This document shows, piece by piece, positions 1 through 64,000 of a stretch of 64,000 nt of DNA. Below the pieces are notes generated by a model that was not told the DNA's origin, made no database searches, and saw only the letters and a program-made list of their open reading frames with translations. Positions within the stretch are counted from its first letter, which is position 1. Each line of letters begins with the position of its first letter. Source of the DNA: an uncultured cyanobacterium. GTDB taxonomy: Bacteria; Cyanobacteriota; Cyanobacteriia; Cyanobacteriales; Nostocaceae. The stretch lies in NCBI GenBank assembly GCA_903848645.1, contig CAINGU010000073.1, positions 1-64,000 on the forward strand, given 5' to 3'. Both the position numbers and the translations under genes were made by a program.

Positions 1-170
1 ATGTCGATACCATTTCTATTCAAGGTGGTAGCGGTTCTGGGATACATGATTTAGTTGAATACAGCATTAAAGGTAAGGAATTTGTCTTGTTAGGTTTTGC
101 TATTGATAACGTTGTATCTCTAGCTAAATCATTTAGCCATGATGACAGTCATGGTTACTCTCATCATTAA
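1..170 (+). CDS. RiPP precursor-like peptide, C-terminal part (5' end outside window)
   Basis: The open frame enters from the left edge and stops at 168-170. The visible end reads VDTISIQGG, then a hydrophobic core and a His-rich tail ending SHGYSHH. The core (DLVEYSIKGKEF, then VLLGFAID) aligns with the core of the complete peptide at 381-596 (ELVKFGIQSMEF, then ILLAYAID), so the two are tandem paralogues. The I-x-I-x-G-G ending of the leader looks like a double-glycine site for a C39 peptidase, and such a peptidase is encoded at 6616-9336. No cysteine is visible. Its role as substrate of the downstream kinase and HopA1 enzymes is inferred from position and from the leader pattern. Its start codon lies outside the window. 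Confidence 0.6.
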   Translation, partial: VDTISIQGGSGSGIHDLVEYSIKGKEFVLLGFAIDNVVSLAKSFSHDDSHGYSHH

Positions 171-183
171 AATGTATGGGATA

Positions 184-208
184 AATAAGCCAAATTAAAT
201 TGCTTATT
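184..208. terminator. Hairpin between the two tandem peptide genes
   Basis: A perfect 7-bp inverted repeat (AATAAGC at 184-190, GCTTATT at 202-208) lies 14 bases after the stop of the first peptide gene. There is no clear U-run, so it may be an RNA-processing or attenuating stem that lets the peptide genes be made in excess over the enzymes, rather than a full terminator. This is inference from position. Confidence 0.35.
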
Positions 209-380
209 CATTCCATGAAAATCCGGTTCAGTCAAGAATTTATCACCCTAATTTCTCTATTATTTAGGCAAATTAGGATTGTGAATAACTTACTGAACTG
301 GATTAAATAATCAATTGATATCTAGTGTTTGCTTACACTTTACGGCTATCATGATTTTGCAATTAGTGGGTATTAAGCAA

Positions 381-596
381 ATGGCAAGAATTAAAATTTC
401 TGATCTAAACACAACCCAAGAAAAATTATTAATCTATGAAATTAGTAATATGGAATCTGTTTCTATATTTGGGGGAGATAGTGACAGTTTTCGTGAATTA
501 GTTAAATTCGGAATTCAGTCTATGGAGTTCATTCTATTAGCTTATGCCATAGATTCTATTTCCTATTTAGGAAGTTCATTTAATAGCAAGGATTAA
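381..596 (+). CDS. RiPP precursor-like peptide with double-glycine leader (family A, 71 aa)
   Basis: The ATG at 381 is chosen over the upstream TTG at 315 because it gives the same N-terminus (M-x-x-I-x-I-x-D-L) as the two peptides at 4259-4519 and 4593-4862. The leader runs from residue 1 to G31-G32 and has the acidic/hydrophobic pattern (E20, I21, E25, I29, F30) usual before a double-glycine cleavage site. The predicted core is residues 33-71. It holds several serines, a central hydrophobic stretch (FILLAYAID) and no cysteine. It is a paralogue of the partial peptide at 1-170. It lies directly upstream of the APH-type kinase and HopA1-type gene on the same strand, which suggests it is their substrate. 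Cleavage by the C39 exporter is inferred. Confidence 0.68.
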   Translation: MARIKISDLNTTQEKLLIYEISNMESVSIFGGDSDSFRELVKFGIQSMEFILLAYAIDSISYLGSSFNSKD

Positions 597-672
597 ATAT
601 AATTTGCTGTGCAATCAGCCGATATTGTGTTAATTAGCCAACGCATTGTTAACTAATTTTTCCTATAAAGCT

Positions 673-1836
673 ATGCCATTTCTCATAAGTTCTACTAACG
701 TTTTTGACTACTTGGTTAATCACGAAATTTGTCACCCACAAGACGAATCATTAAGCAAAATTGAGTTAAAACCAGCCAAAAACTTTAATTTATTAATCAG
801 TTTACCAGAGGAACGTCAAATCCTAGTTAAACAAGAGCGTCATGATCGAGATGGTAAAACTTTAGGTGAGTTTAGAGCAGAATGGAGAATTCATGATTTT
901 TGTCAGAAATTTCCAGAAATAAATCATTTACGTTCATCTTTATCGGAAGCAATCTATTTTGATTTAGAAAACTCCATTATGGTGTTTAACTATCTAAATC
1001 AATATCAAGATTTGGCAGAATTTTATGCCAAAGATCAGGTATTTCCTCCAGAAATTGCTGAGTTACTTGGGACAACACTGGCAAAAGTTCATCGCTCAAC
1101 CATAGAAGATAAAAATTATCAAAAGTTCTTTGAAAATTCTCTAGAAGCTCCAAATTTGAGCAAGGGATTAGATAGAATTACACCACAAATATTTGGTAAT
1201 CTTCCTGCTGATGGTTTAAAATTTTTTGCTCTCTACCAACGTTATGATAATTTAGGAAAAGCAATTGCCGAATTAAATCAGGCTTTTATGCCTTGTTGTT
1301 TGACTCATAATGATCTCAAACTGAATAATATTCTTTTATCTTTAAACTGGGAAACAGAAATAGAAGATAAATTACCTGGAAATAGCAATATTCTCAGACT
1401 GATTGATTGGGAAAGAGGTAGTTGGGGAGATCCTGCTAATGACTTAGGCACAATAATTGCTAGTTATCTGCAAATTTGGTTATATAGCATAGTCGCTAGT
1501 AAAACTATACCTCTTGAAGAATGTTTGCGTTTAGCTGCTATTCCTTTACCAAGGATTCAACCTTCTTTATCAACATTAGTGAGTGGTTATTTAAGTAATT
1601 TTCCCGAAATTTTAGAACTTCGGCCAAACTTCTTGGAATTAGTGATGCAGTATTGCGGTTTAGCCTTAATTAGAGCTATTCAGGCTAAACTGCAATATGA
1701 AAAAACTTTTGGTAATTCGGGTATCTGCATTCTCCAAGTTGCTAAGAGTTTATTATGTCGTCCCCAAGCATCTATTCCCACAATTTTAGGGATGGAATTT
1801 TCAACAATAATTTCTAAAAATTTATCTCTTGCTTAG
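673..1836 (+). CDS. APH-fold kinase, class V lanthipeptide / thioamitide-type (LxmK/TvaC-like)
   Basis: This is an aminoglycoside-phosphotransferase-fold protein of about 387 residues. The catalytic-loop motif H-x-D-x4-N is present as H212-N-D214 to N219, and the DFG-equivalent metal-binding motif is D245-W-E. The kinase therefore looks active. In class V lanthipeptide and thioamitide pathways an APH-like kinase phosphorylates Ser/Thr of the precursor and a HopA1-like partner eliminates the phosphate. Here the HopA1 gene starts only 15 bases after this stop codon, and a candidate precursor lies just upstream. ATG 673 (MPFLISS) is preferred over TTG 646, but neither has a strong ribosome-binding site. 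A generic small-molecule kinase is the alternative. The neighbourhood makes peptide phosphorylation much more likely. Confidence 0.8.
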   Translation: MPFLISSTNVFDYLVNHEICHPQDESLSKIELKPAKNFNLLISLPEERQILVKQERHDRDGKTLGEFRAEWRIHDFCQKFPEINHLRSSLSEAIYFDLENSIMVFNYLNQYQDLAEFYAKDQVFPPEIAELLGTTLAKVHRSTIEDKNYQKFFENSLEAPNLSKGLDRITPQIFGNLPADGLKFFALYQRYDNLGKAIAELNQAFMPCCLTHNDLKLNNILLSLNWETEIEDKLPGNSNILRLIDWERGSWGDPANDLGTIIASYLQIWLYSIVASKTIPLEECLRLAAIPLPRIQPSLSTLVSGYLSNFPEILELRPNFLELVMQYCGLALIRAIQAKLQYEKTFGNSGICILQVAKSLLCRPQASIPTILGMEFSTIISKNLSLA

Positions 1837-1851
1837 AGAAGGAAAACCTGT

Positions 1852-2934
1852 ATGCAAGTATTAGATTCTCTAGACAGTCAACTTTTTCAACTACCACAGG
1901 AATTACAAACATCCCTGGAAAATATTGTTAATCATCTGGAAATTGAATCATTTTATGCTATTAAGCATCCAGAATACAACTTATTAGCATTGCCAGAATC
2001 AGTTATCTCTCGCTTTCAAAATTTACCCTTAGATATTCAACATAAACATTTGAGTATCCAATTACGTAATTTTCTCTACAGTGCTTATTATAACGGTTCT
2101 TGGCATAACTCTACCACTGCTAATACCCAGGACAATGACTTAAGTAATAATAGCTTATTTGGCATAGATTTAGCTTTTTATGAACGACTACATACAAGTA
2201 ATACAGGTACAGGCTATTGGAGTAAAAATTGGCTAGTAGTTAATGAAGAAGCTGATGGATCTTTGGCAGTTCACAAAAATGGTTTAACCTTGCATATTGA
2301 GCGTGATTTATATTTATCAAGTGTTGATAAATCGGCTAGTGTTGGTAATTTAGTAGCAATCAAAATGCCTAAAAATTTAGTTCAAAATGGATTTTATATG
2401 GCAGCATCTAATCTAGGAACTCAAGATCATCAAGATATTGTCAGAATTTACTTTAATGTATCACCAGAAGGTGCGGTATCGGTGATGAATAGTTTAACAA
2501 AACAACTTAATAATATTCCAGTTGCTTTCTCATTTAAAGCTTTATATACTCCTGATGAATATGAACGTTATGATTCAGCAGTGCTTTATTTCAACAAACA
2601 TCACTATAAAACTATTTATCCTATATTGCAAAAGGTATATTTAGAAAATCAAGACAGTTTTTCTCAACAAGTACCGTTGTTTACTAAGCCACTAGCACCG
2701 GGGTTAGGTTGTGCTGAAGAACCAGAAAATAAATTTGGTGAAAAAGAAAGTTTTGGTACTAATCGTTGTCAAATTATTGCTAATGGTTTAATTGCAGCTT
2801 GGCAAGCAGGTAAGAATCATCCCAGAAGTCGAATGACAGCTATTTTTGAACAATTTGCATTACATAAAATTAAACTAGAATATCCTTATCTTAATAGCAA
2901 TTCAGAGGATATCTATACTCCATTAGATGGATGA
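1852..2934 (+). CDS. HopA1-family lyase-like protein (LxmY/TvaD-like)
   Basis: The 360-residue protein matches the T3SS-effector HopA1 family. Family-typical stretches are GTGYWSKNWLVV near residue 123, a KNGLTLH block near 143, VRIYFNVSPEGA from residue 197, and FTKPLAPGLG near 277-286, followed by an SFG-x-x-RC block. HopA1-like proteins of class V lanthipeptide and thioamitide clusters remove phosphate from phospho-Ser/Thr to make dehydroamino acids. An AAGGA ribosome-binding site precedes the ATG, and the gene is coupled to the kinase by a 15-base gap. The N-terminal 60-70 residues are more variable. No third, cyclase-type gene is visible next to it. The lyase role is inferred from family and pairing. 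Free-living cyanobacteria have no type III secretion, so an effector role is unlikely. Confidence 0.8.
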   Translation: MQVLDSLDSQLFQLPQELQTSLENIVNHLEIESFYAIKHPEYNLLALPESVISRFQNLPLDIQHKHLSIQLRNFLYSAYYNGSWHNSTTANTQDNDLSNNSLFGIDLAFYERLHTSNTGTGYWSKNWLVVNEEADGSLAVHKNGLTLHIERDLYLSSVDKSASVGNLVAIKMPKNLVQNGFYMAASNLGTQDHQDIVRIYFNVSPEGAVSVMNSLTKQLNNIPVAFSFKALYTPDEYERYDSAVLYFNKHHYKTIYPILQKVYLENQDSFSQQVPLFTKPLAPGLGCAEEPENKFGEKESFGTNRCQIIANGLIAAWQAGKNHPRSRMTAIFEQFALHKIKLEYPYLNSNSEDIYTPLDG

Positions 2935-3058
2935 TAGGACGTTCTTAATTATATCAAAACCGAGAATTTATGAGTATCTTTAATATTCTCGGTTGTATCA
3001 TTAAGTAAGTGGGCGTTAAAAAATATAATATAAACCTAACTCCCCAACCCCCTTCCCT

Positions 3059-3193
3059 ACCTCTCCCTAACCCTCTCCTAAGAGGAGAGGGAAGCGGAAA
3101 GACTTTTGTTAGCTGGAAGGGGGAGTCAAAGCCTCTCCAGTATTAAGAGTTATTCCTTTTCCCTCTCCTTGTAGGAGAGGGTTAGGGAGAGGT
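3059..3193. repeat. Intergenic inverted repeat, 22-bp arms, between convergent RiPP operons
   Basis: The 307-base gap between the HopA1 stop and the parvulin stop holds no gene. Its centre is an inverted repeat whose 22-base arms (3059-3080 and 3172-3193) are exact reverse complements, rich in CTCTCCCTAACCC. Each arm also contains or adjoins a smaller local hairpin. This matches the cyanobacterial habit of CT/AG-rich palindromic intergenic elements. It may act as a bidirectional terminator for the two converging operons. Confidence 0.7.
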
Positions 3194-3241
3194 TTACCAG
3201 AGAGGTTTTATATTTAATTGTGCCAAGCTACTTATCTAATT

Positions 3242-4030
3242 TCAACTAGCTTCACTGAACATTTCTACTGGAGAAGAGGAAAGCTTGGTATCATCTCCTA
3301 ATGTAGCGGTAATTTCTAATTTATTAATTTGCTCTTTTAACCAATTGGTAAATAAATCGCTGAGAATTCCTACACGCATTTGTTCATTTAATTGGGGTTC
3401 GATTATTTCTTCAACTATAATGATATGCGCTCCCTTTGGTGTAATTACTGGTTTGAGAATTTGTGGGGGATTAGCTGCAAACACTGCGGAGGCAATTTCC
3501 GGTTTAAAATCACTACGTTTACGAATACCTTGATATCCTCCAGTCCGTCGTATTTCGGGATTTTCGATATATTGACGAGCGATTTCTTGAAAACTAATTT
3601 CCCCTTCTTGGAGAGCATAAAATATTTCTAGAGCTAAATCTTCATCGTCTAAAATCACTTCATAGGTAACTGCTGCGCTGTAATCAAGTTGATGAGCATA
3701 AAAGAATGGTTCAACTTTATCAGCAAATAAATGATGAGCTAATTTTGCAGATGTGAGATTAAAATTTGCTATTTCTTCAAAGTTATCTAGAGAAAGATAA
3801 TGTTTTTGTAACCATTCCCAGGTTTCTTCTGCTTTAATCAGTTTGTTAGCTAATCTTAAACTATCTGCGGACTGTTGTAGTTCGGCTATTTCGATGGTAA
3901 TACCTGCTTTTTCAGCAGTTTCAGTAATGATTTTTCTCGTAGCAATTGCCTCTAATAAACTAGGTATTTGGCAAGATATTTTGATGTGATAAATAATATC
4001 TTCTTTGGATATTTTTACAATATTTGACAT
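3242..4030 (-). CDS. Parvulin-type peptidylprolyl isomerase (PpiC/SurA-like)
   Basis: This protein of about 262 residues has an N-terminal all-helical SurA-like part and a C-terminal parvulin (rotamase) domain at roughly residues 120-225. The parvulin signatures visible are the ISFQEIARQY block, RRTGGYQG, and PVITPKGAHIIIVEE near the end. No signal peptide or membrane segment is apparent, unlike the classical periplasmic SurA/PrsA. ATG 4030 is chosen because GAGG lies about 10 bases upstream; the longer frame would use TTG at 4045. It is the last gene of the exporter operon, after two precursor-like peptides. Parvulins often accompany HlyD/ABC exporters in cyanobacteria, so a chaperone role for the exported peptides is a reasonable inference. 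Confidence 0.82.
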   Translation of the reverse strand: MSNIVKISKEDIIYHIKISCQIPSLLEAIATRKIITETAEKAGITIEIAELQQSADSLRLANKLIKAEETWEWLQKHYLSLDNFEEIANFNLTSAKLAHHLFADKVEPFFYAHQLDYSAAVTYEVILDDEDLALEIFYALQEGEISFQEIARQYIENPEIRRTGGYQGIRKRSDFKPEIASAVFAANPPQILKPVITPKGAHIIIVEEIIEPQLNEQMRVGILSDLFTNWLKEQINKLEITATLGDDTKLSSSPVEMFSEAS

Positions 4031-4196
4031 GATGTAATTCCTCAATCTACTAAATTTATTAAGAATTTATTGTTTGAGCTTGTTTAAATAAATTATTCCT
4101 GTATTTATCATATTTACGTGATCTGTTATTTTCTTACCTCTATCTAATGGTACTTTTAATATGTTTGATAATTAATATTAAGAAAATTACTAGATT

Positions 4197-4231
4197 TATA
4201 TCCCCAACTTTTCTCAAAATTCGGGGATATA
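4197..4231. repeat. Palindromic repeat of the ATCCCC...GGGGAT family
   Basis: A 9-bp inverted repeat (TATATCCCC at 4197-4205, GGGGATATA at 4223-4231) lies just past the stop of the minus-strand peptide gene and is followed on the plus strand by ATTTTTTAA. Similar palindromes occur at 6566-6600 and 59995-60023, so it is a member of a dispersed family. It could end or stabilise peptide-gene transcripts. Confidence 0.55.
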
Positions 4232-4258
4232 ATTTTTTAAGAGTTATTTGGTAAATAT

Positions 4259-4519
4259 TCAAACTATTAAATAGACAGCACTTCTTGCAAAATCAAGAGT
4301 AAAAAACTTATTATCATGAAAACCAAATGGACCTTCATATGCTGATTGAAGGTTATTTATTCCATCATAAACAGTCGTTAATGCAACACTAGAAATACCC
4401 CCACCCCATAAAGGCAGAATACCAGTACCTAATATTTGTTGTGTTTGCTCTGAATTTAAGTCATACAAAAATGTCTTCTGCTCAATAAATTGTAAGTCAG
4501 AAATTATGATTGCAGCCAT
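4259..4519 (-). CDS. RiPP precursor-like peptide (family B, 86 aa)
   Basis: The leader starts MAAIIISDL and keeps the pattern I4-x-I6-x-D8-L9, D20-L21, E24, I29-L30 seen in the other two complete peptides. At residues 31-32 it has Gly-Thr instead of Gly-Gly, and a second glycine run follows at G39-G41. The core carries TVYDGINNLQSAYEG and HDNKFFTLDFAR, closely matching the neighbouring peptide at 4593-4862. There is no cysteine. The gene sits between the second family-B gene and the parvulin gene, downstream of the HlyD gene on the same strand, so it is probably transcribed with its exporter. Cleavage after residue 32 or after the later glycines cannot be decided by eye. Confidence 0.66.
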   Translation of the reverse strand: MAAIIISDLQFIEQKTFLYDLNSEQTQQILGTGILPLWGGGISSVALTTVYDGINNLQSAYEGPFGFHDNKFFTLDFARSAVYLIV

Positions 4520-4592
4520 GACATTATTTCCTAATCAAAAAGTGAACGGTTTTGCAATTGTGACAAAATTGCCTGTAAATCTGCTGAAATAA

Positions 4593-4862
4593 TTAACGAT
4601 ATACCCAAGCATTAGTTGTCCGAGAATAATCTACCGTATTGACTTTATTATCATGGACATTACCTGCTCCTTCATAAGTTGTTGATATGGTATTTATACC
4701 ATCATAAACGGTACTTATTAAAATATTAGGATTCAGTCCCAAATTGGGAAAACCTCCCCAAAAGTTACCCCCTAATATAATACTTAATTCTGATGTTTCT
4801 AAATCCTTAATAAAGGTTTCTAAGCCAGTAGGATACAAGTCATAAATTACTATTCTTTCCAT
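4593..4862 (-). CDS. RiPP precursor-like peptide with double-glycine leader (family B, 89 aa)
   Basis: The N-terminus MERIVIYDL and the following D20-L21, E25 and I28-I29-L30-G31-G32 match the leader of the peptide at 381-596 position for position. A second GG follows at 36-37. The core has STVYDGINTISTTYEG and HDNKVNTVDYSR, which repeat in the neighbouring peptide at 4259-4519, and it is rich in Thr, Ser and Asn with no cysteine. It is the first peptide gene after the HlyD gene in the exporter operon. A double-glycine leader next to a C39-peptidase exporter strongly suggests it is cargo. Whether it is also modified by the kinase/HopA1 pair on the opposite strand is open. Confidence 0.7.
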   Translation of the reverse strand: MERIVIYDLYPTGLETFIKDLETSELSIILGGNFWGGFPNLGLNPNILISTVYDGINTISTTYEGAGNVHDNKVNTVDYSRTTNAWVYR

Positions 4863-4999
4863 TGAATTATCTCTGAATTTTTATTAGGTTAACTATTATA
4901 TTTTGACATTACTTGTGAGTAAATAATGAAAAAGTTGCATATTAACGTCTTTTTTTTTAGACATAAGTTAATGATTTTTGTCTTGAAGGCTAATGTAAA

Positions 5000-6532
5000 T
5001 TAAAGCTCCAGTCCATTTTTCTGTAATTTCTTAAATGGATCTAAAATGAAGTCAATAACTCGCCGTTGACGAATAATTACTTCAGCACTGGCTGTTTGTC
5101 CAGGGGTGAGAGCAATCTGTTTGTTACCAACTTGAATATAAGGATTTTCCAAGGCAATATCTAATTCATAACTCTCTATCCGATTGGAACTATTTTCCTG
5201 AATCTTAGAGTTAGGTGCAATCCAATTAATTCGCCCTGATACAATTCCATATTCTTGGAAAGGATAAGCATCAAACTTAATTTTTACTGGCATTCCTACC
5301 TTGACAAATCCACTATGTTGACTAGGCATACGTGCCTTCAAAATTAAGGCAGCATTTTGGGGTGCAACTTGAGCAATCATTTGTCCTGGTTGCACTACAG
5401 AACCAGGTTTTTTAATCGGTAGCTCAAAAATTGTTCCATCAATAGGAGAGCGAACAATTCGCTGTTTTAACTGTAATTGGAGGGATAAAATCTGTCCTTT
5501 TGTTTGCACAATTTCTGATTGAAGGGAAATAACTTGGTTTTGTAAGTCTTTAAACTGTTCCTGACTTTTTAATAATGCTAATTCTCCTCCTTGCATGGCA
5601 CTTTTATAACTACTTTCTTGTTCTTTTAATCGCAATTTTGCCTGCTCAATATCTGATTTGAATTGATTCATAAGCGACTGATAACTACTTTCTTGTTCTT
5701 TTAATCGTAACTGTGCTGTTTGAATATTAAATTTTGCTTCTTGTTGTAAACGTTGACTTTCTTCTGCAGTTTTTTCTAATTCTACTACTTTAGTTTGAGG
5801 AATGATTCCTTCCTTTAAAAGTAGACGATAACGTTCAACTTCGGACACATCTCGACGCAACCGACTTGTCGCTAATCGGTAGTTACTTTGAGTAGATTGT
5901 ATATTTTGTTTTATCTGATCAATTTGTGCTAATTTCTCCAAGTTTTGGAAGTTATAAGCACTTTTTTTAGTCTCAAATGTTTGTCTGGCTTGATTAACTT
6001 GAGCAGTTTTTTCTAAGGATTGAGATTGGTTTTGCTGACGTTGGATATTAATGGACATTAAGACTTGATTTTTTAAGATTTCTAGTTGCGCTTGGCGACT
6101 TATTAGCCCTTCTAATTTAGCTTTTGTTTGTTGCATTTCTGTTTGGAGAACCTCAGATTCCATTTCTACTAAAACTTCTCCAGCTTTAACAGTTGCACCT
6201 TCTTTGACTTTAACAGCAACAACATTACCAGTCACGGCACTATCTAATTTTTGTGTTGCACCTTTGGGTTCTATCCTTCCTGTAGCACTTCCTGTTTCAT
6301 CAACTTTAGTTAACATTGCCCAAGGTAAAATAATTGCGGCAAAACTAACTAACAAATACAACATTGAACGAGTCCATGCTTTTGGTAAAGCATCTAATAA
6401 TTCTTCTGTCCCATAAAACCAATCCTTGGCTTTATCTAATTTCTGGGTTTGATTTTGGATCAAATCAGTAGACTCAGCTTGGTTCTGAGGCTTTCTGGTA
6501 GTTGTTGGTTGTGTATAAACTGACTGTGGCAT
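5000..6532 (-). CDS. HlyD-family membrane fusion protein of the peptide exporter
   Basis: This 510-residue adaptor has a cytoplasmic N-terminal tail of about 55 residues and one transmembrane segment (MLYLLVSFAAIILPWAM). A lipoyl-half motif (RIEPKGATQKLDS, then VKVKEGATVKAGEVLVEM) follows, then a long Gln/Glu/Lys-rich coiled coil of about 200 residues, and the second lipoyl half with the barrel domain (IVRSPIDGTIFELPIKKPGSV). It would link the inner-membrane ABC exporter at 6616-9336 to an outer-membrane channel, which is not encoded here. An 83-base spacer containing a palindrome separates it from the exporter gene. The C-terminus (VIIRQRRVIDFILDPFKKL) is typical of type I secretion adaptors. 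Confidence 0.9.
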   Translation of the reverse strand: MPQSVYTQPTTTRKPQNQAESTDLIQNQTQKLDKAKDWFYGTEELLDALPKAWTRSMLYLLVSFAAIILPWAMLTKVDETGSATGRIEPKGATQKLDSAVTGNVVAVKVKEGATVKAGEVLVEMESEVLQTEMQQTKAKLEGLISRQAQLEILKNQVLMSINIQRQQNQSQSLEKTAQVNQARQTFETKKSAYNFQNLEKLAQIDQIKQNIQSTQSNYRLATSRLRRDVSEVERYRLLLKEGIIPQTKVVELEKTAEESQRLQQEAKFNIQTAQLRLKEQESSYQSLMNQFKSDIEQAKLRLKEQESSYKSAMQGGELALLKSQEQFKDLQNQVISLQSEIVQTKGQILSLQLQLKQRIVRSPIDGTIFELPIKKPGSVVQPGQMIAQVAPQNAALILKARMPSQHSGFVKVGMPVKIKFDAYPFQEYGIVSGRINWIAPNSKIQENSSNRIESYELDIALENPYIQVGNKQIALTPGQTASAEVIIRQRRVIDFILDPFKKLQKNGLEL

Positions 6533-6565
6533 AAGTAATTTTAGAGTTCTATATTTTTGTAGTTA

Positions 6566-6600
6566 TAGATCCCCAACTTCTGGAAAAAGTCGGGGATCTA
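6566..6600. repeat. Palindromic repeat between exporter and HlyD genes
   Basis: Arms TAGATCCCC (6566-6574) and GGGGATCTA (6592-6600) form a 9-bp stem that can extend inward through AACTT/AAGT. It is the second copy of the ATCCCC...GGGGAT palindrome family in this operon (others at 4197-4231 and 59995-60023). It may reduce read-through from the ABC gene into the HlyD gene. Confidence 0.6.
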
Positions 6601-6615
6601 GTTGCAATTCAACAA

Positions 6616-9336
6616 TTAATTTATTTGTGCTAATTGTTGTTGGTTGAGATAGAAATAATGTCCTTTTTTGGTAATTAATTCTTCGTGTGTACCACTTTCT
6701 ACTAACACACCACGATCTAAAACTAAAATTAGATCAGCATGACGAACTGTAGAAAGACGGTGAGCAATAATTACACTGGTACGTCCTTGGAGAATTTTTC
6801 TAAGGTTATTCTGAATAATCCGTTCAGATTCAGAATCAAGATGACTCGTAGCTTCATCTAATATTAAAAGTCGGGGATTTCCTAGTAAAGCCCGGGCAAT
6901 TGCTAACCGTTGCCGTTGTCCTCCTGATAACATTCCTCCACCTTCACCAATTTGTGTTTCATAACCCATGGGCATCCTTTTTATAAACTCATCTGCACCT
7001 GCAAGTTGGGCTGCTTCTATAATCTCGTCTAATGAGGCATCAGGATGGGCAATTGTGATATTTTCCCGAATTGTTCCCCCAAATAAAAATGTATCTTGAT
7101 CAACAACTCCTATTTGCGATCGCAAAGAATGTAAGGAAATACTAGTCACATCTTGATTGTCAATTAGAATCCTTCCATCTGTCGGTAGATATAAACCTAA
7201 AATTAATTTAGAAAGGGTTGTTTTACCTGAACCACTGCGCCCTACAACTGCTACTGTTTGTTCCGGTAAAATTTCAAAGCTCAAGTTTTCTAGAATGTTA
7301 ATTTCACTTTCGGGATGATAGCGAAAAGTCACATTATTAAAGCGAATTCTCCCGACTAATCTCGGTAAATATTGCCGGGGCTGATGTTCTAAATCTTCCT
7401 CTGGTTGTGCTTCTAAGACATCATTAATCCGTTCTGTAGCAACAATTACTTCTTGTAATTGATTCCACAAAATAATTAATCTTTGGAAAGGCTGGATAAT
7501 ATTCCCCAGTAACATATTAAAAGCTACTAATTGACCAATTGTCAGTTGATTTTGAATCACCAACCAAGCCCCAAACCATAGTAATCCCGTACTTGCTAAG
7601 GATTGAATTGTCGAGCTAACTAATTGCAGTTGATTACTAACTACTTGACCACTAAAGTTCTTTTTGATTAAATTATTCAGTAATTCTTCCCAACGCCAAC
7701 GAACTGTTTGTTCAATGGCCATTGAGCGAATGGAAGAAATCCCCGTCAAGCTTTGAATTAAATAACTATTTTCTAGCGTTCCGGCTGCAAATACCTCCCG
7801 ACTAATTCGCCGTAAAAAGGGCGTAGCAAATAATGTTAATAACACAAATGGCGGCACAATTGCTAATGTCATTAATGCCATTGGTGGACTGTACCAAAAC
7901 ATTAATCCCACATAAATAAAGACTGTCAATAAATCTAACCCAATAGACAGAGCTTCACCAGTGAGAAAACGCTGAATTTTTTGATTTTCTTGAATACGGG
8001 AGACAATATCCCCAACATAACGGGATTCAAAAAATGAAAGAGGTAAGGCAAATGTATGTTTAATAAATCCCACCATTAAGGCTACACTAATTCGGTTAGC
8101 GGTGTGATCTAGTAAATATTGTCTTAACCCATTAATAGCAACACGAAACAACCCAAAAATTAACAATCCAAAGCCCACAGTATTTAAGGTTAAAACACTA
8201 CCTTGCACAATTACTCTATCTAATAAAAGTTGAGTAAATAAAGGTGTGACTAATCCAAATACCTGAATTAATACCGAAGCAATAAACACTTCTAGCAGGA
8301 CTTGAAAATGAGGTTTAACTAAATCCAATAACTGCCAAAATGGTGTGTTAGCTTCTTGTGTTTTTTTGAGTGAAGCTGTGGGTTGTAATAATAAAGCGTA
8401 ACCAGTCCAACCTGCAAGAAATTCCTTAATAGTCAGGTAACGCTGGCCAACCGCAGGATCAGCAATAATTACCTGTTTTTTGGTAATTTCATAGACAACA
8501 ATGTAATGTTTACCTTCCCAATGCGCGATCGCTGGTAAAGGTTGTTGAGCAAATTTATCCAAACTTGCTTTCACTGGACGGGTAGCAAAACCAAGGCTTT
8601 CCGCTGCTGCACTTAAACTCCGCATGGACGCACCACTACGGTTAACATTAGCCAAATCCCGCAGCCGATTAATACTGAAGTTTTTCCCCCAATAACGACC
8701 AATCATTACTAAGCAAGCCGCACCACAATCAGCCGCACTTTGTTGTTCAAAAAATGGATAACGTTTGGTAAATTTACGCCACCAATTTCCAGCAGTTACA
8801 GTGGGAATAGGAAAGTATTTAAGGCGTTTTTTGGGTGGTGTCGGTGTGAGAATTATCGGTTGGGTAAAATTGGTAGTTTTTGCTTTCCTAGGTGCTTCAA
8901 TGATCGGCATCTCTGGAGATTTGGGAGTATGAATTATTTCGGCTTGATTCAACAACCGATCATAAATACTAGGAAATTCTCCCATTACCTTCTTCACTAT
9001 TTGTTGAGGAAGATAGGCAATTTTTAAATTTACAGAAGCTCTAGCCACATAACTGCTAAACTCTTGTTCTGGAAATAAAGTTAACTCCCCAAATGACGAT
9101 CCTGCTCCCAGAGTATTAATTAAATTATTGGAGCTATCAAGTAATCTCACTTTACCAGTTAGCACAATATAAATTCCCGGTTTTGCTGTTGTCGTTTGCC
9201 AAAATTGCTTTGCTACTGGTGGTTCAATAATTTCTAAAGCCTTGATACAATCTGTAACTGCTTGATCTGATAGGGAATCACCCAAGGCTTGCTTAATGTG
9301 TGTAACTAACTGTTCCTGAGAAAACGCTGATAGCAT
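6616..9336 (-). CDS. Peptidase C39 ABC exporter with N-terminal cyclic-nucleotide-binding domain
   Basis: The 906-residue protein has a cNMP-binding-like domain (about 30-135) and a linker. A C39 peptidase domain follows (about 190-310) with Q198, C204 (in DCGAACL), H277 and D293 as the expected catalytic residues. Then comes a six-helix exporter domain (about 340-630) and a nucleotide-binding domain with Walker A (GRSGSGKTT), signature LSGGQ and Walker B (LLILDEATSHLD). It would cleave leaders after a double glycine and pump the cores out. A GGAGG site sits just before the ATG, 22 bases past the stop of the regulator gene. The architecture resembles HetC of heterocystous cyanobacteria and bacteriocin exporters. 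Substrates are probably the peptides at 381-596, 4259-4519 and 4593-4862. Confidence 0.92.
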   Translation of the reverse strand: MLSAFSQEQLVTHIKQALGDSLSDQAVTDCIKALEIIEPPVAKQFWQTTTAKPGIYIVLTGKVRLLDSSNNLINTLGAGSSFGELTLFPEQEFSSYVARASVNLKIAYLPQQIVKKVMGEFPSIYDRLLNQAEIIHTPKSPEMPIIEAPRKAKTTNFTQPIILTPTPPKKRLKYFPIPTVTAGNWWRKFTKRYPFFEQQSAADCGAACLVMIGRYWGKNFSINRLRDLANVNRSGASMRSLSAAAESLGFATRPVKASLDKFAQQPLPAIAHWEGKHYIVVYEITKKQVIIADPAVGQRYLTIKEFLAGWTGYALLLQPTASLKKTQEANTPFWQLLDLVKPHFQVLLEVFIASVLIQVFGLVTPLFTQLLLDRVIVQGSVLTLNTVGFGLLIFGLFRVAINGLRQYLLDHTANRISVALMVGFIKHTFALPLSFFESRYVGDIVSRIQENQKIQRFLTGEALSIGLDLLTVFIYVGLMFWYSPPMALMTLAIVPPFVLLTLFATPFLRRISREVFAAGTLENSYLIQSLTGISSIRSMAIEQTVRWRWEELLNNLIKKNFSGQVVSNQLQLVSSTIQSLASTGLLWFGAWLVIQNQLTIGQLVAFNMLLGNIIQPFQRLIILWNQLQEVIVATERINDVLEAQPEEDLEHQPRQYLPRLVGRIRFNNVTFRYHPESEINILENLSFEILPEQTVAVVGRSGSGKTTLSKLILGLYLPTDGRILIDNQDVTSISLHSLRSQIGVVDQDTFLFGGTIRENITIAHPDASLDEIIEAAQLAGADEFIKRMPMGYETQIGEGGGMLSGGQRQRLAIARALLGNPRLLILDEATSHLDSESERIIQNNLRKILQGRTSVIIAHRLSTVRHADLILVLDRGVLVESGTHEELITKKGHYFYLNQQQLAQIN

Positions 9337-9357
9337 TTCCTAACCTCCAAAACACTA

Positions 9358-9954
9358 TTATTTATTGGTCTGCATGAGATTAAATGACCAATGAAAACTA
9401 GGTTCAGGTGGAGAATGCAAATCACAAATTGTAATTGCTAAATCCTGATTTTCAGTAGTTATCAATGGGGAACTTTTCCGTTTCGTGGAAAGTCCCATTT
9501 GTTTAAGAAGACGATTAATGTGGCGATCGCTAATTTGAATTCCCAACTCTTTTGCTAAATGTTTACTCAACCATTGAGCCGTCCAATCACCAAAAGCATA
9601 GCCATATTCACGGGGACTACAATTAACTAATTCTTTCAACCTTTCAATATATTGATGATTAACAATTTTTGGTCTACCTAATGGGCGCTGATTCCATTTG
9701 TGCGCCATACCTGCCTCAGCAACACCTATCCAATACCTAGCCATTTCCTGAGAACAACCAATTATTTCACAAATATGAGTTTGCGATTTCCCCATATCTG
9801 CTAACAACATAATCTCAATCCGTCGCCGATATTCTGGTTGTGAATTGTTTTGTAAGTTTTTTAGCAACGCCTTCCGCTGAAAAGGTGTTAAAAACTTACT
9901 TTCATAACTATCGTAAATATTAACAACCTGATCTTGATGAGAATAAGATGACAT
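9358..9954 (-). CDS. Helix-turn-helix protein, transposase-derived regulator of the exporter operon
   Basis: This is a protein of about 198 residues. It has a resolvase/IS630-like helix-turn-helix (IEIMLLADMGKSQTHICEIIG, split over two helices, then CSQEMARYWIG) and a second winged-helix region (WTAQWLSKHLAKELG, then SDRHINRLLKQMGL). This is the DNA-binding half of IS630-type transposases, but no DDE catalytic domain follows and no terminal inverted repeats were seen. ATG 9954 is preferred to TTG 9993. It heads the minus-strand operon, 21 bases before the exporter gene, so it probably regulates it. A decayed transposase is the alternative, but the tight operon spacing argues for a domesticated regulator. 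Confidence 0.65.
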   Translation of the reverse strand: MSSYSHQDQVVNIYDSYESKFLTPFQRKALLKNLQNNSQPEYRRRIEIMLLADMGKSQTHICEIIGCSQEMARYWIGVAEAGMAHKWNQRPLGRPKIVNHQYIERLKELVNCSPREYGYAFGDWTAQWLSKHLAKELGIQISDRHINRLLKQMGLSTKRKSSPLITTENQDLAITICDLHSPPEPSFHWSFNLMQTNK

Positions 9955-10059
9955 AATTCTTACCAGTTGCCTTCTACTTTCAAATTTGGGCAAATCTATC
10001 TGTTACATCTATTGCTCAATTACAGATGCAAAAAATTTCACAGACATTCAGTATTTAAT

Positions 10060-10163
10060 CTGTAGGGTGTTTTCCGAGTATTCATTTAATTCTCAATCTC
10101 TATGCAACAGGCATAGCTGTTTTGTCCCCCAATAAACAGCACTGTCTGGTAAAACACCCACAG
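10060..10163. promoter_or_regulatory. Candidate structured RNA leader: long stem enclosing two hairpins
   Basis: CTGT (10060-10063) plus GGGTGTTTT (10065-10073) pairs with AAAACACCC (10151-10159) plus ACAG (10160-10163), giving a 13-bp stem with one bulged base. The loop holds two more stems: CTATGC/GCATAG (10100-10105 with 10111-10116) and CTGTTT/AAACAG (10117-10122 with 10134-10139). A closed multi-branch fold of this kind is unusual for AT-rich spacer. It lies about 105 bases upstream of the regulator ATG on the strand that would be transcribed, so it may be a cis-regulatory leader. Neither function nor strand is proven. Confidence 0.35.
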
Positions 10164-10429
10164 AAAAACTCCAAAAATTTCTCTTCGTAATGCTAAATTT
10201 ATCTGCATTAGTTAATCATTTCAAAAATCTACTTAGAGGATGATATTATCCCTAATTTAGATTTAAGGATATTTATAAACATTAGTATTCAGATTGATTA
10301 ATCAACCCGAAAACATTTACGTTCATGCAGTTTTAATGCCCCAAAAATTACGGAACACCTGTTCCAAAAATTGTAGCCTCAAGGTAGATCAGGTCAAGCA
10401 GAATTTAATCTATCTCTTACAGTAGCCTA

Positions 10430-10494
10430 AAGCCAGAAAATTCTCATCAGCAGACTTTCTTAAATATGAAATTTTCTGTCTGATCATCTGGCTT
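10430..10494. repeat. Nested inverted repeat
   Basis: AAGCCAGA (10430-10437) pairs with TCTGGCTT (10487-10494), and inside it CAGAC (10451-10455) pairs with GTCTG (10478-10482). The alternative pairing CAGAAAATT/AATTTTCTG is also possible. No matching second copy was noticed in the window. Confidence 0.4.
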
Positions 10495-10699
10495 CTGCCG
10501 TTCAATTTAGATAAAAAAGTGACAAAGCTTTAATTGTTATCTTTAAATTCTGCTATATCTTCTTCTAAAATTTATATAAAAAATAAAATCTTCATTTAAA
10601 CTTTATGAAAACTTTATAGAAAATTCATATAAACTTAACTTTGGTAAAAATATGTTTAGTAATTTCTAGTAAATCCTATCGTGAAATTTTATATACACG

Positions 10700-10730
10700 A
10701 AAAAAGAAGCTGTAATAATTTTACAGCCTC
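10700..10730 (-). terminator. Rho-independent terminator-like hairpin (minus strand)
   Basis: On the minus strand a 7-bp stem (GCTGTAA/TTACAGC, plus-strand 10709-10715 and 10721-10727, 5-base loop) is followed by TTCTTTTTT. It is well placed to end leftward transcripts from the HetP-like gene before they reach the exporter operon. Confidence 0.5.
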
Positions 10731-10732
10731 TA

Positions 10733-10771
10733 ATTCTTGTTATATCAATTGCCAGTTGACATAACAAGAAT
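10733..10771. repeat. 11-bp inverted repeat
   Basis: ATTCTTGTTAT (10733-10743) and ATAACAAGAAT (10761-10771) are exact reverse complements separated by 17 bases, immediately beside the terminator-like hairpin. The symmetry would fit either an RNA stem or a dimeric-protein operator. Confidence 0.5.
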
Positions 10772-10893
10772 AATTTGAGAGTAGGAGAATGATTTCACCA
10801 TAACTTTTCTCTTTCCTCATCTACCTTTGTCACTAAAGTTAGCCAAACCTTAGTCACAGGAAATTTAGTAGCAGAAGTTATATTGCCATCTCA

Positions 10894-10919
10894 AATTAGG
10901 GTAAACCACCACCCTAATT
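10894..10919. repeat. 9-bp hairpin
   Basis: AATTAGGGT (10894-10902) pairs exactly with ACCCTAATT (10911-10919) around an 8-base loop. No gene is adjacent and no U-run follows. Confidence 0.45.
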
Positions 10920-11297
10920 GAAAACTGCTCAGACTTCCTGGGGAAAAAGAACCACCTTTAGTTATGGTTCATCAGTCTGGATCTAGAATTTATTTAATTA
11001 ATGAGAAACGTAACTAGTACAGAGCGGCGTAAGTTAATGAACCATTCTCAATCGCCTATGACCTATTACTTTTGACTTCCGCCCTGCGGTACTAGGCCAC
11101 AAGATTGTCCCAGGATTGTTCACTTATATCTCAGCACTAAAGTATCTGAGTTTTACGCTTACTGAGTAATTTTATAAGATGTTATCAGTGTATATTTGCC
11201 ATTCTGGCAGATTTTTACAACGGATTCAGTAATTGCAGTTACTCACATTTCCGATCAGCTTATACTGAGTAACAAGCAATTACAGTATTATCGGCAA

Positions 11298-11681
11298 CTA
11301 TGCCGACTTTTTTTCCCGACTATTAGCGCGTGCTTCAGCATGATGCTTACCTCCCACTTCCATATAAGCTAGATCTTTAATCTTGCTCAAACAGCTAGAT
11401 GCCAGATTGCTTTCGGCTTTTTTCTCTGTGGTTGGTTTCGCAATTTTCAAAGTTTCATTATTTTGTGGGTTTGAGCGACTCATCCGGGCATTTTCTTTCA
11501 GTATGCGGTTATAAGTGCGATAAGGAATATAGTGCATCGGATTATAGCCTACAAACCGCAACATTAAAACACAAGCCCAAGAATACTTCCCTGCCAAAAT
11601 CGCTTCGACTACCTGGTCTAACTGTTCAGGATGGATTTTGGGTTCTAAGTTGTTACTACTGCCAGCAATATCTTGATTCAT
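11298..11681 (-). CDS. HetP-family protein (heterocyst commitment factor family)
   Basis: The 127-residue protein contains the HetP-type block at about residues 20-65: [19 protein letters not shown], then [20 protein letters not shown] second conserved piece is [15 protein letters not shown] near residue 92. HetP proteins act in commitment to heterocyst differentiation in Nostocales. The tail after residue 107 is short and basic ([15 protein letters not shown]), and the protein seems shorter than HetP itself, so it may be one of the HetP paralogues or have a lost C-terminus. The gene stands alone, with more than 1 kb of non-coding DNA on both sides, and points toward the C39 exporter operon. 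In Nostoc sp. PCC 7120 hetP neighbours the HetC exporter gene, so the proximity is notable. Family assignment is from memory of the motif. Confidence 0.75.
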
Positions 11682-12508
11682 AATCTTAGTTGTCTTTGAA
11701 TTGAGTAAATTAGTCCAGTTTCTGCAAATGCGATGGTTTTGATTGCAGTTGATAAACAGCTTCAGCCAAATTGCTGTTGCGGGAATGACCGGAATCTATA
11801 GGTAATCAATTGCTGGCAGATGTTGATGCGTAGTAACAACTTTGGGTAAAAGTGCATTACTTGCGAGCATGGATACCTGACGGGAATCGGATTCAGAGAA
11901 CTTTATCTCTAAAATTACCCGTTGAACTGAGCTAAAAAGTGCATTTGACCTGATGATTTTTTTCATAACCTGACCTGTGATTGAAAACCTGATTGTTTTT
12001 AATCAAGCCTCTGTGCTGTTTGGCTTTGCCATGTATACCCTGATTTTCTGGGCATTTTTCCAGTTTTCATTTAGTAATATCTATAGCTCACAGAGATAAT
12101 ATGTATTAATTGCTTCTGGGCTTTAGATTTATACTTACTAATGAATCAAAGGTAAAAATTTACCAAATCTTCTGGTTTCTACCGAGAGGAATGAAGTTCG
12201 ACGTAGCTTTTCGTAGATGCCATTGTGTACTGTTGAAACTTTCAAGTGGAAATTTTCTGCTTTTCCCTAGTTACTGCTGTATAACTTTTTACCATTTACT
12301 ATGACGCTTTTAAGTAAAACCTCACAATTGCTGAATGGAATCAGGAAAACCATTGATTTCTCAATTTCAAAAGCCACATTTTTATTTATACTATTTTTTG
12401 TCGCTAATGTCATCTGCCAAACTGGCAAGATTTAAGTTAAATTTACTCAAGATATCGAAACCTTTACTTATGTCTTGTGCAAGTTTGAGTTTTGTCCCCA
12501 CTTGGCAA

Positions 12509-12535
12509 AAAATGAGGGGTGACACCCCCCATTTT
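12509..12535 (+). terminator. Near-perfect 13-bp palindrome
   Basis: AAAATGAGGGGTG (12509-12521) pairs with CACCCCCCATTTT (12523-12535), with one mismatch and a single-base centre. The arm ends in TTTT, so on the plus strand it resembles an intrinsic terminator, although no upstream plus-strand gene is known. Confidence 0.4.
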
Positions 12536-13105
12536 AATCTGATTGGTAGATGCTATTATCGTTATACGAAGCAAAAATACTACCAATAACTTCTATCTAT
12601 GTTCTTAGCATATAGATAACAAAATCTACTACCATTAACAATGAAAAAATTAATTTCAACATATTTATTTCGATATTTACAATATATTTTTATTATTAAT
12701 ATTTAGCTAAAATGCTTATCCAGTAAGAGTTTTGACTATTTATTTGACTGTAAAATTCAGGAAAGTATGTGTAAATTAAAAATATAAATATTTCCATGAT
12801 TTTTCATGCCAATTATTATAAATTTGACTAATTTTCGATATTATTATAATTTTAAGATGTATTTATTTATTGAATAAAAAAAATATATTTAATATGTGTG
12901 TACAGCGAAAACTGTATCAAGGTGAACTTTTAGTTATTATCTAATTTATTTAGCAATAGCTATTTATTTATTAAGCCAGATTACCATTGGCTTAAATAAT
13001 AAGTTTGGTAATTATATTTATACAACTTATTGATATTAGTGAGATTACAGTGATAGTTATTAAGCTAATCAAGTAAGAATAACTATCATTATTGATTACC
13101 ATTTT

Positions 13106-13130
13106 CCGCTGATTGTTCTAATCAGAGCGG
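13106..13130. repeat. Bulged hairpin
   Basis: CTGATT (13109-13114) pairs with AATCAG (13120-13125), and the outer CCG pairs with CGG (13128-13130) across a small bulge. No gene is adjacent. Confidence 0.35.
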
Positions 13131-13210
13131 ATACTTCGGTATAGGATCAGGGTTAAGTCCGCATGATAACTCAGTCAGGAGTAATCAAATCTGCTAAAAA
13201 TTTCAGTATG

Positions 13211-13227
13211 TGAACCGCAGCGGTTCA
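13211..13227. promoter_or_regulatory. Perfect 17-bp palindrome, possible operator
   Basis: TGAACCGC and GCGGTTCA flank a single A at 13219, giving a perfectly symmetric site in an otherwise AT-rich spacer. The symmetry and length are typical of dimeric transcription-factor sites. No known factor is matched. Confidence 0.35.
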
Positions 13228-14252
13228 GCTTTGAGAACGAATTATTAACTCAGATTTTCTGGACAACTCCCCAAAAAATTTATGTAGGAATTGCTTGACA
13301 GATAACAATGAGGAGGTTATAGTGTAACTCCCAAGCTGTTTAACTTTTTAAGCAACAGGGGGAAAATTTATAATAGCGATCGCTCTTATAACAGTTTTAA
13401 AGATATCAAGTCCAACTGGGAACTTATCACCTAAACTGCGAGTCATAGATACCAACTGCATTTGAACCTGACCCACCTGACAAAATAGCTTGATAAAGCT
13501 CCTGCTGTCCTAGCTTTATTCAACTAGCCTGCAACTACTCGTAGTATTACATAATTGAAGTCTACTGATCAATTCTCATCTGTCTCAAACTAGAGGAGAG
13601 AATTTTTTTAAGTGGGTAATTTCAATCTTTTGATCTACCATAACCCCCTAGGAAGTAGGGAACTGGTGATTATTTTTTGGTGGCTTGGCTAATAAAATCT
13701 ACTTTTACTGATCATAGTTTAAACGTGCCATCATTGCCAAAGCCTCTGCAAAACGCAATTACTGATGTGATTTGTTGCTAATTGCGAATTGATCATTTTT
13801 CAGTGGCTTTTCGAGTGAAAGTCAAGCCAATGATACTTGAGCAGAAAATTTAAGCCGTGATTGATCAACATTTCTGAGAACAACTAATTTCATGTTCAAC
13901 GCGAATTGAGAAGTTGTCTTTGTCATTAAATCAGGGAAAAGAGGCATATCTTAAAGCATTGGTTTTTCAGTTTAAATTCCTCAACTCTTACCATTACTGA
14001 TTTTTTCTGCGAATTCCGGAAATAATCAGGAAAATAAAATTTCCCGAAAATCGCCTGATCATCAAATAATTAAGAAATTCTGCATTTTTTAGAGGAAGGA
14101 GAGGACAAAATAATTCAAAAAAAAAAATTGTTGCTCCCTGTCCCCTTTTCAATACCTAATTCCCAATCGGATTAGAGGTAAAGCCTGTTAGCTTCACGCT
14201 GGGGGTTCTATATTAAAGATATTCAGAAAATTAAAAAATTATTTGATTGCTC

Positions 14253-15074
14253 ATGATTTGGCCATTTAAGCCCAACTTTCGGAAACAAATTGCGCGGATT
14301 GAAGTTAGCGGTGCAATCGCTGGTGCAACCCGTAAGCACGTCCTAGAAGCCCTAAAAACCGTAGAAGAAAGTAAATTTCCCGCTTTACTATTACGCATTG
14401 ATAGCCCTGGGGGTACTGTGGGAGATTCCCAAGAAATATACAGCGCTCTCAAGAGATTGGCTAAAAAAACCAAGATAGTTGCTAGTTTTGGCAATATTTC
14501 TGCCTCTGGTGGCGTTTATATTGGTATGGGCGCAGAACATATCATGGCGAATCCAGGCACGATTACAGGCAGTATCGGGGTGATTTTGCGAGGAAATAAC
14601 CTAGAAGTGCTGCTGGAAAAAATTGGCGTTTCTTTTAAAGTAATTAAGTCCGGCCCCTACAAAGATATATTAGCTTTTGATCGGCAACTAACAGAACCAG
14701 AAGAAACTATTCTGCAAGAATTGATTGATTGTAGCTATCAGCAATTTGTGGAAACGGTAGCAGAGGCTCGTTCACTGACTGTAGAAAAGGTAAAAAGCTT
14801 TGCTGACGGCAGGATTTTTACCGGACAGCAGGCTCTAGCATTGGGCGTTGTAGACCGCTTAGGAACAGAAGAAGATGCAAGACAGTGGACAGCGGAATTA
14901 GTAGGACTTGATCCTGAGAAAACTCTTTGCTATACGCTAGAAGAACGAAAACCATTTTTGAGTCGTGTTCTCCCAGGAAGTCGTCAAGCTAAATCGGTTA
15001 TTGGTGCGGGGATTGATTGGCTAGAATTTGAAGTGTCTACAAGTGGTTTACCTATGTGGTTATATCGTCCATAA
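14253..15074 (+). CDS. sppA: Signal peptide peptidase SppA, short form
   Basis: This 273-residue ClpP-fold serine protease digests signal peptides left in the membrane after secretion. It shows the SppA core: LLLRIDSPGGTVGDSQEIY, the catalytic-serine block SASGGVYIGMGAEHIMANPG with TGSIGVI, and the catalytic Lys in the VIKSGPYKDI region. It is the short, single-domain form. ATG 14253 (MIWPFKP) is used instead of TTG 14247. No strong transmembrane helix is seen at the N-terminus. It is followed by aroH after a repeat-filled 123-base spacer. Confidence 0.9.
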   Translation: MIWPFKPNFRKQIARIEVSGAIAGATRKHVLEALKTVEESKFPALLLRIDSPGGTVGDSQEIYSALKRLAKKTKIVASFGNISASGGVYIGMGAEHIMANPGTITGSIGVILRGNNLEVLLEKIGVSFKVIKSGPYKDILAFDRQLTEPEETILQELIDCSYQQFVETVAEARSLTVEKVKSFADGRIFTGQQALALGVVDRLGTEEDARQWTAELVGLDPEKTLCYTLEERKPFLSRVLPGSRQAKSVIGAGIDWLEFEVSTSGLPMWLYRP

Positions 15075-15180
15075 CAAGTTAGTAGTCAGTGGTCATTGGT
15101 CATTGGTCATGAGGAAATAAATAGAAATAACAACTGACGACTGACAACTGACAACTGACGACTGACAACTAACAAATACA
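15075..15180. repeat. Tandem short (7-base) repeats
   Basis: The spacer between sppA and aroH has runs of GGTCATT and of ACTGACA/ACTGACG units. Such heptamer arrays are common between genes in Nostocales. Similar tracts occur at 23811-23906, 41960-42055, 44889-44926 and 54661-54765. They are not CRISPR: units are too short and there are no spacers. Confidence 0.8.
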
Positions 15181-15197
15181 AAAGGAGAATTTTAGAA

Positions 15198-15611
15198 GTG
15201 GAATGGCAAATGCGAGCAATTCGGGGTGCAACAACTGTTGCAGAGAACAGTGTCGAAGCAATTCGAGATTCAGTGACAGAATTATTAGATGAATTGGAGC
15301 AAAGAAATCAACTCCAACCGGACGATATGATTAGTGTGACTTTTTCAGTGACAAAGGATTTAGATGCTATCTTCCCAGCGGCGATCGCTCGCAGTCGTCC
15401 TTTATGGGATAGTGTAGCTATGTTGGATGTCCAACAAATGCACGTTGAAGGGAGTTTACCGCGCTGCATTCGTTTTCTAATTCACGCCAATTTACTAACT
15501 TCTACGCCAATTCACCATATTTATTTACGTCAAGCTGCTAAACTGCGTCCCGATTGGAGTTTACCCCAAACGTTACAAACTTCACAGCAGGTAGTGGAGA
15601 CGAAAGTTTAA
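15198..15611 (+). CDS. aroH: Chorismate mutase, AroH type
   Basis: The 137-residue protein matches monofunctional AroH chorismate mutase, which converts chorismate to prephenate for Phe/Tyr synthesis. Typical features are the N-terminal RAIRGATTVAENS, the central SVTKDLDAIFPAAIAR and MLDVQQMHVEGSLPRCIR with the active-site Arg, and the C-terminal HHIYLRQAAKLRPD. The start is GTG at 15198, supported by AGGAG about 10 bases upstream. It probably shares a transcript with sppA and the small gene downstream, though the repeat tract separates it from sppA. Confidence 0.93.
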   Translation: MEWQMRAIRGATTVAENSVEAIRDSVTELLDELEQRNQLQPDDMISVTFSVTKDLDAIFPAAIARSRPLWDSVAMLDVQQMHVEGSLPRCIRFLIHANLLTSTPIHHIYLRQAAKLRPDWSLPQTLQTSQQVVETKV

Positions 15612-15651
15612 AATTAGCAGGTCAATAACATAATTAAAAGTTAGCGCATTC

Positions 15652-15939
15652 ATGAGCTATTACAGTGGTGACGCGGCTGCTCAACCTGCTGCTATTGGTG
15701 GGAGTATTTTCACTCATCGGGGTACTGGTGTTTGTGTAAAGTTAGATGCTTTTTTAGATATTCTCGCCAAGGCTGAAGAGCCGCTTGTCATTGTCACCAG
15801 TGAAGGTTATTTTACGAAAATATATAAGTATGTGACGGCGTATAAGGGTTTTGTATTTTTTACAGAATCCTTAGATAAATTGGATTTTAGTAGCAATATT
15901 GAGGTGATTTACGCGCAGAGTTTAGGGACGGATATTTGA
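15652..15939 (+). CDS. Conserved small cyanobacterial protein of unknown function
   Basis: The 95-residue protein starts MSYYSGDAAAQPAAIGGSI and has alternating hydrophobic strands (EPLVIVTSEGYFTKIYKYV, then GFVFFTE). It has no signal peptide or membrane segment. I do not recognise a functional family, although the composition and a clean 40-base gap from aroH indicate a real gene. The fold looks like a small beta-rich domain. Confidence 0.7.
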   Translation: MSYYSGDAAAQPAAIGGSIFTHRGTGVCVKLDAFLDILAKAEEPLVIVTSEGYFTKIYKYVTAYKGFVFFTESLDKLDFSSNIEVIYAQSLGTDI

Positions 15940-16113
15940 TAAAATAAATCAGATAGTGGATAAGTCTTAATTATTACAATAATACCCTAGCAGTGTAATG
16001 CTAAAAGACATTTATGAGATTCAACTAAAATTTTGATTCTTATTTTATGTTTTTAGATTTCATTTGATATGAGATAATCTTTCTATGGTGCATCTCATTT
16101 CAAAAAATTAGCA

Positions 16114-17982
16114 ATGTTTAGAAAAATCCGCAAAAAATATTTGCAAATATCAATTGTAGAAAAGTATCTACTTTTGCCTGGTTTATTAACTAGCATTTTA
16201 TCAATAGGCTTATGGCAAATTGGTATTTGGCAATCTTTAGAATTACTCACGTCTAATTTATTATTACAAACTCGTTATTATTTAACTAATGATCATTGGG
16301 ATGAACGGATAGCGGTGATTGCTATTGACGATCAAACTTTAGCTAAATATGGAGAATTTCCTATTTCACGCGATCGCTATACTCAACTATTAGAAACCCT
16401 GGAAGCCTCACCCCCAGCGACAATTGGTTTTGATATCCTTTTTAGCGAACCAACTGGGCATGATACAGCATTAGCCGAAGCTATGGCAATTAATGGTAAT
16501 ATTGTTTTAGCGATAGCGAAGCGCTCCGTAGGAATCGCTCCTAGTTCTGACCAAAAAACTCTTCTTCCCGTACCCATTTTAAACAACGTCACCGCTAAAG
16601 GTCACATTATCAGTAATGCAGATATAGATGGCATAACCCGGCAAATTTCCCTATATATAAATCAATTTCCATCTTTAAGCATTAAATTATTAGAAATGTA
16701 CAATTATAACTTACAACAAACTATTACTTCAAACAATAAAAAATCAAATTTACAGCCGATAATTATCCCATCTCCGCAAACAAATACCCCAGAACAAACA
16801 GTATTTATTAACTGGGTAGCACCTACTAACACAATTCCTACTTATTCCTTTATTGATGTAATTGACCGTAAAATAGATACAGTTAAACTCAAAAACAAAA
16901 TTGTTATTGTCGGCTTAACAGCCACCGGTGCAAAAGATACCCTAAAAACGCCTTTTCAACAAACACCACCGACTGCGGGTATTTATGTCCACGCTGCCAC
17001 TATTGATAATCTCTTAAATCAGAGATTTTTACAAAAATTACCCTGGCAATTAGAAATATTTTTACTAATTGTTATTGCTATTGGTGTAAGTTACTTATTT
17101 CTGCCTTTAAAACTTAATCAACGCACTCTTATTTTAATAATATTACCTTTAGCTTGGTTGAGTATTTCATTATTTATTTTGACCACATATAATACTTATT
17201 TACCTATTGTTAGCCCTATTAGTACCATGTTGCTATCTATGATGACAATACAATGGCAAGAACAAAAAGAAAAACAACAATTAATGAGTTTATTTGCTAG
17301 TCACGTTTCTCAAGAAACAGCCAGTTTAATTTGGCAAAAACGCGATCAAATTTTACAAAATGGGCAATTAGAAGCCCAAGAAATGGTAGCAACTGTATTA
17401 TTTAGCGATATCCGCAGCTTTACCAGCATTTCTGAGGGAATGACACCACGAGAATTATTAGACTGGTTGAATAACTATCTTGGTGCTATGGCTGAATGCG
17501 TACAACAGCATCATGGGGTAGTTGATAAATATATTGGTGATGCTGTTATGGCTGTTTTTGGTATTCCTTTTGCCCATACTCAACCAGAAGAAATTCAACA
17601 AGATGCTATTAATGCCGTAGCTGCTGCTATGGCCATGCAAGACAGATTAATTTTATTAAACCAGGAGTTAGAAACAGCAGGTAAACCAACTATTCATATC
17701 GGTATAGGAATACATACAGGTTTAGTCGTTGCTGGTAGTATGGGAGGTTCAAAAAGACTAAATTATTCTGTATTAGGAGATGCTGTGAATATTGCAGCCC
17801 GTTTAGAACAACTTAATAAAAATACTAAAGATAAAAATCCTTATAGTATTTTAATTAGTCAAACTACATTTCAATTAATTAAATCTCATTTTCCTACTCA
17901 AACAGTTCAGGAAATGCAGTTAAAGGGAAGACAACAATTAACAATGATTCATGCAATTACAGGGAGTCAATTTGATAATTGA
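16114..17982 (+). CDS. CHASE2-domain class III adenylate cyclase
   Basis: The 622-residue membrane sensor has an N-terminal transmembrane helix and an extracytoplasmic CHASE2 domain (about 45-300; motif IAVIAIDDQTLAKYG). Three closely spaced transmembrane helices follow (about 310-385), then a cytoplasmic class III cyclase domain (about 425-615). The metal-binding aspartates are D432 (FSDIRSFTS) and D476 (YIGDAVMAVFG). K472 and D556 (VLGDAVN) suggest ATP rather than GTP, and N559 and R563 are in place for the transition state, so the domain should be active. It makes cAMP in response to an external signal. Downstream genes encode SPOR-like and FecR-like exported proteins that may share the signal. 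Confidence 0.9.
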   Translation: MFRKIRKKYLQISIVEKYLLLPGLLTSILSIGLWQIGIWQSLELLTSNLLLQTRYYLTNDHWDERIAVIAIDDQTLAKYGEFPISRDRYTQLLETLEASPPATIGFDILFSEPTGHDTALAEAMAINGNIVLAIAKRSVGIAPSSDQKTLLPVPILNNVTAKGHIISNADIDGITRQISLYINQFPSLSIKLLEMYNYNLQQTITSNNKKSNLQPIIIPSPQTNTPEQTVFINWVAPTNTIPTYSFIDVIDRKIDTVKLKNKIVIVGLTATGAKDTLKTPFQQTPPTAGIYVHAATIDNLLNQRFLQKLPWQLEIFLLIVIAIGVSYLFLPLKLNQRTLILIILPLAWLSISLFILTTYNTYLPIVSPISTMLLSMMTIQWQEQKEKQQLMSLFASHVSQETASLIWQKRDQILQNGQLEAQEMVATVLFSDIRSFTSISEGMTPRELLDWLNNYLGAMAECVQQHHGVVDKYIGDAVMAVFGIPFAHTQPEEIQQDAINAVAAAMAMQDRLILLNQELETAGKPTIHIGIGIHTGLVVAGSMGGSKRLNYSVLGDAVNIAARLEQLNKNTKDKNPYSILISQTTFQLIKSHFPTQTVQEMQLKGRQQLTMIHAITGSQFDN

Positions 17983-18139
17983 CTAGTCTAATGAGGTACA
18001 AATTTATCTGCGTTCATCTGCGTCTATCCTCTTCAATCTGCGGTTAATTATTTATTGTTTTACCTCACTAATTGCTATATAATCGCTAAAATACAATATT
18101 ATAAATCTATAATCCATAAATAAAAAATTTGGTGATTTT

Positions 18140-18514
18140 GTGAACAAGCATCTATTTCTAGTCATATTAACAATAATTATCTGGCAAAATTTATCTCATC
18201 AAGGTTATGCACAGACACCCTATTGTATTTATAAAAATCAAAATCAGTTTAACATTTCTTTAAATAGCGATCGCCAAAATAATGTTATTGTCATCGGTAG
18301 ACTTCCTAATAATCATTATGTAGTCGTTATTCCCGGTGATTCAGAAAGATTATTAAACACTGTGAAAAGTTATATTACAGATGCGTTTTTAGCTAAAGAT
18401 AAACGAGGTGCTTATATTCATGCAGGAGGATTTACAAATCCGCAGGAGGCAGAATGTGTATCTAACTTTTTAAGATCCTATCGTTTAGATGCGCGAGTTG
18501 TTTATTTTCATTAA
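18140..18514 (+). CDS. Small exported protein with SPOR-like domain
   Basis: The 124-residue protein starts at GTG 18140 and has a signal peptide (MNKHLFLVILTIIIWQNLSHQ, then YAQT) with likely cleavage near residue 25. The remainder contains a SPOR-like pattern: YVVVIPGDSERLLNTV, GAYIHAGGFTNPQEAE, then SNFLRSYRLDARVVYF. Two cysteines after the signal could form a disulfide. It lies between the cyclase and the FecR protein on the same strand. Peptidoglycan binding is possible from the SPOR fold but not shown. Confidence 0.65.
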   Translation: MNKHLFLVILTIIIWQNLSHQGYAQTPYCIYKNQNQFNISLNSDRQNNVIVIGRLPNNHYVVVIPGDSERLLNTVKSYITDAFLAKDKRGAYIHAGGFTNPQEAECVSNFLRSYRLDARVVYFH

Positions 18515-18592
18515 ACCTGCTGATACAAGAATTAAAAATAATGATTCTTAATGCTTGTAATTTGTAATTATTTAATTTTCTGGGTGTTATCT

Positions 18593-19423
18593 ATGAAAAA
18601 ATGGTGGACTTATATCTTAATTTTCATAACAATAGGCTTAATCACAAGTCTTCATGCTTCTGCCGCAGATCCGATAATAATTAATATTAATCGTTGGTTA
18701 GAAGTCCGTCGTCCGCAAGGAGAAGTAATCTATTCTCGTGGACAAACAATACAAAAAGCAACTAATGGAATGCGACTACAAACAGTAGGAGAAACTATCA
18801 CCACAAAACAAGGTTCTAGCGTCATCCTAGCTATTGATATAGCGACTGGTTTAGTTAAAGTTGCGGAAAATACAACAGTAACAATTAAAAAATTAGAAAC
18901 TGGTAATAAAGGACAAAAAATTACCGAACTTGAAGTTAAATCTGGCCAAGTTAATTTACAAATTCGTCCTTTAACTCATAAAACATCTCGCGTAGAAATT
19001 AAAACTCCTGCGGGTATAGCTGGAGTGAGAGGTACAGAATTCGGTGTGAGTGTCCAAGAAGATGGAAAAATGGGAGTTGCTACTAGAAAAGGTGCAGTAG
19101 CTACCTCTGCTGAAAATCAAACAATATTGGTAAAAGCTGGGTTTCAAAATATTACCATTCCTGGACAACCTCCAAGTATTCCTATTCCTCTTCAAGAAGA
19201 TACTCATTTAAATATTAGTCAACTTTTAGCTGAGGGTAATCAAGTTAGAATAGTTGGTAAAGTTGATGCAGTTAACCTCTTAATATTTAATCAACAGCGT
19301 CAAAATATTGATCTTAATGGCAAATTTGATATTATTGTGCCTTTACCATTTAATCGTAAAGTAGAAGCTATAGTGAGGACACCATTAGGAAAACAACAAT
19401 TATATCAATTAATAGTACCTTAA
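18593..19423 (+). CDS. Exported FecR-domain protein
   Basis: ATG 18593 gives a classical signal peptide (MKKWWTYILIFITIG, then HASAADP), so it is preferred over ATG 18551. The mature part of about 250 residues has a FecR-type beta-sandwich: a QKGSS-like TKQGSSVILAID start, VRTP-like VEIKTPAGIAGVRGTEFGV, and KGAVATSAENQTILVKAG. In cyanobacteria FecR domains often occur with CHASE2 proteins, as here two genes upstream. There is no membrane anchor after the signal peptide. Probable role: periplasmic sensing or structural partner of the cyclase; inferred from context. Confidence 0.78.
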   Translation: MKKWWTYILIFITIGLITSLHASAADPIIININRWLEVRRPQGEVIYSRGQTIQKATNGMRLQTVGETITTKQGSSVILAIDIATGLVKVAENTTVTIKKLETGNKGQKITELEVKSGQVNLQIRPLTHKTSRVEIKTPAGIAGVRGTEFGVSVQEDGKMGVATRKGAVATSAENQTILVKAGFQNITIPGQPPSIPIPLQEDTHLNISQLLAEGNQVRIVGKVDAVNLLIFNQQRQNIDLNGKFDIIVPLPFNRKVEAIVRTPLGKQQLYQLIVP

Positions 19424-19491
19424 AGATTTTGCTGTAGTATCTTGCAGAGAAGTTCCCAGTTGGATTAGGAAGTTTGTCCATTACCCTGTAG

Positions 19492-19510
19492 GGGCGGGGA
19501 AACCCCGCCC
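19492..19510. repeat. GGGCGGGG-AAA-CCCCGCCC hairpin element
   Basis: Arms 19492-19499 and 19503-19510 form an 8-bp all-GC stem with an AAA loop. A near-identical hairpin is at 50242-50258, and a related one at 43100-43126. This copy sits exactly at the broken 5' edge of the hicA remnant. Confidence 0.75.
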
Positions 19511-19513
19511 TAG

Positions 19514-19657
19514 ATTAGTCATACGAACTGGATACATCACTTATATTATGGAAAGGTCACGATTTCAGGCAAAGACGGAGCAGATGCTAAACGCTACCAA
19601 GAAAAAGAAGTAAAACAGGCAATAGAGTCAATAGTGGATAAGAAAGAAGATGAATAA
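19514..19657 (+). pseudogene. hicA toxin remnant (5'-truncated)
   Basis: A frame with no start reads SHTNWIHHLYYGKVTISG, then KDGADAKRYQEKEVKQAIES, and stops at 19655-19657. This is the C-terminal half of a HicA-type mRNA interferase: the GSH box region, the KVTISG strand and the YQEKEVKQAI helix. The frame runs upstream into the palindromic element ending at 19510, so the first half of the gene is gone. Its stop overlaps the hicB ATG, as in an intact hicAB operon. Confidence 0.65.
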
Positions 19658-19868
19658 ACTCAAGTACCAAATGATTATCCAGTGGTCTGAGGAAGATAAT
19701 TGCTTCTTAGTAGGATTCCCTGATTTTCCCGGACAAAAATGGCGTACTCATGGGGATACATACGAGTTAGCAGTAACGAATGGAATTGAAGCCTTAGAAT
19801 CTCTAATTATTGCTTACGAAGCTGCGGGTGATCCACTTCCAGAACCAACAGTTTGTAGCGTAGCATAG
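19650..19868 (+). CDS. hicB: HicB-family antitoxin, probably orphan
   Basis: The 72-residue protein has the HicB partial RNase H fold: YQMIIQWSEEDNCFLVGFPD, then GDTYELAVTNGIEALES, and LPEPT at the end. There is no C-terminal DNA-binding domain, so it is the short form. The ATG overlaps the stop of the truncated hicA. With its toxin broken it would be an orphan antitoxin, either neutral or acting against another HicA in trans. Confidence 0.82.
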   Translation: MNKLKYQMIIQWSEEDNCFLVGFPDFPGQKWRTHGDTYELAVTNGIEALESLIIAYEAAGDPLPEPTVCSVA

Positions 19869-20018
19869 GGAAGCATGAAGTAAAATAACCTAATAACACT
19901 GGTTGGGTTTTCTGACCTGATTTTTGGGTTGATTAAATCATGTTATAAAAACAGGAAATGAGCCAGAGTATTTTACAATGGAATAATTGTACTGACTATC
20001 TAGGAGATGGTACAAAAC

Positions 20019-20249
20019 ATGACTGAAATTGCGGAAAAACTCAAAGTTGAACTCTCTCAACTCTCCATAAAAGATCGTGCAGAACTTGCCTACTTTTTAA
20101 TTCATTCTCTAGAAGAAAGTATAGATGATGATGTAGAGGTTGCTTGGGATAGAGAATTAACTGGAAGATTAGACGAAATCATGAGCGGAAAAGCTATTGG
20201 TGAATCATCGAATCAAGTATTTTCTAAGTTGCGAGAGAAGTATTCGTGA
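20019..20249 (+). CDS. Addiction-module antitoxin (Unstab_antitox family)
   Basis: The 76-residue protein matches small acidic antitoxins paired with RelE/ParE toxins: KLKVELSQLSIKDRAELAYFL at the N-terminus, then LEESIDDDVEVAWDRELTGRL. ATG 20019 is chosen because AGGAG at 20002-20006 is 12 bases upstream; the ATG at 20007 would touch it. The end overlaps the toxin start (GTGA), which indicates translational coupling. It should neutralise the downstream toxin. Confidence 0.85.
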   Translation: MTEIAEKLKVELSQLSIKDRAELAYFLIHSLEESIDDDVEVAWDRELTGRLDEIMSGKAIGESSNQVFSKLREKYS

Positions 20250-20548
20250 AGCCAATTATTATCCATACCGAAGCTATCAGGGAGTTTGATAGTGCCATCG
20301 CTTACTATGAAGATCAAAAGATAGGATTAGGGCTGGATTTACTATCTCAAGTAGAAGAAGCTCTGGGAAAAATCCAACAAAATCCTAATTTGGGAACGCA
20401 ACACACAATTGCAGGGGTACGTCGTTACGTGATCCAAGGGTTTCCATATCTCATTTTCTACGTAGAATTAGAGGAGTTTATTTGGGTAATTGCGATCGCC
20501 CACGGAAAGCGAAGACCAAACTATTGGAAAAAAAGGCAACTTGAATAA
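20246..20548 (+). CDS. RelE/ParE-family toxin
   Basis: The 100-residue protein starts at GTG 20246, overlapping the antitoxin stop. It has the ParE-like pattern: EAIREFDSAIAYYEDQKIGLG, GLDLLSQVEEALGKIQQNP, then RRYVIQGFPYLIFYVE and AIAHGKRRPNYW. The conserved Arg and Tyr positions and the C-terminal HGKRRPxYW motif are typical. It would inhibit gyrase (ParE type) or translation (RelE type); the motif cannot decide. Confidence 0.85.
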   Translation: MKPIIIHTEAIREFDSAIAYYEDQKIGLGLDLLSQVEEALGKIQQNPNLGTQHTIAGVRRYVIQGFPYLIFYVELEEFIWVIAIAHGKRRPNYWKKRQLE

Positions 20549-20556
20549 ATATTGTG

Positions 20557-20577
20557 GGGTGGGCATCTTGCCCGCCC
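20557..20577. terminator. Hairpin between convergent toxin and crtR genes
   Basis: GGGTGGGCA (20557-20565) pairs with TGCCCGCCC (20569-20577) around a TCT loop. It sits in the 59-base gap between two converging stops, so it is likely a shared terminator. A shorter relative is at 62996-63012. Confidence 0.6.
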
Positions 20578-20607
20578 AAATTACAACTTCAGATGTAGAA
20601 AACCACT

Positions 20608-21498
20608 TCAATCATGATTATGATGAAAGTGAATACCTATGAAAACATCATAGACAAACTCAAAAAAGTCCTTCTTCTGCAATAACCCAGAAGTTTGCGG
20701 ACTACCCTTTTCATCCAATAACGGCTTCATCAAATAATAAGCTGGCTGGTAATTATACCAAGGAATCGAAGGCCAGAGATGATGAATTAAGTGATAATTC
20801 TGCCCCAAAATCAGGATATTGAGAACCTTACCAGGATAGACGCGGGCATTTTTCCAGCGACTGCGTTCCACAAAAGGACGGTGGGGTAAATAATCAAAAA
20901 ATAACCCCAATGCTATCCCCACCAAAAAAGCGGGAATAAACCAAAAGTTAAGAATATAGCCCAAAAAATGATATTGGACAGAAATATAAACAATAGTAAT
21001 GACAATTAAGCGACTAATAAACCATTCTAGTAGTTCATAATTCCGCCATAACCGTCTTTGAAAGAAAAATACTTCATGGTACAAAAATCTCACCGCAATC
21101 AACCACAGGGGACCACCTGTAGAAACATAATGATCTGGGTCATCCTTGGGGTGATTGACATTACCATGATGCTGTAAATGTACTCGTGTAAATACTGGAA
21201 AAGCAAAAACTAGGATTAAGGCGCTACAATGCCCTAAGATAGCGTTAACAATTCGATTGCGATGGGCTGATTGGTGACAAGCATCATGAATCACCGTTCC
21301 TGAACAATGTAGTGCTAGAGTATTGACACTAAAACACAACCAATGCGGCCATTCCCAAAGCCAATACCCAAAGTTAGACAAAACCAACATCATCACTACG
21401 ACTAAAAACATCAATAGCGTGGGGTTAAAATCACCAGGAGGTGATAAAAGTTCTTTGGGGGGAATTGTCAGTGGCTTTTGTGCCTCCGACGTGAGCAT
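20608..21498 (-). CDS. crtR: Beta-carotene hydroxylase CrtR
   Basis: The 296-residue membrane di-iron enzyme of the fatty-acid-desaturase superfamily adds hydroxyl groups to beta-ionone rings, making zeaxanthin and related xanthophylls. The three histidine boxes are HDACH (near 70), HLQHH (near 107) and HLIHH (near 234). Hydrophobic helices flank them (LLMFLVVVMMLVLSNFGY; LIVITIVYISV; WFIPAFLVGIALGLFF). AAGGAG precedes the ATG. Length and box spacing match cyanobacterial CrtR rather than a fatty acid desaturase. It is a single-gene unit. Confidence 0.9.
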   Translation of the reverse strand: MLTSEAQKPLTIPPKELLSPPGDFNPTLLMFLVVVMMLVLSNFGYWLWEWPHWLCFSVNTLALHCSGTVIHDACHQSAHRNRIVNAILGHCSALILVFAFPVFTRVHLQHHGNVNHPKDDPDHYVSTGGPLWLIAVRFLYHEVFFFQRRLWRNYELLEWFISRLIVITIVYISVQYHFLGYILNFWFIPAFLVGIALGLFFDYLPHRPFVERSRWKNARVYPGKVLNILILGQNYHLIHHLWPSIPWYNYQPAYYLMKPLLDEKGSPQTSGLLQKKDFFEFVYDVFIGIHFHHNHD

Positions 21499-22041
21499 TC
21501 TTAACTCCTTTAATAATCAATCTTTACGGATCATACTATTAATCTTAGTTAAGAGTAAAGTTGTGTAAAGCAAGATTTATCCACAGTCGTGCTGAAGAAT
21601 CCATAAATAACGCTATGATTCTTTGCTAAACCAGTGCTTTTAGACAAAAAAACCTCGCTGAGAGGAAGGTTGCCGATTAGATTAGTGTACGATATCAAAT
21701 CTATACCGCCATTACATCTATAACTGCTTATAACACTGACTGAAAAAGAGAGTCTGTTTAATTCATATCAATTTGCAAAATGATGGTGATAAATGGAAAA
21801 ATGATTTGCTGATTCAGTCGGTCTTTCATCATCCAAAATCTAAAATGGTATTGTAAAAATTTGTAGTTGAGAATTCGTTGTTTCATCAACAAGACTCAAT
21901 CTTAGTGGTTTGTAGTTAACCCCGTCCGTGTAAAAGCGAACTAAGCTGGTTAAGTGGATATTTGTCCACGTAATTAGTAACTATGACAATTATATTACGA
22001 TTAATTCCCAGGTAGATTCCCAAAATCTTGAACCCAGCCCT
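21499..22041. other. 543-base spacer between divergent crtR and pyk
   Basis: No gene is seen. It must hold both promoters. A small hairpin (GTGGA 21954-21958 with TCCAC 21965-21969) lies about 70 bases before pyk. A weak AACC...GGTT hairpin lies near 21650. No clear transcription-factor site was recognised. Confidence 0.5.
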
Positions 22042-23808
22042 ATGCAATTAAGAGATTCTCAGCGCCGAACTAAAATTGTTGCTACTATTGGACCTGCTAC
22101 CAGCAGCCCAGAAATGCTAAAAGCGATTATTGAAGCGGGTGCAACAACGCTACGGCTCAACTTTTCCCACGGAACTCATGCTGACCATCAGCGTAGTATT
22201 CGGTTAATTCGGCAAACCGCTTTTGAACTGAATAGACCAGTCGCAATTTTGCAAGACTTACAGGGGCCAAAAATTCGCTTAGGTCGGTTTGAAACTGGCT
22301 CTATAATTCTAGCAAAAGGCGATCGCTTCACGTTAACAAATCGCCTCATCGAAGGAACACAGGAAATAAGCTGCGTTACCTACGATTACTTAGCAGATGA
22401 AGTTCCTGTCGGTTCAAATATCCTCCTCGATGATGGCAAAGTCGAAATGGTAGTGGAGGAAATTAACCACGAAAAAGGTGATTTACATTGTCGGGTTACA
22501 GTTCCCGGTAAACTTTCCAACAATAAAGGTGTTAACTTTCCGGGAGTTTACTTATCCATTAAAGCCATGACCGACAAAGACCGCGAGGATCTAATGTTTG
22601 GTCTAGACCAAGGTGTTGATTGGGTAGCTCTTTCCTTTGTCCGCAATCCCCAGGACATTATCGAAATTAAAGAGCTAATTTCCAGCACCGGCAAATATGT
22701 CCCTGTGGTTGCCAAAATCGAAAAACACGAAGCCATTGAACAAATGGAAGCGGTTCTATCTTTGTGTGACGGCGTAATGGTTGCTAGAGGTGATTTAGGG
22801 GTAGAATTACCCGCCGAAGATGTACCCGTACTGCAAAAACGGCTCATTGCTACAGCCAACCGTTTGGGTATTCCCATCATTACCGCGACCCAAATGCTAG
22901 ATAGCATGGTCAGCAACCCCCGTCCCACCCGTGCGGAAGTATCTGATGTTGCTAACGCCATTTTAGACGGTACAGACGCGGTTATGCTTTCCAATGAAAC
23001 CGCCGTTGGTAGTTTCCCAGTGGAAGCTGTAGCTACTATGGCCAGAATTGCTGAACGCATTGAACAAGAGGAAACCCTTAACGCCAATTCCCGTTTGTCA
23101 CGAGATAAGAGGCGTTCTATTCCCAATGCGATTAGCCAAGCGGTTGGTCAAATTGCTGAAAATTTGGGCGCGGCGGCAATTATGACTTTGACACAAACCG
23201 GGGCTACAGCCCGCAACGTTTCTAAGTTCCGTCCCAAAACCCCAATTTTAGCTATTACACCTCATGTCAATGTGGCGCGACAGTTACAGATGGTATGGGG
23301 AGTAAGACCGTTGTTGGTATTAGAATTACCTTCTACTGGTCAGACTTTCCAAGCAGCTATCAATGTGGCTCAAGAAAAAAACCTCTTAACTGAAGGTGAT
23401 TTGGTGGTCATGACTGCTGGTACACTTCAGGGCGTTTCTGGGTCAACGGACTTGATTAAAGTAGAAATAGTTACTGCCATATTAGGTCAGGGAATTGGAC
23501 TGGGACAAGGTTCAGTGAGTGGCCGCGCTAGGGTAGTTCATAATGCTATGGATGCCAGTAATTTCAACCCTGGTGATATTTTGGTGGCATCCCGCACTGG
23601 TGTTGATTTTGTGGAAGCAATTCGCAAAGCCGGAGGGATTATTACTGAAGATGAAAGTCTCACAAGTCACGCCGCAGTTATTGGTTTACGTCTCGGTGTA
23701 CCAGTAATTGTGGGTGTGAAGGACGCAACACAGGTAATTAAGGATGGTGCAATTCTGACTTTGGATATGCAGCGGGGTTTAATTTATTCCGGTGCTGTGG
23801 GAACTTAA
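22042..23808 (+). CDS. pyk: Pyruvate kinase with C-terminal PEP-utilizer-like domain
   Basis: The 588-residue protein catalyses PEP + ADP to pyruvate + ATP at the end of glycolysis. Residues 1-350 are the barrel with RRTKIVATIGPA, TLRLNFSHG, LQDLQGPKIR, the signature VVAKIEKHEAIE and MVARGDLGVELP; the regulatory domain spans about 360-475. The extra tail of about 100 residues (GSVSGRARVVHNAM to DESLTSHAAVIGLRLGVPVIVG) is a phosphohistidine-like mobile domain found in some Gram-positive and cyanobacterial pyruvate kinases. It contains the TSHAAV motif. The start at 22042 fits the family N-terminus. Confidence 0.95.
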   Translation: MQLRDSQRRTKIVATIGPATSSPEMLKAIIEAGATTLRLNFSHGTHADHQRSIRLIRQTAFELNRPVAILQDLQGPKIRLGRFETGSIILAKGDRFTLTNRLIEGTQEISCVTYDYLADEVPVGSNILLDDGKVEMVVEEINHEKGDLHCRVTVPGKLSNNKGVNFPGVYLSIKAMTDKDREDLMFGLDQGVDWVALSFVRNPQDIIEIKELISSTGKYVPVVAKIEKHEAIEQMEAVLSLCDGVMVARGDLGVELPAEDVPVLQKRLIATANRLGIPIITATQMLDSMVSNPRPTRAEVSDVANAILDGTDAVMLSNETAVGSFPVEAVATMARIAERIEQEETLNANSRLSRDKRRSIPNAISQAVGQIAENLGAAAIMTLTQTGATARNVSKFRPKTPILAITPHVNVARQLQMVWGVRPLLVLELPSTGQTFQAAINVAQEKNLLTEGDLVVMTAGTLQGVSGSTDLIKVEIVTAILGQGIGLGQGSVSGRARVVHNAMDASNFNPGDILVASRTGVDFVEAIRKAGGIITEDESLTSHAAVIGLRLGVPVIVGVKDATQVIKDGAILTLDMQRGLIYSGAVGT

Positions 23809-23810
23809 AT

Positions 23811-23906
23811 TTGGTAATAGGTAATAGGTAATAGGTGATTGGTGATTGGTGATTGGTGATTGGTGATTGGTGATTGTAATTACCCATTACCCATTACCCA
23901 TTACCC
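23811..23906. repeat. Tandem 7-base repeats between pyk and rmlA
   Basis: Units of GGTAATA, then GGTGATT (about six copies), then the inverted-complement-like CCATTAC units. The two halves could pair as a long, weak hairpin between the converging genes. Confidence 0.8.
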
Positions 23907-23907
23907 A

Positions 23908-24984
23908 TTACGTTAGTTCAATTTGAGAATCATCACCTATTAAAAAGCGCAATGCTTTCGGGCGACGGGGAGCAATACTTAATTGGGCGCGTTGTCCAAT
24001 GAGGCTATCAATAATTCGTTGCTGAATTCCGGTGATTTTAGCACCTTCTAAAACTACGCTGTGTTCTAAATCTGTTTCTATCAGTGTTGAATTATCGGCA
24101 ATGCTACTATAGGGACCAATAAAACAGTTTTCTAAATAGCAATTATTACCAATTACTACAGGTCCGCGAATTGTACAGTTAATAATTTTAGATTCAGTAC
24201 CAATTTGCACTCTTCCCGTAATCTGGGTTTTGGTATCAACATCACTTAAAATTGATTTTGTTAAATAGGTATCCAGAATGAGCCGGTTAGCTTCTAATAA
24301 ATCATCTTTTTTACCTGTATCTAACCACCAACCGTCAAGATTACAAGCGACAACTTGCTTTTCTTGATCTATTAAACATTGAATAGCATCAGTTATTTCT
24401 AATTCTCCTCTAGCTGAAGGTTTAATCAGAGAAATCGCATCATGGATAATCGGTGAAAAGAAATAAACCCCTACCAATGCTAAGTTTGAAGGGGGAATTT
24501 TTGGCTTTTCAATTAACTGTAATACTCTGCCTTTTTCATCTACCTTTGCCACACCAAAAGCACTAGGATTTGTCACTTCACGCAACAAAATCAAAGCATC
24601 TGGTTGTTGTTGGGTAAATTTATCTAAAAATGAAGTTAAATCCCCTTGCTGAATCAGGTTATCACCTAAATACATGACAAAAGGTGAATCTTTTAAAAAA
24701 GGACGGGCAACTTTAACAGCATGGGCTAATCCTGCTGGTTGTTCTTGTAAAATATAGGTGATATTAACACCAAACTTTTCGCCATTTCCAGTTTTATTCT
24801 TGACTTCTTCCCCTGTTTCTGGACTGATAATAATACCAATATCAGTAATCCCCGCAGCAGCCATTTCTTCAATGCCGTACCATAAAATAGGTTTGTTGGC
24901 AACGGGTACAAGTTGTTTTGCGCCTGTATAGGTTAAAGGACGTAATCTTGTACCTTTACCACCGGATAAAATTAGTGCTTTCAT
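23908..24984 (-). CDS. rmlA: Glucose-1-phosphate thymidylyltransferase, long form (RmlA/RfbA)
   Basis: The protein of about 358 residues makes dTDP-glucose from glucose-1-phosphate and dTTP, the first step to dTDP-rhamnose. The nucleotidyltransferase core begins MKALILSGGKGTRLRPLT, with GDNL, EKP and GWWLDTGKKDD further on. A left-handed beta-helix tail (about 250-340; hexapeptide-like IINCTIRGPVVIGNNCYLEN, split) makes it the long form. ATG 24984 overlaps the rmlD stop by four bases (ATGA). The upstream extension of the frame to 25035 would run into rmlD and is rejected. It is last in the polysaccharide operon. Confidence 0.92.
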   Translation of the reverse strand: MKALILSGGKGTRLRPLTYTGAKQLVPVANKPILWYGIEEMAAAGITDIGIIISPETGEEVKNKTGNGEKFGVNITYILQEQPAGLAHAVKVARPFLKDSPFVMYLGDNLIQQGDLTSFLDKFTQQQPDALILLREVTNPSAFGVAKVDEKGRVLQLIEKPKIPPSNLALVGVYFFSPIIHDAISLIKPSARGELEITDAIQCLIDQEKQVVACNLDGWWLDTGKKDDLLEANRLILDTYLTKSILSDVDTKTQITGRVQIGTESKIINCTIRGPVVIGNNCYLENCFIGPYSSIADNSTLIETDLEHSVVLEGAKITGIQQRIIDSLIGQRAQLSIAPRRPKALRFLIGDDSQIELT

Positions 24985-25868
24985 AAATATTTTTCTTGTA
25001 ATTCTTTTAACATTAATCTTAATCTTTGTCGCCAATGGGGAGGATTAGTTCCCAATATTTTAGATACTTTCTCACAAGCTAAGACGGAATAAGCAGGACG
25101 TTTTGCTGGTGTGGGATATTCGGGGGTGGTAATGAGGATAATATTTGCAATTTTCAGGGGAAAATCTAATTTCTCGGCTTCTTCAAAGATAGCTATAGCA
25201 AAGTCATACCAACTCGCAACTCCACTATTTGTATAGTGATAAATTCCAGAAGTTTCTAATGTTAATTTGGGAATAATTTGGGTAATTGTCAAAGCTATAT
25301 CTTTTGCCCAAGTAGGACTACCAATTTGATCTGCAACTACTCTCACTTCTGGTCTTTCTTTACCAAGTCGTAACATGGTTTTAACGAAGTTGCTTTTTCC
25401 ATAAGTTCCATAAACCCAAGCTGTACGTAAAATGATATGTTGGGGACAAGTTTTTTGAATTGCTATTTCTCCCGCTAATTTTGTCTGTCCATATACACTC
25501 AAGGGATTGGTAATATCTGTTTCTTGATAGGGATAATTACTGTTGCCATTAAATACGTAATCTGTAGAAAGATGAATTAAGAAACTTCCTAGTTTTTGAC
25601 TTTCTTCGGCAATAATTTGCGGGGCTATGGCATTTATTAGGTGAGCATTTTCCGGTTCACTTTCGGCTTTGTCTACTGCGGTGTAAGCAGCAGCATTGAT
25701 AATTATTTCTGGTTGGGTTTGTCTGATAATTTGGCGAAGGTTATCAGCTTGAGTTAAGTCTATTTGTGGACGGGTAACTGCAATAACTTTATAGTTAGAT
25801 GAAAGGGTATTTTGTAATTCTGTGCCAACTTGTCCGTTACTACCTATTAATAATATGGATTTACTCAT
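24981..25868 (-). CDS. rmlD: dTDP-4-dehydrorhamnose reductase (RmlD/RfbD)
   Basis: The 295-residue extended short-chain dehydrogenase reduces dTDP-4-keto-rhamnose to dTDP-L-rhamnose. It has the nucleotide motif GSNGQVGTEL, IINAAAYTAVDKAE, HLSTDYVFNG, and the catalytic YGQTKLAGE. It overlaps both neighbours by a few bases, showing translational coupling with rmlC and rmlA. No rmlB is in the window, so the 4,6-dehydratase must lie elsewhere in the genome. Confidence 0.93.
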   Translation of the reverse strand: MSKSILLIGSNGQVGTELQNTLSSNYKVIAVTRPQIDLTQADNLRQIIRQTQPEIIINAAAYTAVDKAESEPENAHLINAIAPQIIAEESQKLGSFLIHLSTDYVFNGNSNYPYQETDITNPLSVYGQTKLAGEIAIQKTCPQHIILRTAWVYGTYGKSNFVKTMLRLGKERPEVRVVADQIGSPTWAKDIALTITQIIPKLTLETSGIYHYTNSGVASWYDFAIAIFEEAEKLDFPLKIANIILITTPEYPTPAKRPAYSVLACEKVSKILGTNPPHWRQRLRLMLKELQEKYL

Positions 25869-26406
25869 AAACTTCGGCGTTTTTAAAGGTTTGAGCGTTA
25901 CTATCTTTAGCTGATAAAATTGGGGGTGTTTTCAAAGGCCAATCTATAGCTAAATCTGGGTCATTCCACAGTATAGCGCGATCGCCTTTTGGTGCATAAT
26001 AATCTGTGGTTTTATAGATAACTTCGGCTATTTCTGAAAGCACGAGAAAGCCATGGGCAAAACCTGGTGCTATCCACAACTGGCGTTTGTTTTCAGCACT
26101 GAGTTCATAACCTAGCCATTGTCCAAAGGTGGAGGAGTTTTTTCTAATATCTACTGCTACATCAAAGATTGTACCAGTGATGACCCGGACTAATTTACCT
26201 TGAGGTTGGATGATTTGGTAGTGTAGTCCTCGCAGGACATTGTATTCAGATTTTGAGTGATTATCTTGGACGAAGTTGGCTGTGATTCCCAGTGTTTCTG
26301 CAAATATTTTTTGATTGTAGGATTCCAAAAAAAAGCCCCGTGAATCTTGGAAGATTTGGGGTTCTAGGATGAGGATATCAGGAATGGAGGTGGGGATAAT
26401 TTTCAT
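25861..26406 (-). CDS. rmlC: dTDP-4-dehydrorhamnose 3,5-epimerase (RmlC/RfbC)
   Basis: The 181-residue cupin epimerase shows DSRGFFLESYNQKIFAE, VQDNHSKSEYNVLRGLHYQ (with the catalytic His) and GFAHGFLVLSEIAEVIYKTTDYY with the catalytic Tyr region. It is the first of the three rml genes in transcription order and overlaps rmlD by eight bases. Confidence 0.94.
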   Translation of the reverse strand: MKIIPTSIPDILILEPQIFQDSRGFFLESYNQKIFAETLGITANFVQDNHSKSEYNVLRGLHYQIIQPQGKLVRVITGTIFDVAVDIRKNSSTFGQWLGYELSAENKRQLWIAPGFAHGFLVLSEIAEVIYKTTDYYAPKGDRAILWNDPDLAIDWPLKTPPILSAKDSNAQTFKNAEVYE

Positions 26407-26452
26407 TGAATGTTTTAAATTATACCTATAACGATATTACTGTCTCATTGTA

Positions 26453-26582
26453 TCAAGATTCTGGAACTATAAGTTCTACGGTGGGAAAATAAGTGCGGTA
26501 GCGATTGACATCTCTAGTTAAAAGTATCATGTTTGTAACGGCTGCATGAGCGCCTATGTAGAAATCAGGTAAAGGAGAAGTT
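26453..26582 (-). pseudogene. VapC-type PIN toxin remnant
   Basis: A minus-strand frame reads LPDFYIGAHAAVTNMILL, then TRDVNRYRTYFPTVELIVPE and a stop at 26453-26455. This is the C-terminal end of a VapC PIN-domain RNase: DFYIGAHA with the third acidic residue, then TRD-x-x-RYRTYFP. The rest of the gene is missing and unrelated sequence follows, so it is a fossil. Confidence 0.65.
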
Positions 26583-26618
26583 TCTTTTTATATATTGTCG
26601 AATTTCTTCCTATTTAGT

Positions 26619-26659
26619 GACAATAAAAAATGTACCTCATAACAACAGGAAGTGCTGTA
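26619..26659. repeat. 41-base dispersed repeat, copy A
   Basis: The sequence containing AAAATGTACCTCATAACAAC and ending GAAGTGCTGTA is repeated at 49661-49701 with one difference in 41 bases. A diverged 29-base copy is at 63019-63047. Here it lies exactly between the VapC remnant and a glycosyltransferase remnant, so it may mark an insertion or deletion junction. Confidence 0.75.
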
Positions 26660-26710
26660 TAAGGATTAATCAGAATAGCAGCATCTCCCGCAACTTCTGG
26701 AATAGACAGG
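26660..26710 (-). pseudogene. Glycosyltransferase (GT4) C-terminal remnant
   Basis: The minus strand reads SIPEVAGDAAILINP, the donor-binding motif near the C-terminus of GT4 glycosyltransferases, as in the intact genes at 27989-29155 and 31543-34671. Flanking sequence does not continue the family, and the frame runs straight into the dispersed repeat. It is a small relic of a former glycosyltransferase gene in the cluster. Confidence 0.55.
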
Positions 26711-26790
26711 GAATCTAAAGCAAAATGTGGTCTAAAGTTATCAAAATTTTGATATCCTCTAAGATTTTGTCAATTTTGGCAGCTTTGAAT

Positions 26791-27765
26791 TTAATAATTC
26801 TTACTTAATTCTTTGAGATCATACTCAACCATAACTTCAACTAAATTCTCAAAAGAATATTTAGGAGTCCAGCCTATTTGAGTTTTAATTTTTTCAATAC
26901 TACCTACTAATTGAATAGGCTCGTCTGGACGGTAAAATTGAGGATCAACAGATACATAATCTTGATAGTTTAAACCAACATATTTAAAAGCAGTATCAAC
27001 TAATTCTCTTACAGAATGTGTTTTTCCACTACCAATTATATAATCATCTGGTTTGTCTTGTTGCATTATCAGCCACATCGCCTCAACAGCATCTTTCGCA
27101 TAACACCAATCACGACGGGCATCAAGATTACCCAATTTTAACTCATTAATTAAACCGAGTTTAATCATAGCAGCCCCACGGGTAATTTTACGAAAAACAA
27201 ATTCTGTACCTCGACGGGGGGATTCATGGGTATAAGTAATACCGCAACAAGCATAAAGCTGATAATACTGGCGGTAATTTCCAGTGATCCAATGGGCATA
27301 AGCTTTTGCTGTACCATAAGGATTACGAGGACGAAAAGCAGTTTTCTCTGTTTGAGGTGATTCGTCAGGTTGACCAAATACTTCACTACTGGATGCTTGA
27401 TAAAATTTAGCATCCGGTTTAATTCGGCGAATAGATTCTAGTATCCGGGATACACCAATGGCTGTATACTCAGCAGTTAAAGAGGGTTGTGTCCATGAGA
27501 GCGGAACATAACTTTGAGATGCAAGGTTATAAATTTCCTCAGGTTGAGATTGGGCGATCGCATCCATTAACGAGGATTGATCTAATAAATCACCAGAAAT
27601 GATGTTAATTTCACCCGCGAAATGACTAATACGGACAAGATTACTGGTACTAGAGCGACGTACTAAGCCATAAACTTGATAACCTTTTTCTATTAGTAAT
27701 TCAGCAAGATAAGAACCATCTTGTCCAGTTAGTCCAGTAATTAAAGCCCGTTTCATTTCTTTCAT
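26791..27765 (-). CDS. gmd: GDP-mannose 4,6-dehydratase
   Basis: The 324-residue short-chain dehydrogenase converts GDP-D-mannose to GDP-4-keto-6-deoxymannose, precursor of GDP-fucose, rhamnose or perosamine. It shows ALITGLTGQDGSYLAELL, YNLASQSYVPLSW, the catalytic SSSEVFG and YGTAKAYAHW, and HESPRRGTEFVFRKI. No fucose synthase (fcl) or perosamine aminotransferase is next to it, so the final sugar is unknown. There are two possible ATGs (27765 and 27756). It is separated from rmlC by a remnant-filled gap. Confidence 0.92.
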   Translation of the reverse strand: MKEMKRALITGLTGQDGSYLAELLIEKGYQVYGLVRRSSTSNLVRISHFAGEINIISGDLLDQSSLMDAIAQSQPEEIYNLASQSYVPLSWTQPSLTAEYTAIGVSRILESIRRIKPDAKFYQASSSEVFGQPDESPQTEKTAFRPRNPYGTAKAYAHWITGNYRQYYQLYACCGITYTHESPRRGTEFVFRKITRGAAMIKLGLINELKLGNLDARRDWCYAKDAVEAMWLIMQQDKPDDYIIGSGKTHSVRELVDTAFKYVGLNYQDYVSVDPQFYRPDEPIQLVGSIEKIKTQIGWTPKYSFENLVEVMVEYDLKELSKNY

Positions 27766-27960
27766 AGTTGGTGATACCTTGTTATTTTGAATTTTACGCC
27801 TTCATGCCATCATAATACTTCGTCAATTAATTCTTTTAAAGATATTTTTTTAACTTCAACTGTAGCCAATTCGATTTTTCTCCAACTAAATTTATTTGTT
27901 CTTTCCAGTCGTTTTTGTAAAAGTTGTTTTGTGATTTCTGAATAAATTGAATCCAATTTA

Positions 27961-27984
27961 TATAATCATACATATATGATTATA
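27961..27984 (-). terminator. AT-only 10-bp hairpin after a glycosyltransferase gene
   Basis: TATAATCATA (27961-27970) and TATGATTATA (27975-27984) are exact reverse complements with a 4-base loop, just past the stop of the minus-strand GT4 gene at 27989. The stem is weak. The 223-base spacer to gmd holds nothing else convincing. Confidence 0.35.
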
Positions 27985-27988
27985 TTGT

Positions 27989-29155
27989 TTAAACAATACT
28001 CCTATAAACTTTTAATACCTCTCGCGCAGTTTTTTCCCAGGAGAACAACTTTGTTCTGGCTTTTCCTTTATCAATTAACGTTTGACGCAACTGGGAATCG
28101 CTAATTATTTTTAAAATGGCTTCAGCTAATTGTATAGGTTCATTGGGATCAATTAGTAGGGCTGCATCTCCTGTAACTTCCGGGATTGACGAAGTATTAG
28201 ATGTAACTACTGGCGCACCCAATGTCATTGCTTCCAGTACAGGTAAGCCAAATCCTTCATAGTGAGAAGGGTAAACAAAAATGTCAGCTTTTGCATAAAA
28301 TAATGCTACAAGTTCATCAGATAGGTAGTTTAGATGATGAATTTCGTGTTTCCAAGGGGAGGTTTCAATTGCTGTAAATATTTGCTTGTATTTCCATCCT
28401 TTTTGTCCAATTAATATTAATTGATGCTCAATTTTATATTTTTCTTTTAAAAAGTTAAATGCTGTAATTATGCTATTAATATTTTTTCTTGGTTCTATAT
28501 TACTGACGAAAAGTAAATATGGTTTAGAAAAATCATATTTAACTTGCTGTTCTAGCTCTTGGATCATTTCATCAGATAAGTAGTCAGGGTGATATCTACT
28601 AGCTAAAGGAATAACAGAAACCTTGTTTGGATCTACTTGTAAATACTCAATAATGTCTCTTTTAGAGCTTTCTGAAATTGTTAAAACTAAGTCTGTCCAT
28701 TTTAGGCAGTTTTTAACTTTTTGCGTATACATAAACGCCCGGATAGATGTATTTGTATAAGCAGGATATTTAATAAAACTTAAGTCATATATATCCATGA
28801 TCTTAAGGCTGTTTTTATCAGGATAAACTGAATAATTTGTCCCATGCAATATATCTGGTAAACCAAAATATTTTTCAAAATAGGATAAATTCAATTTCAA
28901 CCCTGAAGCAAATAATAAATCTGATATTCTTACGGGTAAAGGTAATACATTCGTTTGAGAATAGTTTTTTAGAGACGCAGGAAAATTAAAGTCACCTTTT
29001 ACCCACTTTTGTAACTGTGGTTGATAAACTATTCCTAACTCAAAATTCTCATCTACTTGTAATGCATCAAGTTCACGGATTAAGTTAGCAACATACAGCC
29101 CCACTCCACTGGGGTTAGGTTTTACTGGAGTAGCATCAATCGTTATTTTTAACAT
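27989..29155 (-). CDS. GT4-family glycosyltransferase
   Basis: The 388-residue GT-B enzyme begins [19 protein letters not shown] with an acceptor-side domain. It carries the GT4 donor-domain motif [18 protein letters not shown] (E-x7-E) near residue 290 and a [15 protein letters not shown] block. It resembles mannosyl- and rhamnosyltransferases of surface polysaccharides. It overlaps the upstream GT2 gene by 20 bases. Sugar and linkage cannot be read from the sequence. Confidence 0.88.
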
Positions 29156-30059
29156 TTGTCCATACCGTTCTTCTAAACCAAGATAAATTTGGAAAAAACC
29201 ACCAAAATATCATTTTCGCAATGATAACAGGAGATAGCCACTTTTGGCGATACTGGTATTCTAATAAAGTTGTTTGAATTAGAACTCTAGTAAAATCTCT
29301 AACTTGTTTCTCATTCGATTTACTTAAATCTGTTGTTTCTTCTACTTTAATTAAGGCATATTCCAGTAGCCAAATATCAGGTATTTTTCCAAACTTATTG
29401 TGCAACATCTGGATAATTTCATTATGAACAGCTAATTTTTTACCAAGTGTTTTATTAGAGGCATACATCCGCGAACCAGCGAGTTTATGAGATATATATT
29501 TAAACTGAATATGTTGTCCATAGCGTAGCCACAGTTCATAGTCCATGCAGTAATCTAAAGATATATCTAAGTTTCCAAAACGCTCAATTAAGCTGCGTCT
29601 AAAAAATACTGCTGGCTGACAAAGGTAACAACTTTTAATTAATCGCTTGTAGTTCCAAGCTTCTGTAGGGTAGGGATAAAGAAGATCATCGGATTCATCA
29701 ATCCAGTCAGCATTGCCATAAATAACTTCTATTTCCGAATCAGATTCAAATATCTGCTTAACTGTTTGAAAGGCTCCTGGATAGTAGATATCATCGGAGT
29801 TAATCCAAGCAATAATCTCACCTGTTGTCATTGATATACCTTTATTCACAGCATCAGATTGTCCCTTGTCTACTTCTGATACCCAGCGTATTTTTTGCTC
29901 ATATTTTTGCAATATTTCTAGTGTTTCATCATCACTTCCTCCATCACACACGATGTACTCTATATCTTCTATATTTTGAGATAAGACACTCTGTATAGTT
30001 CTCTCTATAAAACGACCTTGAAGAAAAGAAGGTGTAATTACACTAAATCGTAAGTTCAT
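29136..30059 (-). CDS. GT2-family glycosyltransferase
   Basis: The 307-residue GT-A enzyme starts MNLRFSVITPSFLQGRFIE and has the GT2 nucleotide motif CDGGSDDETLEIL with the DxD-like WINSDDIYYPGAF near residue 90. The acceptor-side block includes DYCMDYELWLRYG. It has no transmembrane segments, so it acts on the cytoplasmic face during repeat-unit assembly. It overlaps the downstream GT4 gene. Confidence 0.88.
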   Translation of the reverse strand: MNLRFSVITPSFLQGRFIERTIQSVLSQNIEDIEYIVCDGGSDDETLEILQKYEQKIRWVSEVDKGQSDAVNKGISMTTGEIIAWINSDDIYYPGAFQTVKQIFESDSEIEVIYGNADWIDESDDLLYPYPTEAWNYKRLIKSCYLCQPAVFFRRSLIERFGNLDISLDYCMDYELWLRYGQHIQFKYISHKLAGSRMYASNKTLGKKLAVHNEIIQMLHNKFGKIPDIWLLEYALIKVEETTDLSKSNEKQVRDFTRVLIQTTLLEYQYRQKWLSPVIIAKMIFWWFFPNLSWFRRTVWTNVKNND

Positions 30060-30116
30060 ATATTAAGACTAGTATTTTATTTTTTAAACTCAGGTGTATT
30101 TACGAAATAACATGAT

Positions 30117-30274
30117 ATATAGCGGTATGCACTTGAATGATATACAGTCATAAGCCACCTCCTCGCACCCCCCTCAATCCCCCCGCTGCGGGGGGAAGAA
30201 AAGGATAAACTTTTGATATGGGAGGGGGTTGGGGGTGGGGTTCTTGTATTTCACCTAACCAATAACCGCTATAT
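30117..30274. mobile_element. MITE-like element with 10-bp terminal inverted repeats
   Basis: ATATAGCGGT (30117-30126) and ACCGCTATAT (30265-30274) are exact terminal inverted repeats around 138 bases of C-rich then G-rich DNA. The middle has a perfect hairpin, CCCCCCGC-T-GCGGGGGG (30179-30195). It has no open frame and sits in a gene gap inside the polysaccharide cluster. ATATAGCGG also appears at 44814, suggesting related ends. Target-site duplications were not clear. Confidence 0.55.
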
Positions 30275-30307
30275 GTGAAAGTCACAAGATGTTTAGTAAA
30301 GTTTAAG

Positions 30308-31525
30308 TTATATTCCTATACTTTGCCTTCTGACTATTGCTAATTCAAATATATTAATATATTGTTTAGCCATTTCTTGACCATTAAATATTTTAAGTCG
30401 TTCTTTGCCTTTGCGAACTAATTGAGCGACTAAATCAGGATCATAACTAATCCTGAGTAAACAATTAACTAAATCTTCAGAACTATTGGGATTAAAATAG
30501 AGAACAGCATCTCCTCCCACCTCCGGTAAGCTGCCAGCATTGCTACACAGAATAGGTTTAGCAAAATACATTGCTTCTAACAGAGGCATACCAAAACCTT
30601 CATAAAGAGAGGGAAAAACTAAGCATTTACAGCCACACCAAACGGCTTCTAAGGATTTTTCATCTAAGAACCCTAAAAAATGGACATAATCACTGAGGTT
30701 AGCATCTGCAACTTCTTGACGAAGTTGATTTTCTTGTTGTTTTAAATCTCCTGTGAAAACTAAATCTAAAGGTAAATTAGGACATTTTTCTCGATAAATT
30801 TTGTAAGCTTCTAAAAGCAGACGGTGATTTTTATGTTGCCAGTAATTTGCTGGATAGAAAGCATAACTACAATTTACTAATCCCAATTCTATCAAATACT
30901 GGTTAGTTATTTCTTGGCTTAATCCATGCCAACGATCTTGAATAGAGATAGGAATAACTGTAAGCTGATTATCGGGAGCTTTTAAATGTTTAATAAATGA
31001 CTGACGACAAAAATCAGATATACAAATAATTTTTTGTGCTTTCTCAAGAAGGTTATTGAGAAATTCAGTTCGGAGTTGTTGTTCTCTTAGTTCAAAGAAT
31101 TCTGGATAATCAAGATGTTGTAGATCATAAATAATTGCGACAACTGGAATGTTGTTTTCAGCAAATCTAGGTGCAGAAAAGGGACAGAATAATAGATTAA
31201 TCTGATGATTTTTTAATAATGATTTTGCATAAGTTAATCTAGCCAGCTTAAATTTAAGTCTTTTCCAGAGGTTTTTCAGTTTTTCTCTATATTTTACTGA
31301 GTTAGTATCTTCAACTAAGTCAGCTAATAAAAGACGCTGAGTATTTTGATTGTCATACTCAGCTAATTCTAGGTGATTCCAAGGTGCGGTTAATAGTAAA
31401 AATTGATAATCGGGAGCTAGTTTTTGCAGTTGACTTAAAAGGTTTAATACCAATATCTTTGCTCCACCATTTTTACCATCAGGCAATAAAGGCGTTAAAT
31501 CTATAGCAATTCTTAGTTTAGACAT
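30308..31525 (-). CDS. GT4-family glycosyltransferase
   Basis: The 405-residue GT-B enzyme starts MSKLRIAIDLTPLLPDGKNG at ATG 31525 (AAAGG eight bases upstream; TTG 31528 is rejected). The donor domain has [20 protein letters not shown] near residue 300 and [15 protein letters not shown]. It is transcribed just after the 1042-residue protein. Specificity is unknown. Confidence 0.87.
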   Translation of the reverse strand: MSKLRIAIDLTPLLPDGKNGGAKILVLNLLSQLQKLAPDYQFLLLTAPWNHLELAEYDNQNTQRLLLADLVEDTNSVKYREKLKNLWKRLKFKLARLTYAKSLLKNHQINLLFCPFSAPRFAENNIPVVAIIYDLQHLDYPEFFELREQQLRTEFLNNLLEKAQKIICISDFCRQSFIKHLKAPDNQLTVIPISIQDRWHGLSQEITNQYLIELGLVNCSYAFYPANYWQHKNHRLLLEAYKIYREKCPNLPLDLVFTGDLKQQENQLRQEVADANLSDYVHFLGFLDEKSLEAVWCGCKCLVFPSLYEGFGMPLLEAMYFAKPILCSNAGSLPEVGGDAVLYFNPNSSEDLVNCLLRISYDPDLVAQLVRKGKERLKIFNGQEMAKQYINIFELAIVRRQSIGI

Positions 31526-31542
31526 CAATACCTTTCAGTTAT

Positions 31543-34500
31543 TTATTCATCAATTGGTAAACCAATTTTTTTCTTCAATCGAAACCAAGCAGTTCGCAAC
31601 TGCCAAAACTTACTGCTTTGCATAGCTTCGATAATAGTATAAGCTTCTTCTAATTGAATATTAGTAGGCTGATTGGAGTTAACTTGTGATTCAAAATAAT
31701 CTACTCGTAAACCAAGCAATCTTTTGAGATTAAACCAACTTGTTCGCAATTGCCAGAACTTACTGGTTTCCATCGCATTGATCAAATCAAGAGCTTGTTT
31801 TAATTGAGCAGGATATTTAAGTTGCGACTTTGAATCTGACTGTAACTGAGATTGTAAGTTTTGAAATTCAGCTTGCAGACTACGAAAGTCTTCCCATAGT
31901 GAAGGAACAACTGAAATATTTTGCTTTTGAATATTTTGAGCAGTTTGCATCAATACATCTGCTACTATTTCTGCCATTTTTGACCAAGAAAATTTCTTAG
32001 CTTGTTCTAAACCAGCATTTACTAATGAGGAGCGAGTATCAGGATGTTGCACTTTTGATAATGCAGTCACTAATTCATCAATATTATATCCACTTACATA
32101 AATAACTGCGTCACCCCCAACTTCTGGAATAGAAGCTGTCTTACAAGTAATAACTGGGCATCCACAAGCCATTGCTTCTAAAATTGGTAAGCCAAACCCT
32201 TCATATAGGGAAGGATAAACCAATGCAATTGCACCAGAATAAGCAACTTTTAAATCTTCATCTGATAACTTCAGCATATAAGTAGAAGTATTAGTAACTA
32301 AATTTGCCATTTCTGGCTCAAGTTGAGGATTACCGCCTACGCATACAATAGATAAATCATGTTTATTATCTAGTTGAGAAAATGCTTTGAAAAAATATTC
32401 AACATTTTTATACCCCTGACAGCCAATGCGATCGCCAACAACAATAAAATAAGGTTTGGATATTTTATTATTGTTTCTAAATTGATTAATTTCTTCTTCC
32501 GAAGCTATAGAAAAAAGAGTTTTAATTCCTGGGTAAGCGACTGAAATTGAATCAAGAGAAATTTGTGGAAAAAATTTGGCTACATCGGAAGCAGTATTTT
32601 GAGAAATAGTAATATGTTTACAAGCATGAAGAATACTGTAATATTTTTCCTTCCATACAGGAAGAGACAAATCAAGATTCATTACTTCTGGAATCATGTC
32701 ATAAGCTAAAAACACTGATGGCGTAGATATAGGAGTTGTATAATAAGTAGAAACAAAAATATCAACTCCTTCTTCATCACAAATTTCTTGCAGAGTCTGA
32801 GAATCAATACCTGTTTTTTTATAATCAAGAGAATGTATTTTGCGGTAACGAATGCCCGAAATTCGGGGTGCAGTACCATTACGATCCAAAATTAAAATAT
32901 GTTTGGCAAAACCACTTTCTAACCATTCCTCAAATAGAGAACGCCACACACGGCCAATTCCCGTATTTAAAAATTGAAAAAATACTGCATCTATAGCAAC
33001 AAGAGGAAAAACCTTTTCTTTCTTAATTTCAGTTAATTTTTCTTTGATTTCTAATGATAATAAAAATTTCCACTTATTACTTTGATTATCTTTTTGAGCA
33101 ATAGGAACTATTCCCAAAGATTCGGCATTGTCTACCATTGTCTCATCTGTTACCCATGATAAATAATCACTTAAAAACAAAGGTAATATTTCAGGTTTTT
33201 GCAGTTTTAGCCATTGAGACTCGGCATCTTTATATCCATAATAAGTTTCTTTAAATTTCAATTGTTCAGAAAGTACATAGGCATAATGTTGAAATAACAG
33301 ATTATGTTTTTCTGTTTCTTCATGCAAGAAAGGATTAACTTTAGCAATATCTTTGATTTGATTATTAGATAAACGCTCTACTAAAATAGGAGGTTCGTGT
33401 GCCTCCCAAGTATATCCGGGTTTAAATCTCCAAGTTCTTAACCATTCCTGTTGTGGATTTTGAGTATAACAATTACGGCTACTAATAACTAATTTTTCAC
33501 CAACAAAATATGAACACCAATAATAAGCAGCCGTTTTTTCTGGATGTTCAACAAACAATTGTCTTGCCGAAGAAATTTGTTCAACTGTCCATAATTCATC
33601 AACATCAACTTGCCAAAGTAAACACTCTTCTTGGATGTTAACAAGAGGAGCTTGAACCATTTCTTTTTTACCGTCCCAAAATTGCCCTTCTGGTTTACGA
33701 TAGACGGTAATATTTTCAGGATATCGTTGAGATATAGTATCTATATATTCTGTAGTCCCATCTTTACTAAGACCTTTATTATGTATGTTATCTGTTACTT
33801 TTCCTCCTAAACTGATGCTCCATCCTGTATCATGCTTTAATTCAGCAACACCTTCAACAATATGCCAATGCCATTTAAAAGGAAGTTGTTTGAAAACTTC
33901 AATATGATATTCAATAAAAGGCATTCCATTTAAAACAATGGTAAAGAAATGAATAGGTAACTCAGAAAAAATAGACTCTACACCTTTTTTCTTGAAAATA
34001 GAATATCCGTTTCTCAGATTCAAATTTTGATGAACTAAAATATAATTCTCATCTTTTAATAATCTTTGATGAGCTTCATAATTTTTAAAGCTATTGGCAT
34101 CATCTAATATGATTATTTTTGCCCCATATACTTCATTGAGTTCAATATTTCCGGTAAATTCTGAACCATCTATCAAGACTAGATCGAAATAATCAATATT
34201 GTTTTCCTCTTTGATTTTTCTGATTCCATTCTCTGAAACACCACTATTTTTTACATAATTAATATCTTGTTCTAACCATTTTATAATTTCGTTTAAAGGA
34301 TAATTATTCAGATTAGTTTTATTTTCTTTGTAAAACTTAATAACTTCTTCAACTGTTGGAAAATCTTCAACTTTAATTGAAGATAAGTTATAACACTTCA
34401 CAAAATCAACAGATGAATAAGTTTTCTGTAGTGCTGAATAACGCACCTCAGAGACTTCCATACAATACATTAGGGGCTTGTTTTTATTTTTCTCTAGTCC

Positions 34501-34671
34501 TTTAACAAAAGCTTCTGTACTTCCTCCACCTGAAGAAGAACCAATTTCTAAGACATTCCTGATTTCTGCTGAAGCTGAAATCGCTTGAATTATATTGTAT
34601 AATTCATCATTTTTAATTTCAGGAGCAATTAATGAATTAAGTTGTGATGTTTGATTTTTTGGTTCAGTCAT
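31543..34671 (-). CDS. Large multidomain methyltransferase-like / GT-A-like / GT4 protein with SSKFW tail
   Basis: This 1042-residue protein seems to join three units. Residues about 1-230 look like a class I methyltransferase ([20 protein letters not shown], then [13 protein letters not shown]). Residues about 235-540 are a GT-A-like segment ([31 protein letters not shown]). Residues about 560-900 are a GT4 domain ([49 protein letters not shown]). The tail has a coiled-coil stretch and two copies of a motif around [14 protein letters not shown] (about 965-988 and 1015-1038), also found at the ends of two downstream-encoded proteins. It probably builds and methylates the glycan. The middle domain is the least certain. 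Confidence 0.75.
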
Positions 34672-34778
34672 TTTGATTATTTGAACTAAAAGTGTATGAT
34701 TAATCTTAAAAAGACGTGATTAGATGATTTATAATCATATCAACTGAGATTATTTTGTTGATTTATTGGCGTTGTTAT

Positions 34779-35699
34779 TTAACTTGATGTTAAACCAAAC
34801 AACTTCTTTAATTTAAACCAAGCTGTTCGTAGTTTCCAGAATTTACTACTTTCCATTGCTTTTATTTCCGTTTGTAGATAATTAATTTTTCTCTCTAAAC
34901 TATTACCTTGATTATCATCTATTTTGGTTCGATTTAGTTCCCAATATCCATTAGGACTAATTAGAACTTGTTGATATTTATTAATTCTAAATTTTAACCA
35001 TCTTTCTTGTTGATAAATTGGGGTATTATTTTGAATCTCAAACATTTCTGTCAGTGCATTTTCTATGTTACTTGAAGTTCCTTCAGAATTATATGAAGCA
35101 ATTAACCTATTAAAATAACCTAACTGCTTTCCATTCTCAGATATAAATGTAGCAACTTTTACAAACCATTCATAATCTGATGCTGATTTATATTTTTCGC
35201 TAAACAAACCAACCTTTTGACTATCGAATAGGCTATAATGGGAAAAACTAGCCTGATGGGGTAAACATCCACAAATTAGTTCTTCTAATACATTGTCTGG
35301 TTTTGGAGGTTTATGTATATAAGAAGAATTTGTGCTAGAACGTACTTCAATATTTCCGTAAACAAATTCATATTTAGGATTTTTATTGATGAAATTAACT
35401 ACATCTGATATTACTTGATTATCTATTAAATAATCATCTGAACCTAAGAAATAAATATAATCTCCAGATGCTAATTTAACTCCTTTATTCATGGCATTAT
35501 AAATACCATGATCAGGCTCACTAATAAACTTAGTAATACCAGATGAATAATTAGCTATAATTTTTTTTGTATTATCTTGAGAATTACCATCAACAATTAT
35601 ATACTCAATGTTTTTATAATCTTGATTAATTACACTTTCAATTGATTGTTTTATGTAATCATCTGAGTTATAGCAGACTGTAATAATTGATATTTTCAT
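34779..35699 (-). CDS. GT2-family glycosyltransferase with SSKFW tail
   Basis: The 306-residue GT-A enzyme starts MKISIITVCYNSDDYIKQSI and has IIVDGNSQDNT, and YFLGSDDYLI as the DxD-type site. It resembles WcaA-like transferases acting on surface sugars. Its last 27 residues (KAMESSKFWKLRTAWFKLKK, then LFGLTSS) form the shared amphipathic tail seen in the proteins at 31543-34671 and 35723-37267, preceded by a short coiled coil. The tail is not part of the catalytic fold. Confidence 0.87.
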   Translation of the reverse strand: MKISIITVCYNSDDYIKQSIESVINQDYKNIEYIIVDGNSQDNTKKIIANYSSGITKFISEPDHGIYNAMNKGVKLASGDYIYFLGSDDYLIDNQVISDVVNFINKNPKYEFVYGNIEVRSSTNSSYIHKPPKPDNVLEELICGCLPHQASFSHYSLFDSQKVGLFSEKYKSASDYEWFVKVATFISENGKQLGYFNRLIASYNSEGTSSNIENALTEMFEIQNNTPIYQQERWLKFRINKYQQVLISPNGYWELNRTKIDDNQGNSLERKINYLQTEIKAMESSKFWKLRTAWFKLKKLFGLTSS

Positions 35700-35722
35700 A
35701 TTATTTTTAGATTATTTAGTAA

Positions 35723-37267
35723 CTAATTGGAAGCCAAAAAATTTTTCAATTTAAACCATGCTTGACGTATTTTCCAAAACTTACTACTTTCCATCCCAGC
35801 AATTATACATTCTAATTGCTGGAATTTAGATTCTAATTGTTGTAATTCAGATCGGCTATGATCTAACTCTGCTATATTAGTTTGTAATTCAGATTGGGAA
35901 AGCTCTAAATTTGCTGTAGTAATTTGCAGATTAGATTGCAATCTCTCAATTATTCCAGAAAAGGGTGCTGGTAATGAAGGAAAGGCAATATAATTTTCGT
36001 AAAAAGAATTTGACACAAAAACTTCTTTACCAATTTCTCCGTCATCTTGTATTTGGTGACACTCATATCCATTATTTATTAAGATATCGAAAACATCTTT
36101 GGCTTGAAGGTTTAAACCTTTCAACATATTTTCAGAAATTTCAAATTGAATAAATCTAATTTTCTTTTCTTTTAAAAGCTCATTAGCTCCCAATAATACA
36201 TGACTTTCTGCTCCCTCAACATCAATTTTTAAGTAATCAATTTTTTCAATCCCATTGTTCCTACAAAATGAGTCTATTGTTAAAGACTTTACACTTTCAG
36301 TCCGAATAATTTCAACATATTTTTCATAATTTTGTTGAGGATCAAGCATCTTAGGTTTACCAATGCTATTCCATCCTGAATAATCTTCTGGAAACTCATT
36401 TATTTCAACCTGGCCTTCTTGTGAAAAAATAGCTATTTGAAATAAACTTACATTTTTACATTGATATTTTTCTATTCGTTCATTAAGCTTGCTAAATGTA
36501 GTAAGTGTAGGTTCAAAAGCATATACTTTTCCTGATTTACCAACTAGCTTACTAAATAAAATGGAGTAATCACCTATATTTGCACCTATATCAAAAACCG
36601 TCATTCCTGGTTGAATCAAATTTCTAACTAAAGTTTGTTCTGATTTTTCAGTATTAAATGAGAATATTTTTTGTCCACAAGCAATCGTTGAGCAATATTC
36701 ATGATTAGTTAGATAATTTTTAGCTATTTCGTTCCATACCCGCTCCGAGCCTTCCCATTCAGGTGTTACGTCATGAAACGCAATCCATCCGCCTTCTTTT
36801 ACTAATGGCAAACACAGTTCAAAGTCTTTCAAAACATTTTTATATTCATGACTACCATCTATAAATATAAAATCTATCTCTTGTTGCCCGACAATCTCAT
36901 ACCATTGACTTAAAATATCATGAGAGTATCCTCTAAGAGGGGTTAAGTGTTCACTAACACCATCCAGAGAAGTATTTTTCTGCCAAATTTCAAAAAAATC
37001 TGACTCTTGACAATCGGAGCTATTTCCTTCCCAAGTTTGAGAATTCCATGTATCAATACAATATATCCTTTTGTTACTTGCCAAACAGGCATACCCCATT
37101 GATGCACTAGAACGTCCCTTAAAAGAGCCAATTTCAACTATAACGGCGCTATCAGGCAAAGCTTTCACTTTATCAAATAAATATTTTTCCTGTCCTGGCA
37201 CTAAAAAGCCATCTATAACGTCTACAATGAGCTTTACATCTTCATAGTTACTATACTTATTGTTCAT
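35723..37267 (-). CDS. Fused methyltransferases (Methyltransf_24-like + FkbM) with SSKFW tail
   Basis: The 514-residue protein has two class I methyltransferase domains. The first (about 25-205) shows VIVEIGSFKGRSSASMGY, IYCIDTW, and IDFIFIDGSHEYKNVLKDFE. The second (about 215-420) is FkbM-like: MTVFDIGANIGDYSILF, VYAFEPTLTTFSKL and IDYLKIDVEGAESHVLLGA. FkbM enzymes O-methylate sugars, so the pair may put one or two methyl groups on the exported glycan. A Gln/Leu/Ser coiled coil (about 445-488) leads into the C-terminal SSKFWKIRQAWFKLK tail. Confidence 0.82.
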   Translation of the reverse strand: MNNKYSNYEDVKLIVDVIDGFLVPGQEKYLFDKVKALPDSAVIVEIGSFKGRSSASMGYACLASNKRIYCIDTWNSQTWEGNSSDCQESDFFEIWQKNTSLDGVSEHLTPLRGYSHDILSQWYEIVGQQEIDFIFIDGSHEYKNVLKDFELCLPLVKEGGWIAFHDVTPEWEGSERVWNEIAKNYLTNHEYCSTIACGQKIFSFNTEKSEQTLVRNLIQPGMTVFDIGANIGDYSILFSKLVGKSGKVYAFEPTLTTFSKLNERIEKYQCKNVSLFQIAIFSQEGQVEINEFPEDYSGWNSIGKPKMLDPQQNYEKYVEIIRTESVKSLTIDSFCRNNGIEKIDYLKIDVEGAESHVLLGANELLKEKKIRFIQFEISENMLKGLNLQAKDVFDILINNGYECHQIQDDGEIGKEVFVSNSFYENYIAFPSLPAPFSGIIERLQSNLQITTANLELSQSELQTNIAELDHSRSELQQLESKFQQLECIIAGMESSKFWKIRQAWFKLKNFLASN

Positions 37268-37308
37268 TTTATTTACCTAAAAAATATTGATATTTAATCT
37301 GAATTAAT

Positions 37309-38052
37309 TTAAAAGCAGATATTTACAAATTTTAAATATTGATCCACAGTATCATTCGCAATACCAGCATATTTAATTTTGCCCTTCTCTAACCAAATAG
37401 CCTTATTACAAGACTGTTGAATAAACTCCATTGAATGCGACACTACTAAAATAGTGACATTATTATCCCAAAACTGATCCATTCTTTGCTTACACTTATT
37501 CTTAAAACTCTCATCTCCCACCGACAAAACCTCATCTAAAATCAAAATATCCGGCTGGACATCTGTAGCAATAGCAAACCCCAAACGAGCCACCATACCC
37601 GAAGATAAACCCTTAACTGGAACTAAAGCATAATCCTCCAACTCGGCAAACTCCAAAATAGAACACGCTCTTGCTTTCATCTCAGCCCTAGAAAAACCCA
37701 ACAATACACCATAAAGCAGTATGTTGTCCATGACAGAAATTTCCGCATCAAAACCTGCTCCCAGTTCAATTAAAGGTGCAACTTGACCCCGAACCCTGAC
37801 AGTACCAGATGTAGGCTGAAGAATCCCAGAAATTATCTTTAATAGAGTGGACTTACCTGAACCGTTCGCCCCAATTATACCTATTTTTTCGCCTTTTTCA
37901 ACCACCAAGTTAATATTATCTAAAACTAATTTCTTAGCAGGTTGCCGATATTTACCCTCTACCACAGAGAGGAGCGTTTTTTTCAAGTCATAGGAAAATT
38001 CCTCTTGAGTCCTTCTCCACAGCGAAACATTATCCAAACGTATTACTTCCAT
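37309..38052 (-). CDS. Polysaccharide ABC exporter, ATP-binding subunit (Wzt/KpsT-like)
   Basis: The 247-residue ATPase has Walker A GANGSGKSTLL, Q-loop, signature LSSGMVARLGFAIA and Walker B ILILDEVLSVGDESF, which with the SVGDxxF motif is typical of O-antigen and teichoic-acid exporters. It lacks the C-terminal carbohydrate-binding domain of long Wzt proteins, so substrate choice would depend on other factors. It starts immediately after the permease gene. Confidence 0.92.
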   Translation of the reverse strand: MEVIRLDNVSLWRRTQEEFSYDLKKTLLSVVEGKYRQPAKKLVLDNINLVVEKGEKIGIIGANGSGKSTLLKIISGILQPTSGTVRVRGQVAPLIELGAGFDAEISVMDNILLYGVLLGFSRAEMKARACSILEFAELEDYALVPVKGLSSGMVARLGFAIATDVQPDILILDEVLSVGDESFKNKCKQRMDQFWDNNVTILVVSHSMEFIQQSCNKAIWLEKGKIKYAGIANDTVDQYLKFVNICF

Positions 38053-38859
38053 TTACAGCAAATCCATAAATTGATGTCGCCACAGATGAAAACAAGTCCA
38101 TCCCAAGGCTAAAATAATGATGCCACTCAGTAAAGCCCCCCAAATTAAACCTAAATCCGGTGGAGAACCTGATAATGTAATCTGACGCAGACTTTCAATA
38201 ATTGGGGATAAAGGATTTAAAGCTAAAAACTGTTTTACCTTTTTTGGTACTATAGCTGCTGGGTAAAATATAGGACTACTTAACCAAATTACAAATACCA
38301 CTAACTCATAAAAGTAAGGAAAGTCTCTAAAAAATACGTACAAAGCACTGACTAAAAACCCAACTCCTGTAGAAACTAAAATCAGTGCGAGAAATGGAAA
38401 TACCAAAGCTAGGACATTGACTAGACTTTTAGAGTTAATCAAAGTCATAATCGCTAGTAACGGCAATGCTCCCACTGAAAACTGAAATACATTGGATGCA
38501 ATCATTGATACTGGAAAAACACTGACTGGCAAGCGAATCTTATTTAATAATGCACCATTTCCGACTACACTGGCTAAAGCTTGGGATGTGCAAGCTGAGA
38601 AAAAATTGATGACTAACAGCCCTGTCAGTGCTGCCAGCATATAGTTAATGACGGAATTACCATAATAAGATGCAAAGGTAGCACCGAAAATAGCAGTGTA
38701 AAGTCCTGTCATAATTAAAGGGTTCAATAGTGACCAATAAACCCCCAAAAAAGAACCTCGATAGCGTACTTTCAGATTTCTTCCTACTAAGACGTGCAGG
38801 AGTTCGCAATAACGCTGCACTTGTAACCAATTTAAATTATCTTTCAGGGAAAGTGTCAT
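38053..38859 (-). CDS. Polysaccharide ABC exporter, permease subunit (Wzm-like, ABC-2)
   Basis: The 268-residue permease has about six hydrophobic helices (e.g. MTGLYTAIFGATFAS, INYMLAALTGLLVINFF, FLALILVSTGVGFLVSALYV), with the N-terminal VLVGRNLKVRYRGSFLG block and the PIIESLRQITL end typical of ABC-2 exporters of O-antigen. ATG 38859 (MTLSLKDN) is preferred to GTG 38880. It is the first gene of the polysaccharide operon and pairs with the ATPase at 37309-38052. Confidence 0.92.
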   Translation of the reverse strand: MTLSLKDNLNWLQVQRYCELLHVLVGRNLKVRYRGSFLGVYWSLLNPLIMTGLYTAIFGATFASYYGNSVINYMLAALTGLLVINFFSACTSQALASVVGNGALLNKIRLPVSVFPVSMIASNVFQFSVGALPLLAIMTLINSKSLVNVLALVFPFLALILVSTGVGFLVSALYVFFRDFPYFYELVVFVIWLSSPIFYPAAIVPKKVKQFLALNPLSPIIESLRQITLSGSPPDLGLIWGALLSGIIILALGWTCFHLWRHQFMDLL

Positions 38860-38976
38860 TCTTATAGCACCATTACACACCAGACAAAACTCATTTGGGC
38901 ATTCTATACTATATGCGTTATATTGTCTGCGATTAATTTTCAGATTAGTGAAATTTTATCTATCTCAGGTAATTAC

Positions 38977-39648
38977 TTACAAACTATCAGAGTCAATACC
39001 TAACTCCCTTAACCGTTGATCCAAAATTGCTACCTTAGCCTCCGCATCATCAGCCCGTCGACGTTCAGTTTCAGCCTTTTCTGCCAATTCTGTGGGTATG
39101 AGTAATTTATCACCTGTATCAAGACGATAAAATCTTAAAAGCTCCCCTTCCACTTCTAGACGCAATCCCAAAGGCTGAGATAAACTATCGGTAATGGGTT
39201 GATAAATCTCATCCTGTAAACGATACCCCTGTAACTTTTTGTTAATCCATTCTCCTTTCGGGTCAAATAACCAATATTCTAAAATCCCTAATTGTTCATA
39301 CAATAACTTCTTTTGCTCTTGGTCTTGCCTTTGAGTTCCTGCGCTAGTCATTTCCAAAACAACTTGGGGAACTTGACCTTCTTCCCAGACCTTATAATTA
39401 TCTCTACCCCCAGGTGGCACATCAAAAATTACCATCACATCTGGCGCTACTCTTAATTTCGGAAAACCTTGAGCATAGTATAAAAACTGATTTGCGAGTA
39501 CCGTTGCTTGTCTTCCTGCTAGGTACTGTTTCAAAACTTCTAAAGTATTTAAAATTGCATAGAGATGTATATAGGTTTCTGCCACAGGTTCTCCATCAGA
39601 GCTAGGATATTCGATGGTGACATCGGTTAACTTTATGGTTGTAGTCAT
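38977..39648 (-). CDS. Uma2-family endonuclease-like protein (DUF820)
   Basis: The 223-residue protein has the Uma2 PD-(D/E)XK pattern: LRVAPDVMVIFDVPPG, then PQVVLEMTSAGTQRQDQEQK, YEQLGILEYWLFDP. A Glu/Ala-rich coiled coil forms the tail. Uma2 genes are abundant in cyanobacteria, often in pairs as here (9 bases from the next). Their biological role is not settled. Confidence 0.9.
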   Translation of the reverse strand: MTTTIKLTDVTIEYPSSDGEPVAETYIHLYAILNTLEVLKQYLAGRQATVLANQFLYYAQGFPKLRVAPDVMVIFDVPPGGRDNYKVWEEGQVPQVVLEMTSAGTQRQDQEQKKLLYEQLGILEYWLFDPKGEWINKKLQGYRLQDEIYQPITDSLSQPLGLRLEVEGELLRFYRLDTGDKLLIPTELAEKAETERRRADDAEAKVAILDQRLRELGIDSDSL

Positions 39649-39657
39649 AGTTTTTTC

Positions 39658-40473
39658 CTAATTAACCACACTATCAGGATCTACACCGAGCGATCGCAAA
39701 CGTGCGGCTAAAAGTTGCACTTTCTCTCTTTCATCTGCTAACTGCTGTTCCGCTGCGAGCGCTTGATTTTGGGCTAATTGAGCTTCTCGTTCCGCTGCGA
39801 GCGCTTGATTTTGGGCTAATTGAGCTTCTCGTTCCGCTGCAAGGGCTTGATTTTGAGCTTCTTGGGCTTCCTTTTGGATCTTTTTAGCCGCTTCTTCTGG
39901 TGTTGGTACTAACTCACCTTCAGATGTAAAATAGCGGAGTTTACTATTTGCCACACCTAAATATAAATTCAGGACTTCACTCCAAAGTAATCCCTGTTCA
40001 TTAGGGACAATTTCCTGATATTGATTTCCTACCAGTTTAAACCCCACAAATTCTAAACTTTCGGGGCTAAACCAAAAATATTCGGGAGTATGAAAGCGAC
40101 TTTCATAGAGAACTTTTTTTAAATTGCGGTCAACTTTTGCCGTACTATCTGATAATAATTCAATAATTAAATCTGGATAACGTCCATCTTCTTCCCAGAC
40201 AACCCAAGAAGTGCGGGGGCGTTTTTCTGTATCTTTGACTAAAAAGAAATCTGGTCCTCTAAATTCTCGATTTTTTAACTGCTGACGACTAAAATAAATA
40301 GTTAGATTTGCACCAATAAAAAAATCATTTTGATCACGCCATAACCACTCTAAGCTAGTTACCAATAATAGTAACTGCATATAATGTAAAGAACTTTCCA
40401 TTTCCGGCTCATCACTTAACAACTGAGTCGCATCGGGCATTTGTTGTTCTAGCTGTTGGGCTGTAACAAACAT
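39658..40473 (-). CDS. Uma2-family endonuclease-like protein with repeat tail
   Basis: The 271-residue Uma2 protein has RGPDFFLVKDTEKRPRTSW, YPDLIIELLSDSTAKVDR, and the YFWFSPESLEFVGF block. From about residue 200 the tail is a charged coiled coil with two and a half copies of a 14-residue unit (NQALAAEREAQLAQ), encoded by a 42-base DNA repeat. It is transcribed just before the second Uma2 gene. The tails of the two proteins end alike (LRELGIDSDSL, LRSLGVDPDSV), suggesting an old duplication. Confidence 0.9.
   Translation of the reverse strand: MFVTAQQLEQQMPDATQLLSDEPEMESSLHYMQLLLLVTSLEWLWRDQNDFFIGANLTIYFSRQQLKNREFRGPDFFLVKDTEKRPRTSWVVWEEDGRYPDLIIELLSDSTAKVDRNLKKVLYESRFHTPEYFWFSPESLEFVGFKLVGNQYQEIVPNEQGLLWSEVLNLYLGVANSKLRYFTSEGELVPTPEEAAKKIQKEAQEAQNQALAAEREAQLAQNQALAAEREAQLAQNQALAAEQQLADEREKVQLLAARLRSLGVDPDSVVN
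39747..39856. repeat. 42-base in-frame tandem repeat inside the Uma2 gene
   Basis: Units begin at 39747, 39789 and 39831 with GTTCCGCTGC. The first two are nearly identical over 42 bases and the third is partial and diverged. Being a multiple of three, copy-number change would only lengthen or shorten the coiled coil. Confidence 0.85.
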
Positions 40474-40581
40474 AAGAGGATACCTACTTGCTTGCTGATT
40501 TAATTTTAAGCCATGGGCAGTGAAAACAGAGTACCAGATTCCGCTACACTGAGATTTGGATTATTTTATTGTAACTAGATC

Positions 40582-40773
40582 ATGGACATCGGACAGAAAG
40601 TTAAGGTGATTCGTTTGCGCGATCGCGTATCCTCTACTATCGCTCAAAAACTCGGAAAAGTTGGCACTATCGAAGGCTACAAAGTCACAGATGGTAAAGG
40701 AATCGGTGTGGTGGTGAAGTTTGACGACAACTTCTCCACCTGGTTTTTTGAAGATGAAATCAAACCAGCTTAG
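40582..40773 (+). CDS. petP: Cytochrome b6f complex subunit PetP (DUF2862)
   Basis: The 63-residue protein (MDIGQKVKVIRLRDRVSSTI, then GKVGTIEGYKVTDGKG, VVKFDDNFSTWFFEDEI) matches the small SH3-like PetP subunit of cyanobacterial cytochrome b6f. It is a peripheral cytoplasmic-side subunit that affects linear electron flow. It starts with a good ATG and lies alone upstream of the ArsA-like gene. Confidence 0.85.
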   Translation: MDIGQKVKVIRLRDRVSSTIAQKLGKVGTIEGYKVTDGKGIGVVVKFDDNFSTWFFEDEIKPA

Positions 40774-40858
40774 TCAAAACAACTTATAGCAGAGGCTAAG
40801 AAGATTGGTTGAGTGCTAAGTTGTAATTGACAAGATCGGCAAAATTGGAAATTGAGTA

Positions 40859-41959
40859 ATGGCCTTGATACTGACATTTTTGGGCAAAAACGGCATCGCT
40901 CGTAGTAAGATAGCGATCGCCGCAGCCAAGCTATTGGCAACACAAGGCAAAAGGGTACTCCTAGCAGGACTAGCAGATCCAACATTGCCAATTCTACTCA
41001 ATACTACTCTGACTCCTGACCCCCAGGAAATCTCTCCCAATCTCCAAGCAGTACAGTTTCAAGCATCTGTACTGCTAGAACGGAACTGGGACGAAGTGAA
41101 AAAATTGGAGGCTCAATACCTCCGCACACCTATTTTCAAAGAGGTTTATGGGCAAGAACTGGTAGCATTACCAGGGATGGATAACGCCCTCGCACTCAAT
41201 GCTATTCGTGAATATGATGCCAGTGGCAAATATGACGCGATTATCTACGATGGTACAGGTGACGCTTCCACCTTGCGAATGTTGGGAATGCCAGAATCTT
41301 TAAGTTGGTATATGAGACGATTCCGGCAATTGTTTGTTAACTCCGATTTAGGCAAAACAATTACCGAATCTCCCCTAATTCAACCTTTAATTAGCAGTCT
41401 TTTTAATGTTAATTGGACTGCTGATAATTTTTCCCAACCCACTAACCAAGTTAATAATTTTCTTGAACAAGGTAGGGCTGCTTTAGCTAATCCTCGGCGT
41501 ATTGCCGCATTTTTGGTGACAACATCAGAACCCATTGATGTGGCAAATTCCCGCTATCTTTGGGGAAGCGCCCAACAAATTGGTTTAACTATTGGTGGGG
41601 CAATACTAGTTGCTGGGTCAGAAAATACTAATTTATCCGAAGAATTTGCACCTCTACCTGTAAGCATAGTTCCTGATGTCTCTAATGGGGAATGGCAACC
41701 TCTCATAGATGCTTTACCCAACTTTGTTGAACAAGCATTACAAGCTAATCAACCAATTGAAATTGACGTACATAATCGCCAAGTACGCTTATTTTTGCCT
41801 GGGTTTGACAAAAAACAAGTCAAACTCACCCAGTACGGGCCAGAAGTCACGGTAGAAGCCGGAGATCAAAGACGCAATATCTTCCTCCCTCCTGCCTTAA
41901 GTGGTAAACCTGTCACTGGTGCAAAGTTTCAAAATAGTTATTTGATAATTTCTTTTTAG
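40859..41959 (+). CDS. ArsA/Get3-like protein with degenerate P-loop and HSP20-like tail
   Basis: The 366-residue protein has the ArsA layout: N-terminal P-loop region, a YDAIIYDGTGDASTLRMLGM block at about 125-145, and a C-terminal beta-sandwich (IEIDVHNRQVRLFLPGFDKK, then TVEAGDQRRNIFLPP) of the ArsA_HSP20 type. The P-loop GKNGIARSK has Ala and Arg where Gly and Lys are expected, although the first signature Lys (K10) is kept. ATP hydrolysis may therefore be lost or altered. It is followed by chlG on the same strand, so a role in handling thylakoid or pigment-protein assembly is possible but unproven. Confidence 0.8.
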   Translation: MALILTFLGKNGIARSKIAIAAAKLLATQGKRVLLAGLADPTLPILLNTTLTPDPQEISPNLQAVQFQASVLLERNWDEVKKLEAQYLRTPIFKEVYGQELVALPGMDNALALNAIREYDASGKYDAIIYDGTGDASTLRMLGMPESLSWYMRRFRQLFVNSDLGKTITESPLIQPLISSLFNVNWTADNFSQPTNQVNNFLEQGRAALANPRRIAAFLVTTSEPIDVANSRYLWGSAQQIGLTIGGAILVAGSENTNLSEEFAPLPVSIVPDVSNGEWQPLIDALPNFVEQALQANQPIEIDVHNRQVRLFLPGFDKKQVKLTQYGPEVTVEAGDQRRNIFLPPALSGKPVTGAKFQNSYLIISF

Positions 41960-42055
41960 TTAGGTAATGGGTAATAGGTAATGGGTAACGGGTAAAAGTT
42001 TTTCCAATTACCTATTACCAATCACCTCTTCCCCAATCACCAATTACCATTACAC
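41960..42055. repeat. Tandem 7-base repeats between ArsA-like gene and chlG
   Basis: GGTAATG/GGTAATA units on the left and ATTACCTATTACC-type units on the right give an imperfect inverted arrangement in the 99-base spacer. Confidence 0.75.
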
Positions 42056-42058
42056 CTT

Positions 42059-43093
42059 ATGTCTGAATCAACTCCCATTAACCCAAGTTCTCAGCCAAAT
42101 GAAGCTGTAGAATCTCCAAATCCAGAAGTTACAATCACAGAAGACCGCAATGCCAAAACTCGACAATTGCTAGGAATGAAAGGTGCAAGTGCTGGGGAAA
42201 CTTCCATTTGGAAAATTCGCTTGCAATTGATGAAACCGATTACCTGGATTCCCTTAATTTGGGGTGTAGTCTGTGGTGCGGCTTCTTCTGGTAACTACAC
42301 CTGGACTTTAGAAAATGTTTTGAAGTCTGCCCTGTGTATGTTGCTTTCTGGTCCTTTATTGACAGGTTATACCCAAACCATCAATGATTATTATGACCGG
42401 GAAATTGACGCAATTAATGAACCTTACCGTCCCATACCTTCTGGGAGAATTTCAGAAAAGCAAGTAATTAGCCAATTCGTGCTTTTACTATTATTAGGAT
42501 ATGGGGTGGCTTACACCTTAGATTTATGGGCAGGTCATCCATTTCCTACTGTTTTAATGTTGTCTGTTTTTGGTAGTTTCATTGCCTATATCTATTCTGC
42601 ACCACCATTAAAATTAAAACAAAATGGTTGGTTAGGAAATTATGCTTTAGGTGCAAGTTACATTGCTTTACCTTGGTGGGCTGGTCATGCTTTATTTGGT
42701 GAACTAAATTGGAAAATTGTCATTCTCACTCTATTCTACAGTTTGGCAGGTTTAGGTATTGCCATTGTCAATGATTTTAAAAGTGTAGAAGGCGATCGCC
42801 AATTAGGTTTACAATCATTACCAGTTATGTTTGGGATACAAACTGCGGCTTTGATTTGTGTCGTCATGATTGACTTATTTCAAGGTTTAGTTGCAGGTTA
42901 TTTGGTGAGTATTCACGAGAATTTATATGCAGCGATTCTCGTCTTATTAATCATTCCCCAAATCACTTTCCAGGATATGTATTTTCTCCGTGACCCCATA
43001 GCCAATGATGTCAAATATCAAGCCAGCGCCCAACCGTTTTTGGTTTTGGGAATGCTAATAACAGGGATAGCATTAGGTCATGCTGGCGTTTAA
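42059..43093 (+). CDS. chlG: Chlorophyll synthase ChlG
   Basis: The 344-residue UbiA-family prenyltransferase joins phytyl or geranylgeranyl diphosphate to chlorophyllide. The diphosphate-binding motifs are NDYYDREIDAINEPYRPIPSG (first Asp-rich, split here around residue 105) and IVNDFKSVEGDRQLGLQSLP near 235. Eight to nine hydrophobic helices are visible. The soluble N-terminus of about 55 residues includes TRQLLGMKGA, typical of ChlG. Length and motifs fit cyanobacterial chlG, not a quinone prenyltransferase. Confidence 0.95.
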   Translation: MSESTPINPSSQPNEAVESPNPEVTITEDRNAKTRQLLGMKGASAGETSIWKIRLQLMKPITWIPLIWGVVCGAASSGNYTWTLENVLKSALCMLLSGPLLTGYTQTINDYYDREIDAINEPYRPIPSGRISEKQVISQFVLLLLLGYGVAYTLDLWAGHPFPTVLMLSVFGSFIAYIYSAPPLKLKQNGWLGNYALGASYIALPWWAGHALFGELNWKIVILTLFYSLAGLGIAIVNDFKSVEGDRQLGLQSLPVMFGIQTAALICVVMIDLFQGLVAGYLVSIHENLYAAILVLLIIPQITFQDMYFLRDPIANDVKYQASAQPFLVLGMLITGIALGHAGV

Positions 43094-43099
43094 ACTTCC

Positions 43100-43126
43100 G
43101 TAGGGGCGGGGTTTTCCCGTCCCTAC
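43100..43126. terminator. Hairpin between convergent chlG and gnd
   Basis: GTAGGGGCGGG pairs with CCCGTCCCTAC (43100-43126) around a T-rich loop, followed by AAAA. It lies in the 80-base gap between two converging stops and belongs to the GTAGGGGCGGGG palindrome family also seen at 19492 and 50242. Confidence 0.6.
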
Positions 43127-43173
43127 AAAAATTTGATCCTTGATTTTTTTAACCCTTGGAGGCAGAAAAATTC

Positions 43174-44604
43174 TTACTTCTGAGATTCAGCAATGGGAAC
43201 CCACTCAGTGTGGAAACTGCCTTCTTTATCAGTCCGTTTGTAGGTATGTGCGCCGAAGTAGTCGCGTTGTGCTTGAGTTAAGTTTTGTGGCAAGCGAGCG
43301 CGGCGGTAGCTATCGAAGTAATCTAAAGAAGCACTGAAAGCAGGAACAGGAATACCCAACTTAGCAGCAGTAACAATTACTTCCCGCCAAGCAGCTTGTC
43401 TATCCAAAATTGTTTGCTTAAATTCAGGCGCTAACAACAAGTTAGGTAAAGCGGGATTTTCGTCAAATGCTTTCTTAATCTTATTCAAGAAACCAGCGCG
43501 AATAATACAACCACCCTTCCAAATTCGAGCCATTTCGCCCAAATTCAATTCCCAGTTGTAAGTTTTGGAAGCTGTAGATAACAGCGCCATACCTTGAGCA
43601 TAGGAACAGATTTTGGAACAATAAAGAGCATCACGCACCATGTTTATAAAAGCGGCAATGTCTCCACCATACTTAGCATTAGGTCCGGTGATTACCTTAG
43701 AAGCAGCAATCCGTTCATCTCTAATAGAAGAGAGAATCCGAGCATTTACTGCCGCTGTAATTGTCGGAATAGCTACACCCAATTCTAAAGCAGTTTGTAC
43801 AGTCCAACGACCAGTTCCCTTTTGACCGGCTGCGTCAACAATCAAGTCAACTAGAGGAATTTTGCTTTCTGGATCAACGTAGGGGAAAATATTGGCGGTA
43901 ATCTCAATCAAAAATGAATTGAGTTCGTCAGTTGTATTCCATTGAGCAAACACTTCATGGAGTTGTGCTGCACTTAAACCAGCCACATTTTTCAGCAAAT
44001 CGTAAGCTTCTGCAATTAACTGCATATCGCCATACTCAATACCGTTGTGAACCATTTTTACATAGTGTCCAGAACCACCAGGACCAATGTAAGTTACACA
44101 AGGACCGTCATCAACTTGAGCCGCGATTTTGTTGAAAATGGGGGATAGGTACTCGTAGGAGCTTTTTGTCCCACCGGGCATAAGAGAAGGACCGTTTAAA
44201 GCACCTTCTTCACCACCGCTCACACCCATACCGATATAACGTAAACCAGAAGGTTCTAATTCTTGAGTGCGTCTTTCGGTATCTTCAAACCAAGAGTTAC
44301 CACCGTCAATAATGATATCACCCTCTTGTAGTAAAGGCTTAAGCTGTTGAATTACCGCATCAACAGGCTTACCAGCTTGTACCATCACCAAAATTTTGCG
44401 GGGACGTTCCAATGAGGCGACAAATTGTTCGAGGCTAAAAGCGGCTCTAACGTTCCGTCCTTGGGCGCGGTGCGCCATGAAGGCATCGGTTTTTTCACGA
44501 GAGCGGTTGTAAACTGCAATTGGGAAGCCATTTCTTTCTACGTTAAGTGCGATATTTTCGCCCATAACTGCTAATCCAATCACACCAAAGCTTTGTAGTG
44601 TCAT
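43174..44604 (-). CDS. gnd: 6-phosphogluconate dehydrogenase (decarboxylating)
   Basis: The 476-residue enzyme of the oxidative pentose phosphate pathway makes ribulose-5-phosphate and NADPH, which matters for night metabolism and for heterocysts. It has the dinucleotide motif GLAVMGENIALN, the substrate signature GGEEGALNGPSLMPGG, HYVKMVHNGIEYGDMQL with the catalytic Lys and Asn, DAAGQKGTGRWT and the C-terminal HTEWV. Full length for the family. Single-gene unit. Confidence 0.97.
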   Translation of the reverse strand: MTLQSFGVIGLAVMGENIALNVERNGFPIAVYNRSREKTDAFMAHRAQGRNVRAAFSLEQFVASLERPRKILVMVQAGKPVDAVIQQLKPLLQEGDIIIDGGNSWFEDTERRTQELEPSGLRYIGMGVSGGEEGALNGPSLMPGGTKSSYEYLSPIFNKIAAQVDDGPCVTYIGPGGSGHYVKMVHNGIEYGDMQLIAEAYDLLKNVAGLSAAQLHEVFAQWNTTDELNSFLIEITANIFPYVDPESKIPLVDLIVDAAGQKGTGRWTVQTALELGVAIPTITAAVNARILSSIRDERIAASKVITGPNAKYGGDIAAFINMVRDALYCSKICSYAQGMALLSTASKTYNWELNLGEMARIWKGGCIIRAGFLNKIKKAFDENPALPNLLLAPEFKQTILDRQAAWREVIVTAAKLGIPVPAFSASLDYFDSYRRARLPQNLTQAQRDYFGAHTYKRTDKEGSFHTEWVPIAESQK

Positions 44605-44834
44605 AGTTCAGTTTAAATCTTTTGTTTGGGTTTGGCTCTTTCTCTTGCAGATCCTTTCTCTTTAAGGGTAGTCTGAGATTTTGGCTTCACTCCTAAAGAA
44701 GATATTAAGAGTTTTTCGAGAATTTTAAAAAATTCCAACTAATATCAATAATTAATTTTATTTTGTATCGAAGTCCACAATTTAGTGACAAAATTTGCAA
44801 AATTGAAATACATATAGCGGGAGTCAGGAGGTAG

Positions 44835-44853
44835 GGGCGCAGGGCCTGCGCCC
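44835..44853. repeat. Perfect GC-rich palindrome
   Basis: GGGCGCAGG (44835-44843) and CCTGCGCCC (44845-44853) are exact reverse complements around a single G. Direct copies of GAGTCAGGAG-like sequence flank it (AGTCAGGAGG and AGTCAGGAGT), which could be a target duplication of a small inserted element. Confidence 0.5.
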
Positions 44854-44888
44854 AGTCAGGAGTTGAGAATAAGAAAGAAGAAAATCCA

Positions 44889-44926
44889 CCCTGTTCCCTG
44901 TTCCCTGTTCCCTGTTCCCTGTTCCC
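44889..44926. repeat. CCCTGTT tandem repeat, about five copies
   Basis: Five exact CCCTGTT units from 44889, ending in CCCTTT, about 20-30 bases upstream of the ycf66 start. This is a typical Nostocales heptamer array. Copy number probably varies between strains. Confidence 0.9.
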
Positions 44927-44959
44927 TTTCTTTAGTGAACTATTAAGGAGTATTAAAAA

Positions 44960-45895
44960 ATGCTGGCTTATCTTCTAGCGTTAGTAGTCGGTTTTGGCAG
45001 TCTTGCCATTTATTTATCCGCCTTCTTTTTTCCAGAAATCCACCGGAAGAATGATTTTATCTGGAGTGGAGTTGGGCTATTCTACGCTTTAGTATTATGG
45101 ATTTTTGCATCTCGAATTACTGGGGGGCTATTACTGGGTCATGTAGCTAGTGTGACACTGTTGGTATGCTTTGGCTGGCAAACGCTGTCATTACGGCGAC
45201 AGTTAGCTCCCGCAGGACAACAAACTCCTCTCCCCAGTCCTGAGCTAATTAAAATTAGTTTCCAAACACAAATGTCAAAGTTTTCTGTGAAAGAGAAATT
45301 TGCACAATTAGTTGGCTTCCTTGGTAGTCTGTTTGGTGGTGCTAAAGCGAAGCTACAGCAGACTGTGAATAAAAAGCCAGTTATCAAAACTGCTGAAGAG
45401 ATTTTACAAACAACTACAACTGAAGCAACGCCACCGTCAAAATTACCAGATGAGTCGGTAACTGTTACCCCAGTAATTGCAACTGAAGCTTTGTCAGAGG
45501 AAACTGTTTCCCAATCTCCTGTTTTGGAAATGGTAGAACCAGGACAAACTCCACCACCTGTGATTGAGGAGGAAGAAAAGCCAACAGAAGCACCTACAGC
45601 AGCGGAAACTGAAACTGTAGTCGAGATCATTCAAACTGAGGTTGTGATTTTAGAATCACCAATAGCAGCAGAAACTGAAACTCTGGTAGAGATAATTCAA
45701 ACTGAGGTAATTATTGCCATAGAAGAAACTAGCGAAACTATAAGTACGCCAGAAATAAGTTCCCCAAATCCAGTGATATCCGAGTTATTAGCCACAGAAG
45801 CAGCCGAAAAATCTGATATGACCGTTGAGGAAGTTAAACCAGTTGGGGAAGCATTGCCAGAACAAATACCACTAAATAAACCCGTTGAGGAGTAA
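44960..45895 (+). CDS. ycf66: Ycf66-family protein
   Basis: The 311-residue protein has two to three N-terminal transmembrane helices (LAYLLALVVGFGSLAIYLSA; FIWSGVGLFYALVLWIFA; GHVASVTLLVCFGW) followed by QTLSLRRQLAP, the Ycf66 core. After residue 110 it becomes a long, acidic, Glu/Thr/Pro/Val-rich disordered tail with an internal repeat (AETETxVEIIQTEV twice). Ycf66 is conserved in cyanobacteria and some plastids; its function is unknown. Confidence 0.88.
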   Translation: MLAYLLALVVGFGSLAIYLSAFFFPEIHRKNDFIWSGVGLFYALVLWIFASRITGGLLLGHVASVTLLVCFGWQTLSLRRQLAPAGQQTPLPSPELIKISFQTQMSKFSVKEKFAQLVGFLGSLFGGAKAKLQQTVNKKPVIKTAEEILQTTTTEATPPSKLPDESVTVTPVIATEALSEETVSQSPVLEMVEPGQTPPPVIEEEEKPTEAPTAAETETVVEIIQTEVVILESPIAAETETLVEIIQTEVIIAIEETSETISTPEISSPNPVISELLATEAAEKSDMTVEEVKPVGEALPEQIPLNKPVEE

Positions 45896-45946
45896 TTAAG
45901 AGGATTTACGCTGCTGATTCCAAATAATCAAGGGAATCAAAGCAAT

Positions 45947-47041
45947 TTATGATAATACCGCTGCTGGATTAAATCCCAATTGGGATAATAAGCGGTTAAT
46001 ATCAAAATGCTCAGACATAAGAGAGCGAATGCACTCTATTTTAATTGGTTCATGGACACGAACCTGACCAAAGGTGCGATCAATAATTTCTACTGTGGTG
46101 AGAGTATCAAGATCCACGGATAAAATCGGGATTTCTAACTCTTCAGCGCGGTTGAGGATAAATGCAGGAGGTGGCAGTTGTCCAGTCAGGATGAGGCATT
46201 GAGTAGATGTTTCTAGAGCCGCTTGTTGAATTTCAACGCGATCGCCTCCTGTTACTACTGCCATGTTCTGACGTTTGCGGAAGTATTTGACGGCGGAATT
46301 GACATTCATCGCCCCAATCGCTAGACTTTCAACTAATAAATCTAAGCGATCGCTCCGACAGAGAACATCAGCGTTTAACTGCTTGACTAATTCTCCTACA
46401 CTCACACTGCGAAGTATATCGCTTTTGGGCAATGTTGCCAGTACAGGAATATCCTGTTTTTCCAAAAATGGGCGTAAGAGTGTGTGAACTAACTCTAATT
46501 TTTCCTGAGGTACTTCATTAATTACCACACCCATTAACCGTTTACCCAATCGCTGTTTAGCAGACAACAATGCCTCAACAGAAGTTAGTGATTGATAACG
46601 GCTAATTAAGAGTACAGGAGCATCTAATTTTTCTGCTAATTCCAGTAAGGATAATCCAAATAAATTTCCTTCTGATAAGTTAGCAGGCCCTTCTAAGATT
46701 ACCAAATTACTCTTGGGAATTTGTGAATACTTTTGTACTAGTAACTCTTGATAGTTAGTTGTATCTTCTCCCTGTAAGCGTTTCTGGACGGTAATTTCAT
46801 CCAAAGATAATAAGGTGGGAGCAATGCGGTTGTCTGGCAGGTTAAGGTTATGAGTAATGAACTGGACATCTTCTTCAACTACTGTTCCGGCAGATGTCTT
46901 GACAAAATTACCCAAAGGTTTGCCATAAGCAATATCCAAACCTTTTTGTTTTAGCTGATGAGACAAACCTAAAACTGTTGCAGATTTGCCACTGTAAGCT
47001 TCAACTGATCCAACCAGCAAGTATTTAGCAAGTGTTGGCAC
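45947..47041 (-). CDS. Phosphotransacetylase-family protein (P-loop + DRTGG)
   Basis: The 364-residue protein has an N-terminal BioD-like P-loop domain (LLVGSVEAYSGKSATVLGLS; LVILEGPANLSEGN; VINEVPQE) of about 210 residues, and a C-terminal DRTGG-like domain (KYFRKRQNMAVVTGGDRVEI, then LILTGQ). This matches the regulatory half of bacterial Pta without the acetyltransferase domain. Cyanobacteria carry it as a free-standing gene. It could bind nucleotides and act in carbon-status sensing; function is unproven. Confidence 0.82.
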   Translation of the reverse strand: MPTLAKYLLVGSVEAYSGKSATVLGLSHQLKQKGLDIAYGKPLGNFVKTSAGTVVEEDVQFITHNLNLPDNRIAPTLLSLDEITVQKRLQGEDTTNYQELLVQKYSQIPKSNLVILEGPANLSEGNLFGLSLLELAEKLDAPVLLISRYQSLTSVEALLSAKQRLGKRLMGVVINEVPQEKLELVHTLLRPFLEKQDIPVLATLPKSDILRSVSVGELVKQLNADVLCRSDRLDLLVESLAIGAMNVNSAVKYFRKRQNMAVVTGGDRVEIQQAALETSTQCLILTGQLPPPAFILNRAEELEIPILSVDLDTLTTVEIIDRTFGQVRVHEPIKIECIRSLMSEHFDINRLLSQLGFNPAAVLS

Positions 47042-47285
47042 GTATGCACTCCTAATTTCAAAAGTTTGTACAACTCAGCTAGGTGTCTACTAATTTTAGT
47101 GCAATAGGCGGAAGGTAAATAGCTATAGCAATCCTAATCGCCTAAATTTTTCAAATTAAATGGGAATAAATCTAGCTGTGGTAGCTATTGTAGCGATTTT
47201 GAACAGGATAAAAAGATTTGTTTAAATTAATAGTTTATGCTTTTTGGTATATAAAAGCGATAATATTGACAATATCTGAGCCGAC

Positions 47286-47305
47286 AAAACCCACGCAGGT
47301 GGGTT
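47286..47305 (-). terminator. Intrinsic terminator after the SPFH gene
   Basis: AACCCAC (47288-47294) pairs with GTGGGTT (47299-47305) around GCAG. On the minus strand the stem is followed by TTTTGTC, so it fits leftward termination of the SPFH gene ending at 47365. A second stem, AGTCCG/CGGACT near 47326-47343, adds to it. The rest of the 323-base spacer to 47041 has no gene. Confidence 0.55.
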
Positions 47306-47364
47306 GCTTTCCTTTTGATTTTTTTAGTCCGCGCAGACGGACTTTGTTTGTATAGCCGCGACTT

Positions 47365-49425
47365 CTAGTCGTCAGGACTTAAGTTAACTACAGGATTAGG
47401 AAGAGGTGGAGGTGAAGGAATTTTCGATTCTGGATGGGTTTTGCTATTAGTTTGATTCAAAAGAATCATAGACAATAAACCATCTGCTAAACCATTATTA
47501 CTACCATTATTACCACCAACAATGATATCAGGAATAATGCGAACATGGCGATCGCCCACAATTTGCATTAACTGCATCGCTGTGTAACCTTGTAAACCCA
47601 AAGCTTGTACACCTGTCCGGTAGGTTTCCGCCTTAGCGTTACCTGTAGCCCGGATACCCTCAGCTTCCGCTATAGCTTTTAGCTTAGTTGCTTCGGCTTC
47701 CCCATTCGCTTCCTTAATGGCTGCTTGGGATTTTAACTCTGCTATTTGCACACTTTGCTCAGATTTGACCATTTCTTGCTGAATGTTCGCCAGAGCCGTT
47801 TCCCGTACCAGTTGTTGGCGTTGGGTTTGCGCCATTTGCTGCACTTCGTAAGTCTTGCGTTCTTCTTCGGCAATTTTCCGGTCTGTCTGTGTCTGCATTA
47901 AGGCCGCAGGGGGTTGAATATCACCAATTAAGGTATCAATTGCTTGCACATCATAGGCACGTAAAGCGACTTTAATATAGTCAGCAGCCTCAGTTTGGCG
48001 TTCACTCCGGGCTGTTAAAAAGTCGAGAACAGTGCAGTTTTGAGCCGAGTTGCGGAAATAGTTACCAATGGTTGGTTCGAGAACATGATCTACTAAATTT
48101 TGCATTGCACCCACACGGGAAATCACCTTTGGTGCATCTAAAGCCCCAACATGGATAATTTGCGCTACTTCCAAATCAAACGCAAAACCATCACGAGATC
48201 GCACAGTTAAAGATTGTAGCTTCTCATCATAGCTATGTCTTTCTGTTCTCCCTGACCAATTTAAAACTATGTTTGTCGTTGGGACTAACTCAATTTTCAT
48301 AATTCGGGAGTTAGTCGGGTGTTTACCAGGATACAGAGGTTCTACCCAAACGCCCTTATGTCCCTGGTGTACCAAGTTACCGTGGGTGAAAGCTGCACCA
48401 CTAATATCTTCTTGTTCTCTACCTACGAAAGAAATTACCACACCTACATAACCAATAGGTATTTCTGTCATGGGTACTTGTTCAACTTGCACAAACCAGG
48501 GATTCAAGTTCCAAGAACCAGATAGTAAAATTTGCTCTTGCAAACCTCTTTTACCACCACCGTTAATAAATTTTTGACCATTTTGAAAGTTGTCGTGTCC
48601 TTCAATTACAGCCCCAGCAATTTCACCAGGAGAAATTGGCAATCCATCCAAAGTGGTGACAATACCGACTTTATCAGATTTGACACTATATACGTTTAAT
48701 TGTTCTGGATTCATGCCATGGGCAGAGGCATTAGCGGCTGTAATTACTTTAAACAGGGCAGTATTAATCCGGTAACTACCTGCGGTGAGAAAGCCCATTT
48801 GTCGGCCTTTTTCCCCACCTTTGGTCAGAAATTTGCGAGCATCTTGAAAATTATCACATTCGACAATTTTGCCCAAAATCCGTTCTGGGGGGTTTTGTGC
48901 GCCATCAGCAGCGACAATCAGAGCTATTTGACCTTGGGGGACAACTATCACAGGTTCTTTTTTAACTGAATATTGCCAAGGCCAATGTCCCCAATGCCAA
49001 CCTGGGGCGAGGGTATCTGCTTGCAAACCCGCTTCACCATTGAGGGCAATTAATCTACCAGGAGGTAGTCCTTTACCGGAAAGGGTGAATTTTTTGACAA
49101 CAATGCCAACTTCACGTTCACCGATAACTACCAGTCCACCAAAGAAGAAACAACCACCAATCAGAATGACAGGAATAATGATCAAAGGCTCAATCCCCAT
49201 TGCTTGATAGGGAATTTGGCGGGTTACTGATTGAGTAACTACGGATTGAGTTTGGGTAGAGGGGATTGAGACAGAAGTTATTTCTGGTGCTGTCAGTGTT
49301 TTTATAGGAGTGGCATTAGCAGTATTAATACCACCTGCTAAGGCTAAGGCTGCAACCGCAGATGTAGCCAAGGCTACAAATTTATATTGCTTGCTTTTAT
49401 CAATAAAAAATGGAAAGCTTTTCAT
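47365..49425 (-). CDS. SPFH/band 7 (flotillin-like) membrane protein
   Basis: The 686-residue protein has a signal-like hydrophobic N-terminus (VALATSAVAALALAGGI) and a second hydrophobic segment (PLIIIPVILIGGCFFFGGLVV) at about 85-105. A long SPFH/band 7 region follows (IGEREVGIVVKKFTLSGKG to about 550), then an Ala/Glu/Gln-rich coiled coil (EANGEAEATKLKAIAEAEG) and a tail with LMQIVGDRHVRIIPDIIVGG. Flotillin-like proteins organise membrane microdomains. The N-terminus resembles a cleavable signal peptide, unusual for the family, so the topology is uncertain. A terminator hairpin follows the gene. Confidence 0.83.
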   Translation of the reverse strand: MKSFPFFIDKSKQYKFVALATSAVAALALAGGINTANATPIKTLTAPEITSVSIPSTQTQSVVTQSVTRQIPYQAMGIEPLIIIPVILIGGCFFFGGLVVIGEREVGIVVKKFTLSGKGLPPGRLIALNGEAGLQADTLAPGWHWGHWPWQYSVKKEPVIVVPQGQIALIVAADGAQNPPERILGKIVECDNFQDARKFLTKGGEKGRQMGFLTAGSYRINTALFKVITAANASAHGMNPEQLNVYSVKSDKVGIVTTLDGLPISPGEIAGAVIEGHDNFQNGQKFINGGGKRGLQEQILLSGSWNLNPWFVQVEQVPMTEIPIGYVGVVISFVGREQEDISGAAFTHGNLVHQGHKGVWVEPLYPGKHPTNSRIMKIELVPTTNIVLNWSGRTERHSYDEKLQSLTVRSRDGFAFDLEVAQIIHVGALDAPKVISRVGAMQNLVDHVLEPTIGNYFRNSAQNCTVLDFLTARSERQTEAADYIKVALRAYDVQAIDTLIGDIQPPAALMQTQTDRKIAEEERKTYEVQQMAQTQRQQLVRETALANIQQEMVKSEQSVQIAELKSQAAIKEANGEAEATKLKAIAEAEGIRATGNAKAETYRTGVQALGLQGYTAMQLMQIVGDRHVRIIPDIIVGGNNGSNNGLADGLLSMILLNQTNSKTHPESKIPSPPPLPNPVVNLSPDD

Positions 49426-49773
49426 ATATGTGCCTCTTTGGGCAATTAATCATCCAAGGTATCACTTCATCAGGATGGAATGATTTTTCTTAAACTTAAT
49501 GTAATTTTTATGTAGGAATACCAAAAAATAAATTATCCCATTTTGTGAGATGGGCTTCTAGCCCGTCCAGGTTTAAGGGCAGGCAAGATGCCCACCCTAT
49601 CAAGAATTACAGCGGTTCTCGCTCTAATCGAGGGCGGGGAAGCCGCACCCCTACGCGTTTGACAATAAAAAATGTACCTCATAACAACAGAAAGTGCTGT
49701 AATTGAATTTTTAACCCAGTAAATAAGGGTAGGCATTTGCCCACCCTCATTAATTTTAGATGCAGTATGCAAT
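49426..49773. other. 348-base repeat-filled spacer between atpC and the SPFH gene
   Basis: No gene is supported. It holds GGGCTTCTAGCCCG and GGGCAAGATGCCC-like palindromes, a GGGCGGGGAAGCC element near 49632, dispersed repeat copy B and a GGGTAGGCATTTGCCCACCC hairpin near 49727 close to the atpC stop. Confidence 0.6.
49661..49701. repeat. 41-base dispersed repeat, copy B
   Basis: Differs from copy A (26619-26659) at one of 41 bases, starting GACAATAAAAAATGTACC. It follows a GC-rich palindromic element, as does copy C at 63019-63047. Confidence 0.75.
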
Positions 49774-50187
49774 TTATACCGAGCCGCCGGCAGCTTGAAA
49801 ACGAGCGCGAGCGCGTTTAAATACTTTTGTTGCCTGGATTTGTGCTTGACGATCTTCTAGTTTAACTTGATTTAGGCTAGTTTGTGCTTCAGTAAAAGCA
49901 GTGCGGGCTTCTTCAAGTTTAATTTTGTCGCCACGTTCAGCACCATTGACTAAAATTGTGACTTCATTTTCATCAACTTCAGCAAAACCGCCTAAAAGAG
50001 CGATCGCTTGCCAACTAGAATTTTTAGTAGCCCGAACACGCATTACACCTATATCCAAAGCTGTCAACATTGGTGCGTGTCCACTAAGGATACCTAATTG
50101 ACCAGTGGTGCTAGGTAAAACTACTTCCTCAGCTTCAGCATCCCAAACAGTTTTGTCTGGAGAAATTACACGAACAGTTAATGTCAT
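49774..50187 (-). CDS. atpC: ATP synthase epsilon subunit
   Basis: The 137-residue subunit has the N-terminal beta-sandwich (LTVRVISPDKTVWDAEAEEV, STTGQLGILSGHAPMLTALD) and a C-terminal helical hairpin rich in Glu, Gln and Arg. It belongs to the F1 central stalk and regulates ATP hydrolysis. It is co-transcribed after atpD, the usual separate beta-epsilon operon of cyanobacteria. Confidence 0.96.
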   Translation of the reverse strand: MTLTVRVISPDKTVWDAEAEEVVLPSTTGQLGILSGHAPMLTALDIGVMRVRATKNSSWQAIALLGGFAEVDENEVTILVNGAERGDKIKLEEARTAFTEAQTSLNQVKLEDRQAQIQATKVFKRARARFQAAGGSV

Positions 50188-50241
50188 TTATCGGTTGTCC
50201 TTTGTCAGTTGTCAGTTGTCAGTTGCACAAATCTCTGTACA

Positions 50242-50258
50242 GGCGGGGAAACCCCGCC
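50242..50258. repeat. GGCGGGG-AAA-CCCCGCC hairpin between atpD and atpC
   Basis: Arms 50242-50248 and 50252-50258 match the element at 19492-19510. It stands in the 79-base spacer of the atpD-atpC operon, beside short TCAGTTG heptamers (50198-50225), and could reduce read-through to the downstream epsilon gene. Confidence 0.7.
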
Positions 50259-50266
50259 CCTACTGA

Positions 50267-51736
<1,470 letters not shown>

Positions 51737-51984
51737 CTATTTTTCACAAGTGGGTCGTTTAAGACCCCAGATCAAGCGATATCATCTCTTAGGTTAGCAC
51801 TTAACGACTCCACCTTTGCCTTAAATTCATTATTAAAACGAGATCCCGGATTTCTTGAAAATTCTGGAACTACTTATGGGCGTTTAGTATCAAAAGCAAA
51901 AATACCATGCCTATGAGGTTGTTGTATCTCACTCCACCGATCACCGCTAGAATGGATGTTAACCTGATTTAAAATTAAAAGGTC

Positions 51985-52302
51985 ATGATCACAACTCAGG
52001 CAGAAATAATCAATCAATTAAAAACTCTAGAAGCATTTTCTCAACAAGGAGGATATAGTGATATCCTGGCTTCATCGCTAAGAAAAATTATTACTCAAGA
52101 AATAAATTATATTCAGCAGCAAATCAAAGAATTAGAAAATGATTTGCAGGTATTTGAACAACAGTATCAATTATCATCTGAGGATTTTTATCGGCAATTT
52201 AAAACAGGTCAATTAGGAGATGAAGTAGATTTTGTTGAATGGAGTGCTTTTTATCAAATGTGGACTGATTTACAAGCTCGTTTAGCGTTACTTCAATCTT
52301 AA
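51985..52302 (+). CDS. Coiled-coil small protein, probable antitoxin partner of the TumE-like gene
   Basis: The 105-residue protein has a central coiled coil (EINYIQQQIKELENDLQVFE) followed by QYQLSSEDFYRQFKTGQLGD, then a Trp-rich end (VEWSAFYQMWTDLQARL). AAGG stands just before the ATG. It is seven bases upstream of a DUF6516/TumE-type gene, and TumE toxins are paired with a small upstream or downstream antitoxin (TumA). The assignment as antitoxin comes only from this pairing. Confidence 0.6.
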   Translation: MITTQAEIINQLKTLEAFSQQGGYSDILASSLRKIITQEINYIQQQIKELENDLQVFEQQYQLSSEDFYRQFKTGQLGDEVDFVEWSAFYQMWTDLQARLALLQS

Positions 52303-52309
52303 ATTGAAT

Positions 52310-52693
52310 ATGATAGTTGCGGATTATTTGACAGAAATAAAAGCTAAATTAATTACTAGTCCGATAATTGATAAGATTGATATTGTTAAAGAACGAGCAT
52401 TATCTGATCAAGGTTATTTTCGGGCAAGGTTGAATTTAACGAATGGTGATTTTCTAGAAGTAGTGGAGTTTTTTAAACTCAAGGGAGATAAATGTATTAC
52501 GGAAACCTATCGTTATCAATGGATGGATGCTACTAAAACCCAGTTAATAAAAATATGGGATAATGTAGAGCATTTTCCTAATTTACCAAATTTTCCTCAT
52601 CATATCCATATTGGTGAAGAATCTAATGTTTATTCAAGTGTTTGTATGAATATTTTAGAAATTATTGATTTAATTAGTCAAGAAATTAAATAG
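52310..52693 (+). CDS. TumE-family (DUF6516) toxin-like protein
   Basis: The protein of about 127 residues matches the DUF6516/TumE pattern: VKERALSDQGYFRARLNLTN, GDFLEVVEFFKLKGDKCITE, YRYQWMDATKTQLIKIWDNV, and the His-rich NFPHHIHIGEE. ATG 52310 (MIVADY) is preferred to TTG 52304. Members act as growth-inhibiting toxins with TumA-type antitoxins. The partner here would be the coiled-coil protein at 51985-52302. Confidence 0.72.
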   Translation: MIVADYLTEIKAKLITSPIIDKIDIVKERALSDQGYFRARLNLTNGDFLEVVEFFKLKGDKCITETYRYQWMDATKTQLIKIWDNVEHFPNLPNFPHHIHIGEESNVYSSVCMNILEIIDLISQEIK

Positions 52694-52799
52694 AAGAAAT
52701 TGGAAATCTCTGGTATCAAAAGCAAAAATGCCATGTCTGGAGTTGACACTGCTGGTCTGGAGACTGGGAACGAGGGGAATCCCAGTAGAAGAAATTAAT

Positions 52800-53054
52800 T
52801 TAAGTTTTTTGATTTTGGGATTTGAATCTACCAGCAATAAATTCTCTTTTTTCTAAATGTTTGGTTTTGCGTTTAGTAACTCTTTCTCTCCACATTTGGA
52901 AACTGGATGATTTCATTTCCCTTCTCATAAGGGCAATTACCTGTTTTTCTAAAAGTCCAAATTGTGTTTCTATGACATCAAATGGTGTTCTATCTTCCCA
53001 AGCCATTTCGATGATCCGATCTATGGTTTCAGTATCTAATTCAGGTAGTTTCAT
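52800..53054 (-). CDS. TIGR03643/DUF2805-family small protein
   Basis: The 84-residue protein (LDTETIDRIIEMAWEDRTPF, then GLLEKQVIALMRREM, SSFQMWRERVTKRKTKHL) matches a small conserved HTH-like family of unknown function found in cyanobacteria and marine bacteria. It is basic at the C-terminus. Its neighbour at 53119-53736 is on the same strand 64 bases away. Confidence 0.8.
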   Translation of the reverse strand: MKLPELDTETIDRIIEMAWEDRTPFDVIETQFGLLEKQVIALMRREMKSSSFQMWRERVTKRKTKHLEKREFIAGRFKSQNQKT

Positions 53055-53118
53055 ATTTTAAACTGTTTTGATAAATTGAATAAAAATACTACATTGATAA
53101 TTCATTCAAAGGAAGCAG

Positions 53119-53736
53119 TTATATTAAAGGTTTAGTCTTACGTTCACAGATGACAACGTTAACAAGTTCTTTTGATTGTTCAAGACTAAATGGAACAGTA
53201 AAAACTAAATGTGGGTAAATTAAATTTCCATCGGTATCTTGGAAAGGAACAACATGAATAATAACAGGAAACCTATCTATACATTTAGTAACTAAGGGAA
53301 TCGCCACTTCAGCAATTATCCGAGTGCCTCCAAAAATATAACTACGTTCCTGAGCAACTTTTAACTCAGATTTATTCCACCAATTAAAAACTATTTCGCC
53401 ATCAGATTCATCTGCTAGTCCCCATTGCCTACGATAACTTTTTGGAGTCAAAGTTAGTAACCCTCTACCATTTTTAAACCGCTGTTTTGCTAAGTTCACA
53501 CAAGCAGTGCTAAAAGCAGTTTTCATAATTGAGATAATAGCTGATTGATCATTTAGATCATCGGAGGTTAGCAGAACAAACATATCTCCTAACCCTTTTA
53601 CTTCATCCTCAATTGGATGAGCCACCAATATTTTTGTACCATTAACTAAACCTTCAAAATCAAATAAATCATCCAATTGATGGGGTTTATATGGCTTGCC
53701 AAAACCTTTCTTGCTTCCGTTTACACGTTTTGCCAT
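53119..53736 (-). CDS. Uncharacterised 205-aa protein
   Basis: I do not recognise a family. The N-terminus is basic (MAKRVNGSKKGFGKPYKPHQ). Middle parts have AHPIEDEVKGLGDMFVLLTS and RQWGLADESDGEIVFNWWNK, and the end is beta-rich (FPVIIHVVPFQDTDGNLIYP). No signal peptide or membrane segment. Codon use resembles its neighbours. Probably a real cytoplasmic protein. Confidence 0.55.
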   Translation of the reverse strand: MAKRVNGSKKGFGKPYKPHQLDDLFDFEGLVNGTKILVAHPIEDEVKGLGDMFVLLTSDDLNDQSAIISIMKTAFSTACVNLAKQRFKNGRGLLTLTPKSYRRQWGLADESDGEIVFNWWNKSELKVAQERSYIFGGTRIIAEVAIPLVTKCIDRFPVIIHVVPFQDTDGNLIYPHLVFTVPFSLEQSKELVNVVICERKTKPLI

Positions 53737-53846
53737 GAAGTATGACTCCTATAAAAATTACCGCTCTAAATCGCCTGAATACTCTAAAATAAGAGTAGGT
53801 ACAAAAAACTCTGTACTGTCCTCCAGTCGCTTCATCCTTATTGCTT

Positions 53847-54662
53847 ATGAACTTCTCGTCAGCACGACAGCATTTTTACCAAGAGATTCAACAACCTGAC
53901 GAGTATATTAACTTAGCAAAGGCAGCTTTGTATATTGCCCAGGAAGAATATCCAGATATTGATACTGAAGAATATTTAAATGCTCTTGATACCATGGCAA
54001 TGGAGTTAGAGGAGCGTTTGCCATCTTCTCGCTATCCTCTGCGGATTATTCAAAGTATTAATCAATATTTATACGAAGAATTAGGTTTTGACGGGAATAA
54101 AATTGATTATTATGACCCCCGCAATAGTTTTTTAAATGATGTCATTGAGCGCAAAACGGGGATTCCTATTACTTTAGCTTTGATTTATATGGAGGTGGCA
54201 AAACGGATTGATTTCCCCATGGTGGGGGTAGGAATGCCGGGACATTTTTTGATTCGTCCAGATATTGAAGATATAGGCATTTTTGTAGATGCTTTTAATG
54301 GTGGTGAGGTAATGTTTACCCAAGACTGTCAAGAACGACTTTCACAAATTTACCAGCAATCAGTAATATTAAAACCTGAATTTTTAGCTGTTGTCAGCAA
54401 TCGGCAATTTTTGGCGCGAATGTTAACTAATTTAAAGTATATTTATCTGCAAAAGCAGGATTTGGAAAGAAGTTTGGGAACAGTAGAACGGATTTTGCTG
54501 TTGTTTCCACAAGCAAGTTTTGAATTAAGAGATAGGGGATTATTGTATTATCAACTTGGGCAGTTTTCTCAAGCTGTGGAAGATTTACAAATTTATTTAA
54601 TTAAAGTTCCTGATGCTAGAGATGCCGATGTCATTCGTCAATTACTTGCTAAGTTGAATTAG
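53847..54662 (+). CDS. SirB1-family protein (transglutaminase-like plus TPR)
   Basis: The protein of about 271 residues matches SirB1: YLNALDTMAMELEERL, INQYLYEELGFDGNKIDYYD, PRNSFLNDVIERKTGIPITL, then GVGMPGHFLIRP with the family His, and two TPR-like helices at the C-terminus (SFELRDRGLLYYQLGQFSQA). The role is not well defined. ATG 53847 is used instead of TTG 53841. Confidence 0.88.
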   Translation: MNFSSARQHFYQEIQQPDEYINLAKAALYIAQEEYPDIDTEEYLNALDTMAMELEERLPSSRYPLRIIQSINQYLYEELGFDGNKIDYYDPRNSFLNDVIERKTGIPITLALIYMEVAKRIDFPMVGVGMPGHFLIRPDIEDIGIFVDAFNGGEVMFTQDCQERLSQIYQQSVILKPEFLAVVSNRQFLARMLTNLKYIYLQKQDLERSLGTVERILLLFPQASFELRDRGLLYYQLGQFSQAVEDLQIYLIKVPDARDADVIRQLLAKLN

Positions 54663-54765
54663 TTAGTTGTTATTTGTTAGTTGTCAGTTGTTATTCGTCA
54701 GTTGTTAGTTGTTAGTTGTCAGTTGTTATTTGTCTGTTGTCAGTTGTTAGTTGTTAGTCAGGATT
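54661..54765. repeat. Tandem 7-base repeats (AGTTGTT/AGTTGTC)
   Basis: About thirteen mixed units of GTTAGTT/GTCAGTT/GTTATTT fill the spacer after the SirB1-like gene, converging on the GTPase gene. Confidence 0.85.
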
Positions 54766-54807
54766 TTTCGCAGTGATTCTACAAGTATTCTTGCTGACTC
54801 CTAACCT

Positions 54808-56241
54808 TCAGATTTTTTTTCGGAGTCTAACTTTAATCAGCAATTCATCTTTAATCCGGTTTAAAATTGAAGTTTCATTTAAAGTTGATAGAATTTGACT
54901 AACTACTGCTTTTGGTCCATCTGGTCCCCAGGTTGCACCATTTGCTAAATAAGCTTTAGTAACTTGTCCAATACCATAAGAAGAGACACCAGCTACTCCC
55001 GCTTGGGTTATGGCTATGGATAAATAGGGTCCAATTGTCATTCCTGCGGTTGCTGTTGCAGAGATACCAAGTAGGGTTTTTAAACCACTTAAACCTAAAT
55101 TTGCTAATAGTTCACTCGCACCAATACCACCCATACTCAAGGCGATTTTTTGGAGTAATTTCACTGCACCGGTTTCTGTCATGGGGATACCGTAAAGTTT
55201 AGATAAACCTAATATTAAGGAAATATCAATAATTACGGCGCTTAATATATCAACTACTGTAACAGGATTGAGAGCGATCGCTAATGCTTTAGTAATTACT
55301 GCTTTCCAAATCAACTGATTAGCATTTTCATCCCTAATTATTAGTTTCCTCTGTACCAATTGCTGATTAATATTATCAGTATAAAGCATAGTATTTAAAG
55401 CCACTAAAGCTTTACCTTCATGGTGGAGAATTTCCAAAATTTTCAATTTTAATTCATTAACTTGCGATTTGCCTTTTTGCAATTTTACACTTCTAGAACC
55501 ATCAGGATTTTGAACTGCAATTTTTACCAATGGTGCAGCGGAAGCCATGACAATTTCTGCGGGTGAAAGTAATTCCCTCACTCTATCATCTCGAATTTTT
55601 TCGTAAATTGTCATGCGGTCAGTTTCGGGATATTGATCAACTTTATTAAAGACTAAAATTATTGGTTTACCGACTTCTCTCAATTGCGATAATGCTATTT
55701 GTTCAATCTTAGTCATATCTCCCGAAATTACAAAGAGAATTAAATCTGCTTGTTTAGCGATTTGTTCAGCTAAAGCTGCGCGAGTTTCACCGTCTACTTC
55801 ATCTAATCCAGGAGTATCAATTAATTCAACTTGGGATTGGCCATTGCTGGGTAATGTGGCTTTGAAAGTTCCTAAAGCTTCTTCACTAATACTCCAATTT
55901 ACTGTTTGTGCGTCACGGGTAACACCATGTAAAGGTCCAGTAACAAAGACTGATTGACCGACTAAAGCATTGAGAAGAGAAGATTTACCCCGTCCTACCA
56001 TACCAAAAGCCGCAATTTGGACTACCATGTTTTCTAGTTTATCTAGCATGGTTTCTAAATCATTAATTTCCGCTTCTAAACCTGATTTTTCCGCAGTAGA
56101 AAGATCCAGATTATTAACTAAGTTTTTTAGTGCGGTTTTCGCTTGTTTATAGTTAAGTTCTGCTTGAATATCATCAAAGGTAAAAATGGCCTGATCTAGT
56201 TCTTCTTCCCAATTAGGGATGGATTCGGGTATAGTATTCAT
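54808..56241 (-). CDS. Dynamin-like/Era-type GTPase with C-terminal membrane domain
   Basis: The 477-residue protein has a GTPase domain with P-loop GMVGRGKSSLLNAL (about 83-96), G3 DTPG and G4 NKVD, preceded by a coiled coil (ALKNLVNNLDLSTAEKSGLE). After residue 305 there is a hydrophobic DUF697-like region (VVDILSAVIIDISLILGLSK; AGMTIGPYLSIAITQAGVAG). It probably acts at a membrane; this family is frequent in cyanobacteria. The target is unknown. Confidence 0.85.
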   Translation of the reverse strand: MNTIPESIPNWEEELDQAIFTFDDIQAELNYKQAKTALKNLVNNLDLSTAEKSGLEAEINDLETMLDKLENMVVQIAAFGMVGRGKSSLLNALVGQSVFVTGPLHGVTRDAQTVNWSISEEALGTFKATLPSNGQSQVELIDTPGLDEVDGETRAALAEQIAKQADLILFVISGDMTKIEQIALSQLREVGKPIILVFNKVDQYPETDRMTIYEKIRDDRVRELLSPAEIVMASAAPLVKIAVQNPDGSRSVKLQKGKSQVNELKLKILEILHHEGKALVALNTMLYTDNINQQLVQRKLIIRDENANQLIWKAVITKALAIALNPVTVVDILSAVIIDISLILGLSKLYGIPMTETGAVKLLQKIALSMGGIGASELLANLGLSGLKTLLGISATATAGMTIGPYLSIAITQAGVAGVSSYGIGQVTKAYLANGATWGPDGPKAVVSQILSTLNETSILNRIKDELLIKVRLRKKI

Positions 56242-56294
56242 TAGGATTAGGGAACAGAGAATAGGGAATAGTAAATAATTGCATTTTTAATTCT

Positions 56295-57059
56295 CTAAGA
56301 TATGACAACTTGATGTAATTCATTGGGAGTCAGATGAGAATGAACAACTTCACCATCACGAAACCAAACAATGCGCTTAGTTTGACGCGCAACCTCTGAT
56401 TCATGGGTGACGATAACAACGGTGATACCACTGCTATTAAGTTCATTAAACAAGTCTAATACTTCTTGGGTGGTATGAGAATCAAGTGCGCCGGTGGGTT
56501 CATCTGCGAGGAGAACAACGGGATTATTGACAATAGCGCGAGCAATTGCTACTCTTTGTTGTTGTCCTCCAGATAATTGAGTAGGTTTGTTATTGAGGCG
56601 TTTTTCTAAACCGACTTTGATTAATGCGGATGTCGCGCGTTCTTTTCTTTCTCCAGGTTTAACACCAGCATACACCATTGGCAACATTACATTTTCTAGA
56701 GCCGTTAATTGATTTAATAAATGGAATTGTTGAAAGACAAACCCTAATTTCTTATTCCGAATATGCGCCAATTCAGTATCACTCATTTGAGCAACATTCA
56801 AATTATCTAAATAGTAATTTCCATCACTGGGACGATCTAAACAACCGATAATATTCATGGCTGTGGATTTACCCGAACCAGAAGGACCCATGATTGAACA
56901 ATAGTCACCTTTTTCTATGACCAAATTCACATTATTAAGTGCTTTAACTTCTATTTCTCCAATGCCATAAACTTTGAAAATATCCTCTAAACGAATAATT
57001 TCTAATTCTTGTTTAGTCTGGGAAATATTTGCATCATTAAAACTCAGAGTATTAGCCAT
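56295..57059 (-). CDS. MacB/LolD-type ABC transporter ATP-binding subunit
   Basis: The 254-residue ATPase has Walker A GPSGSGKSTAMN, signature LSGGQQQRVAIARAI, Walker B VLLADEPTGALD and the MacB/LolD-type LGFVFQQFHLLNQLTALENV. It is third in a tripartite efflux operon behind the permease (57097-58314) and adaptor (58324-59805). Confidence 0.92.
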   Translation of the reverse strand: MANTLSFNDANISQTKQELEIIRLEDIFKVYGIGEIEVKALNNVNLVIEKGDYCSIMGPSGSGKSTAMNIIGCLDRPSDGNYYLDNLNVAQMSDTELAHIRNKKLGFVFQQFHLLNQLTALENVMLPMVYAGVKPGERKERATSALIKVGLEKRLNNKPTQLSGGQQQRVAIARAIVNNPVVLLADEPTGALDSHTTQEVLDLFNELNSSGITVVIVTHESEVARQTKRIVWFRDGEVVHSHLTPNELHQVVIS

Positions 57060-57096
57060 AAAAATTTATTCCTTTTTTAAAATTATCAATTGTAAA

Positions 57097-58314
57097 TTAC
57101 GCCGTTCTCAGTGCTACCATGGGATCAAGTTGAGCCGCACGCCGGGCAGGAACGACACCAAAAAATAAACCAATACCACCAGAAACACCAGCAGCTAATA
57201 TTACTGCATTTAATGAAAGTGTAGCCTGTAAAGGGCTAAATATTCCCACTAAGATAATGCTACCACCGCCTAAAGCAATACCGATTACACCACCAGCTAC
57301 TGATAAAATTACAGCTTCAATCATGAATTGCAAAAGGATGTCTTGTTGAGTTGCACCAATAGCTTTACGCAGTCCTATTTCTTGAGTTCGTTCGGTGACA
57401 GAAACTAGCATAATATTCATAATTCCAATACCACCCACAAATAAGGAAATACTAGCTATTGCAGCCAACATGATTGTTAATGCTCCAGTAATGGTATTGG
57501 TGATTTCTAAAAGATTTTTTTGGGTTTGAACGGTAAAATCATCTTCACGAACAATTTTGTGTCTGCGACGGAGTAAGTTTGTCATTTGAAATTCTGCTGC
57601 TGATATACTATTTTCATCTTTAGCAGATACAGAAATTAAAGAAATATTAATACCAAAGGGGGATGTTCTCCCCACCAGCCGACTATACATTGTATTAATG
57701 GGGATATAAACAGTATCATCAGTGTTACTGCCAAAGGAAGAACCTTTGGCTACTGTTAAGCCAATGATCTGAAAAGTAGTATTTTGAATACGGATTTTTT
57801 GACCAACAGGATTTTGATTATCAAATAGTTTGTTGGCTAAATCTGGAGCTAATACTGCTACTCTCTTATTCCGTTTAATATCGAAGTCATTAAAAAATCT
57901 GCCTTCCTTAATTTCTACACTACGAACTGTTATATAATTAGGAGTAGTGCCAATAACTGTACTAGTTGTATTTCTATTTCTATAAGTAATTGTTGTTCTG
58001 TTATTAATTTCTGGAGCAACTTCTTTAACGGCACGGACTTGTTTAGCGATCGCTTTAGCATCTTGTAAAACTAAAGTTCTGGGCATTGCTGTGACTCTTC
58101 CCCGACTCCCTGGACTCCCAGGAACAATAAATAAGGTATTAGGTCCTAATGATTCAAATTGCTTAGTTGCTAATGTTTGTGCGCCTTCTCCAATGCCAAT
58201 CATGGCAATGACTGAAGCATTACCAATAATAATTCCTAACATGGTTAAACTACTCCGCAACTTATTAGCTAATAAGGTAGTAGTTGCCATTTTCACACTT
58301 TCTAAAATGTCCAT
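57097..58314 (-). CDS. MacB-type ABC permease (FtsX domain)
   Basis: The 405-residue permease has an N-terminal helix in a MacB_PCD region (LRSSLTMLGIIIGNASVIAM, then GEGAQTLATKQFESLGPNTL) and a large periplasmic domain (about 50-265). Three C-terminal helices carry the FtsX motif (GGIGIMNIMLVSVTERTQEI, GLRKAIGA). It lacks its own ATPase domain, which is encoded next. It is probably a MacAB-type exporter of a small hydrophobic compound or lipid. Confidence 0.92.
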   Translation of the reverse strand: MDILESVKMATTTLLANKLRSSLTMLGIIIGNASVIAMIGIGEGAQTLATKQFESLGPNTLFIVPGSPGSRGRVTAMPRTLVLQDAKAIAKQVRAVKEVAPEINNRTTITYRNRNTTSTVIGTTPNYITVRSVEIKEGRFFNDFDIKRNKRVAVLAPDLANKLFDNQNPVGQKIRIQNTTFQIIGLTVAKGSSFGSNTDDTVYIPINTMYSRLVGRTSPFGINISLISVSAKDENSISAAEFQMTNLLRRRHKIVREDDFTVQTQKNLLEITNTITGALTIMLAAIASISLFVGGIGIMNIMLVSVTERTQEIGLRKAIGATQQDILLQFMIEAVILSVAGGVIGIALGGGSIILVGIFSPLQATLSLNAVILAAGVSGGIGLFFGVVPARRAAQLDPMVALRTA

Positions 58315-58323
58315 AATTTGTGC

Positions 58324-59805
58324 TTATTTTTTATTTTCTTTTCCCTGTTCTGGTTTCTCTTTTTCTTTTGTTTTAGGTAAGTCAATAAATACCCGATCTC
58401 CGGCTTTAAGACCTTCTAGAACCTGAATTTGGTTATCAATATTAGCTCCAATTGTCACAAGACGAAACTGGGGTTTATTTTTTTCACCTAATAGCCACAC
58501 TCCAGTTTTTCCCTTTTGAGTAACAATTAACTCCTGGGGGATTAACAGTGCATCTTTAATATTATTGCCAAGAAATGTCACTTCACTAACATTCATTCCT
58601 GAGCGCAGTTTGTTAGATCCGGTATTAATAGCAACTCGCACTTGAAATGATGTCACATTTTGATCAACTACCGCTTCCGGAGCAATCAAACGTACCTGTC
58701 CTTGGAAAACTTCTTCAGGATAAGCATCAACAAGTATTTCTACTTTTTGTCCCTGTTTAATCTGAGATATATCCACTTCAGGAACATTGGCTAAAACTTC
58801 TAAACCCTTGGCTAAAGCTACTATGGAAGTTGAAGTGGCAGAAGCATTACTCGAAGCGGAAATTGCTGGACTGACATAGCCACCTAATGTGGCATATCTT
58901 TGAGTAACAATTCCTGCAAACGGAGCGCGGATAATTGTATCTTCTAGTTGAACTTGTTGTTGTTTTAACTGAGCTTCCGCACTAGCTACTGCTGCTTTCA
59001 ATCTGGCAATTTCTTCGGGACGATTGCCATTTTCTAACTTTCGTAATCCTTCCCGTTCTTGATTAACTATTGCTTGTTGCTTTTGAATATCTTCGTTGCG
59101 GTTGCCAACTTTAAGTAAAGATAATCGGCGTTGAGATTCTTCTAAATTAGCCTTGGCTTTTCTATTTTCACTGATATATTGTTCTAAACTATCTTGAGAA
59201 ATTGCCCCATCTTTCGCTAAATCTTGATAACGTTTTAATCTAGATTGGGTAAGTGCGACAGAAGCTTTTGCTGAGTCTACCTGAGCGCGTGCTTGTTGAA
59301 TTTCCTGTAAACGATTACCATCACGAATAATCGCTAATTGTGCCTGTGCCTGGGCTACACGGGCTTTGGCTTGGGCAATTTCTTCGGGACGACTTCCGGC
59401 TTGGCTTTCCGCCAACTGTGCCTTTGCCTGTGCTAAATTAGCTTGGTATTGGAGAATTCGCATTTTAATTTCCGAATTATCCATGCGAGCAATAATTTGT
59501 CCCTTTTTAACAGTATCTCCCTGTTCCACATTTAAATCTGCCAAAAGTCCTGGACTTTTAGGACTAATATTCACACTTTGCACTGGTTGAACTTTGCCAC
59601 TAGCAGTAATGCGAACAGTTACGCTTTTTGCGTCTACAGGAACAGTCAATTTACTAACATCTATGGGACTATTTTTTTGCTGGATGGTTTTGATAGTGGC
59701 TGTTGTTCCCACAATTAAGGCACTGCCAGCGATTAAACCCATTAACCACCGTAATGGATATTTAACTTTTTTGCGAATTAAGGGAAGTTCTATGTAAAAA
59801 GTCAT
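58324..59805 (-). CDS. MacA/HlyD-type periplasmic adaptor
   Basis: The 493-residue adaptor has one N-terminal transmembrane helix (LRWLMGLIAGSALIVGTTAT) and lipoyl motifs (GKVQPVQSVNISPKSPGLLA; DTIIRAPFAGIVTQRYATLG). A coiled coil contains a repeated pattern (SQAGSRPEEIAQAKARVAQA, then DGNRLQEIQQARAQ, and similar later). A barrel domain and a charged Lys/Glu-rich tail follow. It lies 9 bases upstream of the permease gene, forming the operon MFP-permease-ATPase. An outer-membrane TolC-like protein is expected elsewhere. Confidence 0.9.
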   Translation of the reverse strand: MTFYIELPLIRKKVKYPLRWLMGLIAGSALIVGTTATIKTIQQKNSPIDVSKLTVPVDAKSVTVRITASGKVQPVQSVNISPKSPGLLADLNVEQGDTVKKGQIIARMDNSEIKMRILQYQANLAQAKAQLAESQAGSRPEEIAQAKARVAQAQAQLAIIRDGNRLQEIQQARAQVDSAKASVALTQSRLKRYQDLAKDGAISQDSLEQYISENRKAKANLEESQRRLSLLKVGNRNEDIQKQQAIVNQEREGLRKLENGNRPEEIARLKAAVASAEAQLKQQQVQLEDTIIRAPFAGIVTQRYATLGGYVSPAISASSNASATSTSIVALAKGLEVLANVPEVDISQIKQGQKVEILVDAYPEEVFQGQVRLIAPEAVVDQNVTSFQVRVAINTGSNKLRSGMNVSEVTFLGNNIKDALLIPQELIVTQKGKTGVWLLGEKNKPQFRLVTIGANIDNQIQVLEGLKAGDRVFIDLPKTKEKEKPEQGKENKK

Positions 59806-59994
59806 GATTGCAAAAGTTGAGGAATAGGAGTTAGTACGAATATTTTATAGTTCAGATTCTATGATAATCATTTGATTTATTGAATTGCATCGCCTGATTG
59901 GGTGAATTTTAAATTTTTTTTTGCATCTTTATCCTCTTCATTACTATACTATCATAGTTGTCTTTAATTCGTGATCATGAATAAAAATGATTAA

Positions 59995-60023
59995 ATCCCC
60001 GATTTCTTCAAGAAATCGGGGAT
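59995..60023. repeat. ATCCCCGATTTCT palindrome after the TPR gene
   Basis: Arms 59995-60007 and 60011-60023 form a perfect 13-bp stem with loop TCA, and on the minus strand the stem is followed by TTAATCATTTTTATT. It is close to the stop of the TPR gene, so it can serve as terminator. Third member of the ATCCCC...GGGGAT family. Confidence 0.7.
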
Positions 60024-60053
60024 CTAAATTCTAAATTGAATCTAATTAAAAAA

Positions 60054-61124
60054 TTAACGTCCTTTTAAGTCGTTAAGTCTATTAACTAATAAAGTTTGTT
60101 GTTTGCTATCTTCTAATTTTTGGGCTATGGAAATAGCCCGGTTATACAAATCCTTAGCTTTGGTAAAGTTTCCCATTTTTTCATAGATATCCCCAGAAAT
60201 AGCTAAATATTTTAAATCTTCGGCAGGACTCCTAATTGAATCGGCAATTGCGACACGGGTTTCTAATAGTTCTAAAGCTCGATCATAACGTCCTACAGCA
60301 GCATGAGCCGTGACTAAACCATCAATGGCTCGTAATTGGTTAGGACGCTCAAAACTCCCTTTAGCTAATCGCATTGCCAAACCATAACTACCAATGGTAT
60401 TTTGATAATCTCCAATTGCTAGATAAGCATCACCAAGATTATTTAGGGTGTTAGCTTCACCGATAGCATCACCAATTTGGCGGCGGAAAGTGAGGGCGTA
60501 TTCACCAATTTTGATGGCTTTATTATAATCACCTCTTCTTATAGCAACTAAGCTTAAATTACTTAACGATAGCCCTTGTCCTTCAATGTTACTAACATTA
60601 CGAGCAATGACTAAAGCTTCTTCCATAGTTTTTTGGGCTGCGACATTTGCGCCCTTTTCTAGGAATAAATTACCCAGATTATTTAAAGCAAAAATCTGAT
60701 TTTGAAAATCTCGATTATCACGGGCAATTGCTAACTGTCGCCGTAAGGCATCTTCGGCATTTTTAATATCACCTAGTTGCAGATAGGTATTGGCTAATAA
60801 CTCGTAGGTTGAACCTTGGGCTTTTAAATCACCTAAAGAGTGATAAATTTCCAAAGCTTCTAAAGCTGATTTTAAAGTTTTTTCGGGAAATCTTAGAGAT
60901 AATTGCTGTTTCCCCTGTTTTACTAATCTATCGGCTACATCTCGTGATAATTTGTCAGCGGAACTATTTAAAGGGCGTTGAATTTGTTGGGTAATATCTA
61001 TTGCTTTTGCAGTTGTATTAGTAAATAAAGATGTAAACAGGATAATATGAAAAATGCCAGATGACAATTTTTTAAAATTGCCGATAGTAATCATATTTTC
61101 TGATAATAAATGCTGCTGTTTCAT
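60054..61124 (-). CDS. Exported TPR-repeat protein
   Basis: The 356-residue protein has a hydrophobic signal-like segment (IFHIILFTSLFTNTTAKA) near residues 23-40, followed by about seven TPR units in the 36-40-residue periodicity of NphP3/Rapsyn-type repeats (e.g. QIFALNNLGNLFLEKGANVA; EANTLNNLGDAYLAIGDYQN; DLKYLAISGDIYEKMGNFTK). It likely acts as a protein-interaction scaffold in the periplasm or at the membrane. An internal Met at residue 11 is a possible alternative start. Confidence 0.82.
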   Translation of the reverse strand: MKQQHLLSENMITIGNFKKLSSGIFHIILFTSLFTNTTAKAIDITQQIQRPLNSSADKLSRDVADRLVKQGKQQLSLRFPEKTLKSALEALEIYHSLGDLKAQGSTYELLANTYLQLGDIKNAEDALRRQLAIARDNRDFQNQIFALNNLGNLFLEKGANVAAQKTMEEALVIARNVSNIEGQGLSLSNLSLVAIRRGDYNKAIKIGEYALTFRRQIGDAIGEANTLNNLGDAYLAIGDYQNTIGSYGLAMRLAKGSFERPNQLRAIDGLVTAHAAVGRYDRALELLETRVAIADSIRSPAEDLKYLAISGDIYEKMGNFTKAKDLYNRAISIAQKLEDSKQQTLLVNRLNDLKGR

Positions 61125-61277
61125 AATATTTAACCGTGAAATTCCGGCTGTAAAATAGATGGTGTTATCCCAATTTCATGTGAGCAAGCAGAGAACTAAT
61201 GTTATGGAAACAAGGGACTTTCACCCTTGGTTATGTGCAGGAGATGAGCTATGGTGATTATTATAGCTAAATTATGA

Positions 61278-61901
61278 CTAAATCGCCTCTTCACCTAAGT
61301 AAATAGCCCGAATATCAGCAGGTAATTTATCTTCTAACATCTGATAACTTTCTTGGAGAGAATTTGCTACTTCAGCGGGGGAAATTTGTTCTCCCTCAGC
61401 TTGCAAATAAGCAGCAATTCTCGTTTCACTCCAGTGGAAAGTTTGTGCCATTAAGACTATTAACCGCGATATTGGTGGTAATTGATCTAATGCTTGTTCT
61501 ACATAGCACCATAAAGGTGGGGAAGTATCCTTGAGAGAGTAATGAATGGCTTCTGTGGGTGGTAGTTTAATCTCGTTAATATGAAATGCAGTGATGTTAA
61601 TTAACCAGTTTTGTAAGGTTAAGGAATCCGTTTCTGTGGCTGCTTGGTTTAAATCCAGTCCACCTAATTCATAATATATATGTCGCCAGATCAGAGCAAA
61701 CAAATAATCAGCTTGCACAGGCGATCGCGCCGAATGCCGAATTAAGGTGTAAACTATTGGACTGTAACGGCAAAAAATCACTGTAAAATACTTGCCATCA
61801 TCTGGATATCGCTGAAACAGACTCAGTAATTCTTGATCACTGTGATGAAATAGCGACTTCACCAATGGGTGATTAGCTTCGGGAAAGTGAGGAATTTGCA
61901 C
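61278..61901 (-). CDS. ECF-sigma-like protein
   Basis: The 207-residue protein has a sigma region 2-like part (LLSLFQRYPDDGKYFTVIFC, then RYSPIVYTLIRHSARSPVQA, DYLFALIWRHIYYELGG) and a region 4-like part (ALDQLPPISRLIVLMAQTFH, then WSETRIAAYLQAEGEQISPA). This is the layout of extracytoplasmic-function sigma factors, but both parts are diverged. Function as a sigma factor is inferred. No anti-sigma gene is adjacent. Confidence 0.6.
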   Translation of the reverse strand: MQIPHFPEANHPLVKSLFHHSDQELLSLFQRYPDDGKYFTVIFCRYSPIVYTLIRHSARSPVQADYLFALIWRHIYYELGGLDLNQAATETDSLTLQNWLINITAFHINEIKLPPTEAIHYSLKDTSPPLWCYVEQALDQLPPISRLIVLMAQTFHWSETRIAAYLQAEGEQISPAEVANSLQESYQMLEDKLPADIRAIYLGEEAI

Positions 61902-62087
61902 AATCTCTGGACTAGATAATTGTTAAAATATACTAGGGAATGGTGATGGGATGGTTAATAATATCGGAAAGTCAGTTAGTTTGTAAAGTCAGATCACTAG
62001 ACTATTGATAAACTAGAAACAAGGACTTAATGTTAGTCTTAACTGACAATACTCAAAGCGTCTCCTTTATTGTGATTTTGTTTGTTC

Positions 62088-62684
62088 ATGGTTATAGAAG
62101 CTAGTTCCATAATGTTCCTGCTGAGTCCACTCACTTTCGGCTCGTTCTTACCTTCCCTGCCCTTGGATAGCCTGTTCTCCACCCAGGGGATTATGATTAT
62201 GCTATTGGCAGCTTACGCTGGCGCTATGTGGATGTTCCTGAGTAGCGCACCTAAAGTTTATACTGTTATGGTATCGGATTTGGAAGTTGCCCGACAGTTA
62301 TATGCAGGATTGCTAGATTTGCCAGTGGCGGAAGTTCCTTTGCACTATTATTACAACTATGAGCAAACTATTGGTGCAACAAGCATTGACCCGCTGTATA
62401 TGTCCGCTAGTCCCAGTTGGTCTAATAACACCATGAATAATGGTAATGACGGGCTGTGGTATCAACTCAAGAAAAATACTCAATTACATATTATCACTGG
62501 TGCAAGTTTAGGCAAGAAAGATCAGCATCGTCATGTTTGCTTTGATCATGATTGTCTAGAATTAATTTTAATGCGGGTGGAAGTCCGGGGTTTAAAGTTC
62601 AAAATTCGCAACCAAAAGCCTTTGAATTTTTTAGTTAAGGATTATGAAGGGCGTGTCATTGAAATGGCTGAAGTTGCTAATTAA
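62088..62684 (+). CDS. Membrane-anchored VOC/glyoxalase-like protein
   Basis: The protein of about 198 residues has an N-terminal hydrophobic stretch (IMFLLSPLTFGSFLPSLPLD; GIMIMLLAAYAGAMWMFLSS) followed by one VOC-type beta-alpha-beta-beta-beta module (YTVMVSDLEVARQLYAGLLD, then LPVAEVPLH) and ending YEGRVIEMAEV. VOC proteins are metal-dependent lyases or dioxygenases; here the metal ligands are not clear. ATG 62088 is preferred to TTG 62082. Confidence 0.72.
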   Translation: MVIEASSIMFLLSPLTFGSFLPSLPLDSLFSTQGIMIMLLAAYAGAMWMFLSSAPKVYTVMVSDLEVARQLYAGLLDLPVAEVPLHYYYNYEQTIGATSIDPLYMSASPSWSNNTMNNGNDGLWYQLKKNTQLHIITGASLGKKDQHRHVCFDHDCLELILMRVEVRGLKFKIRNQKPLNFLVKDYEGRVIEMAEVAN

Positions 62685-62780
62685 TCATAAGGGTGTGTTG
62701 GGTTTTCCTAATGCACCCTGAATATTTTTTATTTATCGTAAAATATTGATTTATAGATAAGTAGTTTGTATAAGCGGCAG

Positions 62781-62833
62781 CGTAACGCATCTTATATTTA
62801 TCAATTTATTTTTCTCAGTTTTGGTGCGTTACG
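62781..62833. repeat. 9-bp inverted repeat
   Basis: CGTAACGCA (62781-62789) and TGCGTTACG (62825-62833) are exact reverse complements. Further TAACGCACC follows near 62880. This GCGTTACG element is a common cyanobacterial intergenic palindrome. Confidence 0.65.
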
Positions 62834-62995
62834 TCGCGTATGTGATTTAATTATGTGTTTTATAATATTTTTGCGCTCCTAACGCACCCTACCATTCTGT
62901 ATTTCTTGCAGAAATTCTAACCAAGTTTCCATAATTTCCTACAGCGGTTTCCGCTCTTATGGGGTACAAAGTTGAATCATGAAACTCTTGTAGTG

Positions 62996-63012
62996 CGGGC
63001 ATCTTGCCCGCT
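62996..63012. repeat. GCGGGCA-TCT-TGCCCGC hairpin
   Basis: Arms 62996-63002 and 63006-63012 form a perfect 7-bp GC-rich stem. The core GGGCATCTTGCCCG is shared with the hairpin at 20557-20577. Confidence 0.7.
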
Positions 63013-63018
63013 AATGGT

Positions 63019-63047
63019 GTACCTCATAATACCGGGAAGTGCTGTAT
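63019..63047. repeat. Dispersed repeat, copy C (29 bases)
   Basis: TGTACCTCATAA and GGAAGTGCTGTA match copies A and B, with three differences in 29 bases. It follows a GC-rich hairpin as in copy B. Confidence 0.65.
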
Positions 63048-63164
63048 ATGCACAAATCACCCTAGAATCATTGATTTTAGCGTGTTTTTTAGCGGGTGAG
63101 TGGTTGAAGTTGGCAAATACCAACTTTGACAAATTTGCTAACGATATTCGTATTTTCGTAGATA

Positions 63165-63704
63165 TTACATATTATTAGCAAAAACGAGTTCTTGGAATTG
63201 TTTTTGCATCTCATGATCTAACCTTTTGGACTCTTTGATAAAATTTAAATTCCTCGTGATTTTAGCAATTTCTAACAGAGATTGGTCAATATTATAATCC
63301 TTAGACTCAATCAACCAAGTAAGAATTTCAAAAAGATGCCAGACTGATTGTGATCCTTCGTAAACAGTTAAAGGAAGGTTTGAATTACTTTTTGATAGTA
63401 ATTTTTGGATATTTTGTCTAGAACAGCCTATAAGTTTTGCAACATCAGTTATACCCACAAAATCAGGTGAAGCTTCTATAAGTTCTGCTTGTGGAATGGC
63501 TTTTCTTACATCTTTTATTGCACTGGACATTGCCTCACACGCAGATGATGCCTCACGAATAAAATCAAGTCCAATAAAACCTTTCATACCAATACCAATA
63601 ATTGCATCATCACAGCCTGATTCATAAAGGACTTCAATGTACATATCAGGATCAGTCACAGGGTTTGGAAGTTTGAATTTTAGAGTGAATTCATATTCTT
63701 GCAT
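63165..63704 (-). CDS. HTH-containing protein, probable antitoxin/regulator of an uncharacterised pair
   Basis: The 179-residue protein has an N-terminal ferredoxin/HicB-like alpha-beta part (MQEYEFTLKFKLPNPVTDPD, then DAIIGIGMKGFIGLDFIREA) and a central helix-turn-helix (ITDVAKLIGCSRQNIQKLL) followed by helices. It lies six bases downstream of a small gene with a HicA-like GGSHAWG motif. The pair resembles a HicB-HicA toxin-antitoxin set, although the sequence is not clearly HicB. An autoregulatory antitoxin role is inferred. Confidence 0.6.
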   Translation of the reverse strand: MQEYEFTLKFKLPNPVTDPDMYIEVLYESGCDDAIIGIGMKGFIGLDFIREASSACEAMSSAIKDVRKAIPQAELIEASPDFVGITDVAKLIGCSRQNIQKLLSKSNSNLPLTVYEGSQSVWHLFEILTWLIESKDYNIDQSLLEIAKITRNLNFIKESKRLDHEMQKQFQELVFANNM

Positions 63705-63710
63705 TTTGCA

Positions 63711-63983
63711 TTATCCTTCATTAGAAGTAGTCGGTTGTTTTTCCTCTAAACGAATACACTTATCAACTACTTTCCGAATTAGTTTTGCGTGATTAGTAGG
63801 ATTTCTAGGTGTACTCCAAATACTATTGATACAAAATTGTCCACATCTGCATTCAGAATCATTGTAAGGGCAATAAATTTTACCCCAAGCGTGGGAACCT
63901 CCTACTTCTACAGACCAGCCTTTTGTAACAGCATAGTCCAATGCAGCTTGTATCTTTTTATTAGGATGTTGTTTATTTGCCAT
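63711..63983 (-). CDS. Small HicA-like protein with GGSHAWG motif and cysteine cluster
   Basis: The 90-residue protein has LDYAVTKGWSVEVGGSHAWG, a Cys cluster CPYNDSECRCGQFC, and WSTPRNPTNHAKLIRKVVDK. The GxSH pattern, short length and coupling to an HTH gene recall HicA mRNA interferases, but the Cys cluster, which may bind zinc, is not part of HicA. ATG 63983 (MANKQHP) is used rather than GTG 63995. A toxin role is suggested by context only. Confidence 0.6.
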   Translation of the reverse strand: MANKQHPNKKIQAALDYAVTKGWSVEVGGSHAWGKIYCPYNDSECRCGQFCINSIWSTPRNPTNHAKLIRKVVDKCIRLEEKQPTTSNEG

Positions 63984-64000
63984 TATTCTAGACACCTATA

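What the first reader, a model, noticed from the sequence alone, without database searches (positions are those of the whole stretch)
1..9954. Cyanobacterial RiPP system combining an APH kinase / HopA1 lyase pair with double-glycine peptides and a C39 exporter
Seen: kinase with intact H-D-N and D-W-E motifs, HopA1-family protein, at least four short peptides with a shared leader, C39 ABC exporter with intact catalytic residues, HlyD adaptor, parvulin and regulator, in two convergent operons. Known: APH-like kinase plus HopA1-like protein dehydrate Ser/Thr in class V lanthipeptides (LxmK/LxmY) and thioamitides (TvaC/TvaD), described mainly from actinobacteria. Inference: this is a cyanobacterial version tied to secretion through a double-glycine exporter.
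Basis: partly seen in the sequence, partly recalled or inferred. Interest (0 to 1): 0.92.

Follow-up and report, generated by a model that had tools for sequence, protein, structure and literature searches.

The report
Cysteine-free cyanobacterial dehydropeptide gene cluster
A freshwater cyanobacterium carries genes that probably remove water from serines and threonines in several small peptides and then export them; this gene pairing in cyanobacteria was already published, but these peptides contain no cysteine, so they cannot form the rings that give the usual "lanthipeptide" label.

Summary
In detail: window 1-9993 carries kinase, HopA1 protein, GG-leader peptides, PpiC, HlyD, C39 exporter and an HTH regulator in two convergent operons. 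Kinase and HopA1 models match the solved lexapeptide dehydratase LxmKY best, with catalytic residues present, so "works like a class V dehydratase" is well supported.

The novelty claim is not: Eyles et al. 2021 (PMC8153245, section 16) described such clusters with GG-leader peptides in 183 cyanobacterial BGCs ("Family 1A"). Strict lanthipeptide membership also fails: no Cys in 95 cores of 19 related loci and no LanC match in the genome. Likely products are exported, thioether-free dehydropeptides.

Ten loci encode fused kinase-HopA1 proteins. A second, peptide-less pair occurs in 22 of the 24 own-family genomes with a HopA1 match; its lyase lysine is replaced (Q19/E2/H1 of 22) with kinase motifs mostly intact, suggesting phosphorylation without elimination.

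The parts
1..170 (+). C-terminal part of a b-type precursor (core ...IKGKEFVLLGFAIDNVVSLAKSFSHDDSHGYSHH), cut by the contig start; its leader is probably the one at the end of contig C47 (L132:1-135 -)
   Evidence: open 5' end; C47:16-135 - match; both contig ends read VDTISIQGGSGSGIHD; adjacency of the contigs is inferred
381..596 (+). c-type precursor, 71 aa from the ATG, GG leader MARIKISDL...IFGG, no Cys
646..1836 (+). APH-fold peptide kinase, LxmK/CaoK-like (first ATG at 673)
1852..2934 (+). HopA1-family phospho-Ser/Thr lyase, LxmY/CaoY-like; R198, K229, R239, Y246 match the lyase residues
3020..3200 (.). palindromic repeat between the convergent operons, a dispersed genomic element rather than a cluster part
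3242..4045 (-). parvulin-type PpiC, distantly like TIGR04500 peptide-maturation proteins (62.8 bits, cut-off 180)
   Evidence: PpiC in 44 of 63 peptide loci
4259..4519 (-). d-type precursor 1, 86 aa, no Cys; leader ends in GTG rather than GG
4593..4862 (-). d-type precursor 2, 89 aa, no Cys
5000..6532 (-). HlyD-family adaptor
6616..9336 (-). C39 peptidase-ABC exporter with N-terminal cNMP-binding domain ('long type' of Wang 2011)
9358..9993 (-). IS630-like helix-turn-helix protein without the rest of the transposase, probable regulator (first ATG at 9954)

Best explanation
A RiPP cluster. The APH-fold kinase (646-1836) recognises the precursors' leader and phosphorylates Ser/Thr in the core. 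The HopA1 partner (1852-2934), in a heterodimer, beta-eliminates the phosphate to give dehydroalanine/dehydrobutyrine. Because the cores have no Cys and no LanC cyclase was found, the products stay free of thioether rings. The C39 exporter cuts after the GG motif and sends out several Cys-free dehydrated peptides, with HlyD as adaptor and perhaps PpiC as chaperone. Shown by sequence or model: gene content, family, catalytic residues, fold match to LxmKY, conserved linkage, absence of Cys, no LanC match. Inferred: leader recognition, catalytic activity, which Ser/Thr react, cleavage site, and the final role (most likely a multi-peptide bacteriocin).
For: HopA1 model (pLDDT 89.6): best PDB match LxmY 9dk1_B, E 5e-18, then HopA1 effectors, class III LanKC enzymes and, lower, SpvC. 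A 45-sequence profile hits only LxmY in the PDB at E 0.01 or better, E 6e-13. Kinase model (pLDDT 84.6): best match LxmK 9dk3_A, E 6e-15, ahead of methylthioribose and choline kinases. R198/K229/R239/Y246 align with LxmY; K-x9-R-x6-Y has the spacing of CaoY K219/R229/Y236, and CaoY K219A leaves only phosphorylated peptide (PMC9486802). K229 is kept in 55 of 63 peptide-linked loci. Ten loci encode a single kinase-HopA1 polypeptide (Pfam domains checked in 3 of 10). Window-clade cores: 0 Cys in 95 cores of 19 loci; after thinning to 40 cores below 60% identity, 0 Cys in 1,908 residues against about 19 expected. No LanC match in the genome. Ser is 11.3% of core residues against 6.5% in ORFs over 250 aa of the same loci (212 cores).
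Against: Nothing was measured. The kinase is far below the LxmK equivalog cut-off (77 of 315 bits), and a kinase profile search of the PDB listed PsiK and an APH but not LxmK. Lyase residues vary: in the 63 peptide-linked loci R198 is Arg in 48, K229 Lys in 55, Y246 Tyr in 49; R198 is Arg in 1 of 11 fused loci, and the exact K-x9-R-x6-Y string is in 52 of 98. b/c-type cores have a conserved helix-like part with few fully conserved Ser/Thr, unlike a core dehydrated at fixed sites. C39 is missing from 22 of 63 peptide loci, some cut by contig ends. GG leaders also occur away from HopA1 in the same genome (C60), so a leader alone does not show modification.
Confidence: 0.62

Rival explanations
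1. Dehydration happens, but the dehydro residues are then captured by Lys, His, Tyr or the N-terminus (lysinoalanine/histidinoalanine-type rings), or reduced to D-amino acids, so the product is cross-linked or saturated rather than open dehydropeptide.
For: d-type cores keep an NK pair in 9 of 9 peptides, as HDNK in 5 of 9 (4 loci). 16 of 63 peptide loci carry a relative of an aldo/keto-reductase-family protein (Pfam checked on 1).
Against: No LanC match in the genome, and none of the ten window proteins scanned is a reductase or cyclase. b-type tails vary freely.
Confidence: 0.2
2. The peptides are exported unmodified as GG-leader bacteriocins, and the kinase/HopA1 pair acts on something else.
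For: The same leader occurs at C60 with no kinase, HopA1 or exporter match in the 11.4 kb examined. A peptide-less pair exists in the same genome.
Against: Peptide-kinase-HopA1 gene order recurs over many loci. The lyase lysine is kept in 55 of 63 peptide-linked copies but in 0 of 22 of the peptide-less clade.
Confidence: 0.13
3. A class V lanthipeptide in the strict sense, with (methyl)lanthionine rings.
For: Same dehydratase type. Genome-mining rules may call such loci lanthidin/class V (recalled; two papers use 'lanthidin' for cyanobacterial clusters). Other cyanobacterial precursors do have Cys: 33 of 92 cores in 45 more distant loci, and Liang's type-B set was selected for Cys.
Against: No Cys in the window's peptides, in the C47 precursors or in 95 cores of 19 related loci; no LanC match in the genome. 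Only 2 of 98 loci gave a LanC match, and the one of these with a detected peptide has Cys in its core.
Confidence: 0.03

Closest known systems
HopA1/phosphotransferase 'Family 1A' clusters of Cyanobacteria (Eyles et al. 2021, PMC8153245, section 16 and passages read)
   Same: HopA1 plus phosphotransferase, several non-identical precursors with conserved double-glycine leader, variable cores without conserved Ser/Thr/Cys, cyanobacteria only
   Different: Their peptide list (ESI) was not available, so membership of these exact peptides is inferred. Complete Cys absence in one clade, the exporter/regulator module and the lyase-lysine loss in a second clade are not in the text I read
Class V lanthipeptide dehydratases LxmKY / CaoKY (9dk1; PMC9486802 and PMC12141560, passages and sections read)
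   Same: Fold, partner pair, lyase residues R/K/R/Y, kinase motifs
   Different: Precursors lack Cys; no LanC match, no LanD/LanX among the scanned window proteins; GG leader with C39 exporter; 18-19% identity to LxmK and LxmY in the structure alignments
Thioamitide and kintamdin dehydratases (TsaCD, TvaCD, KinCD; PMC8153245, PMC9415263, passages read)
   Same: Kinase plus HopA1-like protein dehydrate Ser/Thr
   Different: No YcaO/TfuA or Cys decarboxylase among the ten window proteins scanned; no Cys in cores
Cyanobacterial bacteriocin cluster groups I/II (Wang et al. 2011, PMC3140520, passages read)
   Same: Long C39 transporter with CAP_ED domain, HlyD, SurA/rotamase; several GG-leader precursors as in group II
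   Different: The kinase/HopA1 pair was not described in the passages read ('phosphotransferase' occurs 0 times in the main text)

Membership tests
Class V lanthipeptide | LanK (APH-fold) kinase and LanY (HopA1) lyase pair | tested here: met
Class V lanthipeptide | LxmK equivalog score cut-off | tested here: not met
   77.2 of 315 bits
Class V lanthipeptide | Cys in precursor for (Me)Lan rings | tested here: not met
   no Cys in the window's peptides or the C47 precursors and 0 in 95 cores of 19 related loci
Class V lanthipeptide | Cyclization machinery: LanC (class Vb) | tested here: not met
   no PF05147 match at E 0.001 in the whole own genome
Class V lanthipeptide | Cyclization machinery: LanD plus LanX (class Va) | tested here: inconclusive
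   none among the ten window proteins scanned; not sought genome-wide, and the cluster runs off the contig
Class V lanthipeptide | Dehydration of Ser/Thr | not testable with these tools
   needs mass spectrometry
Eyles Family 1A (cyanobacterial HopA1 RiPP-like clusters) | HopA1 plus phosphotransferase in a cyanobacterium | tested here: met
Eyles Family 1A (cyanobacterial HopA1 RiPP-like clusters) | Conserved GG leader, multiple non-identical precursors, variable cores | tested here: met
Eyles Family 1A (cyanobacterial HopA1 RiPP-like clusters) | Peptide falls in the published Family 1A network | not tested
   ESI datasets not held; supplementary look-ups capped at 0
Thioamitide | YcaO/TfuA thioamidation genes in the cluster | tested here: not met
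   none among the ten window proteins scanned
Wang 2011 group I/II bacteriocin cluster | CAP_ED-C39-ABC transporter, HlyD, SurA-like rotamase, GG precursors | tested here: met
   definition passages; their tree placement not repeated

The most novel reading that the evidence does not exclude
Cyanobacteria hold a RiPP class whose end product is a Cys-free, ring-free, exported dehydropeptide (dehydration by a kinase/HopA1 pair as the terminal chemistry, not a step to lanthionine). In addition, a Nostocaceae-wide paralogous pair has lost the lyase lysine and acts as a Ser/Thr phosphotransferase on an unknown target, a natural counterpart of the CaoY K219A mutant.
Probability: 0.4. Interest if true: 0.68.

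Novelty: new member of a known kind. Interest (0 to 1): 0.42.

Why it matters
Cyanobacterial clusters of this kind (183 in Eyles 2021) can be labelled class V lanthipeptide or lanthidin by their kinase/HopA1 genes (labelling rule recalled), although this branch has no Cys to make a thioether. If the reading is right, these are enzymes for placing dehydroamino acids in ring-free peptides, with precursor, kinase and lyase side by side and so convenient for E. coli co-expression. The lyase-lysine-less second pair gives a direct test of whether LanK/LanY complexes also serve as plain Ser/Thr kinases.

Tried and rejected
Rejected: that the 211-aa ORF at 9358-9993 is a broken IS630 transposase. Its family hits suggested this and my first notebook entry says so; one search showed it is a conserved cluster gene. 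Rejected: strict lanthipeptide membership (no Cys, no LanC match). Rejected: that the kinase is a small-molecule kinase, although by sequence profile alone the PDB search lists PsiK and an APH at weak E-values and does not list LxmK.

Led nowhere: search for an undescribed small precursor beside the peptide-less pair. The largest recurring short-ORF group spans 9 of 22 loci and is a small membrane protein (judged by eye); no short ORF there scored better than E 1 to the leader model. A paper search for '9DK1' matched mostly unrelated strings, with one useful review. The 181-bp intergenic palindrome is a dispersed repeat and was not followed further.

Rows dropped or chosen: one search gave 105 HopA1 matches (my count of its table); 98 were examined (window plus 97 fetched), and 7 partial ones were left out (G297 twice, G282, G270, G230, G365:C849, G198). 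Of 219 leader hits, 212 with score 20 or more were counted. The 19-locus 'window clade' is my cut from a 25-locus clade of the kinase tree (support 0.754); the 6 sister loci left out have Cys in 2 of 25 cores. Core starts were set by a script at the first GG-like motif near the leader's end, and peptide types by a pattern that put 3 b-type peptides in the a group (seen by eye). A1 and A2 hold 45 sequences each (window plus 44), not all 63. An earlier count said '97 of the 102'; the correct figure is 97 of the 104 other matches.
Full report
What is there. The window is the left end of a 90-kb contig (C73) of a 5.4-Mb cyanobacterial genome in 119 contigs. The 12 named relatives of its kinase are Anabaena, Dolichospermum, Aphanizomenon, Cuspidothrix and Nostoc, the nearest being Anabaena sp. 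UHCC 0187 at 87% identity. Plus strand: a cut precursor (3-170), a complete precursor (381-596), an APH-fold kinase (646-1836), a HopA1-family protein (1852-2934). Minus strand, convergent: an HTH protein (9358-9993), a C39 peptidase-ABC exporter with N-terminal cNMP domain (6616-9336), HlyD (5000-6532), two precursors (4593-4862, 4259-4519), a parvulin (3242-4045). Contig C47 ends inside a b-type precursor that shares the residues VDTISIQGGSGSGIHD with the window's cut precursor. C47 also has an a-type precursor (L132:457-681 -) and then a gene that looks like the peroxiredoxin-type gene (named by eye) found upstream of the cluster in relatives such as L042. If the two contig ends meet in one gene, the cluster has five detected precursors; if they are two tandem copies, six.

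Enzymes. The HopA1 protein scores 206 bits to PF17914. Its AlphaFold2 model (mean pLDDT 89.6) matches LxmY of the lexapeptide dehydratase LxmKY best (E 5e-18), then P. syringae HopA1 effectors (E 4e-7), then, above E 0.001, class III lanthipeptide synthetases and SpvC. A 45-sequence profile finds only LxmY in the PDB (E 6e-13). R198, K229, R239 and Y246 align with R, K, R, Y of LxmY, and the K-x9-R-x6-Y spacing equals CaoY K219/R229/Y236. In CaoY, K219A leaves only phosphorylated peptide and R187A nearly abolishes elimination (PMC9486802, section 6). These residues are not universal: among 63 peptide-linked loci K229 is Lys in 55, R198 Arg in 48, R239 Arg in 59 and Y246 Tyr in 49; in the 11 fused loci K229 is Lys in 9 and R198 Arg in 1. 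The exact K-x9-R-x6-Y string is in 52 of 98 proteins. The kinase has K62, E79, HxD...N and DWE. LxmK (NF038156) is its best NCBIfam match, far under the equivalog cut-off, and 45 of 45 scanned members of alignment A2, window included, match it. Its model (pLDDT 84.6) is closest to LxmK (E 6e-15), ahead of methylthioribose and choline kinases. By sequence profile alone, LxmK was not among the PDB hits at E 0.001; PsiK and an APH were.

Survey. HopA1 occurs in 68 of 388 cyanobacterial genomes searched (105 matches, of which 98 were examined, the window included). A kinase relative is present in 97 of 98 loci. By gene content: 63 loci with GG-leader peptides and unfused HopA1; 24 loci without detected peptides; 11 loci with a fused HopA1 protein. 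Of the fused proteins, 10 are kinase-HopA1 single polypeptides (Pfam domains confirmed in the 3 scanned) and 1 is HopA1-LanC. In the 63: C39 exporter (over 300 bits) 41, HlyD 39, PpiC 44, the HTH protein 33, an aldo/keto-reductase-family relative 16 (Pfam on one). Some loci are cut by contig ends, so these are lower bounds. The HTH protein lies on the same strand as and upstream of C39 in all 33, within about 330 bases except in L034 (1,622 bases).

Precursors. A leader model seeded with the window's peptides finds 219 peptides in 70 of 98 loci; 212 were kept, of which 35 have Cys in the core. In the window's clade (19 loci, 95 cores) three recurring upstream types appear, assigned by pattern and eye. 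The a-type often starts Arg-rich. The b-type is often multi-copy, with leader TGSELFQDS, a conserved stretch K..EF...YgI..I..LAKSfS and a variable aromatic/His/Ser tail. The c-type is next to the kinase. A d-type (9 peptides in 4 loci) sits in the exporter operon. None of the 95 cores has a Cys (0 of 4,320 residues, a few of them unresolved). After thinning to 40 cores below 60% identity, 0 of 1,908 residues against about 19 expected from the 0.99% Cys of ORFs over 250 aa in the same loci (P about 6e-9, assuming independence). Outside this clade, Cys is found in 2 of 25 cores (6 sister loci) and 33 of 92 cores (45 other loci). A LanC match was found in 2 of 98 loci (L113, L099; one single-sequence query). 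L099's peptide has Cys, and none was detected at L113. The own genome has no LanC match. So thioether rings are not available here, and strict lanthipeptide membership fails on a defining feature while the dehydration chemistry remains likely.

A second pair. The own genome has another kinase/HopA1 pair on C37 (L052). Its clade has 22 loci from 22 genomes, all of the window's family, which is 22 of the 24 own-family genomes with a HopA1 match; the other two are G143 and G354 (local support 0.98 in the HopA1 tree, 1.0 in the kinase tree). Of the genomes without a match, one search lists 20 (none of the own family) and leaves 300 unlisted. No GG leader, PpiC or C39 exporter over 300 bits was found in these 22 loci; L060 has a short weaker ABC match. 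In L052 the pair lies beside genes that look like menaquinone/phylloquinone biosynthesis (judged by eye) and BrxC/D, TerB-C and DUF815 genes. The lyase lysine is Gln in 19, Glu in 2 and His in 1 of 22, while kinase K62, E79 and HxD...N are kept in 22 of 22 and DWE in 20 of 22. By analogy with CaoY K219A, this pair should phosphorylate without eliminating; that is inference.

Prior art. Eyles et al. 2021 found 1,340 HopA1 proteins, 96% beside a phosphotransferase, and Family 1A: 570 peptides in 183 cyanobacterial clusters with a double-glycine leader and variable cores without conserved Ser, Thr or Cys (PMC8153245, section 16 read). Kloosterman 2020 noted distant cyanobacterial homologues (PMC7794033, passages). 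Liang 2022 reports a cyanobacterial type-B precursor set, selected for Cys and Ser/Thr in the C-terminal region (PMC9486802, passages). Wang 2011 described the exporter side as cyanobacterial bacteriocin groups (PMC3140520, passages). I saw no characterised cyanobacterial product of a HopA1 cluster in the listings, which cover open-licence PMC papers only. The kinase-HopA1 fusion and the lysine loss are not mentioned in the passages I read; the supplements were not readable.

Verdict. What is added here: complete Cys absence in this clade and hence not a lanthipeptide, precursors over two contigs, the conserved IS630-like regulator, natural kinase-HopA1 fusions, and the lyase-lysine-less family-wide paralogue.

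Noticed in passing
G000:C37, locus L052:9504-11886 (minus strand), and 21 other loci such as L039, L047, L051: Second kinase/HopA1 pair without detected precursor peptides, in 22 of 24 own-family genomes with a HopA1 match; the lyase lysine is replaced (Q19/E2/H1 of 22) while kinase HxD..N is kept in 22 and DWE in 20. Possible phosphorylation-only pair.
   Followed up: partly
L102, L104, L108, L109, L111, L116, L118, L119, L120, L122: Natural single-chain kinase-HopA1 fusions (747-826 aa); the 7 of 10 with a detected peptide have Arg-rich cores with Ser/Asn/Thr.
   Followed up: partly
L061:8949-9974 and 15 other loci: Aldo/keto-reductase-family relative in 16 of 63 peptide loci; might reduce dehydro residues. 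Not seen in the window cluster.
   Followed up: partly
window 3020-3200: Palindromic element between the convergent operons with 69 match rows in the own genome, probably a dispersed miniature repeat.
   Followed up: partly
G000:C60, locus L146:8756-8950 and 9080-9310 (minus strand): Two GG-leader peptides with Gly/His/Tyr/Ser-rich cores (one with Cys), with no kinase, HopA1 or exporter match in the 11.4 kb examined.
   Followed up: partly
L099:6360-9614 and L113:8413-10902: The only two of 98 loci with a LanC match; L113 is a HopA1-LanC fusion and L099's peptide is Cys-containing, so Cys may track the cyclase.
   Followed up: partly
L097: Locus with 16 detected GG-leader peptides with very diverse cores upstream of one kinase/HopA1 pair.
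   Followed up: no
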